Assembly: GCA_024278985.1 (NCBI GenBank)
Contig: JAJRSC010000018.1
Coordinates: 1-42,392, forward strand
Length of the DNA: 42,392 nt
From: an archaeon
Lineage (GTDB): Archaea; AGJL01; Methanococci; Methanococcales; Methanocaldococcaceae
Direction of reading: 5' to 3'
The translations under genes were made by a program, and so were the position numbers. Below the pieces are notes generated by a model, which worked only from the letters and a program-made list of their open reading frames with translations, did not search any database and was not told the DNA's origin. Position 1 is the first letter of the stretch. Each line of letters starts with the position of its first letter. Positions 1-42,392 of the stretch are shown one piece after another.

Positions 1-624
1 ATAGGGACATTAATAATATTCATAGCGATGGTATTAGTAGCAGCAGTAGCTGCAGCAGTATTAATTAATACAAGTGGTTTCCTCCAACAAAAAGCTATGG
101 CTACAGGTAAAGAATCAACTGAACAAGTCGCTAGTGGATTAGATGTCATGCAAGTTTTAGGAATCCACAACTCTACCGATATTAATTATTTAGCAATCTA
201 TATAACACCAAACGCAGGAAGTGCTCCAATCGATTTAAGCCAAGCTACTGTTATGTTAGCATCTAAAGATAAAAAAATTATATTAAAATTAAATGAAAGT
301 GCGTTTACAAGTAAAACAGACTTTGAAGCTACTGGACAAATCAATGATTTAAAATTAACTGCATGGACTGGAGCAACTGCAGGTAGATTTGGAATTATTG
401 TTATAAGAGATGACGACAACTCCTGCAGTTCTGGAAATACACCAGTTATTAACAAAGGAGATATTGTAGCATTAACTGTTAATTTAACTGCAAATGACAT
501 GTCATTACTTCCAAGAACTCCAGTAACTGGTTCAGTAGTTCCAGAATTTGGAGCACCAGGAGTTATACAATTCACAACTCCAGCTACATACTTAGATACT
601 CAGACAGTAGTTCAATTACAATAA
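1..624 (+). CDS. flaB: Archaellin FlaB, N-terminal codons outside the window (partial)
   Basis: Structural subunit of the archaellum filament. The window opens inside the conserved hydrophobic N-terminal helix (IGTLIIFIAMVL...), so the start codon, the short class III signal peptide and the first mature residues lie upstream. The rest is a full outer domain ending in a TAA at 622-624. The N-terminal helix drives filament assembly. The outer part contains several N-x-S/T sequons (for example NES and NLT), consistent with the N-glycosylation known for methanococcal archaellins. It is a paralogue of the next gene: the helix is nearly identical and the ends (PEFGAPGVIQF versus PEYGASGIIEF) match. 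This is probably flaB1, but numbering among paralogues cannot be settled because upstream sequence is missing. Confidence 0.95.
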   Translation: MGTLIIFIAMVLVAAVAAAVLINTSGFLQQKAMATGKESTEQVASGLDVMQVLGIHNSTDINYLAIYITPNAGSAPIDLSQATVMLASKDKKIILKLNESAFTSKTDFEATGQINDLKLTAWTGATAGRFGIIVIRDDDNSCSSGNTPVINKGDIVALTVNLTANDMSLLPRTPVTGSVVPEFGAPGVIQFTTPATYLDTQTVVQLQ

Positions 625-638
625 AAATCTTTTTATAA

Positions 639-647
639 TTTTTTTTT
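639..647 (+). terminator. T9 tract after the first archaellin gene
   Basis: A run of nine T (preceded by a T5 at 630-634) follows the stop codon by 14 bases. Archaeal RNA polymerase terminates at oligo-T without needing a hairpin. Partial termination here would give more archaellin mRNA than downstream fla mRNA, as reported for other methanococcal fla operons. This reading is inferred from sequence only. Confidence 0.5.
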
Positions 648-702
648 AGAAAGATAGATAAGATAGTAGAAATTACAAAATATAATTTTTTGGTGATGTT
701 AA

Positions 703-1380
703 ATGTTTATCAAGAGTAAAAGAGGGGCTATTGGGATAGGAACATTAATAATATTTATTGCATTAGTATTAGTCGCTTCAATAGCAGCAGCGGTTATAAT
801 AAATACTGCTGCTAATCTCCAACATAAAGCTGCAAGAGTTGGACAAGAATCAACTAAACAAGTAGCAAGTGGAATTCAAGTTCTTAAAGTTGTTGGATAC
901 ACTCCCGATAAATCACAAATTACCAAAATGTTGATAATAGTATCCCCTAATGTAGGTGATGAAATCGATTTAAGTACTCTAGTAGTTACACTATCAAATG
1001 GTGTTAAAAAAGTATCAATGGTTTATTTGAATAGTTCTTATTTATACACTCCTGCTATGGATGGATTAAACGGCTTATTTACCTCAACAACTGCCAATGA
1101 TAGTGTTTGGACTCCATTAAGTGAAGCTATTACTGATGATAAGGCTTATTTCGGAATTATTGTATTACAAGATGGAGATGGCTCTTTAAATAATAGTGCT
1201 CATCCAACAGCAAACTTTGGGGATAAAGTCGCTTTAGCTGTAGATTTATCTGCTATAAAAATGCCAATAACTCCAAGAGAAAAAGTTTATGGAGAAGTTA
1301 TTCCTGAATATGGAGCTTCTGGAATTATTGAGTTTTATGCTCCATCAACATTTACTAATAATATAATACCTCTCCAATAA
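703..1380 (+). CDS. flaB: Archaellin FlaB (second paralogue)
   Basis: Archaellum filament protein of 225 residues. The start ATG lies 6 bases after GGTGA. The N-terminus is a class III (preflagellin) signal peptide, MFIKSKRG, with the predicted FlaK cleavage before AIGIGT. The hydrophobic assembly helix (residues about 9-35) follows. The outer domain carries three N-x-S/T sequons (NSS, NDS, NNS) that could be glycosylated. Length is typical for methanococcal archaellins. It is separated from the upstream paralogue by 78 bp containing a T9 tract, and from flaC by 32 bp containing a T6. It is probably flaB2. The prepilin-type peptidase needed for processing is not in this window. Confidence 0.96.
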   Translation: MFIKSKRGAIGIGTLIIFIALVLVASIAAAVIINTAANLQHKAARVGQESTKQVASGIQVLKVVGYTPDKSQITKMLIIVSPNVGDEIDLSTLVVTLSNGVKKVSMVYLNSSYLYTPAMDGLNGLFTSTTANDSVWTPLSEAITDDKAYFGIIVLQDGDGSLNNSAHPTANFGDKVALAVDLSAIKMPITPREKVYGEVIPEYGASGIIEFYAPSTFTNNIIPLQ

Positions 1381-1412
1381 ACACTTATTAATTAAATTTT
1401 TTGGGGATAATT

Positions 1413-1993
1413 ATGGGTATTAAAGATATTCTTAATTCAATAAAAGAAAAACTTTCTAAACTTAAAAAAAAAAAGAGGATGAAGAGGATGTAACTCTTGA
1501 AGAGCCTATAATTGAGGAAATTGAGGGAGATGACAGATTTGAAGAATTGGAAAGAACTATAAGAGAACTTTCTGAAACTACTGAAAACTTAATGAATAAA
1601 GTTAATGATATTGAATCAAGATTACCAAGGTTTGAAGCTATATTAAATAGTTTAAGAAAAGAAAATGAAATGCTAAGAATGGAAATTAATAAAATTAATG
1701 AAAATTTACAAGATATCATGGCTTTGTATGAAGTAGTATCTAATCAAATTAATCCATTTATTGGAGTTTCAAAAATTACTGCTACAAGTTTAGAAAAACT
1801 TGAAAGATTAGAATCTGAATATAAAAGATTAAGAAAACTTGTGGAGGAAATGACCAATGATTTGATGATATTAGGGTCTTTATATTTATCTCAGTTAAAT
1901 ATAGATTTGGAAAAAATTATTGAGGATGTCCTTGAAGAGGAAATTATAAAATCTATATCTGGGGATAAAGATGACACAGAAAGAAATAAATGA
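1413..1993 (+). CDS. flaC: Archaellum protein FlaC, interrupted by a frameshift at an A11 run
   Basis: FlaC forms part of the FlaC/D/E cytosolic ring around the archaellum motor and links it to chemotaxis. The expected start is ATG 1413, with GGGGAT just upstream. That frame encodes a lysine-rich start (MGIKDILNSIKEKLSKLK) and then meets TAA at 1491-1493. The remaining protein, acidic and coiled-coil rich, is in the -1 frame from 1475 to the TGA at 1991-1993. The two frames meet at eleven A (1464-1474); twelve A would give one continuous frame of 193 residues, the normal FlaC length. In the second frame a TAA at 1463-1465 blocks any upstream start, and the first usable start (TTG 1547) would remove about 44 residues. 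So this is slippage-dependent expression, a mutation or a homopolymer sequence error. The 3' end overlaps flaD by 23 bp. Confidence 0.88.
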
Positions 1994-3011
1994 AACAATT
2001 TCAGTACTTGAGGATGAAGAATTTTTAACTGATGATGAAATTGAGGAATATTTAAATAATCTTAAAAATAAACTTCCCTCATTTGTTATTCTTCTATTAA
2101 AAAATAATTTAAGAGGAAAAAAAGTTACTAAAAGACAATTAGATAGAATTGTTGAAAGAATATCAGAAGTATTAACAAGAGGTAAAGAAGATAAAACTGA
2201 AGAATTGACTAAAAAACTACAATCTTTAGAGCAAAAGTTAGATACAATAATGAAATTAACAACAGTTGCAGTATCTTCAAAATTGTCAGAGGAATTAGAA
2301 AGTGTTGAGGAAACTCCAGAAATTGTTAAAGAATCTATAGATACATCTAAAGAAGTTTCCAAAAAAGATATTAGTAGTGTTAAAGTAGAATCTGTTGAAG
2401 CAGAAGAACCTATAACTATATCTGAGGCTCCTAAAGAGAGTATTATTGAAACTCCTAAAGAGGAATCTGAAAAAATTGAAGAAGAGTTAAAAGAAGAAGC
2501 AATTAGTGAGGCTCCTTCTGAGGAAATGTATAAAGAAGGTTTTGAAGAGAAAGAATTCACTGAAGGTTACGAATTATCTAAAGAAATAAAAGAAATATCT
2601 GAAATGGGTGAGGTTAAGGGTGAGGATATGTTTGAAGAAGAAAAGAAATATAGATTAAACGATTTTCCAGAAGACCCTGTTTATATAGCATTAGCATTTA
2701 AATGGTTAGAATTTTTAGTTAATAGAGTAGGTATGTCTAATTTGCCAGATATTTTAGACTACTATAATAAAATAGGATGGATATCTAATAAAGTAGTTTT
2801 AAAGTTATTAAGATTAGCTAAAAACTTAAGAATTATGATTAATGTTGAAGAGATTAAACCAAGAGACAAATTAACCCCAAGTGAGCATATAACATCATTG
2901 TTATATATTGAAAAATTAGCCAATAGACCAATAGACCCCGAAACATTAGAGTTATTGGAAATTGAATTAAGAAGAATTAAAAAATGGGTCTTAGAATTAC
3001 AAACAATTTAA
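1971..3011 (+). CDS. flaD: Archaellum protein FlaD
   Basis: Component of the cytosolic FlaC/D/E ring of the archaellum motor, 346 residues. Three regions can be seen. Residues 1-100 are charged and helical. Residues about 105-215 are extremely rich in Glu/Lys/Ser/Pro and probably disordered. The C-terminal 120 residues form a globular FlaD/E domain (YRLNDFPEDP ... FKWLEFLVNRVG ... DILDYYNKIGW). That last domain is clearly paralogous to the whole of the next protein, FlaE. The ATG lies inside the end of flaC (23 bp overlap), so translation is probably coupled; GGGGATAAAG precedes the start. The gene ends 14 bp before flaE. An antisense reading frame over the acidic region is a by-product of its composition. 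Confidence 0.94.
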   Translation: MTQKEINETISVLEDEEFLTDDEIEEYLNNLKNKLPSFVILLLKNNLRGKKVTKRQLDRIVERISEVLTRGKEDKTEELTKKLQSLEQKLDTIMKLTTVAVSSKLSEELESVEETPEIVKESIDTSKEVSKKDISSVKVESVEAEEPITISEAPKESIIETPKEESEKIEEELKEEAISEAPSEEMYKEGFEEKEFTEGYELSKEIKEISEMGEVKGEDMFEEEKKYRLNDFPEDPVYIALAFKWLEFLVNRVGMSNLPDILDYYNKIGWISNKVVLKLLRLAKNLRIMINVEEIKPRDKLTPSEHITSLLYIEKLANRPIDPETLELLEIELRRIKKWVLELQTI

Positions 3012-3025
3012 GGAGGGGATATTTT

Positions 3026-3424
3026 ATGGAACCTTCAGTAACTCAATTATTAGAAATCCATAGACCTGCTAAACTTAATGATATTCCTGATACTCCAGAA
3101 GGGATTATATTAACATTAAAATGGATTGAATATTTAGCTGAAAAAGTAGGAACAGAAAATGTACCTGATGTATTAGAATTTTATTATATGTTAGGTTGGT
3201 TGGGAGAAAAAGCATTAGCAAAATTATTAAAATATCTTAAGGGAATAAGAGTAGATGAGGAAGTTGTAGATAATTCAGGAAAACTAAGTTTAGCAGACCA
3301 TATAATCTCTTTGTTAATAATAGAAAGATTAAATGGTAAGCAAATATCTGCTGAGTTATTAGATAAAATAGAATGGGAATTAAGAAAAATTAAGAAGGGG
3401 GCTGAACAATTTTATGGGATTTAG
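3026..3424 (+). CDS. flaE: Archaellum protein FlaE
   Basis: Small partner of FlaC and FlaD in the cytosolic motor ring, 132 residues from ATG 3026, which follows AAGGAGGGG at the right distance; a start further upstream would read through that site. The protein is essentially one FlaD/E domain, with the shared pattern P-x-L-N-D-I-P-D-T-P ... LKWIEYLAEKVG ... DVLEFYYMLGW also found at the C-terminus of FlaD. The 3' end overlaps flaF by 11 bp. Methanococcal species keep flaE as a separate gene, whereas many other euryarchaea have fused versions. Confidence 0.94.
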   Translation: MEPSVTQLLEIHRPAKLNDIPDTPEGIILTLKWIEYLAEKVGTENVPDVLEFYYMLGWLGEKALAKLLKYLKGIRVDEEVVDNSGKLSLADHIISLLIIERLNGKQISAELLDKIEWELRKIKKGAEQFYGI

Positions 3425-3818
3425 TTCCGTTATTGGATTTACTGTTATAATTATTGGAATTCTAATCGCTGGGGCATATATTTATACAACAACAGAAAGT
3501 CAATTTAATCAATTATATAACTCTTTAGATTACTTTTATAATCATATAAACAGTAAGATACATGAGAAAGTTGTTATAACTAATGTGGTCTCTACTGCAA
3601 CACAAACAAATATAACTATTTATAATAACGGCTCAACAGTTTTAGATCTGTATAAATTTACAATATTGTTTGATGGCGATATAGTCCCATGGAGTAATAT
3701 ATCAGTAAGTCAGCACTATTTAGCCCCTCTTTCATCAGCAAAATTTGTTATTAATTGGTCACAACCTAAAAGAATATGTATAATATCTAATACAGGAAAT
3801 AAATATTATTATGGATAA
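3414..3818 (+). CDS. flaF: Archaellum stator protein FlaF
   Basis: FlaF is an S-layer-interacting stator component with one N-terminal membrane helix and an external immunoglobulin-like beta-sandwich. Here 134 residues show exactly this: a hydrophobic segment at residues 5-25 (VIGFTVIIIGILIAGAYIY), then a short helical stalk, then a Thr/Asn-rich beta domain with several sequons (NGS, NIS, NWS). ATG 3414 overlaps the end of flaE, and a GGGGG stretch about 12 bases upstream can serve as ribosome binding site. It is followed by flaG after 13 bp, its usual partner. Confidence 0.93.
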   Translation: MGFSSVIGFTVIIIGILIAGAYIYTTTESQFNQLYNSLDYFYNHINSKIHEKVVITNVVSTATQTNITIYNNGSTVLDLYKFTILFDGDIVPWSNISVSQHYLAPLSSAKFVINWSQPKRICIISNTGNKYYYG

Positions 3819-3831
3819 GTGGTGATTTTTA

Positions 3832-4275
3832 TTGGCATCAAATGCATTATCTGAGATTGTATTATTTGTTGCTGTATTGTTAATTGCGGGATTGGTTGTT
3901 AGTGTATTAATGGTTTCAAGTTATAAAATATCATTAAATTTAGAAAAAAAAGGAAATTCTTTAGCTGAAAAATTGTCTCAAGATTTTATCATTGCAAATG
4001 ACCCAAATAGTATTCCAAGAGACCCTACTTTAGGAATAACAACATTGTATATAAAAAATACAGGAAAAGATCCGATTATAATGTCTACATCTACCTTTAC
4101 AGTAGTTATTGATGGTAATATTGTTCAAATTACTGGGGTATCTCCAGATAATCAATATCTATATCCTGGACAAGTTGGAATAATTAATGTTTCATATAAT
4201 ACATCAGGTTGGCATAGAATTAGAGTAGTTTCTGATGTAGGAATTACAATAGAGATTATTGGGTATATTACCTAA
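3832..4275 (+). CDS. flaG: Archaellum stator protein FlaG
   Basis: Partner of FlaF in the stator complex that anchors the archaellum motor to the S-layer, 147 residues. It has an archaellin-like N-terminal hydrophobic helix (SEIVLFVAVLLIAGLVVSVL) without a class III cleavage site, followed by a beta-rich outer domain. The start is TTG 3832, set by GGTGA six bases upstream; no ATG lies at a better distance. The gap to flaH is 11 bp. Confidence 0.93.
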   Translation: MASNALSEIVLFVAVLLIAGLVVSVLMVSSYKISLNLEKKGNSLAEKLSQDFIIANDPNSIPRDPTLGITTLYIKNTGKDPIIMSTSTFTVVIDGNIVQITGVSPDNQYLYPGQVGIINVSYNTSGWHRIRVVSDVGITIEIIGYIT

Positions 4276-4286
4276 AGGTGTTTAAA

Positions 4287-4979
4287 ATGGAAATTGCAAA
4301 AATTGAGCTAAGTAGAGATGATTTAGATAAAAGAATTGGAGGGGGAATTCCATATGGAAGTTTAGTTGTAATTGAAGGTGAAGAAAGTTCTGGTAAATCT
4401 GTTTTATGTCAAAGATTAGCATATGGATTTTTACAAAATAGACATTCTGTTACCTATATCTCAACACAATTAACTACTTTGGAATTTATAAGACAGATGG
4501 AATCATTAGACTATAAAATTAATAAAAAATTATTATCAGGAGCTTTATTATACATTCCTGTATATCCATTAATTGCAGATAATAAAAAGAAAGATGGTTT
4601 TTTAAAAAAAGTTATGGAAACAAGAGTATTTTATGAGAAAGATGTTATTATTTTTGATTCATTATCTTCTTTAATAGCTAATGATGCAAGTGAAGTAAGT
4701 GTTAATGACTTAATGGCATTTTTTAAAAGAATTGTTGCTTTAAAAAAAATTATAATTTGCACTATTAATCCTAAAGAATTAAGTGAAGAAGTTTTAACAA
4801 TTATTAGGTCTTCAGCAACTCTTTTAATTAAAACTGAAGTTTTTGAATTTGCAGGTAAAATAAAAAATTTAGCAAAAATTTTAAAATATAATATGGCTCC
4901 AGGAGTCTATCAAAAACAAATAGTATTTAGAGTAGAACCTAAAATTGGTATTGCTGTGGAAATTGCTTCAATTGCTTAA
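4287..4979 (+). CDS. flaH: Archaellum ATP-binding protein FlaH
   Basis: RecA/KaiC-like ATP-binding protein that sits inside the FlaC/D/E ring and docks to the FlaI hexamer, 230 residues. Walker A is GEESSGKS (residues 31-38) and Walker B is VIIFDSLSS. The expected catalytic glutamate after Walker A is not obvious, in line with FlaH binding ATP but hydrolysing it little or not at all. I chose ATG 4287 because AAAGGTG ends six bases before it; an in-frame GTG at 4278 lies inside that ribosome binding site. Confidence 0.95.
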   Translation: MEIAKIELSRDDLDKRIGGGIPYGSLVVIEGEESSGKSVLCQRLAYGFLQNRHSVTYISTQLTTLEFIRQMESLDYKINKKLLSGALLYIPVYPLIADNKKKDGFLKKVMETRVFYEKDVIIFDSLSSLIANDASEVSVNDLMAFFKRIVALKKIIICTINPKELSEEVLTIIRSSATLLIKTEVFEFAGKIKNLAKILKYNMAPGVYQKQIVFRVEPKIGIAVEIASIA

Positions 4980-4999
4980 AATTTATTTTTGGTGATTTT

Positions 5000-6643
5000 A
5001 TGAGTGAAGCAGAACTAAGAGAAGCAATGAATAGAAATCCCCATTTAAGGAAATATATAGAAAACTTTAAGAGAATTTATTTAAAAATACCAGATTTTTT
5101 AACAGTTCTCTCAAGAGAGTTAAAAGAAATTAAATATCCTAATATTATATATCCTATTGGGGACCCAATTTTTATACATATATTTGGAACTCCTGAAACA
5201 AGAACTAAGTATATAGTTATAGAGCCAAAATTAGAAACTCCTGAAGAGAAATTTAAATATAGGTTAATATTAGACAGAATTTTAGAATTAGCTCCTTATG
5301 AAGACACTCCTAGAAGTCCTGAAGAATTTGAAGAGATTATTATTAGATTATTTAATAGATGTACAAAAGTAGTTGAAGAAATTCCAGAAAAAACTTTTTT
5401 TAAAAAAATTATTGGATATGTAGATACAAGAGTCGAAATAACTCCAAGTGAAAGAGAAAAATATCTTTATCTTCTAAAGAGAGATTTAATAGGTTTAGGT
5501 ACTCTTGAACCAATATCAAGAGACCCATATTTAGAAGATATTCATGTCATTGGGCCAAAAAATTGTCATGTTGTTCATAAAATATTTGGTATGCTTCCCA
5601 CAAATATTACTTGGGAAGATGAGGTAGAACTTGCCAATTATTTAAAAAATCTTGGAGAAAGAATGGGTAGACCTGTCTCAGATGCTCATCCAATTGTTGA
5701 TGGGGCACTTCCAGATGGTTCAAGAATTAACATAGTTTATTCTACAGATGTCTCTCCAAAAGGTCCATCATTTACTATTAGGAAATTTACAGATGTTCCT
5801 ATTAGTGTTACACAATTAATTAGTTGGGGTACATTTTCTACAGAAATTGCAGCTTATTTATGGTTATGTTTGGAATATGGTATGAGTATTTTTATTTGTG
5901 GAGAAACAGCATCAGGAAAAACAACAACTTTAAATGCTATACTTCCATTTATTAAACCTGACTCTAAAATATTCTCATGTGAGGATACTCCAGAAGTTAA
6001 GCCACCTCATCCAGTATGGCAGCAATTAATTACAAGAGAAAGAGGGCCAGAAGAAAGTAGAGTTACATTATTTGACTTATTAAGAGCTGCTTTAAGGTCA
6101 AGACCTAACTATATTATAGTTGGAGAAATTAGAAGTGTCGAGGCAGCTGTTGCATTCCAAGCTATGCAAACAGGTCACCCAGTTCTTTCAACTTTCCACG
6201 CAGCAAATGTTAGAAAAATGATTCAAAGATTAAGCGGAGAACCAATAAATGTACCATTAACTTTTATGGATAACTTAAATGTAGCATTATTCCAATTAGC
6301 AGTTTATCAAAGAGGTAAAGTTTTAAGAAGAGTAGTTACAATCGAAGAAATAGAAGGGTACTATAAAGAAGTTGATGGGGTTATAACAAGAGGAGTTTTC
6401 CAATGGGAGCCTGATAAAGATAGACATGTATTTACTGGAAAAAATAATAGTTACATACTTGAAGAAAAAATTGCTAAAGCTGCAGGATATGAAGATGTTA
6501 GGGATATATATAATGAATTGGAATTAAGGGCTAAAATATTAGATGAAATGATAGCCCATGAGATATTTGATTATTATCAAGTAAGAGACATTATCTGGAC
6601 ATTTTATGAGAAAGGTTTAGAAGGATTACCATTTACCATTTAG
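5000..6643 (+). CDS. flaI: Archaellum motor ATPase FlaI
   Basis: Hexameric secretion-type ATPase that powers both archaellum assembly and rotation, 547 residues. The N-terminal domain of about 220 residues is followed by the RecA-like core with Walker A GETASGKT (residues 301-308), an Asp box, Walker B (VGEIRSVEA) and a His box (GHPVLSTFHA). The first residues (MSEAELREAMNRNPHLRKYI) match the flexible N-terminal part known to matter for switching between assembly and rotation. ATG 5000 lies four bases after GGTGA. It stands 20 bp after flaH and 18 bp before flaJ, the platform protein it drives. Confidence 0.97.
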   Translation: MSEAELREAMNRNPHLRKYIENFKRIYLKIPDFLTVLSRELKEIKYPNIIYPIGDPIFIHIFGTPETRTKYIVIEPKLETPEEKFKYRLILDRILELAPYEDTPRSPEEFEEIIIRLFNRCTKVVEEIPEKTFFKKIIGYVDTRVEITPSEREKYLYLLKRDLIGLGTLEPISRDPYLEDIHVIGPKNCHVVHKIFGMLPTNITWEDEVELANYLKNLGERMGRPVSDAHPIVDGALPDGSRINIVYSTDVSPKGPSFTIRKFTDVPISVTQLISWGTFSTEIAAYLWLCLEYGMSIFICGETASGKTTTLNAILPFIKPDSKIFSCEDTPEVKPPHPVWQQLITRERGPEESRVTLFDLLRAALRSRPNYIIVGEIRSVEAAVAFQAMQTGHPVLSTFHAANVRKMIQRLSGEPINVPLTFMDNLNVALFQLAVYQRGKVLRRVVTIEEIEGYYKEVDGVITRGVFQWEPDKDRHVFTGKNNSYILEEKIAKAAGYEDVRDIYNELELRAKILDEMIAHEIFDYYQVRDIIWTFYEKGLEGLPFTI

Positions 6644-6661
6644 ATTTTTTTTGGTGGGATT

Positions 6662-8338
6662 GTGATTCATTTACTTCAAAGAATTGGGTGGAAGCCAAGA
6701 GAGTATGTATTAAAAGTTTTACTCCCTGCATTTATTGTCTCAATTATACTTATAATTATAGGTATTAAATTTTTTAGTGGTTATTTGTTATATTTCTATT
6801 TATTGTTACCATTGTTAATTATCGGTAGTGCTTTAGGTTATCCATATATTATTTTGGACCAAAAAAGGACAAAAATCAATGAAAGATTACATATATTTAT
6901 ATCAAAATTTGGTACTCTCTCAATTACAGATTTAGATAGAAAAGAACTTCTAAAAATATTATCTGAAGAAAAAGAGGAGTTAGGAGAACTTGCTGAAGAG
7001 GCAAGAAAATTGTATGTTTTAGTTGATAAATGGGGAATGTCATTAGCAGAGGCCTGTAGATTTTTAGCAAATAGAACTCCAAGTAAAGAATTTTCAGATT
7101 TTTTAGATAGATTAGCTTATGCTGTTGATAGTGGAGAAGAACTTAAAGAATTTTTAATTAAAGAACAGGATATTGTTATGGATGATTTTGCAGCATTTTA
7201 TAAAAGAATGTTATATTCTTTAGATATGTATAAAGAGCTGTATGTTAGTGCTATGACATCATTAGCATTTTTCTTATCTTTTGCAATTTTAGTTCCTTTT
7301 TTATTACCATTTGATTTTATATTTATGACCACATTAGGATTGTTGGGATTTATTGGTGTTGAAAGTTTAATAATAATTTTAATAAAAAATAAATTAACAT
7401 TTGATAGATTATGGCATACTGGTAAAAAACCAACTGAAACAGACTTAAAATTAAGAAAATGGTTAATCATATCTATTATATTAACTATAATATGGTTTGG
7501 ATTCTTAATTTGGGCTAAATATATTGCATTAATAAAACCATTTTACAGTATTCCATATATGATTATTGTTGCATTAGGATTTACACCATTAGCAATTGCT
7601 GGGATAATTGCATACTTAGAAGAGGAAAAAGTTAAAAGAAAAGAATATGTATTTCCAGAATTTTTAAGGTCTTTAGGAGGTTCAGTAAGTGCAAAAGGAG
7701 GAGGGATGGTTGAATCCTTAGGATACCTTGCTAAACATGATTTTGGACCTTTAACAAGAGATATTCAAAGATTATATAAAAGACTGGCTTTAAGTATAAA
7801 TACAAATAAATCCTGGAGATATTTTGGATTTGAGTCTTGTAGTTATTTAATTCAACTTTTTTCAGATATGTTTTCAAGATGTATTTATTTTGGAGGAGAT
7901 GCTAAAACAGCATCTGAAATTATTAGTAACAACTTTCGTAAAATTGTTCAGTTAAGAAAATCAAAGTATCAAAATGTTCAGCAATTTGTTGGTGTTGTAT
8001 TTGGATTGGCAGCAGGAATTACATTAGCATTATATGCCTCTTTAGGGGTTGCAAATATGATTAACTATTTATATGGTTCTTTAAATATCCCAGAAACTGT
8101 TATTCAAATTATTAATGTTATGCCTGCAAGAAATTTAAGAATCGTTGAATATATTATATTTGCTACATTGGTAGCTTATTCAGCTATTTCAGGATATTTA
8201 ATTAAAATTATGGATGGAGGACATAAATATGTTGGAATACTTCATTTTATAATTACTTTATGGATTTGTGCAATTGTTGCATATCTAACAAAAATGCTTG
8301 TTGCAAAAGTATTAGGATTATCTGTTCCAGTATATTAA
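6662..8338 (+). CDS. flaJ: Archaellum membrane platform protein FlaJ
   Basis: Polytopic membrane protein of the TadC/GspF superfamily, 558 residues, that forms the platform on which FlaI acts. Hydrophobic segments group near residues 20-65, 195-250, 270-325 and 440-555, separated by two large cytosolic helical loops (about 70-190 and 325-435). The start is GTG 6662, with GGTGGG four bases upstream. It is the last recognised gene of the fla operon. The prearchaellin peptidase gene (flaK) does not follow. Confidence 0.96.
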   Translation: MIHLLQRIGWKPREYVLKVLLPAFIVSIILIIIGIKFFSGYLLYFYLLLPLLIIGSALGYPYIILDQKRTKINERLHIFISKFGTLSITDLDRKELLKILSEEKEELGELAEEARKLYVLVDKWGMSLAEACRFLANRTPSKEFSDFLDRLAYAVDSGEELKEFLIKEQDIVMDDFAAFYKRMLYSLDMYKELYVSAMTSLAFFLSFAILVPFLLPFDFIFMTTLGLLGFIGVESLIIILIKNKLTFDRLWHTGKKPTETDLKLRKWLIISIILTIIWFGFLIWAKYIALIKPFYSIPYMIIVALGFTPLAIAGIIAYLEEEKVKRKEYVFPEFLRSLGGSVSAKGGGMVESLGYLAKHDFGPLTRDIQRLYKRLALSINTNKSWRYFGFESCSYLIQLFSDMFSRCIYFGGDAKTASEIISNNFRKIVQLRKSKYQNVQQFVGVVFGLAAGITLALYASLGVANMINYLYGSLNIPETVIQIINVMPARNLRIVEYIIFATLVAYSAISGYLIKIMDGGHKYVGILHFIITLWICAIVAYLTKMLVAKVLGLSVPVY

Positions 8339-8341
8339 TCA

Positions 8342-9394
8342 ATGATGATTATGGCAATAGATGATTTAATTTATAGAATAGCTATATTTTCATTATTTGC
8401 TATATTAGGTTTAATTTTAAGTTTTATAACTAATAAAATTTTAAAAAATATTCTAAAAAAATTAACATTAAAGACTAAAACAAAACTTGATGATATTTTA
8501 TATTCTTCTTTAGAATTGCCTATTTATATATTTATTATCTCTACCTTTATTTATTTTGGAATCTTCTTTTTACCTATTCAACAAAATATTTTAATTTTAA
8601 TAACAAATGGATATAAAGCTCTTACAATTATTTTATTTACTTTGTTTCTATACAAATTAGTAGATTCTATTATTAACTGTTATGTTGAGCCTTATATCAA
8701 AAAAACAGACTCAAAACTTGATGACCATATTATAGTACCATTAAAAAAACTTATAAAACTCTTAATTATCATTTTTGGAATACTATTTGCTTTAAGTTCT
8801 GTAGGATATGATATAACAGCTTTACTGGCAGGTTTAGGTATTGGAGGGTTAGCTATTGCTTTAGCTATGCAGGATGTTATCAAAAATTTTATTGCAGGAA
8901 TTTTAATATATGTTGATAAACCATTTATTATAGGTCATTGGATTAAGGTAGATAATTTTGAGGGGATTGTTGAGGAGATTGGGTTAAGGACTACAAAAAT
9001 TAGAAGTTTTGACTATTCTTTAATAATTGTTCCAAATTCTAAAATTTTAGAGGCAGAAATTGAAAATTTTTCAGTTAGGGACAGAAGGAGAGTTTTAGTA
9101 ACTATCGGATTAACATATTCAACACCTCCAGAAAAAATTAAAATGGCTATAGAGATTATAAAAAGAATAATAGAAGAGCATCCTGCCACTCTTCCACCAT
9201 ATAGAGTTCATTTTGTTGAATATGGAGATTGGTCTTTAAATTTAAGAGTTGAATATTATATAAGAAATATGGGATTTGATTATTATTTAAATGCTCTTAG
9301 TGATATTAATTTAAAAATAAAAGAAGAGTTTAATAAGAAAAATATAGAAATGGCATTTCCAACCTATTCAATATATATAGAAAAAGATAATTAA
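8342..9394 (+). CDS. MscS-family mechanosensitive channel
   Basis: Small-conductance mechanosensitive channel protein of 350 residues. Four to five membrane helices lie in residues 1-170. The pore-lining TM3 contains a glycine/alanine-rich stretch (LLAGLGIGGLAIALAMQD) followed by the conserved FIAGILIYVDKPF and the beta domain (GIVEEIGLRTTKIRSFDYSLIIVPNS). A C-terminal alpha/beta cytosolic domain completes the vestibule. Size and pattern agree with the characterised M. jannaschii MscS-type channels. It lies 3 bp after flaJ with no clear ribosome binding site of its own, so it may be read through from the fla operon; ATG 8342, 8345 or 8351 are all possible starts. The stop codon overlaps that of dapL on the other strand. 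Confidence 0.92.
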   Translation: MMIMAIDDLIYRIAIFSLFAILGLILSFITNKILKNILKKLTLKTKTKLDDILYSSLELPIYIFIISTFIYFGIFFLPIQQNILILITNGYKALTIILFTLFLYKLVDSIINCYVEPYIKKTDSKLDDHIIVPLKKLIKLLIIIFGILFALSSVGYDITALLAGLGIGGLAIALAMQDVIKNFIAGILIYVDKPFIIGHWIKVDNFEGIVEEIGLRTTKIRSFDYSLIIVPNSKILEAEIENFSVRDRRRVLVTIGLTYSTPPEKIKMAIEIIKRIIEEHPATLPPYRVHFVEYGDWSLNLRVEYYIRNMGFDYYLNALSDINLKIKEEFNKKNIEMAFPTYSIYIEKDN

Positions 9395-10641
9395 AATTCA
9401 AAATCTAAATCTTCCAATCTTCTTTTAAATTCTTCTAAAACTAAATCTTCATATTTTTCTTCTGTTGTAGGATTTCCATTTTCATCTTTTGCAACAAAAC
9501 ATGCTGCCAATCTTAAATAACTTCCAGCATCATCCCATGGAACAGTTGAAATAAGTTTTTCTTTAATTAAAAATTGTGAAAAGTATTCAGCAGTTTTAAA
9601 TTCAATACCATTTACTTTTTTAGGTGACTTAACATATAAGTAGAATGTACCTCCTGGCATTTTTGCATTAAATCCAACATCATTTAAAATCTTAACCATT
9701 TTTCTTAATCTTCTTTCATATTTTTGTCTAACTCTTTCAGTAATCTCTGGATGCTTTAGACAGTATATTCCTGCCTTTTGAATAGGAATAAATTGACCAC
9801 TATCATAGTTATCTTTAACTGTTGCAAATGCCTTTATTAATAATTCATTTCCAACTAAAAAGGCCAACCTCCAACCAGTCATATTAAATGCCTTTGAGAA
9901 GCTATGAATTTCTAAACCAACCTCTTTAGCATCCTTTACAGATAAAAATGATAATGGTTTTCCATCATAAACTAATGCCCCATAAGCAGCATCATTTACA
10001 ACTATTATTTCATTCTCAAAGGCAAAATCAACAACTTCCTTATAAAATTTTTTTGTTGCCTGTGCCCCTGTTGGGTTATTTGGATAGTTTAAATATAATA
10101 ATTTAGCTTTTTTTAAGATATCTTTAGGGATTGATTCTAAATCTGGCAAAAAGTTATTTTCTTCTAATAGTGGGAGATTATAAACTTTACCTCCATACCA
10201 CTCTGTATGTGTAGCCATAACAGGATAACCTGGAACAGTCATGAGCATAACATCTCCAGGATTTATAAATGCAGATGGCAAATATGCCAAGGCACTTTTT
10301 GAACCAATTGAGTGTATGACCTCATTCACAGGGTCAATATCTTTAACACCATAAACCTTTTCCAGATATTCAGGAACAGCATCTTTTAATTCCTGAATTC
10401 CATTGTCAGCATATCCTCTATTTTCCCACTTTTGAGCTTCTTTATATAAAACTTCTATAACCTCCTTATCAGCCATCTCATCAGGTTCTCCAACTCCCAT
10501 ATCAATTAATTCCATATCAGGATGTTTTTTCATAGCTTCCTGCTTAGCTCTTTTAATTTTTTCAAATTTATATATAACCTCTTCTTTTCCAAACTTTTTT
10601 CCTCCAATTCTTTCAGCAAATAAATTTTGTATGAAGCTCAT
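9391..10641 (-). CDS. dapL: LL-diaminopimelate aminotransferase DapL
   Basis: PLP-dependent class I/II aminotransferase, 416 residues, converting tetrahydrodipicolinate directly to LL-2,6-diaminopimelate in lysine synthesis; methanococci are known to use this route. Visible motifs are LIDMGVGEPDEMAD, the fold-type I signature NYPNNPTGA, NDAAYGALVYDG, the PLP lysine in SFSKAFNMTGWRLAF, and a C-terminal LRLAACF. The start ATG follows directly on the ilvE stop (no gap), so the two genes are probably translationally coupled. The 3' end shares a TTAA with the convergent mscS gene. Assignment to DapL rather than a general aspartate aminotransferase rests on overall resemblance to the methanococcal enzyme. 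Confidence 0.88.
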   Translation of the reverse strand: MSFIQNLFAERIGGKKFGKEEVIYKFEKIKRAKQEAMKKHPDMELIDMGVGEPDEMADKEVIEVLYKEAQKWENRGYADNGIQELKDAVPEYLEKVYGVKDIDPVNEVIHSIGSKSALAYLPSAFINPGDVMLMTVPGYPVMATHTEWYGGKVYNLPLLEENNFLPDLESIPKDILKKAKLLYLNYPNNPTGAQATKKFYKEVVDFAFENEIIVVNDAAYGALVYDGKPLSFLSVKDAKEVGLEIHSFSKAFNMTGWRLAFLVGNELLIKAFATVKDNYDSGQFIPIQKAGIYCLKHPEITERVRQKYERRLRKMVKILNDVGFNAKMPGGTFYLYVKSPKKVNGIEFKTAEYFSQFLIKEKLISTVPWDDAGSYLRLAACFVAKDENGNPTTEEKYEDLVLEEFKRRLEDLDFEF

Positions 10642-11502
10642 TTATTCCACCTTAATACCTCTTTTTGTTCTAATTTCTTTAAACTTTTCTCTTAATAGTT
10701 TTGTAATATTTCCTATTTTCTTATTGTTTATAATTCTACCATCTATTTCAACAACTGGAACAATTTCTGCAGCAGTACCAGTAATAAATAATTCATCAGC
10801 AGTATATAAATCATGCAATGTTAAAGGAACTTCTTTAACCTCAATACCTTCCTCTTTAGCAAGTTCTATAACAACATCTCTGGTTATTCCCTTTAAAATA
10901 CTTTGATATTCTGGAGGAGTTTTTAAAACTCCATTTTTAACAACAAATATATTATCTCCAGTACCTTCAACAACAAAACCTTTATCATCTAATAAAAATG
11001 CTTCATCAACTCCTGCATAATTAGCCTGAATTTTTGCTAATATACTATTTAGATAATTTAATGATTTTACAGCTGGATTTAAAACATCTACTGGTAACCT
11101 TCTAACAGAGACAGTTATAGCCCTTATTCCATCCTCACCTAACAATGGAGGCATAGGTATTGCTATACAAAATATATTTGGTTCTTTACATTTTCTTGGG
11201 TCTAAACCAAGGTCACCCTCTCCTCTTGTTACTACTAACCTGATATATGCATCCCTTAAATTATTAACTTTTAATGTTTCTAAAACTACATCTATCATTT
11301 CTTCTTTTGATAAAGGAATATTTAAACATATAGATTTGGCAGAATCATATAATCTATCAATGTGCTCCTTCAACATAAAAACAACTCCATCATAAGCTCT
11401 AATCCCTTCAAAAACTCCATCTCCATATAAAAGACCATGGTCAAAAACAGATATTTTTGCATCTTCTTTATTTACAAATTTACCATTTAGATAAATCTTC
11501 AT
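10642..11502 (-). CDS. ilvE: Branched-chain amino acid aminotransferase IlvE
   Basis: Fold-type IV PLP aminotransferase, 286 residues, for the last step of valine, leucine and isoleucine synthesis. Characteristic segments are [10 protein letters not shown] at the start, [34 protein letters not shown], the PLP lysine in [21 protein letters not shown] and [14 protein letters not shown]. Two ATGs are adjacent; the second (11502) sits four bases after GGTGA, the spacing used by most genes here, and is preferred. It is the first gene of an operon with dapL and is divergent from purA. Confidence 0.92.
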
Positions 11503-11575
11503 CATTTCACCTTAAAATTTCTCATTATTATATTACCAAACAGTATTTAATAATTTAATGTAATATCCTAAATCC

Positions 11576-11583
11576 TTATATAG
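11576..11583 (+). promoter_or_regulatory. Probable TATA box of purA
   Basis: TTATATAG lies 52 bp before the purA start codon in the ilvE-purA divergent gap. Transcription would be expected to start about 25 bp downstream, near 11605, leaving a leader of about 30 nt with a GAGGTGAG ribosome binding site. Based on sequence match only. Confidence 0.5.
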
Positions 11584-11634
11584 TATAAAAATTATAGAAA
11601 TTTAAAGGTTTAATTTTATTTTGAGGTGAGTTTT

Positions 11635-12657
11635 TTGTCCTGTTTAATTATAGTTGGGGGTCAATGGGGAGATGAAGGAAAAGGGAAAGTTATTAGCTAT
11701 ATTTGTAGTAAGGACAAACCAAATATTATAGCCAGAGGAGGAGTAGGTCCAAATGCAGGGCATACTGTAAATGTAGGTGGAAAGAGTTATGGTATAAGAA
11801 TGATTCCAACAGGTTTTCCTCATAAAGATGCAACACTTGCAATTGGTGCAGGTGTTTTAGTTGACCCAGAAGTTTTATTAAAAGAGATAGAAATGTTAAA
11901 AGAATTTAAGGTTAAAGAAAGGTTAATAGTTGATTATAGAGCTGGAATTATTGAAGAAAAACACAAAATTATGGATAAAAAAGATGAACATCTAGCCAAA
12001 GAAATAGGAACTACTGGAAGTGGTTGTGGACCTGCAAATGTTGATAGAGTTTTAAGAGTTCTAAAACAGGCTAAAGATATAGAAGAATTAAAGGAATTTT
12101 TAGGAGATGTATCTGATTTAATAAATGATGCTTTGGATAATGATAAAGATGTATTAATAGAAGGAACTCAGGGAACTTTTTTATCTTTATATTATGGAAC
12201 ATATCCTTATGTTACTTCTAAAGATACAACTGCCTCAAGTTTTGCAGCAGATGTTGGAATAGGTCCTACAAGAGTAGATGATGTTTTAGTTGTTTTTAAA
12301 AGTTTTCCTACAAGAGTAGGAGCAGGACCATTTCCAACAGAAATGTCTGAGGAATAAGCTGAAAAATTGGGATTAGTAGAGTATGGAACAGTTACTGGAA
12401 GAAGGAGAAGAGTTGGATATTTTGATTTTGAAATGGCTAAAAAAGCCTGTAAATTAAATGGAGCTACTCAAATAGCAATAACAGGATTAGACAAATATGA
12501 TAAAGAATGTTATGGAGTAAAAGAATACAATAAATTAACAAAAAAAGCAAGAGATTTTATTGAAAAAATTGAAGATGTTACAAAGGTTCCAGTAACTATT
12601 ATTTCAACAGGACCAGGAATAAATCAAACAATAGATTTAAGAGCTGAAAAATTATAG
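11635..12657 (+). pseudogene. purA: Adenylosuccinate synthetase PurA with an in-frame UAA at codon 241
   Basis: PurA joins IMP and aspartate using GTP, the first step from IMP to AMP. The start is TTG 11635, five bases after GGTGAG, giving the family N-terminus with the GTP loop [53 protein letters not shown] and, after the stop, [15 protein letters not shown] are all conserved. The frame is the normal 340 codons long but codon 241 (12355-12357) is TAA, between PTEMSEE and [10 protein letters not shown]. Related enzymes carry a sense codon, typically Glu, here, so one substitution (GAA to TAA) explains it. A truncated 240-residue product would lack the IMP/guanine-binding end. Loss of PurA should block AMP synthesis, so sequence error or readthrough must be considered. 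Confidence 0.9.
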
Positions 12658-12663
12658 AAAAAA
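12658..12663 (-). terminator. Oligo-T tract behind the prf1 / H/ACA RNA unit
   Basis: A6 on the + strand is T6 on the minus strand, 7 bases after the ACA box of the guide RNA. It could end the prf1 transcript and define the RNA 3' region. It directly abuts the purA stop codon. Confidence 0.35.
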
Positions 12664-12670
12664 TTATAAA

Positions 12671-12741
12671 TGTCCCCCCTGCATCCGACACTCCCTCATC
12701 TTTGGCATCTGCCACATCAGGAGTGTGGGCCAACAGGGGGG
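12671..12741 (-). ncRNA. Single-hairpin H/ACA guide RNA (candidate)
   Basis: A 71-nt GC-rich island in AT-rich DNA. Read on the minus strand it has all H/ACA parts. An 8-bp lower stem (12741-12734 with 12681-12674) is followed directly by ACA (12673-12671). The pseudouridylation pocket has arms UUGGCCC (12733-12727) and CGGAUG (12687-12682). A 7-bp upper stem ACACUCC/GGAGUGU follows, then a K-turn (UGA on the 5' side, GAUGA on the 3' side) closed by UGGC-AGAU-GCCA. Upper stem to ACA is exactly 14 nt, the canonical distance. It begins 6 nt after the aRF1 stop codon, so it is probably processed from the prf1 transcript. The pocket reads a target of form CAUCCG-UN-GGGCCAA; I cannot assign it firmly. 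GC-rich ncRNAs of this type are known from hyperthermophilic methanogens. Confidence 0.82.
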
Positions 12742-12747
12742 TAGGAT

Positions 12748-13998
12748 TTAAATTTTATATCTTAATATTCCAGCCATTCCTTTAAAACCTTTTAATATTG
12801 TTGCTCCTTCTTCTGTCTCACTACTTACAGGAACCAACTTAGTGCCTGACAATTCACATAGTTCCTCTAAATATTCAATAAAGTCCTGTTTATCAGCTAT
12901 AGTTAAAGCACCTCCACATTTTGGACATTCTTTATTTTTAATCTCATTTTCAAGTTTTTGAAGTTCTAATTTATCAACAATCTTTTCCTCTTCATAATCA
13001 CAATTATTACATTTTATTTTTACTCTATATTTTTCTAATTCTTCAGAAACAATTAATGTATCTACAGCTCCCATTTGAAGAGCATTTAATATTTCTTTTT
13101 CTCCATATATTGCAAGACCACTATCATCCTTTATTAACTCTTTTAAAAACCTTTGAACAGCTTCTCTTTCTTTCATTAATTCAACATCTTTTAATAATGG
13201 AGCAGCTTTTTCTAAGAGTTCTCTAACACCCCACTCTTCAGTATAACATAAATCAAAGGTATCTAAAACTATCCTTTTTAATTCATGATGTAAATAATCT
13301 CCATTGACAAATTCAAGTTTTGTATTTCCTGGACCTCCTATTAATATTCCTTTTAATTTTTTTTCTTGTAAGATTGGAAGGAATTGCTCAGTTGCCTTTT
13401 GTCCAACTCTTTGTAAAAATTCATGAGCTGCTAAATCAATTAATCTCTCCAATCTTCTTGCTGACTGTCCTCCTGCTTTAAACTTTCCAGGAACTCCACT
13501 TGTTAATCTTTTTAATATTTGAATCTGTCTTCCTTTAACCAATGCAATAGTTGCCTCATTTCTATCAACTAAAATAACTCCATAAGCATCTTTATCTTCT
13601 AAAAATTCCTCCAATGGTTCTAAATAAAATTCAGAACTACATCTATATATATATGTTTTAATTGGTTCTGGTGGTTCAATAACATAAGTTTCCATTTTTT
13701 CAGTTCCAGGCCCACCTTTTTGGACCATTCCAGAAAATATAACTACACCCTTCTCCAGAGGTTCTTTTAAAAGTTTTAATCTTTGTAAAATTGACTCTAT
13801 AGCTGCCTGAACATTTTTTCTTGTACTTTTACTTTTAATGTTAGCTGCCTGACTCATTTCCTCTCTTAAATGTTGGGCTACATCAGATATTCTTCTACCT
13901 GCTGGGATATATAAACTAATTAATTCTGTACCTTTACCTTTTTTTGTTTTTAACTCTTTAATTAATTTTTTTAATGTATAATCTTTAGTTTTTGACAT
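12748..13998 (-). CDS. prf1: Archaeal peptide chain release factor aRF1
   Basis: Omnipotent class I release factor, 416 residues, recognising all three stop codons with aIF/EF-type GTPase help. Domain 1 carries NIKS (residues 53-56) and YRCSSEF (118-124) for stop codon reading. Domain 2 carries GGQ (176-178) in PGKFKAGGQSARR, which triggers peptidyl-tRNA hydrolysis. The C-terminal domain contains a four-cysteine zinc finger (CNNC...CPKC). The start ATG follows GGTGATTATGAT. It is divergent from hemL, with a 15-bp inverted repeat between them, and an H/ACA-like RNA lies immediately downstream. Confidence 0.97.
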   Translation of the reverse strand: MSKTKDYTLKKLIKELKTKKGKGTELISLYIPAGRRISDVAQHLREEMSQAANIKSKSTRKNVQAAIESILQRLKLLKEPLEKGVVIFSGMVQKGGPGTEKMETYVIEPPEPIKTYIYRCSSEFYLEPLEEFLEDKDAYGVILVDRNEATIALVKGRQIQILKRLTSGVPGKFKAGGQSARRLERLIDLAAHEFLQRVGQKATEQFLPILQEKKLKGILIGGPGNTKLEFVNGDYLHHELKRIVLDTFDLCYTEEWGVRELLEKAAPLLKDVELMKEREAVQRFLKELIKDDSGLAIYGEKEILNALQMGAVDTLIVSEELEKYRVKIKCNNCDYEEEKIVDKLELQKLENEIKNKECPKCGGALTIADKQDFIEYLEELCELSGTKLVPVSSETEEGATILKGFKGMAGILRYKI

Positions 13999-14015
13999 AT
14001 CATAATCACCTAATA

Positions 14016-14059
14016 AATTTTTTATTTAATAAAAATAATTATACATTAAATAAAAAATT
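14016..14059. promoter_or_regulatory. Perfect 15-bp inverted repeat between prf1 and hemL
   Basis: AATTTTTTATTTAAT (14016-14030) and its exact reverse complement (14045-14059) flank a 14-bp spacer in the 75-bp divergent gap. Each arm lies at promoter distance from the gene it faces, so it could be two mirrored TATA regions or an operator for a dimeric regulator. All-A/T composition weakens the case. Confidence 0.4.
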
Positions 14060-14073
14060 AAGGAGAGATATAT

Positions 14074-15348
14074 ATGATTGGAGAAAAATCCAAACAATTA
14101 TTTGATGAGGCTAAGAAATATTTAGTTGGTGGAGTAAATAGTCCTGTAAGATATTTTAAGCCATATCCATTTTTTGTTGAAAAGGCAAAGGACTGTTTTT
14201 TATATGATGTTGATGGAAATAGATATATTGATTATTGTTTAGCATATGGACCAATGGTTTTAGGACATGCCAATGAGTTAGTAATAAAAGAAGTTGAGGA
14301 ACAACTATATAAAGGATTTGCTTATGGTTGTCCAACTGAGAAAGAGATTATATTAGCTAAGGAAGTGGTTAATAGAGTTCCATGTGCAGAGATGGTAAGA
14401 TTTGTAAATTCAGGAACAGAAGCTACATTATCAGCAATAAGGTTAGCGAGAGGATATACAAATAAGAAAAAGATTATAAAGTTTGATGGAGCTTATCATG
14501 GAGCTCATGATTATGTATTAGTGAAATCTGGGAGTGGGGCTTTAACTCATGGTATTCCTAACTCTGCAGGAATTCCAGAAGAGGTAACAAAAAATACTAT
14601 TTTAGTTCCATTTAATGATGAGGATAAAGTTAAAAAGGCTGTTGAAGAAAATAAGGAAGATTTAGCAGCTATAATTGTTGAACCAGTTATGGGAAATGTT
14701 GGATGTATCTTACCAAAGGATGGATTTTTACAATTTTTAAGAGAAATAACTGAGGAAAATGATATTTTATTAATATTTGATGAAGTAATAACAGGATTTA
14801 GATTAGCAAGAGGTGGGGCTCAGGAGTATTATAATGTAGTTCCTGATTTAGCCACTTTAGGAAAGATATTAGGGGGAGGCTTTCCAATTGGGGCATTAGT
14901 TGGAAAAAAGGAAATTATGGAACATCTTTCACCATTAGGAAATGTCTATCAAGCTGGAACTTTTAATGGAAATCCTATTTCCATAACTGCTGGAATTGCC
15001 ACTCTAAAGCAATTAGATGACAATTTTTATAAAAAAACTGAAAAATCTGCTGAAATATTGGCAAATACTTTAAGAGAGTTGGTAGATAAATATAATATTA
15101 AAGCTAAAGTTTATCAAATAGCATCAATGTTTCAGATATACTTTAATAATAAAGAAGTTATCAATTATGAAATTGCAAAACAAAGTGATATAAATAAATT
15201 TATAGAATATTTCTATAACTTATTAAAAAGAAATATATTTATCCCACCTTCTCAATTTGAGTGCTGTTTTGTCTCAATAAAACATAATGATGAAATATTA
15301 AATCAGACAATTAACATATTTGAGGAAGTATTTAAAGAATTAAAATAA
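14074..15348 (+). CDS. hemL: Glutamate-1-semialdehyde 2,1-aminomutase HemL
   Basis: PLP enzyme converting glutamate-1-semialdehyde to 5-aminolevulinate in the C5 tetrapyrrole pathway, needed here for F430, cobamides and sirohaem. The 424-residue protein starts at ATG 14074 after AAGGAGA. Motifs include [64 protein letters not shown] and the PLP lysine in [16 protein letters not shown]. The length is normal for the family. It is convergent with metG, with only 6 bp between stop codons. Linkage to the cfbE-like gene at 31934 is functional only. Confidence 0.95.
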
Positions 15349-15354
15349 TAAATA

Positions 15355-17295
15355 TTATCTTACTTTACTTCCTTCTTTTACATCTTTATCAACAGTTAAT
15401 AATGAAACAGTATTTTCATCTTCAGCTGCTAAAATCATCCCTTCTGAAAGAACTCCACATAACTTAGCAGGTTTTAAATTTGTAACAACTATAACCTTTT
15501 TTCCAATTAACTCCTCTGGAGAATAGTATCCTTTAATGCCTGCTACTATTTGCCTTTTTTCTTCTCCTAAATCTACAATAACCTTTAATAATTTTTTTGA
15601 TTTTGGAATATCTTCTGCATTAATAATTTTTCCTACTTTTAACTCTATTTTAGCAAGGTCATCAATAGTTATTTGATTCATTATTTCCTCCTCATCCTTC
15701 TTTATATTTTTATATAAATTATTTTTCATTTTTTCAATCTTTTCATCATCAATCTTTTTAAAAATAATCTTTGGTTTATTTAATTTATTTCCTCTTAGTT
15801 CTAAATCTAATTTCTCATTCATAATATTTAATAACCCTTCAGATTTCTTTGGCATGTATGGATAAAGTAAGTAGGATATAGTTTTAACCGCTCTACAACA
15901 TGTATATAATATCTGTTTTAATCTTTCTTCATCTTTAATATTCCATGGTTCCATCTTTTGGAAATAACTATTTCCTTCTATAGCAATATGTAATACACTA
16001 ACCAAAGCATCCCTAAATTTAAATTCTCTTATTAATTTATCATATTCCTTAATTTTATTATCTATATAATTTAAAAATTCCTTATCTTCTTTCTCTAAGT
16101 TATTAACAATTGGAATTTTCTTAAATTTTCTATATGTAAATGTAAGTACCCTATGGGTAAAGTTTCCAATTATGTTAATAAGTTCATTGTTTATCTTTGC
16201 TTTAAAGTCATCAAATGAAAAATCACAATCTTTAAAGAGAGGAGCAGCCATAATTAAATAGTATCTTAAATAATCAGGTTCAAATTCTTTAACAAAGTCC
16301 TTAATCCAAATAACCCAGTTTTTACTTGTACTCATTTTTTTTCCTTCTAATGTAAGATATCCTCCACTAACCACTGCTGTAGGTAGATTATAAGAGCCAT
16401 GTGCTATTAACATTCCAGGCCAAAATACTGCATGATGTACTGTTATATCCTTTCCAATAAAATGGTATATTTTTGTATCTTTATCAAACCAGTATTTTTT
16501 CCAAATATCTCCTAACATTTTTGTAAAACTAATATATCCTATTGGAGCTTCAAGCCAAACATACATAACTTGATTACTATTAGGGATAGGAACTCCCCAA
16601 GATATATCTCTTGATACATCCCAATCTTTTAATTCTTTTATCCAATTTAATGCAAGATTTTTAACATGTTCAGGCATTTCATCTGCATTTTTTATATACT
16701 CTTCCAACTCTTTTTTTAAAGCACTTAACTTAAAAAAGTAATGTTTTGTTTTCTTTATAACTGGTTTTCCACCACATAATACACAGTAAGGTTCTTTTAA
16801 TTCAAATGGCTCCAAATGTCTTCCACAACTTTCACAATGGTCTCCTCTTGCTTCTCCTCCACAGTAAGGGCAAATTCCTTCAACATATCTATCTGGAAGA
16901 AATTTTTTACATGATTCACAATAAAATTGTTCTATTTCTTTCTCATAGATATATCCATTTTCCAATAACTTTAAAAAGAATTCTTGAGCTGTTTTTATAT
17001 GTATCTCACTATGTGTCTTTCCAAATGCATCAAACCCAATATTTAAAGAATCTAAATCTTCCTTTATTGCTTTATGATAAAATTCAACAATCTCCTCAGG
17101 ATTCTTTTTTTCTTTTTCTGCTCTTAATAATATAGGAACACCATGGTTGTCTGTACCTCCAATATGAATAACTTCTTCCCCTTTAAGTTTTAAATATTTA
17201 TATAATATATCTGCTGGGATATATGTACTTCTAACATGCCCTAAATGTAGAGGTCCATTAGTATAAGCCAAAGCAGTTGTAATTAAGTATCTCAT
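15355..17295 (-). CDS. metG: Methionyl-tRNA synthetase MetG
   Basis: Charges initiator and elongator tRNA-Met, 646 residues. The class I HIGH-type motif is [11 protein letters not shown] near the N-terminus. The zinc domain has paired knuckles (CESC...CPYC and CESC...CVLC). The KMSKS-type loop is [10 protein letters not shown]. An anticodon-binding helical domain follows. The last ~105 residues are an EMAP/Arc1p-type tRNA-binding OB domain ([21 protein letters not shown]). The ATG follows GGTGA. It is the third gene of an operon with the aIF2-gamma and NurA-like genes (4 bp gap), linking initiator tRNA charging with its delivery factor. Confidence 0.97.
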
Positions 17296-17299
17296 TTTT

Positions 17300-18319
17300 T
17301 CACCTTTTTAGCATATATCTTGCTACAGGGTCATCAATTTTTACAATTTTAGCAAATTTATTTATTGTTTTATTGTTTATCTCAACATTTTTATGAGCTT
17401 CTTTTAAGATATATGGATATCCATCTATTGATATTCTCTTTAAACCTTCTAATATGTCAGGACTTGTTTTTTTAAAACTTGTTAATCCCAAAATACAACC
17501 ATTTTTTTCTACTCTAACAAACTGTAGATAGATATTTTCTAAATTTATATTAAACTCTCTTAAATAGTTGATACTCTTAATTATAGAACTTAACCTTTCA
17601 TGTCTCTCTTTTTTTAAATTTCCAATAACATCAATTAAATTTAATGGTTTTGAATAACCTTCCCCTTTTGTAAATCTTGTAAAGATAGATATATCTGGGA
17701 CATTTACATCAAAATAAACATTAATTTTTGATGTTTTAGAGATTCCTATTAATCTATCTTTAAACTCTTCTAAAATCTTTTTTAGAATTATCATATAATC
17801 AACATCCCAAAATTCATAATTAATATTAAAGTTTCCAGATTTAATTTCATCCTCAATTATCTTTTTTCTTTCTTTATAATAGGATAAGTACCTCTCTTTT
17901 AAATTATTAGGAAGGTCTGCTTTAGTGGAAATTAATAATGAATAGAGAGAACCATCAAATAAATAATAATCAACATCATCTATATTTTTTAATAAATAGT
18001 AAGCCAACTTCAACTCTAAAGTTAGCATAAAAATTTTTAATTTTTTTTCTATTTCAAGAGGGTGGGCTATATCAAATATAAAACATTTTTTAAATTCTTC
18101 TATTTTTTCTGAATGTATGTAATTTACAGCCCCTACTCCAAAAAAGGTAAAGGATAAATAATCAATTTTATTTAAACTACCATCTCCTGCTGCAAATGTT
18201 GCCTCATTTTCTTCAAAGTTCTTAGAAATCCAATACTCATTTATATTATAGTTAATATCCTTAAGTTCTTGAATTTTTTTTATTATTCTATCTTTATCTT
18301 TTAATAAAAATTCAATCAT
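17300..18319 (-). CDS. NurA-domain nuclease-like protein
   Basis: 339-residue protein with the layout of the NurA family of archaeal 5'-to-3' nucleases that act with HerA helicase in DNA end resection. Visible motifs are AAGDGSLN (Asp46), YLFDGSLY (Asp122), GISKTSK (192-198), [10 protein letters not shown] and a C-terminal [15 protein letters not shown]. These match the NurA pattern of metal-binding Asp residues and the late Lys/His motif. No herA is next to it; instead it sits between the aIF2-gamma gene (3 bp upstream) and metG (4 bp downstream), and its ribosome binding site GAGGGG overlaps the aIF2-gamma stop. M. jannaschii has the same three-gene order, as far as I recall. Nuclease activity is inferred; sequence similarity to canonical NurA is modest. 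Confidence 0.7.
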
Positions 18320-18322
18320 TAT

Positions 18323-19561
18323 TTACCCCTCAATTATACCATAACCAATTAATCTCCATCTTGACCCTACTCTTCTACTTATTGCTACTCTTTCACCAAT
18401 ATCAGCACATATTGGAATTCTTAGTCTTATATCTGCTATATCCTCCCTTGCTGAGGTTATAACTCCAACTGTTGTTGTAGTACCTACATTTAACATTAGT
18501 ACTTCTCCAGTTCTTAATGGCTCTATTTTAAGCTCTTCTTTACTACCAACTACTCTATCCAATAAATGAACTCTAATAGTTATTTTATCTCTAATTGGTG
18601 GTAATGTTCCTGGCAAACCTACAACACTTCCAGTTAAGGCATCTGATTTTGTTAAATAAGGGTCTAATTCTGTCCCTATACCTATTAAACCTCCAGGATG
18701 TGCTTTTTTTAGTTTTACATTTCCAGCAGCAAGAGAAACAATTTTAGTTCTTAATGGTTTCCAAAAAGTTTTATTTTCTTCAGTTACTTTTATTCCTGGT
18801 CTAATTTCAATTTCATCTCCAACTTTAAATTCTCCCTGAATAATAGCTCCTCCTAAAACTCCTCCTTTTATTTCATCAATTGGAGTTCCTGGTTTATTAA
18901 TATCAAAACTTCTTGCAACATACATTCTTGGAGTGGCTTTAGGGTCTCTTTTTGGAGTAGGTATAAAATCTTGTATAGCTTTAAGAAGAACATCAATATT
19001 AGCCTCATGATGAGCTGAAATTGGGATTATAGGAGCTTTTTCAGCAATAGTACCCTTAACAAATTCTTTTATTTGTTCATAATTCTCTAATGCTTGCTCT
19101 TCACTAACTAAATCAATTTTATTTTGGACTATAATAATCTTATCAATTCCTAATATTTCCAAAGCCATTAAATGTTCCTTAGTTTGGGGTTGAGGACATG
19201 GTTCATTTGCAGCTATAACCAATATAGCTCCATCCATTAATGAGGCTCCTGATAACATAGTAGCCATTAATGTTTCATGTCCAGGAGAATCTACAAAAGA
19301 TACTTTTCTTAAAAATTCTGTTTCAGCCAAACAATTTGGACATCTTTGTTTTGTTGTATATGTTCCACATTTTGGGCATTTCCTTATCTCACAATCAGCA
19401 TAACCTAATCTTATAGATATTCCTCTTCTTAGCTCTTCACTATGTCTATCTGTCCATACTCCTGTTAATGCTTTTGTTAAACTTGTTTTACCATGGTCAA
19501 CATGTCCAACCATTCCAATATTTACTTCTGCCTGTTTTTCTGAGGATTTTTTTCTTGGCAT
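18323..19561 (-). CDS. eif2g: Translation initiation factor aIF2 gamma subunit
   Basis: GTPase core of the aIF2 heterotrimer that brings Met-tRNAi to the small subunit, 412 residues from ATG 19561. A GTG nine bases upstream would overlap the GGGTGAG ribosome binding site, so the ATG is preferred. G1 is [13 protein letters not shown], switch 2 is [11 protein letters not shown], and NKID gives base specificity. A zinc ribbon ([16 protein letters not shown]) is inserted in the G domain as usual for the gamma subunit. Domains II and III follow, with the [13 protein letters not shown] and [16 protein letters not shown] signatures. It is the first gene of the operon with the NurA-like gene and metG. 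Confidence 0.97.
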
Positions 19562-19653
19562 ATCTCTCACCCATATACAAAATCTTTATTAATAATTAAA
19601 TATTTAATAGACAATAAATAAATTTACTACTTTAAAATACTTTGGGGGTAAAT

Positions 19654-20685
19654 ATGACAAGGTTGGTTGCTAAATTTAATGGTAAAGGAATCCTATTAAA
19701 TCAATATACTTTAAAAAATCCAGCATTAAAATGGGAGAAGCTTGATATTAATTTATATGAGGACAGTATAGAATTTATATTCCCTACTAAAAAATTAAAA
19801 ATTAAAACAGAATATATTGAAGATGTAGGGGCAGATTTACCAAGAAAAGCAATTGAAATAGCTAAATCAACTCTTGAAGATATTACCTATCACTCTTCAA
19901 TAGTTTTCCATCCTCCTGAAATGGATAAGACAATGGTAGGATTTGCCCCCGAAACATCAATTTATGGAAGAAAACCAATTGAAATATTTTTATTAAAATT
20001 ATTTAAAGTTCTTCTTAACAAGAAACCTGTTAAAGTACAATATGCAGCAATGAAAGGAGGTTCTTTAGATCCAAATGCAAAATGGGAGGATGGTTATTTA
20101 CTGTTTGTAATTGTTAAATCAGGTGTTTCAACAAAAGAAATTTTGGCTGTTGCAGTAAATGATGAATCTGGAAAACCAAAAATATATACTCTCTTTACAA
20201 ACCTTGAAGCAATAAGAATTAAAACTAAAGTAATTGATGATAAGGAAGTTGAAGTTTTAGAAATTAAACAAATAAAAAGTAATGAAAGTATAACATCATA
20301 TTTATACTTGGATAACAAAGATAGATTATTTGTCTTAAGATATATTGCTAACTTAACAAAATATAAAAATGTTGTTAAAGACTTACTACCAAAATCTGAA
20401 GAGGATATTTCAGCTGAATTTACTGCTGAAATGTGGAGTGGTGAAAAACTAAAGAGCGAAGTAGAGAAATTAACACCTCAAGAACAGGAAATTTTAGTTG
20501 CATTATATTCAGGAATATCTTCTTTAGAGTTACCAACAATGTTAAATATGGATGTTGATGAAGTAGAGAGAATTTTAGATGATTTAATTGATAAGGGGTT
20601 AGTTAGATTGGTAAGAGTTAGAAAAGAAGTAGAATTATCTGAAAAAGGTAGAGCAGTTACAAACTATATAGTCTCTAACTTCTAA
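19654..20685 (+). CDS. cheF: Archaeal chemotaxis adaptor CheF
   Basis: CheF proteins (DUF439) bind CheY, CheC/CheD and the archaellum Fla proteins, connecting the bacterial-type Che system to the motor. The 343-residue protein has the family form: an N-terminal beta-rich domain, a middle domain (VGFAPETSIYGRKP ... KVQYAAMKGG) and a C-terminal winged-helix segment (LTPQEQEILVALYSGISS ... ERILDDLIDKGLVRLVRV). I chose ATG 19654 because TTTGGGGG stands just before it. Its neighbours cheY and cheC support the call. cheA, cheB, cheR, cheW and receptor genes are not in the window. Confidence 0.88.
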   Translation: MTRLVAKFNGKGILLNQYTLKNPALKWEKLDINLYEDSIEFIFPTKKLKIKTEYIEDVGADLPRKAIEIAKSTLEDITYHSSIVFHPPEMDKTMVGFAPETSIYGRKPIEIFLLKLFKVLLNKKPVKVQYAAMKGGSLDPNAKWEDGYLLFVIVKSGVSTKEILAVAVNDESGKPKIYTLFTNLEAIRIKTKVIDDKEVEVLEIKQIKSNESITSYLYLDNKDRLFVLRYIANLTKYKNVVKDLLPKSEEDISAEFTAEMWSGEKLKSEVEKLTPQEQEILVALYSGISSLELPTMLNMDVDEVERILDDLIDKGLVRLVRVRKEVELSEKGRAVTNYIVSNF

Positions 20686-20691
20686 GAAAAG

Positions 20692-20702
20692 CTTATATAT
20701 AT
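20692..20702 (+). promoter_or_regulatory. TATA box and BRE before cheY
   Basis: CTTATATATAT preceded by a purine-rich GAAAAG (BRE-like) lies 56 bp upstream of the cheY ATG, giving a start near 20725 and a leader of roughly 30 nt with GAGGTGA. This suggests cheY has its own promoter separate from cheF. Confidence 0.6.
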
Positions 20703-20757
20703 CTAATCTTTAACTTTCTATAAAAAATTATTACTATTTTATTGTTGAGGTGAAAAA

Positions 20758-21138
20758 ATGCCAAAGATAGTAAAAACATTAATAGTAGATGACTCAGCAT
20801 TTATGAGAAATATTTTAAAAAAAATCCTAACACCTACAGGAAAATTTGTAGTTGTTGGAGAAGCTTCAAATGGTAAAGAAGCAATTGAAAAAGCTAAGGA
20901 ATTACAACCAGATTTAATAACAATGGATATAGTAATGCCAGAAATGGATGGAATAACTGCAACAAGAGAAATAAAAAAGATACTACCAAATGTAAAGATA
21001 GTAATGTGTACTTCTATAGACCAAGAGCAGAAGGTTATTGAGGCAATAGAAGCAGGGGCAGATGGTTATATTGTTAAACCATTCCAAGCTCAGAAAGTTT
21101 TAGAAGAACTAAATAAACTATTCCCAGATGACGAATAA
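20758..21138 (+). CDS. cheY: Chemotaxis response regulator CheY
   Basis: Single receiver domain of 126 residues with no output domain. Acidic pocket Asp11-Asp12, phosphoacceptor Asp57 (TMDIVMPEMDG), switch Thr85 and conserved Lys107 (IVKPF) are all present, so it should be phosphorylated by CheA and dephosphorylated with CheC help. Archaeal CheY reaches the archaellum through CheF, whose gene lies just upstream. The ATG follows GAGGTGA. Confidence 0.95.
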   Translation: MPKIVKTLIVDDSAFMRNILKKILTPTGKFVVVGEASNGKEAIEKAKELQPDLITMDIVMPEMDGITATREIKKILPNVKIVMCTSIDQEQKVIEAIEAGADGYIVKPFQAQKVLEELNKLFPDDE

Positions 21139-21215
21139 CTAATAAAATTTTTATAATTCTAAAATATACTTTTTTATGTCTATGTTTAGAAATTAATTTC
21201 TCATTGTGAGATACC

Positions 21216-21968
21216 ATGAAAATTGGAAATGTTGAAATTTCTCAGAAATCTTTAGAGATTATAATTAAAAATATTGTTAGTAAAACCTTAGGAGAAAGTA
21301 TGGAAGATAAAGGTATTGCAGACCATTTTGACCTTGAATGTTTGGCTAAAATAGAAAATGTTGGAAAATATGCTTCAAAGAAAGCAATGAATTTTATTAA
21401 TGATATGACTGGATATACTGCAAAATTAAAAGTTTTTAATATAAAGTTAGCAACTCCTGATGAAATAAAAGAAGAGTTTGGAGATGATAAAAAGATTATT
21501 ACAAAAATTGATTTTTCTGGAGATATAACAGGAACAGGGGTTTTAATATTTTCTGAAGATTCAGCTTTAAGTTTAGCAAATGCAATGCTTTTAGGTATGG
21601 GAATGGAAGCTGAAGGAGATGAATTTGATGAGATGAAAATATCAGCAATTAATGAAGTGTGTAATATATTAATATCTGCTTATGTTGATTCTTTTGCTAA
21701 CTTTATGAAAACAAGTTTAACTATGACACCTCCTGATTTTAAAATTGGTAAAGGTAAAGAATTATTAAAAGAAATTTTTGAAAAAAATAATATTAAAGAT
21801 GATGATATTATTATGGCTTTTAAATCTACACTTGAAGTTTGTGATGTTGGAGCAAGTTTTGATGTATTAATAGTTTTACCAAATAATTCAGTATCTAAGT
21901 TATTCGAAGCAATTAAAAAAGGAGAGGTTAATGATAAATTAAGTGCAAAATATGATGAAAATACTTAA
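21216..21968 (+). CDS. cheC: CheC-family CheY-P phosphatase
   Basis: CheC/CheX/FliY superfamily protein of 250 residues that removes phosphate from CheY-P. The catalytic pattern is S/D-x3-E-x2-N, normally present twice. The C-terminal copy is intact (SAINEVCN in EMKISAINEVCNILISAYVDS). At the N-terminal copy (ECLAKIENVGK, residues 41-51) the expected Glu is Lys45 while the Asn is kept, so this half is probably inactive. It has about 35 extra residues before the first motif and a long C-terminal region. It lies 77 bp after cheY; a 14-bp palindrome (21188-21201) sits just before its start. It could also belong to the methanococcal CheC-like variants with regulatory function. Confidence 0.85.
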   Translation: MKIGNVEISQKSLEIIIKNIVSKTLGESMEDKGIADHFDLECLAKIENVGKYASKKAMNFINDMTGYTAKLKVFNIKLATPDEIKEEFGDDKKIITKIDFSGDITGTGVLIFSEDSALSLANAMLLGMGMEAEGDEFDEMKISAINEVCNILISAYVDSFANFMKTSLTMTPPDFKIGKGKELLKEIFEKNNIKDDDIIMAFKSTLEVCDVGASFDVLIVLPNNSVSKLFEAIKKGEVNDKLSAKYDENT

Positions 21969-22010
21969 TATTCAATTTTTTAATAAATTTACAAGAAAAG
22001 GGGGATTTTT

Positions 22011-22685
22011 TTGAAGCCAAAAGATGCTCTAAGAAAGGATATGTTTGCAGAATTTACATTAAATAAATCCTTTAATACATATAAGGGAAGAATAATAAAA
22101 GTAGATTTTAATGGTCCATTGGAAGGAATAGTAATGAAAAATAAAAAAGACCAAATCTATTTTTATCCTCTTTTAGCTTTACATATGGTTAAACCACATA
22201 ACTGTTATCCTATAAATGTTATTCCAAAAACTTCCTTACCAACAAATCCAAAGAATATTCATATTAAAGAAGCATTATCCAGAATAGTTGGAAGGACTGT
22301 TAAAGTATTTTATAACAATCCAAAAACTGGATATTTAGGTAGATTGTTAGGTTTTACAAGAGGTGTTTTTTCTTGGAGTTTAGTTATGGAAATACATGGA
22401 GAGATATATCTATTTTTTAATCCTGATTATATCGTTTATTATGGTACTGTATGGAAATTTTTAAAAAATAATCCTCCATATGAAAAGCCTAGACTTATGA
22501 ATCTTACTAAGACAGCCAATTTTTTAAATAGATGTTTATTAGAGGATGTAATTATTGAGGAGAATTATCCAAGAATTAATGTAGATAATAGGGTTTATAT
22601 CTATCCTTATGGTGTTGTTGGTGAAGATGGGTACTTAAAGGAGACAATTATTGAGATACTAAAAGAAAAAGAGTTTTTATCCTAA
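22011..22685 (+). CDS. Conserved hypothetical protein next to che genes
   Basis: I do not recognise this 224-residue protein. It starts with TTG 22011 after GGGGGA. The sequence seems to hold two similar small beta-barrel-like units: residues about 10-60 (EFTLNKSFNTYKGRIIKVDF ... IYFYPLLALHMVKP) and 90-145 (IVGRTVKVFYNNPKTGYLGRLLGF ... YLFFNPDYIVYYG). Both read like Sm/SH3/PRC-type strands, which is inference. The C-terminus has a short basic helix and a further strand pair. It has no signal peptide or membrane segment. It follows cheC by 42 bp on the same strand, so a role in chemotaxis or motility is possible from context only. The stop overlaps the convergent gene by 4 bp (CTAA). Confidence 0.75.
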   Translation: MKPKDALRKDMFAEFTLNKSFNTYKGRIIKVDFNGPLEGIVMKNKKDQIYFYPLLALHMVKPHNCYPINVIPKTSLPTNPKNIHIKEALSRIVGRTVKVFYNNPKTGYLGRLLGFTRGVFSWSLVMEIHGEIYLFFNPDYIVYYGTVWKFLKNNPPYEKPRLMNLTKTANFLNRCLLEDVIIEENYPRINVDNRVYIYPYGVVGEDGYLKETIIEILKEKEFLS

Positions 22686-23116
22686 AGATATTCAAAGACT
22701 TTACTCATGCATCCAGCTAACAATCCAGCAATGGCATCATCCATAAATAAAAATCCTTCTTTATCCAACCTGCCTATAACTCCTGGCTTATGTTTATCAT
22801 AAAATCTAAAGTTAAAAATTGCTTTAGTTCCTGCTATTTCATTAGCTATAGCAATTCCAATAACTTCATCTACATAAATATAATTTGGGTCACTATTATA
22901 GTCAATAGGTAAGTTATTATTTTTCCCTTCTTTATCTAATAAGTAAGCTGCTAAAATTAATAAATATACATTTGGATTTTTTAAGGAGGAGATAATTAAG
23001 TTCTTTAATTTTTCTCTAATTATATTTTTCTCTTTTTTATCTCCAATATATAGTTCCATCCCTGATTCAACTAAATCATCAATTTTAATATTAAGTTCCT
23101 CCAAAATGTCTATCAT
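22682..23116 (-). CDS. PgpA-family phosphatase, possibly alpha-ribazole phosphatase CobZ
   Basis: 144 residues. The C-terminal half has the phosphatidylglycerophosphatase A pattern: VDEVIGIAIANE, then FNFRFYDKHKPGVI and finally FLFMDDAIAGLLAGC, where the acidic residues would bind metal. In methanogens, soluble members of this family include CobZ, which dephosphorylates alpha-ribazole-5'-phosphate in cobamide assembly. The protein here lacks the long hydrophobic helices of bacterial PgpA, favouring a soluble substrate. The N-terminal half (IDILEELNIKIDDLVE) resembles the CobZ-type start. It is downstream of a TPR gene by 8 bp. The substrate is not proven by sequence. Confidence 0.65.
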   Translation of the reverse strand: MIDILEELNIKIDDLVESGMELYIGDKKEKNIIREKLKNLIISSLKNPNVYLLILAAYLLDKEGKNNNLPIDYNSDPNYIYVDEVIGIAIANEIAGTKAIFNFRFYDKHKPGVIGRLDKEGFLFMDDAIAGLLAGCMSKVFEYL

Positions 23117-23124
23117 AAAATCCC

Positions 23125-23835
23125 TTAGTCAATAATATGCTTCTTAAAGATTGTTTCATAAATATCTAATGCTTTATTTATTAAACCTAATTTTTCATAA
23201 GCTAATGCTTTACCAAATATAGCCCCTACATGGTTTGGGCATCTTTCAATAACATAATCAAACTTTTCTATAGCTTCATCATACTCTTTTAATTTTAAAT
23301 GTATTATTCCCATTAAATAATATGCTTCAAGATTACTACTATTTATTTCTAAAGCTTTATTTAATGCCTCAATAGCTTTAGATATTTTACCTAAATACAT
23401 TAATATTTTTCCTTTTAATAGAAGAGCATTAACAAATTTTGGATAAATTTTTAAGGCTTTATCAATATATTCCAAGGCCTCGTTAAGTTTTCCTATATTA
23501 TATAGTATTTCAGCTTTTCCATATAATGCATGAATACAATTAAAGTTTCTTATTAATTTGTTATACATCTCTAAAGCTTTATCAAACTCTCCAATATCCT
23601 TATAAACATTAGCTAATCTTAAGGGTGTTACATATAAATGATTATTATTTAATTCTAAAATCTCAGTATATTCTTTTATGGCCTTATTAAGTTTTCCTAC
23701 CATCTCATAATAGTAACCTTTTAAAAACTTAATAATAATTTTTTCATCAGGATATTCTCTTTCATACTCTTCTAAAATTTTAATAATATCATTAGGGTCA
23801 GAATATTCAGAAAATATTTTAATTAATTTCTCCAT
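23125..23835 (-). CDS. Tetratricopeptide repeat protein
   Basis: 236 residues made of at least six TPR units. Typical cores are AIKEYTEILELNNNHLYV, ALEMYNKLIRNFNCIHALYGKAEI, ALEYIDKALKIYPKFVNALLLKG, AIEALNKALEINSSNLEAYYLMG and AIEKFDYVIERCPNHVGAIFGKA. No enzyme domain, signal peptide or membrane helix is visible, so it is a scaffold for protein contacts with unknown partners. I chose ATG 23835, which follows GGAGGGG; an ATG 15 bases upstream would lie before that site. TPR genes of this type are common in methanococci. Confidence 0.88.
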   Translation of the reverse strand: MEKLIKIFSEYSDPNDIIKILEEYEREYPDEKIIIKFLKGYYYEMVGKLNKAIKEYTEILELNNNHLYVTPLRLANVYKDIGEFDKALEMYNKLIRNFNCIHALYGKAEILYNIGKLNEALEYIDKALKIYPKFVNALLLKGKILMYLGKISKAIEALNKALEINSSNLEAYYLMGIIHLKLKEYDEAIEKFDYVIERCPNHVGAIFGKALAYEKLGLINKALDIYETIFKKHIID

Positions 23836-23996
23836 TATATACCCCTCCATAGTATCCCATTATTATTTTTATTATCTAAAATTATTATATTTATAACCTC
23901 TCTATTTACAATAAATAATAACATATATTAATAATCATTTATTATAATTTTGTAATATTGGTATAGATATTTAAAAAAGTTGTAGTGGGATAATTT

Positions 23997-25130
23997 ATGG
24001 ATATAATATCAAATATATTAAAGAATGAAATATTTAAAGCTTTGGGTTGTACTGAGGTCTTATTAATTGGAAAAGCAGCTTTTAAAGCTAAGCCAGAGAA
24101 TATTTGGGATATTGAGGAAATAGTATTAACACTTAGTAAAGATGTATTTAAAAATGCTTATGCTGTTGGTGTTCCCAATACTGGAAAATTTGGGATAATT
24201 CCAGCAATAGTTGGAGGGCTGTTAAGTATAGATGAAAATAAAATTTTTGAAATTGAAAAATATGATGAAGAATTTGAGAAGTATATTAAAGATAAAATAA
24301 AAATTAATGTTGTTAATGGTAAAGTTTATTGTAAGATAACTATTAAAGCAGATAAAATATACACATCTGAACTAAGAGAATACAAAAAAAATAACATTAA
24401 TAAAGAGATTAAAGATGAGTTTAAAAACTTAAATCTAAATAATTTTTTAAAATATATTGAAAATATTCCTAAAGATGTTGAAAATCTTATTAATGAGGTT
24501 ATTGAAATTAATTATTCATTAACTAATCCAAAAGTTCCAGAAGACTTTATAAAAATAGATTTTAAAGATGAAATTTTTAGCTATGTCTTAGAAAAAAGTA
24601 TTTCTGCTATATACAATAGAATGATAGGAATTAATAAGCCAGCCATGGCTATAGCAGGCAGTGGAAATATGGGATTATCAGCAACAGTTCCAATTATTGC
24701 ATATGATGAAATAACCAATAAAGATAGAGATAGATTAATAAAATCTATAACATTATCTGCCTTATCAACAATTTACTCAACATATTACTCTGGATACACC
24801 TCTGCTATGTGTGGCTGTGTAAATAGAGGTGGTTTAGGGGCATTGGTAGGATTATCTTATTATTTAGATAAAGATATTGATACAGTTGTTAAATCTTTCA
24901 CTGCCAACTTACCAGGAATTATTTGTGATGGAGGAAAAGTTGGCTGTGCCTTAAAAATTGCTTCAGGAATATTTTCTATATTTTTATCATTAAATTCAAA
25001 GTGTCCAGGAAATAATGGAATTGTAGGGAAAGATTTTAAATCATGTATAGAAAATATTAATAAAATAGGTATATATATGGACAATGTAGATAATGCTATA
25101 ATTGAAATCTTAAAAAATAAAGAAGAGTGA
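23997..25130 (+). CDS. cdsB: L-cysteine desulfidase
   Basis: Oxygen-sensitive iron-sulfur enzyme that splits L-cysteine into pyruvate, ammonia and sulfide, first characterised in M. jannaschii. The 377-residue protein has the UPF0597/serine dehydratase-like alpha fold. Conserved cysteines that can bind the [4Fe-4S] cluster are Cys18 (ALGCTE), Cys272/Cys274 (AMCGCVNRGGLG) and Cys310/Cys317 (ICDGGKVGC). GSGNMGLSATVPI is also typical. It is the first gene of a + strand run with the CBS protein (5 bp on) and is divergent from the TPR gene with 161 bp between starts. Physiologically it may supply sulfide or degrade cysteine. Confidence 0.9.
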   Translation: MDIISNILKNEIFKALGCTEVLLIGKAAFKAKPENIWDIEEIVLTLSKDVFKNAYAVGVPNTGKFGIIPAIVGGLLSIDENKIFEIEKYDEEFEKYIKDKIKINVVNGKVYCKITIKADKIYTSELREYKKNNINKEIKDEFKNLNLNNFLKYIENIPKDVENLINEVIEINYSLTNPKVPEDFIKIDFKDEIFSYVLEKSISAIYNRMIGINKPAMAIAGSGNMGLSATVPIIAYDEITNKDRDRLIKSITLSALSTIYSTYYSGYTSAMCGCVNRGGLGALVGLSYYLDKDIDTVVKSFTANLPGIICDGGKVGCALKIASGIFSIFLSLNSKCPGNNGIVGKDFKSCIENINKIGIYMDNVDNAIIEILKNKEE

Positions 25131-25135
25131 GAGTT

Positions 25136-26383
25136 ATGTTTGATGAACCAGTTAAAGAAATAATGACAAGAGATGTAGTAACAATAACTCCAGATACTCC
25201 AATATCCAAAGCAATTGGAATAATGGATGAAAATAATTTCCATCACTTAATAGTTGTTGATAAACAGGATGGAAAGGAAGAATACTATTTAGTAACTATG
25301 AGAGATTTATTATTAGCAAGAAATCCAGAGGAAGAAGTTAGGACATTAATGTATAAAGCACACTGTATTGATGAAGATACTCCTGTTTTAGATGCTATCT
25401 GTGAAATGGTTGATAGTGGTCAAAGAGCAGCACCAATAGTTAATAAGTATGGTGTATTAGTAGGAATAGTTACTGATTATGATATTATTTCAAGGGCTGC
25501 AAGAAGTAAGTTGTTAAAAGATGTTGATGTTAAAAAAATAATGTCAAGACCTGTTATAACAATAAATGAAAATGACTCTATTGGTAAGGCAAGGGCATTA
25601 ATGAGGGATAACAACATTGGAAGGTTGGTAGTTGTAGATGATGATGGAAAACCTATAGGAATAGTTACAGAGGAAGATATTTTAAAAAAGGTCTTTAAAC
25701 CAAAACAAAGAATGAAATATGGAGAAGTTAAAGGAGAGAAAGTTCCAAGATTTGGGCAGCCAGTTAAATTAATTATGAGTTCTCCTCTTATAACTATTGA
25801 CCCAGATGCAAGTGTTGCAGAGGCTGCAAGATTGATGAAAGAATACAGTATAAGGGGAATACCTGTTGTTAGAGGAGATAAATTAAGAGGTATTATTACA
25901 AGACATGATATTATTAAGTATCTGGCAGATTTAAAGAAAGGGGCAATGATTGAAGTAGAAATTCATGGAGAGATGGATAAAGATGTTGAAGACTTAGCTA
26001 AAAGAATTATTGCAACTGAAGTTAAAAAAATGGTTAAACATGCTGGAAAAATACACTGGATAAAAATTAACATTAAAAAAGAAAGAGACAAGGGAGTAGT
26101 TCCTTACTATAAAATAACTACCTATGTAAAGACACCTGATAAATTATATGTTGGTGAAGCAAAACCTAAAGGTTCAATTCCAAATAAATTAGAGGCTGAA
26201 GGGGAAGACGTAGGATATGTTTCTGAGCATGTTAGATGGGAATTTATTGATGTATTAAAAGATTCATTAGATTCAGTTTTAAAACAGTTAGAAGCAGACC
26301 ATGATAGAAAAAATCCAAAACATCAAAAGGAAAGAGTAGGAACTTATGAAGAGTTTAATCCTGAAGAGTTTAAAAGAGAATAA
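25136..26383 (+). CDS. Four-CBS-domain protein with basic C-terminal domain
   Basis: 415 residues. Four CBS motifs occupy about residues 1-65, 65-125, 130-190 and 205-265 (for example VKEIMTRDVVTITPDTPISKA, VKKIMSRPVITINENDSIGKA and VKLIMSSPLITIDPDASVAEA). Two CBS pairs would bind adenine nucleotides and sense energy state. The last ~145 residues are a separate alpha/beta domain beginning MIEVEIHGEMDKDVEDLAK and ending with a charged helix (DSLDSVLKQLEADHDRKN). Its order of strands and helices recalls the ribosome hibernation factor (HPF/S30AE) fold, which I infer from pattern only. I chose ATG 25136; the in-frame GTG 25127 overlaps the cdsB stop region. Transport or enzyme partners are not obvious nearby. 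Confidence 0.88.
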   Translation: MFDEPVKEIMTRDVVTITPDTPISKAIGIMDENNFHHLIVVDKQDGKEEYYLVTMRDLLLARNPEEEVRTLMYKAHCIDEDTPVLDAICEMVDSGQRAAPIVNKYGVLVGIVTDYDIISRAARSKLLKDVDVKKIMSRPVITINENDSIGKARALMRDNNIGRLVVVDDDGKPIGIVTEEDILKKVFKPKQRMKYGEVKGEKVPRFGQPVKLIMSSPLITIDPDASVAEAARLMKEYSIRGIPVVRGDKLRGIITRHDIIKYLADLKKGAMIEVEIHGEMDKDVEDLAKRIIATEVKKMVKHAGKIHWIKINIKKERDKGVVPYYKITTYVKTPDKLYVGEAKPKGSIPNKLEAEGEDVGYVSEHVRWEFIDVLKDSLDSVLKQLEADHDRKNPKHQKERVGTYEEFNPEEFKRE

Positions 26384-26426
26384 ATTTTAAATATTCTTAT
26401 ATATTTATTTTTAAAGGGTTTGAAGT

Positions 26427-26861
26427 ATGGAGTTAAAAGTTAAAAAAATTATTAATGGTACTGTTATAGACCATATTTCTCCAGGAAAGGCATTAATTGT
26501 TTTAAAGGCATTAAATATTAAAACTGACAAAACTATAACCATAGCCATTAATGTACCATCAAAAAATAAAGGTAAAAAAGATATATTAAAAATAGAGGAT
26601 GTTTTTTTAGATGAGAATGAAGTCAATAAAATAGCCCTAATCTCTGATGCTACAATAAATATTATTAAAGATGGGAAAGTTGTTAAAAAATTTAAAGCAC
26701 AATTACCCAAAGAAATAGAGGGAATAATTAAATGTACAAATCCAAACTGTATAACCAATATTGAAAAAGTTAAAGGTAAGTTTATAGTTGAAAAAAAAGA
26801 ACCATTAAAAATAAGATGCTACTATTGTGAGAAATTTATTAATAATATTGAATTTGTATGA
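26427..26861 (+). CDS. pyrI: Aspartate carbamoyltransferase regulatory chain PyrI
   Basis: Regulatory subunit (144 residues) of aspartate transcarbamoylase, the allosteric enzyme of pyrimidine synthesis. The N-terminal nucleotide-binding domain starts MELKVKKIINGTVIDHISPGKAL and contains NVPSKNKGKKDILKIE. The C-terminal zinc domain has four cysteines (CTNPNC ... CYYC) that contact the catalytic chain. The catalytic gene pyrB is not adjacent, as in other Methanococcales. The stop TGA overlaps the bioB ATG (ATGA). Confidence 0.95.
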   Translation: MELKVKKIINGTVIDHISPGKALIVLKALNIKTDKTITIAINVPSKNKGKKDILKIEDVFLDENEVNKIALISDATINIIKDGKVVKKFKAQLPKEIEGIIKCTNPNCITNIEKVKGKFIVEKKEPLKIRCYYCEKFINNIEFV

Positions 26862-27790
26862 TTATTATGTTAATGGAAGACATTATTTTTTTATATAATA
26901 ATAAATCAACTTTGGAATTACTATTTTTGGCTAATAAGTATAGCTCTAAAAAAATAAGTTTATGCTCTATTATTAATGCCAAGTGTGGAAAATGTCCTGA
27001 GGACTGTATATATTGTTCTCAATCAATTTATCATAAAACAAACATAAATATTTATCCTTTAAAACCAATAAATGAGATTTTAGAAACTGCTAAAAAGTAT
27101 GATGGTGTTGTAGAAAGATTTAGTATTGTTGTTAGTGGAAAAAAAGTAAATGAAGATGAATTTAACAAAATTTTGGAGGCTATAGAAAAAATTAAAGAAG
27201 AGACAAATTTAAAAATATGCTGTTCTTTAGGACTATTAAATAAAGAGGAATTAAAAGAATTAAAAAAATTAGATGTAAGAATACATAATAACTTAGAGAC
27301 AAATAAGGACTATTTTAAAAATATCTGTTCTACACATTCATATGATGATAAAATAAAGGTTATTAAAACTGCCAAAAAATTGGGTTTAGAGGTTTGTAGT
27401 GGAGGAATTATTAGTTTAGGGGAGAGTTATATAGATAGAATAAAGTTGGCTTTAGAGCTTAGAGAGTTGGGTGTGGATAGTATTCCAATAAATATATTTC
27501 ATCCTATAGAAGGAACTAAGGCATATCAATATCTAAAAACTGGAAAAATAAAGATGTTAGATATTGACGAAATATTAAAAACAATAGCTATTTTTAAAAT
27601 TATTAATCCTAATGCAGAAATAAGATTAGCAGGAGGAAGATTATATTTAGGGGATTATCAAGCATTATCTTTATTAGCTTTAGATGGGTTAATGGTTGGG
27701 GATTATTTAACTACTAAAGGAAGAAAATTAAAAGATGATTTAAAAATGGTTGAAATTTATGAAAAAATACAGAAAAAAAATAGCTATTAA
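26858..27790 (+). CDS. bioB: Biotin synthase BioB
   Basis: Radical SAM enzyme (310 residues) that inserts sulfur into dethiobiotin. The [4Fe-4S]/SAM motif is C-x3-C-x2-C in CGKCPEDCIYCSQS. Further BioB signatures are ICCSLGLL, VCSGGIISLGES, IPINIFHPIEGT and IRLAGGRLYLGDYQA, which cover the expected [2Fe-2S] ligands (Cys, Cys, Cys, Arg). The spacing of the first motif argues against HmdB, a methanogen relative with C-x5-C-x2-C. It overlaps pyrI by 4 bp (ATGA) and the following gene by 32 bp, so these three are translationally coupled. In M. jannaschii-type methanogens biotin serves pyruvate carboxylase. Confidence 0.92.
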   Translation: MIIMLMEDIIFLYNNKSTLELLFLANKYSSKKISLCSIINAKCGKCPEDCIYCSQSIYHKTNINIYPLKPINEILETAKKYDGVVERFSIVVSGKKVNEDEFNKILEAIEKIKEETNLKICCSLGLLNKEELKELKKLDVRIHNNLETNKDYFKNICSTHSYDDKIKVIKTAKKLGLEVCSGGIISLGESYIDRIKLALELRELGVDSIPINIFHPIEGTKAYQYLKTGKIKMLDIDEILKTIAIFKIINPNAEIRLAGGRLYLGDYQALSLLALDGLMVGDYLTTKGRKLKDDLKMVEIYEKIQKKNSY

Positions 27791-28478
27791 AGAAAGTATA
27801 ATTAATTTAGTGGTTGATAATCCCAATTACTTTAATTTAGCAGAAGAAATAATATTAAAGTGTAGAGTAGAGATAGAGAGTTATATTATAAAACATCCAG
27901 AATTTTTATATTCATTAGAGCCAATAAATGTGGATGGTTATGGAATTATAAAAGAAATGGCCTTAGCAGGTTTTAAAACAAACACTGTACCAATGGCAGC
28001 AGTTGCAGGGGCAATTGCTGAGTTTGTTGTAAAAAATATCCCTTCAAAGTATGTAGTAGCTGAAAATGGTGGGGATATAGCATTAAAGGGAAAGGAGGTT
28101 TTAATAGGATTATATGCAGGAAAATCTAAGATTTCTGGAGAAATTGCATTTAGAATAAAAGACAAAAAAATTTATGGTGTATGTAGTTCATCAGCTACTT
28201 TTGGACATTCTATAAGTTTTGGTAATGCTGATATAGTTACAGTTTTTGCTAAAAGTCCAACCCTTGCAGATGCTGCTGCTACTGCAATATGTAATGCTAC
28301 TGTTGGAAAAGATAAAGAAGAGATGATAACTAAAGGCTTAGAAAAAGCTGATGATATTGATGGAATTGATGGAGTTTTTATTTCAGTTGATGATTTAGTT
28401 GGAGTTAAGGGTAAAATTCCAGATATTATAAAGGTCAATAAAAAAATCAGTATTAATGATTTATTTGAGGTATATTAA
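27759..28478 (+). CDS. UPF0280 protein, ApbE-like
   Basis: 239-residue member of the UPF0280 family, distantly related to ApbE flavin transferases. Visible are an early helical segment, VPMAAVAGAIAEFVV, YVVAENGGDIALKG, IGLYAGKS, VCSSSATFGHSISFGNADIV and AKSPTLADAAATAICN, all of which are the ApbE-like core motifs. Whether it moves FMN/FAD onto proteins or has another role is not known to me. ATG 27759 lies inside the last codons of bioB in another frame. The stop codon shares TTAA with the convergent regulator gene. Confidence 0.85.
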   Translation: MKKYRKKIAIKESIINLVVDNPNYFNLAEEIILKCRVEIESYIIKHPEFLYSLEPINVDGYGIIKEMALAGFKTNTVPMAAVAGAIAEFVVKNIPSKYVVAENGGDIALKGKEVLIGLYAGKSKISGEIAFRIKDKKIYGVCSSSATFGHSISFGNADIVTVFAKSPTLADAAATAICNATVGKDKEEMITKGLEKADDIDGIDGVFISVDDLVGVKGKIPDIIKVNKKISINDLFEVY

Positions 28479-29407
28479 TATCTTAGCATACTTTTAATAT
28501 GCTCCAATAATTCAATGGCATCTGACATTTTTTCAAGTTCTTTAATACTTAATATTGGAAGTTTAGAATATTCTTTTTCTTTTTTTTCAACAATTAGTAA
28601 GGAATAGCTATCTATTAACTTTGATAGTTCTTTAACAATTAAAGCCTTTTTTTCTACTTCAATATTTGTTTTTTCTTCAATATTGGTCAATACTATATTT
28701 TCCTTATTATTTTGAGCAACTGCATCAAAAGGAGCCTTTTCAAATACAAAAGACTTAAATCCTAATTCCTTTAAAAATTTTAATGCCTCTTTTTTATAGT
28801 CGTCAATTTCTAAATTTTCATTAAATTCTAATTCATTAGATTCTTTTTCAAATAAATCAATTCCCTTTACAAGTGGAACATCTAAAACTTCCTCAATCTT
28901 CATAGCTACCTCTATTGAAGGATTAGCTGACTGTGTTTCATATTTATATATTGCCTTTCTTGATACTCCAACAGCTTCAGCCAACTTTCCAGCAGATATT
29001 CCTAACTCTTCTCTGACTTTTTTTAGTTGATATCCATCAATTTTAACAAAAAATCCTCCTCTATTTGCATAAATAATAGGTGGCGAGCCTTCTAAGTAAT
29101 CCTTAAATGTCTCTAAATTTACAGATTTTATATTATATCTATCATAAACTACTCCCCTCTCCATTGGAGCATTTCTTGTTCTAATCCCAATTATTAAAGG
29201 AATTGCATTTAAGATATAACTTATTTTTTTTAGTTCATAGGCTTGGTCTTTACTTAAACTGTCAATATTTTTTAAAATTTTTAAGATTAATCTAATATCA
29301 TCTCTACTGGCAAATATATCAAAACAACTTCTACCCAATGGCTTAGAAACTCTAAAATGATGTAATTTTAATATTTGGATACATTCTTCTATTAACATTT
29401 CTCTCAT
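28475..29407 (-). CDS. Archaeal HTH (XRE-type) transcriptional regulator
   Basis: 310 residues. The centre holds a Cro/C1-type helix-turn-helix (LKKVREELGISAGKLAEAVGVSRKAIYKYE, broken here as LKKVREELGIS and GVSRKAIYKYETQSANPS). The N-terminal ~125 residues (CIQILKLHHF ... CFDIFASRDD ... LIIGIRTRNAPMERGVVYDRY) form a domain resembling nuclease-fold DNA/effector-binding modules, and the C-terminal ~110 residues are a second alpha/beta domain. This architecture is a conserved archaeal family of putative regulators; the target genes are unknown. ATG 29407 follows GGAGGGG; an upstream ATG would lie before that site. A 510-bp gene-free region precedes it. Confidence 0.85.
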   Translation of the reverse strand: MREMLIEECIQILKLHHFRVSKPLGRSCFDIFASRDDIRLILKILKNIDSLSKDQAYELKKISYILNAIPLIIGIRTRNAPMERGVVYDRYNIKSVNLETFKDYLEGSPPIIYANRGGFFVKIDGYQLKKVREELGISAGKLAEAVGVSRKAIYKYETQSANPSIEVAMKIEEVLDVPLVKGIDLFEKESNELEFNENLEIDDYKKEALKFLKELGFKSFVFEKAPFDAVAQNNKENIVLTNIEEKTNIEVEKKALIVKELSKLIDSYSLLIVEKKEKEYSKLPILSIKELEKMSDAIELLEHIKSMLRY

Positions 29408-29567
29408 AAATATCCCCTCCAAATGATTTTCATATATAATATTTTCTATTTACATTTATAAAGATTTGTTTATATTCCCAAAATTTGTAAAAAAATAAAA
29501 TTTTTGAGATATTTAAGAAATTAATAGATTCTATTAAAAAAATAATTAATCTTTCCTGCTTTTATAT

Positions 29568-29587
29568 GAAACCTTTAAAAAGGTTTC
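29568..29587. repeat. 9-bp perfect hairpin
   Basis: GAAACCTTT-AA-AAAGGTTTC, a perfect inverted repeat with a 2-base centre, too tight for a stable RNA loop unless inner pairs open. It could be a protein site for a dimeric regulator. It lies 9 bases before a second, larger hairpin. Confidence 0.5.
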
Positions 29588-29596
29588 AACCAAAGA

Positions 29597-29629
29597 GATA
29601 CATTACCTCGCTTCACTCGGTAATGTATC
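29597..29629. repeat. 11-bp perfect hairpin followed by T7
   Basis: GATACATTACC pairs perfectly with GGTAATGTATC around the 11-base loop TCGCTTCACTC, which is unusually GC-rich for this region. T7 follows on the + strand, so it looks like a hairpin-plus-T terminator, yet no + strand gene ends nearby. It may be a small RNA end, a mobile-element relic or a repeat found elsewhere in the genome. Confidence 0.55.
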
Positions 29630-29917
29630 ATAGTTTTTTTGCTTTTATAAGTCCTCTTTCAGATTTTGGTACGAGAAAATTGGTAAAAAATATTATTAAT
29701 TTTTTTTGGTTTTAATTGCTTATTTTTTGAAGTTTTTATTATTTTGAATTTTATTTATATCTCTTTTAGGTTTGTATCTTACTTATATTATCTATTTATA
29801 GAGATTTTTTAATATAGTTTATAAAATATATTCATAATCTTTCTTACACTTATAAAGGTTTTAATAATCAGAAATAATAAGTATAAAAACATAACCCTAA
29901 AATAAATAAAATAATAT

Positions 29918-30622
29918 TTAAATGTCCTCAATATCTGTAATAATATAATTACCTTCTTTACCTTCAAAACCTTTAACTAAAAATGTCTTAGCATTTAACT
30001 TAAAGCATATATGTCTAATAGTATCCTCAACTCCAAGTTCTTCCAATAAATCTAAGATATTAGGAATTAATTTTTCAAGGGTTGAGTGTGGTAAATAAAA
30101 CCTTTTTGTTGAAGTTCCAAAATGTATTTTTCCAAATGTTTTAATTTTAACATCAACATCATCTGGAGAAATTTCTCCACAATTTTTACAGATATAAACT
30201 AAACCTTTTGGTTTTATTTTTGGTTCAACTATTGATTTACAATTTTTACAGTAGTAGTTTGTATATATTGTTTGAATATTTAGTTCAAATATAGCAGGAA
30301 TCTTTAATTCTAATGGTTGTCCTCTATTAAAAAGTTCATCATCTGGAATGGGAGGAATTTCATGAGGGTATATTTTTCCTTTTATTATCTTTTCTACAAT
30401 TTTTACACTTTTCTCCTCAGTAATTCTCCCAAAAATTTCATAATATTTATTTTTTTCTAATGGAATATTTGAGATAAAATTAGCAATTCCATCTTTATCT
30501 ACCATTGTTCCAGTGTAAAATTTAACTCCATCTTCAGTTTCTCTTTCCCTTATATCTAAAATTTTAACCTTTGTTATTATTTGACTACCAGGAAGTAATT
30601 CCTTAATTTTACCTAAAACCAT
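29918..30622 (-). CDS. RPA-like OB-fold protein with zinc finger
   Basis: 234 residues. The N-terminal ~95 residues (GSQIITKVKILDIRERETEDGVKFYTGTMVDKDGIANF) have the strand pattern of an OB fold, and the middle contains a four-cysteine zinc ribbon (CKNC ... CKNC). Together this recalls the C-terminal part of archaeal replication protein A, where an OB fold carries a zinc finger. It directly follows the next gene upstream (0 bp gap; GGAGGAGG overlaps that stop), suggesting the two products form a complex, like RPA and its associated protein. A role in single-stranded DNA binding is inferred from architecture. Confidence 0.6.
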   Translation of the reverse strand: MVLGKIKELLPGSQIITKVKILDIRERETEDGVKFYTGTMVDKDGIANFISNIPLEKNKYYEIFGRITEEKSVKIVEKIIKGKIYPHEIPPIPDDELFNRGQPLELKIPAIFELNIQTIYTNYYCKNCKSIVEPKIKPKGLVYICKNCGEISPDDVDVKIKTFGKIHFGTSTKRFYLPHSTLEKLIPNILDLLEELGVEDTIRHICFKLNAKTFLVKGFEGKEGNYIITDIEDI

Positions 30623-31297
30623 TTAATCCTCCTCCTTTAACAATTCTTTAATCTTTGGGAGGACAATATCCTCAACAAATATTTTTTGTGCAATGTATTC
30701 CTTTGGTTGTACTATAACAGGCATGTCATTTAATGATAAAGATATTGCTCTATGTCTTCCTTTCTCTGTTTCATATTCCATAACTCCAAACCTAACAAAT
30801 CCTCTAATAAACATTCCACTATATATTTCAGGATTTGCCTTAATTCCAAATAATCTTAACCTTCCCCAACTATATCCATCAAATACTCTAAATATAGTGT
30901 AATCTTTCCCTGTGGATGTAGTTCTATGTTCTAATCCTACAACTATTCCAGTTATTATAGCCCTTTGAATAGGAATTCCTTTAATATCTAAATATGTTAT
31001 TCTCTCATCTTCGTCATCAATTCTTTTTAAAAACTTTTCTTTACATAGTGATAATGGAATAGGAACAGATGTTCTTAATTCTGTTCCTTTTGCTATCTTT
31101 AAATCCTCTAAATTTCCAATAAATCTAAATTCTTTTTTTGGAAATGGTTCATATGTTCCCAATATAGCCTCATAATCATCAGCAGTTATTTTTAAATATG
31201 TCTCTTCTATTTCTTCAATACCTTCATCAGTATATACTTCTGAATATTTAACTATTTCATATCCATCTTCATAGATTTTTATATCATACCTGACCAT
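30623..31297 (-). CDS. RPA-associated OB-fold protein
   Basis: 224 residues with a central OB-like segment (IQRAIITGIVVGLEHRTTSTGKDYTIFRVFDGYSWGRLRLFG shown in parts: RAIITGIVVGLEHR, FRVFDGYSWGRLRLFG, GMFIRGFVRFG). The N-terminus is acidic (VYTDEGIEEIEETYLKI), and the C-terminus is helical (EDIVLPKIKELLKEED). The pattern matches the archaeal RPA family COG3390 type, usually encoded beside an RPA gene, as here. ATG 31297 follows GGGGATA. No enzyme motif is seen. Confidence 0.6.
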   Translation of the reverse strand: MVRYDIKIYEDGYEIVKYSEVYTDEGIEEIEETYLKITADDYEAILGTYEPFPKKEFRFIGNLEDLKIAKGTELRTSVPIPLSLCKEKFLKRIDDEDERITYLDIKGIPIQRAIITGIVVGLEHRTTSTGKDYTIFRVFDGYSWGRLRLFGIKANPEIYSGMFIRGFVRFGVMEYETEKGRHRAISLSLNDMPVIVQPKEYIAQKIFVEDIVLPKIKELLKEED

Positions 31298-31331
31298 ATT
31301 ATCCCCAATAAATAATTTATTTTTACTAATA

Positions 31332-31922
31332 TTATAAAAAGTTAATTAATTTTAAAAGAGCTTCATAAGAAGTTAAAAATAATTTTATTGAGAATATAAT
31401 AAAAACAAGTGCTGCAAATTTATTAAAAATAAAAAGATTTTTTTCATCTAAATTTATTTTAGAACTAATCATTCCAGCAGATAAAAATGCTAATGCAATT
31501 CCCAAATATAGATAAATTAAACTTAAAATTAAACTACTATTTAAAAAAGGAGTTATAATAATTGCAAAAAATACCATTGCCTTAGGATTACTAAGATTTA
31601 ATATTAATCCTTGTAAATATATATGTTTTTTATTAATATTAATATCTTTTAGTTTTACATTTTCTTTTAAAATATTTATTGCCAAATAAATTAAATATAT
31701 TGCCCCAATACTTCCAACTATAAACTGAAAATATGGATTTTTTCCTAAACTTTCAAGTCCTATATATACTAAAAATAAATATACTATATTCCCTGATAAT
31801 ATGCCACTAACTGCTAATAATACCTCTGTAAGCCCATATTTTAATCCAGTCCTTATTATAAAAAATATATCTGGTCCAGGAGTTAATGCAGCAATAAATC
31901 CAATTATTGCTAACTCTATCAT
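31332..31922 (-). CDS. LysE/RhtB-family amino acid exporter
   Basis: 196 residues with six predicted membrane helices and the family signatures FIAALTPGPDIFFIIRTGLKYG near the N-terminus (here in two parts, FIAALTPGPD and FIIRTGLKYG) and LILNLSNPKAMVFF in the middle. Family members export basic or neutral amino acids and related compounds; the substrate is not readable from sequence. It follows the Mur-ligase-like gene by 11 bp and may be co-transcribed with it. AAGGA precedes the ATG. Confidence 0.85.
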   Translation of the reverse strand: MIELAIIGFIAALTPGPDIFFIIRTGLKYGLTEVLLAVSGILSGNIVYLFLVYIGLESLGKNPYFQFIVGSIGAIYLIYLAINILKENVKLKDININKKHIYLQGLILNLSNPKAMVFFAIIITPFLNSSLILSLIYLYLGIALAFLSAGMISSKINLDEKNLFIFNKFAALVFIIFSIKLFLTSYEALLKLINFL

Positions 31923-31933
31923 AAAAAAAATCC

Positions 31934-33106
31934 TTAATTTATTTTTGTTCTTAGAATTACTAAACTGTTGTTGTTAAAAGTTTTTGGTAGTGATTTTAAA
32001 TATTTCCCTTTAATATAGTTACTTAACTCTTTCCCAATATCTCCAACAAAATAATAGTTAGCAGAATATTTTTTTAATATATCTTTTAACTTTAAAATAT
32101 CAATTTCCTCACATACAACTCCAAAATCTCCCCCAATATATATATCCCCATCTTTAAAAATATCTAAAAAATCCTTAATAGCATAATCAATTGCTTTAAC
32201 ATCTAAACCAGGATTTATATTTTTTATAATATAATATTTATTTTTCTCAACTTCCATTCTATTTTTTAACCTAAATGTTTTAATTTTATTAATTATTTTT
32301 TCTTCATCCATCAAATTTTTACAAATTTCAAAGGCAAATATTATATTTTCTATAAAATGAGTACCCAAAATAGAATGATTTAGATTAAATTCAATATCCT
32401 TATAAACAAATGATAGAGGATATTTATTTTTTATTAAAATATTTTCTGTATCTAAAATATTTGCATTAACATTTATATTATATCTTCTTATATCCTTTAT
32501 ATTTACATATCCTTTTTTAGCAAATTTTAAAGTTGAATACTTAGCAAATAAGGCATTTCTTTTATTCTTAGCAATTTTATAATTTTCAACAATGTTTATA
32601 ATTCCTCCATAATCACATTTAACTAACCCTAAAGAACATTCAAATACATATAAATCATAATTATACTTCTCTAAAATCTTTAAAAGAGTAACAGGAGTTA
32701 TTGAGCCATAATTAGAGTTATGTAAAAAAATATTTTTATATTCATCTTTTAAAATATGATATATTAATTCTGTTGTTGTAGTTTTTCCTTTTACTCCTGT
32801 TATACATATAATATTTTTATTGTAATAATCCTCTTCAATAATTTGAGAAACTGCTTCATGAAAAGAAACAAAATTATCAATTGGACAATGAATAGGGGCT
32901 ATGACTTTCTCATATTTCTCAAAATCTGGCTTATCTAAAAAGAGTTTAATATCATATTTAGACTTTAATTTTTGATAGTATTTTTTAGCTTCATCAGATT
33001 TTAAAGTTTTTTTGTATATATCATATACATCTACTTTAATACCCCTTTTTAAATAGTATTCAGCCAAATCCAGAGCACCATGATTTACATCAACTAACAA
33101 CAACAT
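31934..33106 (-). CDS. cfbE: Mur ligase family protein, probable coenzyme F430 synthetase CfbE
   Basis: 390 residues with a Mur-ligase layout: an N-terminal Rossmann-like part (LLLVDVNHGALDLAEYYL), an ATP loop ITGVKGKTTTTELIYHIL, a central domain (NSNYGSITPVTLL, VFECSLGLVKCDYGG, GTHFIENIIFAFEICK) and a C-terminal ligase domain. Methanogens without peptidoglycan use a MurD-like ligase, CfbE, to close the last ring of coenzyme F430, and this protein has the right size and form. The alternative is another archaeal Mur-like ligase of unknown substrate. No other cfb gene is in the window. It overlaps the upstream lipoprotein-like gene by 17 bp. Confidence 0.6.
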   Translation of the reverse strand: MLLLVDVNHGALDLAEYYLKRGIKVDVYDIYKKTLKSDEAKKYYQKLKSKYDIKLFLDKPDFEKYEKVIAPIHCPIDNFVSFHEAVSQIIEEDYYNKNIICITGVKGKTTTTELIYHILKDEYKNIFLHNSNYGSITPVTLLKILEKYNYDLYVFECSLGLVKCDYGGIINIVENYKIAKNKRNALFAKYSTLKFAKKGYVNIKDIRRYNINVNANILDTENILIKNKYPLSFVYKDIEFNLNHSILGTHFIENIIFAFEICKNLMDEEKIINKIKTFRLKNRMEVEKNKYYIIKNINPGLDVKAIDYAIKDFLDIFKDGDIYIGGDFGVVCEEIDILKLKDILKKYSANYYFVGDIGKELSNYIKGKYLKSLPKTFNNNSLVILRTKIN

Positions 33107-33713
33107 TGTTTATATCCCCTACTAATATAGCAATTATAAACCTACTCTCTGCTTTATCCAACTCTTTTGTTGAATTACCTTCAATAATAAATACATTTCC
33201 AATTCTTTTTATAGTTGCTGTATTGTTTGTTTTATAAATCTCAATAACCATAGTTTTATTATTTGTAGTTAAATATCTAACTTCCTCAGGTGTGAAGTAA
33301 GTATATTTTTCAGTTCCATTATAAAATATTGCTTTGGCATTGACAGTTCCATTTTTTTCTTTATTAAGCTCAATAATTATATTATGTGGATAAAATTGAT
33401 TAAACCATTTTAACTTTGTTATTAGGTCAATCATTGAGACTCCTCCCTCTTCTGGAGAGATATTAAAGTCTCCTCTTATATAGAGTAGTTTTTTTGTATG
33501 ATAGTACTCATAAATCTCTTTATCAGTTGTATTTATAAGTCTAACTTTTTTAGCCTCTCCTATAGTTGCCCTTAAAGGAATCTCTATTGGTTCATTTTTA
33601 TATTCTATAATAATTTTATTTTTCATATCCTTTAAAGATGTTGAATTGTTAATACACATTGTTAAGGAAACAAACATTACAGAAACAATAAATAGAATTA
33701 ACAATTTTCTCAT
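33090..33713 (-). CDS. Secreted lipoprotein-like protein of unknown function
   Basis: 207 residues starting with a signal peptide (MRKLLILFIVSVMFVSLTMC); the LTMC end resembles a lipobox with Cys20 as the anchored residue. The mature part is mixed alpha/beta with many N-x-S/T sequons (NNS, NTT, NIS, NGT, NNT, NST), fitting an external glycosylated protein. I do not recognise a family. ATG 33713 follows GAGGGAT and stands 2 bp after the signal peptidase gene, so an export enzyme and an exported protein are coupled. It overlaps the Mur-ligase-like gene by 17 bp. Confidence 0.75.
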   Translation of the reverse strand: MRKLLILFIVSVMFVSLTMCINNSTSLKDMKNKIIIEYKNEPIEIPLRATIGEAKKVRLINTTDKEIYEYYHTKKLLYIRGDFNISPEEGGVSMIDLITKLKWFNQFYPHNIIIELNKEKNGTVNAKAIFYNGTEKYTYFTPEEVRYLTTNNKTMVIEIYKTNNTATIKRIGNVFIIEGNSTKELDKAESRFIIAILVGDINNVVVS

Positions 33714-33715
33714 AA

Positions 33716-34333
33716 CTATCCCTCTTTTAAGTATCTATATCCATAATATAGAACAATTCCTAATATAATTAAATACCAATACTCTTTTGCATAAATTGAA
33801 AGATATCCCAAGTATGGAATAACAAGGGGCTTTCCATTGATTGTAACAACTTTCTGGACTATTTGGTCCTTTCTTATAAGTTCTGGGTCATGAATTGGAT
33901 TATTATCTCCTTTTGTTATATAGTAGGTTTCTCCTCTAAAATCTATTTTTTTAATAACTCTATGTACAACAGGAAGAGTATTAAAATAACCATCAATTTC
34001 ATAGATATAAAAATTATCTGCTTTTCCAAGATATTTTATAACAATACTATTTTTTTTAGAAACATTAAATAAAAATAATGTATCTTCTGGATTTTTCTTT
34101 ATTAATGCATAGATATTAAAATTTATATTTGGCCAATGAGCTTTATATACAACAATATCCCCAACATTTATATCTTTAAACTCCCAACCTGCATTTTCTA
34201 CAATTATTAAATCACCTCTTTTAAAAACTGGATACATACTATTAGAAACAACAACATTAATATGACTCCAAATTATAAAAAGAAAGATTAAAAAAATAAT
34301 CCATTCATATAATTCTTTTTTATTTATTTTGAT
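33716..34333 (-). CDS. Type I signal peptidase, start codon missing or non-canonical
   Basis: S26B-type signal peptidase. The nucleophile Ser is in VVSNSMYP, a His in PVVHRVIKK and Asp residues in KGDNNPIHD give the archaeal Ser-His-Asp arrangement. A C-terminal membrane helix (YLIILGIVLYYGYRYL) is present. The first ATG (34237) lies inside the SNSMYP motif and would lose the nucleophile and the N-terminal membrane helix. The same frame continues upstream for 32 codons with a clear helix (WIIFLIFLFIIW) to ATC 34333, four bases after GGTGA, exactly where an ATG is expected. A stop at 34346-34348 closes the frame. So the start is AUC, mutated, or misread. Full length would be 205 residues. Confidence 0.75.
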   Translation of the reverse strand: MKINKKELYEWIIFLIFLFIIWSHINVVVSNSMYPVFKRGDLIIVENAGWEFKDINVGDIVVYKAHWPNINFNIYALIKKNPEDTLFLFNVSKKNSIVIKYLGKADNFYIYEIDGYFNTLPVVHRVIKKIDFRGETYYITKGDNNPIHDPELIRKDQIVQKVVTINGKPLVIPYLGYLSIYAKEYWYLIILGIVLYYGYRYLKEG

Positions 34334-34378
34334 ACTCTCACCTAATTATAATATTATTATAATATTAAAAAATATTAA

Positions 34379-35671
34379 TTAAAAGAAAGGACATCTAAAG
34401 TTCTCTCCTGCATATTTAGATAATCCAAGTTCTTCCTCAATTCTTATAAGTTGGTTATATTTTGCAGTTCTTTCTCCTCTTGCATGAGCACCTGTTTTTA
34501 TTTGTCCAGAGTTTAAAGCAACAGATAAATCTGCAATTGTTGTATCTTCAGTTTCTCCACTTCTGTGAGAAACAATAACACCATAACCATTTCTAAATGC
34601 TAAATTAGCAGCATCAATTGCTTCACTTAATGTTCCTATTTGATTAACCTTTAACAATAATGCATTTGCTGCCTTTCTTTTAATACCTTCCTTTAATCTT
34701 TCAACATTGGTAACAAATAAGTCATCTCCAACTATTTGTATATCTAACTCTTTAGTAATTATTGCAAAACCTTCAAAATCTTCCTCATGGAATGGGTCCT
34801 CAATTGAGACAATTGGATATCTATTTACTAAATCTTTATAATACTCTAAAAGTTCCTCTCTACTTAGTTTTTTTCCATCAATATAATAAACTCCTTCTTC
34901 CTTATTGTAAAATTCTGTGGCAGCTGCATCTAAGGCAAATACTACCTTATCCTCATAGCCTGATTTTTTTACACTTTCAACCAGTAAATCTAATGCTTCA
35001 TCACTCTTTTTTAAAGGTGGAGCAAAACCACCCTCATCTCCTACATTTATAGCTCCTTTTCCATATTTATCAATAATTACATTTTTGAGAGTATGATATA
35101 CCTCTACCCCTATCCTTATTGCTTCACTTATAGAACTTGCTCCAACTGGCATAATCATAAACTCCTGTATTGCTAAATCATTACCAGCATGTTTTCCGCC
35201 ATTTATTATATTCATTAGTGGAACTGGAAGGATATAGCTATTTATGCCTCCTAAGTATTTATAAAGTGGTAATTTTGCAGTACTTGCAGCTGCTTTGGCA
35301 ACTGCCAAGGATACTGCCAATATTGCATTTGCTCCAAGTTTTGATTTATTTGGAGTTCCATCAAGTTCTATCATAATATAATCTATTTCTCTCTGCATTC
35401 TTGAATCATATCCAATAAGTTCTGGCTTTATTATTGAGTTAATATTTTCAACTGCCATTAAAACTCCTTTTCCACCAAATCTTTTTTCCCTGTCTCTTAA
35501 CTCTAATGCCTCATGTGTCCCTGTTGATGCACCACTTGGAACTATAGCTCTTCCATAACCATTTCCCTTAGTTAAAACTTCAACTTCAACAGTTGGGTTA
35601 CCTCTTGAGTCTATAACTTCTCTGGCTATAATATCCTTAATTTCAAATTTCTCATCTATATTAATAAGCAT
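34379..35671 (-). CDS. eno: Enolase
   Basis: Interconverts 2-phosphoglycerate and phosphoenolpyruvate, mainly in gluconeogenesis here; 430 residues, normal for the family. Motifs are [103 protein letters not shown] and [15 protein letters not shown], covering the Mg2+ ligands and catalytic Glu/Lys. The ATG follows GGAGGG. The ~375-bp upstream region suggests its own promoter. Confidence 0.97.
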
Positions 35672-36048
35672 ATATATCCCTCCTAAAATTAATTTAGTTA
35701 AAATAAATACAACAAGGTTATATTTTTAGTTTGTTATCATATAACTGACTGTGTAATTTTGATGATTTATTCTTTATTTGCTAAATAAATGAATTATAAA
35801 TAATAACTTAAACAATAAATACGTACTTTTATTAATAGTCTAAAAATTCCAATGAAAATATAAATTATACTAAAATCTTATAATTGTTAATTTTATCCAT
35901 AACATAAAATGGTCTAAAACTTAAAAAAGTAATTATATTGTATTTTGCTCAAAAAAGACCCTTTAAATTGTATTTTCCATAATTTACATATAAATTGTGC
36001 ATACCTTACAAATAAATAATTGGAATAATTAAATATATTTATTTTTTA
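35672..36048. other. 377-bp AT-rich spacer upstream of enolase
   Basis: No gene, tRNA or GC-rich RNA is visible. It should contain the enolase promoter at its left end and the 3' end of the DUF2111-like transcript at its right end. A short motif ATTGTATTTT occurs twice (in the 35930-35980 region) without clear meaning. Confidence 0.5.
35718..35727 (-). promoter_or_regulatory. Possible TATA box of enolase
   Basis: AAAAATATAA on the minus strand lies about 50 bp before the enolase ATG, allowing a leader of about 27 nt with the GGAGGG ribosome binding site. In DNA this AT-rich the match is weak evidence. Confidence 0.35.
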
Positions 36049-36435
36049 TTATTTTGGATAGGCATCTTCTGGGAGGAATTTATATAATTCTGGTCTTCTT
36101 GATAATGTTAATATATCATCAAATATTCCTGCAGTAATATCAACAACTCCAACAGCTCCAACTATATTATCATTTTCTACTATTGGAGTAACTATAACTG
36201 GAAGTCCCTTATATGGACCATCAATAGGTGTAGCTTTTATAGTTTTTCCTAACATAATTGCCAATTTTAAAACATATCCCTCATAATTAGTATCAACAAC
36301 TTTTCCCTTCTCTATTCTAACACCAGGCTTATTTTTACTTCTTATACTTACAGGTAGCTTATTTACTAAAACATGTATCGCCTTTGCTATGGGTATTAAA
36401 TCTTCAGCTGTTGAATCTTCAGATATTCTTATCAT
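36049..36435 (-). CDS. DUF2111-like conserved protein
   Basis: 128 residues, soluble, without a signal peptide. Features are an N-terminal helix (STAEDLIPIAKAIHVLVNKLP), GVRIEKGKVVDTNYEGYVL, and a PAS/GAF-like ending (GLPVIVTPIVENDNIVGAVGVVDITAGIFDDI). It resembles the methanogen family DUF2111, whose function is unknown; the ending suggests a small-molecule sensor. I chose ATG 36435 because GGTGA ends five bases before it; the GTG at 36444 lies within that site. Confidence 0.7.
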   Translation of the reverse strand: MIRISEDSTAEDLIPIAKAIHVLVNKLPVSIRSKNKPGVRIEKGKVVDTNYEGYVLKLAIMLGKTIKATPIDGPYKGLPVIVTPIVENDNIVGAVGVVDITAGIFDDILTLSRRPELYKFLPEDAYPK

Positions 36436-36498
36436 AAATTTCACCTACTAATATAATTATAATATTTTATATTATAAAATAATTATTTTATTAAAATT

Positions 36499-36732
36499 AT
36501 GAAACTAAAAGATATTATAAATAAAATCTTTTGGCATCCTGATTATAATAAGGAAGATTATGAAATTATTATTTTACATAGAGGTGGTAAAGATAATAAA
36601 AAATCCATAAATTTAGAAGATATCAAATTAGAGGGTAATTTTATAATATATTATGATTCCTATATCCCCCTCCATAGAGTTTTAGCAATAAGAAATAAAA
36701 AAACAGGAGAGTTAATATATTCTAAATATTAA
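36499..36732 (+). CDS. DUF504/UPF0248 family protein
   Basis: 77 residues matching the small archaeal UPF0248 family: [28 protein letters not shown] at the N-terminus (seen as IFWHP and IILHRGG) and [15 protein letters not shown] near the C-terminus. The two HR-containing loops suggest RNA or nucleotide contact, and the function is unknown. No ribosome binding site precedes the ATG; the preceding 40 bases are nearly pure A/T, so the mRNA may be leaderless. The stop codon overlaps that of rtcB on the other strand. Confidence 0.85.
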
Positions 36733-39269
36733 CCTTTAATAACTCCTAATGGTCTCATTCTTACGACTTTTTTAGAGATTCCTGCTTTATGAGCTGTATC
36801 AGCCACTAAATCAACACTTTTATAAGCATCTGGAGCTTCTTCTGCTAAAACTGCCTTAGAATCACTCATTACAATAATACCCTCACTTTCTAATTTTCTT
36901 TTAATTTCTTTACCTTTCCAGATTTTTAGAGCTTTGGCTCTACTTAACTTTCTACCTGCTCCATGAGCAGTTGAACCAAATGTTTCCATCATCGCCTTCT
37001 CTGTTCCAGCCATTATATAAGAAGCTGTTCCCATATCTCCTGGTAAAATAACTGGCTGACCTACATCTCTGTATAGTTTAGGAATTGCTTCATGATTATA
37101 AAATGCTCTTGTAGCTCCTTTTCTATGAACAACAACCTTAACCTTTCTTTTATCTATTTTATGTTCCTCTTTTTTTGCTATGTTATGGGCCACATCATAA
37201 AGTATATACATCTCCATATCTTCTGCATATCTATTAAATACATCTTCAAAACTTTCTCTAACCCAGTGAGTAATCATCTGTCTATTTGCCCATGCATAGT
37301 TTGCTGCTGCACACATAGCTTTATAATAACTTTGCCCTTCTTCAGATTCAAATGGAGCACATGCTAACTGTCTGTCAGGAATTGATATACCATATCTTTT
37401 ATATGCCTTCTCTAAGATTCTTAAGTAGTCAGTACAGACTTGATGACCTAAACCTCTTGACCCACAATGTACCATAACTACTACTTGATTTTTCTCTAAA
37501 CCATAAACTTCTGCTATTTCTCTATCATAAATTTCTTGTATATATTGAACTTCTAAGAAGTGATTTCCACTTCCTAAACTTCCTAACTGAACTCTACCCC
37601 TTTCTTTTGCTTTATCAGAAACATAAGAAGAATCTGCATCTTTCATACATCCATTTTCTTCTATAAACTCTAAATCTTCTTTCCAACCATAACCTTCTCT
37701 AACAGCCCATCTAACACCTTCTTCTAATACTTCATCCATTACACTCTTACTAAATTTAAGAATTCCCTTACTACCTAAACCTGATGGAACATTTTTAAAT
37801 AATGTTTTAATCAACTCCTTAATTTTTGGTTGTACTTCATCTTTTGTAAGATTTGTTTTTATAACTCTAACTCCACAGTTATGGACAACTATACCATTAG
37901 CTATAAAATTATGCTCCTCTTTAATAACTCCAATATCATATAACTCATCATTGTAAGGAATAGTTTTTATTTCTTTAATTTCATCTAAAACAAATCCTCC
38001 TATTAAACCATATTTTTTTATAAACTCTGTAAGATTTCCTTTATGTTTTCTTTTTAAATATTCACAAAGTAATAAACCAAAAATCTTTTTTTTCTTATTG
38101 TACTCAAAGTTTATTTTTCTTAAAAATTCTAATTTATCATTATCCATATCTATAATTAATTTATCTTTATAAATCTTACAATTTATTTCAAACTCAGATA
38201 ATAAAATTTTTATGTCTTTTAAAAATTCATTTATTGGAATTTTTATGAATATGAAAGTGTTTATTTCTCCAATAGCACCAAACAATCCAGATAAGAAATT
38301 TCTCTTAATCCATTTTGGGGCTTCTTTAATCCAGTCAGGAATTTGATTTATATTTTCAAATCCCAATTTGTTAATAAATTGTATAAATGCCTCTGAACTT
38401 ATTATAATATACTTATCTTTTTCTAATATATCAACTCTTAACTTCTTTAAATCATTTTTAATATTTTTTAAAGTTTCTTTATCTCCAAATATTAACAGCT
38501 TATTATCTTCACATTTTCCATTTCCAAATATATAACCCAACAATCTTGCAACTGTTCCTATATATTTACTATCCATTTTAAATGGTATTAAATTTTTATT
38601 TTTTAAGTATTCTACAAAGTTTGGATTTATATCATCTTTATTTAGTATTATTTTGTTGGATGGTTTTATATACTCTACACCATCATAAGGATACACAACT
38701 ATTAACTCACCTTTTTTTAATAATTTCATTGGTTTATAACCCTCAACTGTTAAAATTGGATGGTCTTCACTACCTTTTAAAATTCTACCAGATTTAGTTA
38801 TTATTTTTATTATAACTTTTCCATTCTCTTTTCTTTCTGAAACAAATAATATTCTTGAACTTTTTTCTCCTTCATTTTTATTATATATTTTTATATTTAA
38901 ATTTATATTTTCTTTTAAATCCTTTATTTTGATAAAATAACCATCTTCAGTTAAAATCTTAGTATCTGGAGTAAGACAGTTAATATCAAAACCAACTCCT
39001 CCAGGGCTTATGACTCCATCTTTTTGGTCAAATGCTGCAACTCCTCCAATAGGAAAACCATAACCATAATGAACATCTGGCATGGCTATAGAATACTTAT
39101 ATATTCCAGGTAGGCATGCAACATTAGCAATTTGTTCTAAAACCTCTGGCTCTAATTCATCCAATAATATCTCATTTAAATAAATTCTTCCAGGAACTCT
39201 CATACAGTCCTTATAATCCTTTGGAAGTTCCCAAACTACATCATCAATTCTTTTTAATATCTCTTTCAT
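36729..39269 (-). CDS. rtcB: RNA-splicing ligase RtcB containing an intein
   Basis: RtcB joins 2',3'-cyclic phosphate and 5'-OH ends of split tRNA exons and other RNAs using Mn2+ and GTP. The 846-residue precursor consists of an N-extein (1-97), an intein (98-464) and a C-extein (465-846); the spliced protein is 479 residues, the normal size. Metal-site motif VGFDIN|CGVR spans the splice junction: the conserved metal-binding Cys is C-extein residue 1. Other conserved parts are [52 protein letters not shown] and GSTAHGAGR with the guanylated His. It follows GGGATAAATT before ATG. Confidence 0.97.
37878..38978 (-). mobile_element. RtcB intein with degenerate LAGLIDADG endonuclease
   Basis: 367-residue intein. 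It starts with Cys ([10 protein letters not shown], block A) and contains a block [10 protein letters not shown] with the conserved His. It ends with ...[13 protein letters not shown], followed by Cys+1, so all splicing nucleophiles and the penultimate His-Asn pair are present. The endonuclease core has two LAGLIDADG-like helices, LLGYIFGNG and LSGLFGAIG, but both catalytic acids are replaced (Asn153 and Ile236 in intein numbering). It should splice but not cut DNA. M. jannaschii RtcB is also known to carry an intein. Confidence 0.92.
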
Positions 39270-39323
39270 AATTTATCCCTCAAATATGTTTTAATTATTT
39301 TATTAATTAATAAAAAATAATTT

Positions 39324-39469
39324 AAGTAGGAATATAAAATTTTACCACTATTTACTTATCAAAAAATAATTAACTAAACTAATTCTAATAACTATTTATC
39401 AATTTACCTCATAACTTTTTAACTAAATTTATATACTACAAAAAATTTAATTATATGAAGTAGGAATAT
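39324..39469. repeat. 12-bp direct repeat in the rtcB-pan divergent region
   Basis: AAGTAGGAATAT occurs at 39324-39335 and 39458-39469 in the 227-bp gap between the divergent rtcB and pan genes. Each copy lies near the expected transcription start of one gene, so it could be a regulator site shared by both. The copies include GG, making chance less likely than for pure A/T repeats. Confidence 0.4.
39428..39436 (+). promoter_or_regulatory. TATA box of pan
   Basis: TTTATATAC is a near-consensus archaeal TATA box preceded by AACTAAA. It lies 61 bp before the pan ATG and predicts a start near 39457 and a ~40-nt leader carrying AAGGTGAT. Confidence 0.6.
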
Positions 39470-39496
39470 TATATACATTATTAAGGTGATACTTAT

Positions 39497-40801
39497 ATGG
39501 TTTTTGAGGAATTTTTTATTTCATTAGGAAATAAATATAAAAAAGATAAAGAAGAATTTAAAGAATTTGATGAAATTAAAGAGTTAGAAGAAATTAAAAA
39601 AGATGAAAATGAAAAAGAAACAATTGAAAATTTAGATAAAGATGCAAAAATTGCAGAATTAGAGGCTAAGATTTTAAGATTGGAGATGGAGAAGAAAAAC
39701 TTAGAAAAAGAAAATTTCCAATTAATTAAAGAAAATGAAATTTTAAGAAGAGAATTAGATAGAGTAGGAATGCCTCCATTGATTGTTGGGACAGTTGTTG
39801 AAAGAGTTGGAGATAGAAAGGCAGTTGTTAAGAGTTCAACTGGACCAAGTTTTTTAGTAACTATATCTCACTTTGTAAATCCCGATGATATAACTCCTGG
39901 TAAAAGAGTATGTTTAAATCAGCAATCATTATCAATAGTTGATACTCTTCCAGAAACAAAAGATTACAGAGCCAGAGCTATGGAGGTTGAAGAGAGACCT
40001 AATGTTAGATATGAAGATATTGGAGGTTTAGAAAGACAAATTCAGGAAGTTAGAGAAGTTGTAGAACTTCCTTTAAAGCATCCTGAACTATTTGAAAAGG
40101 TAGGAATTGAACCACCAAAAGGTATTTTACTTTATGGACCTCCAGGAACAGGGAAAACATTGTTAGCTAAAGCTGTTGCAAGAGAAACAAATGCTACATT
40201 TATAAGAGTTGTAGGTTCTGAATTGGTTAAAAAATTTATTGGTGAAGGTGCAAGTTTAGTTAAAGATATATTTAAATTAGCCAAAGAAAAGGCACCTTCT
40301 ATAATATTTATTGATGAGATTGATGCAATAGCTGCTAAAAGGACAGAGGCATTAACTGGGGGAGATAGAGAGGTTCAAAGAACATTAATGCAACTCTTAG
40401 CAGAGATGGATGGATTCGACCCAAGAGGAGATGTTAAAATAATAGCTGCAACTAATAGATTAGATATATTAGACCCAGCAATATTAAGACCTGGAAGATT
40501 TGACAGAATTATAGAAGTTCCTCCACCAGATGAGAGAGGAAGATTAGAAATTCTAAAAATTCATACAAGAAAAATGAACTTAGCTGATGATGTTGATTTA
40601 TCTGAAATTGCAAGAATGACAGAGGGATGTGTTGGGGCAGATTTAAAAGCAATATGTACAGAGGCAGGAATGAATGCAATAAGAGAGCTAAGGGATAAAG
40701 TAACTATGGAAGATTTCTTAAAAGCAGTATTTAAAGTTATGGAAAAGAAGAGATGGAGAAAAAGAGAAGAACCAAAACATTTGGAAGTTTTATACAGATA
40801 A
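39497..40801 (+). CDS. pan: Proteasome-activating nucleotidase PAN
   Basis: Hexameric AAA+ unfoldase that feeds proteins to the 20S proteasome, 434 residues. The N-terminal ~90 residues are a charged coiled coil ([20 protein letters not shown] in part), then an OB domain ([23 protein letters not shown]). The AAA module follows, with Walker A GPPGTGKT (214-221), Walker [13 protein letters not shown], sensor [21 protein letters not shown] and Arg fingers. The C-terminal LYR is an HbYX motif that opens the proteasome gate. The ATG follows AAGGTGATACTT. The stop overlaps purS by 12 bp on the other strand. Confidence 0.97.
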
Positions 40802-41044
40802 CTTTTCTATTTTTATTTCATAGTTGTGTATAACAGGATTTGCTAAAAGTTTCTCACACATTTCTTTAACTCTCTCTCTTGCTTTTTCTTCATTTTCAGC
40901 ATCTAATACTATATCTAACATTTTATAACTATCAACTTCTTTAACCTCTTTAAAACCTAAGAAATTTAAAGCCTGTTTTATGGTTCTACCTTCTGGGTCT
41001 AACAAACCTTTTTTTAGTTTTATTATTACTGTTGCTTTATACAT
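40790..41044 (-). CDS. purS: Phosphoribosylformylglycinamidine synthase subunit PurS
   Basis: 84-residue small subunit that bridges PurL and PurQ in FGAM synthesis. Typical sequence is [30 protein letters not shown] (seen as [13 protein letters not shown] and [10 protein letters not shown]) and [21 protein letters not shown]. It overlaps the end of purC by 8 bp and is co-transcribed with it. Confidence 0.94.
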
Positions 41045-41753
41045 AATTATCCTCTTTTTTTATTATTCCCAACCTTCCAGCAACTATTTTATATTTTGCA
41101 ATAACATCTCCTAAATCTTTTCTAAAAACATCTTTATCTAAAATATCCCTTGTTTCCTTATCCCACAATCTCATAGTGTCAGGAGAAATTTCATCTGCTA
41201 CAACTAACCCATCCTTACATCTTCCAATTTCTATTTTAAAATCAACTAAAATAATTCCTTTCTTATCAAAGTATTTTTTTAAAATGTCATTAACTTTTAA
41301 AGCTATTTCTCTCATCTCTTTTAACTCTTCTCTTGTTGCTAAATCTAAATTTACAGCAATATCTTCATTAATCATTGGGTCTCCATATTCATCATTTTTA
41401 TAATCAAACTGAACTATTGGCTCCTTTAACTCTTGCCCCTCTTTAAAAGGATATCTTTTACATAAACTTCCAGCAGCTATATTTCTTACAATAACCTCAA
41501 TAGGAATTATTTCAACTTTTTTAGCTAATATTTTATTTGGTTCTATATATTTAATAAAATGTGTCTTAACTCCACTTTCTTCAAGGATTTTAAATAATTC
41601 AGATGAGATTAAGGCATTTAAATATCCTTTTCCTTTTTTAACATCTTTTTTTGCACCATTTCCAGCAGTTATATCATCTCTAAACTCTATTAAAACCTTA
41701 TCCTCATCATACTCATATATTGTTTTTGCTTTTCCTGAATATATTGGCTTCAT
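41037..41753 (-). CDS. purC: SAICAR synthetase PurC
   Basis: Joins CAIR and aspartate with ATP in purine synthesis, 238 residues. MKPIYSGKAKTIYEYDEDKV, FRDDITAGNGAKKD, PIEVIVRNIAAGSLCKRYPF, VDFKIEIGRCKDGLVVADEISPDTMRLWD (the last in parts: VDFKIEIGR, DEISPDTMRLWD) are family signatures. I chose ATG 41753, four bases after GTGA; a TTG/GTG-type upstream extension would overlap that site. purC-purS form one operon, and the defective purA lies elsewhere in this window. Confidence 0.95.
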   Translation of the reverse strand: MKPIYSGKAKTIYEYDEDKVLIEFRDDITAGNGAKKDVKKGKGYLNALISSELFKILEESGVKTHFIKYIEPNKILAKKVEIIPIEVIVRNIAAGSLCKRYPFKEGQELKEPIVQFDYKNDEYGDPMINEDIAVNLDLATREELKEMREIALKVNDILKKYFDKKGIILVDFKIEIGRCKDGLVVADEISPDTMRLWDKETRDILDKDVFRKDLGDVIAKYKIVAGRLGIIKKEDNYV

Positions 41754-41798
41754 ATCTTCACACAAAAAAATTTTTACATTAAATATCTGTTATGGTTA

Positions 41799-41808
41799 TT
41801 TATATATA
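41799..41808. promoter_or_regulatory. Shared TATATATA core between purC and the H/ACA RNA
   Basis: TTTATATATA is self-complementary at its core. On the + strand it would place transcription start near 41830, just before the RNA lower stem at 41835. On the minus strand it would start near 41778, giving purC a leader of about 25 nt. No other strong TATA box is seen in the 80-bp gap. Confidence 0.5.
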
Positions 41809-41834
41809 TCCCCTTTAATAAATAATTATAATAT

Positions 41835-41988
41835 CCCCCTAACCAGCCGAGCCCTGTTGAGGTTCCATTAGGATAACGATGATACAAGGGGCTCGAAGTT
41901 AGGGGGACATCTTTATGGGGCTCGGGCGGGCTGTATGAGAGAGATAACTCTCGATGAAAATGATTACAGCTCAGCAGAGCCCCTAACA
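41835..41988 (+). ncRNA. Two-hairpin H/ACA guide RNA (candidate)
   Basis: A GC-rich island with two H/ACA hairpins in series. Hairpin 1: lower stem CCCCCTA (41835-41841) with TAGGGGG (41900-41906), then ACA (41907-41909); pocket arms CAGCCGA (41844-41850) and UCGAAGU (41893-41899); upper stem, K-turn UGA (41858-41860)/GAUGA (41878-41882); 14 nt from upper stem to ACA. Hairpin 2: lower stem GGGGCTC (41917-41923) with GAGCCCC (41977-41983), ACA at 41986-41988; upper stem GGCUGUA/UACAGCU; K-turn UGA-GAGAG-AUAA-CUCUC-GAUGA; pocket arms GGGCG (41924-41928) and CAGCA (41972-41976). From memory of 23S rRNA, hairpin 1 fits E. coli U2504 (ACCUCGA-UG-UCGGCU) and hairpin 2 fits A-loop U2554 (GCUG-UU-CGCC). 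Confidence 0.85.
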
Positions 41989-42392
41989 TTACAAAACATA
42001 CATTTTAAATATTCAAGGTTTTTATTTGCCATAGGAACTGGATGGTCGAATGCTTGACCCCTATAATCAATTAAAAAAAGCTCTTTTTTTGCTCTAAAAG
42101 CTGATGAAAAAACAGTTTTTTTAAATAGCTCTCTGTCAATATGATGAGAGCAGGAACAGGTTATTAAAAATCTTTTTGCTAATTTTATTCCTAAATAATT
42201 TAAAGATGAATATCCTCTTAAAGCATTTTTTATATCATCCTCTGAACTTGTAAATGCTGGAGGGTCAAGGATAGAGATATCAAAGGATGTATTTTTATTT
42301 AAAAACTCTTCTAAGACAGAGAAGGCATTACCCTCTATAAATTCATATCTATCTTTAGGGATATTATTAAGTTCCATATTTTCCTCTGCCAA
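41964..42392 (-). CDS. RlmI-type rRNA large subunit methyltransferase, N-terminal part outside the window (partial)
   Basis: The 142 residues seen are the C-terminal half of a class I SAM-dependent methyltransferase of the 23S rRNA (cytosine-C5) RlmI type. EFIEGNAFSVLEEFL, FDISILDPPAFTSSEDD (the NPPY-like motif DPPAF), GYSSLNYLGIKLAKRFLITCSCSHHI (in parts: LITCSCSHH) and DYRGQAFDHPVPM are recognisable. The frame stays open to the window edge, so the start and the expected PUA/N-terminal SAM region lie beyond 42392. The last codons (NVRGSAEL) are antisense to the 3' part of hairpin 2 of the H/ACA RNA (25-bp overlap) and end where related proteins usually have a short hydrophobic strand. Confidence 0.85.
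   Translation of the reverse strand: MAEENMELNNIPKDRYEFIEGNAFSVLEEFLNKNTSFDISILDPPAFTSSEDDIKNALRGYSSLNYLGIKLAKRFLITCSCSHHIDRELFKKTVFSSAFRAKKELFLIDYRGQAFDHPVPMANKNLEYLKCMFCNVRGSAEL

Follow-up and report, generated by a model that had tools for sequence, protein, structure and literature searches.

The window, by which we mean the whole 42,392-nucleotide stretch analysed here, belongs to a MAG that is 86% complete (G000). On its plus strand, a GC-rich island lies in an AT-rich region between purC and a methyltransferase-like open reading frame (ORF), and this island folds into two consecutive hairpins with an ANA-type box after each. The features of the locus are listed below, with 23S positions in E. 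coli numbering.

41037-41765, minus strand: purC, SAICAR synthetase (Pfam match)
41799-41809, plus strand: TATA-box-like TTTATATATAT, probable own promoter, 26-36 nt before the first stem (from sequence)
41835-41909, plus strand: H/ACA hairpin 1 including its ACA box (fold; covariance-model match)
41835-41843, plus strand: 5' strand of the lower stem, CCCCCUAAC, pairing with 41898-41906 (double-sided changes at 8 of 9 pairs in orthologues)
41844-41850, plus strand: 5' guide element CAGCCGA, of which AGCCGA pairs with UCGGCU, 2506-2511 (own 23S; covariation at 2510 and 2512)
41851-41860, plus strand: 5' strand of the upper stem, with roughly 10 stacked layers between pocket and K-turn and UUGA at its end (read from the sequence)
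41877-41883, plus strand: K-turn signature CGAUGAU opposite UGAG (41858-41861), probable L7Ae site (sequence conservation)
41893-41897, plus strand: 3' guide element UCGAA, of which UCGA pairs with UCGA, 2500-2503 (own 23S)
41898-41906, plus strand: 3' strand of the lower stem, GUUAGGGGG (fold; stem covariation)
41907-41909, plus strand: ACA box, 14 nt from the pocket-closing pair (same spacing in the orthologues measured)
41917-41987, plus strand: second H/ACA hairpin of the RNA, with GGGCG and CAGCA as its arms and U2554 in the A-loop as its predicted target (fold)
41964-42392, minus strand: methyltransferase-like ORF, truncated (name based on the translation; Pfam gave no match)

Elsewhere in the window, the gene for the RNA ligase RtcB (36729-39269) carries an intein (PF14890) within its coding sequence.

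Hairpin 1 occupies exactly the interval, ACA included, that an earlier note on this DNA had assigned to it, with the arms CAGCCGA (41844-41850) and UCGAAGU (41893-41899) and the 14 nt (41893-41906) ahead of the ACA box likewise as described there. With a lower stem of 9 bp (CCCCCUAAC/GUUAGGGGG), it has a folding energy of -35.3 kcal/mol (z = -3.9); both hairpins together reach -70 kcal/mol (z = -6.65), a value that 0 of 200 shuffles equalled. Archaeal box H/ACA RNAs are recognized by an ACA or ANA box 14-15 nt from the pocket-closing pair, and 14 nt corresponds to the '10/5/9' spacing of productive guides (PMC4652768). At the level of sequence, hairpin 1 has the pocket, the ANA spacing and the K-turn of this class; its two arms also pair on both sides of an unpaired U-N, and the genome encodes Cbf5. 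The Pyrococcus Pab and Pf H/ACA sRNAs (PMC4652768) share the pocket, the K-turn, the 9-bp lower stem, the ANA box 14 nt from the pocket and the bipartite pairing around U-N, but differ in sequence and in target; RNAs with several hairpins are also known. The GAG and CGAUGAU elements of the K-turn were conserved in alignments of the genus and varied slightly elsewhere, making L7Ae a probable ligand of hairpin 1. We conclude that the locus is, close to certainly, an archaeal box H/ACA guide RNA.

As plain BLASTN for orthologues returned only chance-level matches, we searched first with a pattern derived from the two arms plus the ACA box, then with a covariance model. Among the 13 further genomes of the genus, the pattern recovered an orthologue in 11. 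A first covariance model found hairpin 1 in 34 of 35 other Methanococcota genomes, and a second in 35 of 36 including the window's own, M. jannaschii among them; in about 45 other archaea, the covariance model gave no hairpin 1 match above chance. Within its own genome hairpin 1 scored 65.5 bits (E = 3.8e-15), with G000 itself among the sequences of the model. Every orthologue measured, in both families, had 14 nt to ACA or AUA, and the pocket-side pairs of the upper stem were retained. Across the alignment 92.8% of pair cells were paired, and nine pairs changed on both sides, with 59 compensatory cells; 0 of 500 shuffles reached these values, and slid controls dropped to 33-55% paired. The alignment was fitted to the model and includes two paralogous rows, which is insufficient to explain the gap to the controls. 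One genome (G015) has two copies of hairpin 1, the second at C1:356197-356272; no hairpin 2 arms of the usual kind could be found after this copy or after the copy in G028 (C1:619641-619716). A further H/ACA-like hairpin lies on the minus strand at G000:C18:32126-32198, with a lower stem AGCCCCCAG/CUGGGGGC, a GAUGAU K-turn and an ACA box; in most of the genus it is matched by the model, though more weakly.

The RNA sits just upstream of purC (start at 41765, opposite strand; confirmed as SAICAR synthetase), a position that would also suit a cis-acting leader of that gene, or an antisense or terminator element. We regard this as scarcely credible. Both purC and the methyltransferase gene were absent from the fetched flanks of every orthologue outside G000, and this missing synteny, which largely refutes a purC leader, led us to reject it; the copies in M. 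jannaschii and M. vannielii instead adjoin a gene whose translation reads as inorganic-pyrophosphatase-like. The M. jannaschii copy lies near chromosome position 537590. No Rfam family, H/ACA families included, matched at the gathering score, which also counts against a leader. Because the flanking genes in G000 differ from those in all other genomes, we consider the RNA to be an independent gene. A TATA-like box of the TTTATATA type recurs about 30 nt upstream in most of the orthologues inspected (by eye).

By direct count in rrlB, the predicted target of hairpin 1 is the homologue of E. coli U2504, at about position 2601 of the M. jannaschii 23S. In the peptidyl-transferase centre, U2504 forms part of the lining of the A-site cleft, and in bacteria it is contacted by drugs. 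Relatives have GCUACAUCGAUGUCGGUUC or variants of it at the target stretch of their 23S rRNA. In G000, the 23S found with the RF02540 model ends at the end of contig C4, with its 3' part missed, and a pattern for the peptidyl-transferase strand located the missing segment at C5:710-732 (GCTACATCGATGTCGGCTCTTCC), identified as 23S by alignment. This segment reads ACAUCGA-UG-UCGGCUC. The earlier note had given ACCUCGA for its first part, a slip that leaves the conclusion unchanged: the arms do pair with the organism's own 23S on C5, the outcome on which the proposal had been staked beforehand.

The pair counts put forward for the two arms (6 of 7 and 6) hold on the organism's own 23S, but two of the first-arm pairs belong to the lower stem, where G41898 and U41899 pair with C41843 and A41842. 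With these nucleotides held in the stem, the effective 3' guide is UCGA(A/U), with 4-5 pairs. In G000 it forms the four UCGA pairs and meets an A.A mismatch at 2499, and this is probably the 3' guide duplex in the assembled RNP. The shortness of the 3' guide duplex counts against the proposed function; its energy is about -7 kcal/mol without the duplex-initiation term, a different quantity from the RNAsnoop score behind the published cutoff of -6. A.A or A.C mismatches at 2499 occur in many species. On the other side, the 5' guide in most of the genus is GAACCGA, which pairs 7 of 7 with UCGGUUC; the UCGA of the 3' guide finds its UCGA partner in all.

Scans of 23S and 16S rRNA in M. jannaschii, M. 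infernus, M. vannielii and G000 all gave the U2504 equivalent as the single best target, clearly ahead of any other site. In M. jannaschii it scored 16.0 against 9.5 for the next site, and 0 of 3,000 arm shuffles did as well. In the own rRNA of G000 the scores were 14.5 and 8.8, and the U2504 score was reached by 8 of 5,000 arm shuffles with a 7-nt arm and by 88 of 5,000 with a 5-nt arm.

Stronger evidence than these shuffle tests comes from conservation and guide-target covariation over the phylum, counted here as genomes rather than as independent events. The UCGA of the 3' guide was conserved in all orthologues with identified arms. At 2510, C occurs with a guide G in G000 and M. infernus (which we take G010 to be), and U with a guide A in all others, bar one G.U pair. 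At 2512, six genomes combine C with a guide G and nine combine U with a guide A; G was never found opposite U. At 2499, a guide U stands only opposite A (7 genomes with known 23S) and never opposite C. Mismatches at 2499 or 2512 are retained in several species. The covariation also allowed prediction. The guide G in the window implied a C at 2510 in the organism's own 23S, and this C was found as foretold with a search pattern that had left 2510 open. Similarly, the combination C2499/U2512 was expected from the guide in G033 and then found.

A principal target elsewhere, in an rRNA, tRNA or mRNA, with the 2504 match secondary, is in our estimation highly improbable. Archaeal H/ACA RNAs have been suggested to act on targets other than rRNA (PMC4652768), and our scan covered 16S and 23S rRNA only, with a mid-23S stretch unassembled in G000. 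Against this, the next-best rRNA sites score much lower, and a different target would not make the arms track the 23S changes at 2510 and 2512. The prediction of the U2504 equivalent as target thus stands, on the best rRNA site, on arms that co-vary with 23S and on the base foretold at 2510, and we consider it very likely that hairpin 1 is aimed at this uridine.

Hairpin 2 has arms that bracket the A-loop sequence GGGGCUG-UU-CGCCC, which was their best match in both the M. jannaschii 23S and the own rRNA of G000. In M. jannaschii the U2554 equivalent came out best, and the variants of hairpin 2 in G000 and M. infernus fit U2554 better than U2555. In G000 alone the match was no better than chance (745 of 5,000 shuffles), and the assignment to U2554 consequently rests on conservation, the arms being conserved in those orthologues that possess hairpin 2. 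Eukaryotes have a guided pseudouridine at the 2554 equivalent, directed in yeast by snR10, whose site we take to correspond to the target of hairpin 2. We considered whether snR10 acts at the 2504 equivalent and rejected this, as its site fits 2554.

From the observed structure, conservation, match to the own 23S and covariation, we infer that the RNA is transcribed, bound by proteins and active in catalysis. In hairpin 1, the K-turn would recruit L7Ae, and the pocket, the lower stem and the ACA box would recruit Cbf5-Nop10-Gar1. The AGCCGA and UCGA arms would then clamp the peptidyl-transferase strand of 23S around UG, setting the U2504 equivalent in the active site of Cbf5 for conversion to pseudouridine, and a pseudouridine is likely to exist at this predicted site. 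Hairpin 2 would probably act likewise on the A-loop uridine equivalent to U2554. We think it improbable that the RNA is instead an assembly chaperone for the peptidyl-transferase strand (hairpin 1) and the A-loop (hairpin 2), with little or no modification. Such a role would suit the weakness of the 3' guide duplex in many species and the aim of both hairpins at neighbouring domain V elements, and non-modifying roles have been discussed for archaeal guides without known targets (PMC3608112). However, the pocket geometry, the 14-nt ANA spacing and the unpaired UG are kept throughout, and these are needs of catalysis, not of a chaperone. A two-hairpin H/ACA guide, with hairpin 1 directing pseudouridylation of U2504 and hairpin 2 probably that of U2554, is the explanation that we strongly favour.

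Cbf5 is encoded in G000 and in M. jannaschii (PF08068 match), and Nop10, Gar1 and L7Ae are expected in all archaea of the group. No member of the RluC/RluA family (PF00849) was found in G000, M. jannaschii (presumably G007) or M. infernus. Since G000 is 86% complete, the absence there is weak evidence by itself; stronger evidence comes from the absence in M. jannaschii and M. infernus, whose genomes are complete. The M. vannielii-like genome G022 has one bacterial-type PF00849 pseudouridine synthase (C1:385475-385927, 103 bits). In E. coli, pseudouridine 2504 is made by RluC (PMC7600485), which modifies the uridine equivalent to the predicted target of hairpin 1 but is a stand-alone protein that uses no RNA guide and serves three sites. 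The earlier note's description of an RNA-guided route as a parallel solution to RluC is therefore a fair one, given the distribution of PF00849 and Cbf5 in these genomes.

In the open-access literature that we searched, no pseudouridine at 2504 was reported for archaea or attributed to an RNA guide, and we found no 23S modification data for Methanococcales at the target site. Eukaryotic H/ACA snoRNAs likewise guide pseudouridylation in the same rRNA domain, and we know of no eukaryotic cytoplasmic pseudouridine at the 2504 position. The H. marismortui pseudouridine sites inspected from PMC2584109 do not include 2504. In T. kodakarensis, only 2589, 2592 and 2607 were reported as pseudouridines within 2588-2612 (PMC6138745); counted in a Thermococcus-like 23S, these are 2493, 2496 and 2511. 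As they miss 2504, modification there is not general in archaea, and 2504 would be a new target for a known machine. T. kodakarensis Cbf5 and Gar1 also act at U2607 (PMC6138745), with the same enzyme and within a few nucleotides on the same peptidyl-transferase strand, but this reaction is guide-independent and its position maps to 2511, seven nucleotides off. We also considered whether pseudouridine 2603 of P. abyssi, a guide-independent Cbf5 site, is the same uridine, and rejected this because 2589, 2592 and 2607 fit only 2493, 2496 and 2511.

On balance, we lean towards this RNA being the first RNA-guided route to pseudouridine at 2504, phylum-wide and convergent with RluC, with the same RNA guiding modification of the A-loop at 2554. 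If so, a single dual guide would direct modification both at the entrance to the peptidyl-transferase A-site and at its heart, and a nucleotide that a protein isomerizes in bacteria appears to be aimed at here by an unrelated RNA-guided machine. The set of sites in this 23S strand would differ between this phylum and Thermococcus, and M. maripaludis would offer a genetically tractable case for asking why U2504 is modified. The RNA is also a phylum-wide H/ACA RNA new to Rfam. The small RNAs of M. jannaschii underwent a GC-content screen in 2002 (PMC3432209), so the transcript itself may already be listed.

Two minor observations concern the same region of 23S in Thermococcus. In the Thermococcus-like 23S (G040), the nucleotide corresponding to E. 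coli A2503, beside U2504, is C rather than A. In PMC6138745, the legend and the methods disagree on whether mini-23S-2607 was labelled with CTP or GTP, and position counting supports CTP.
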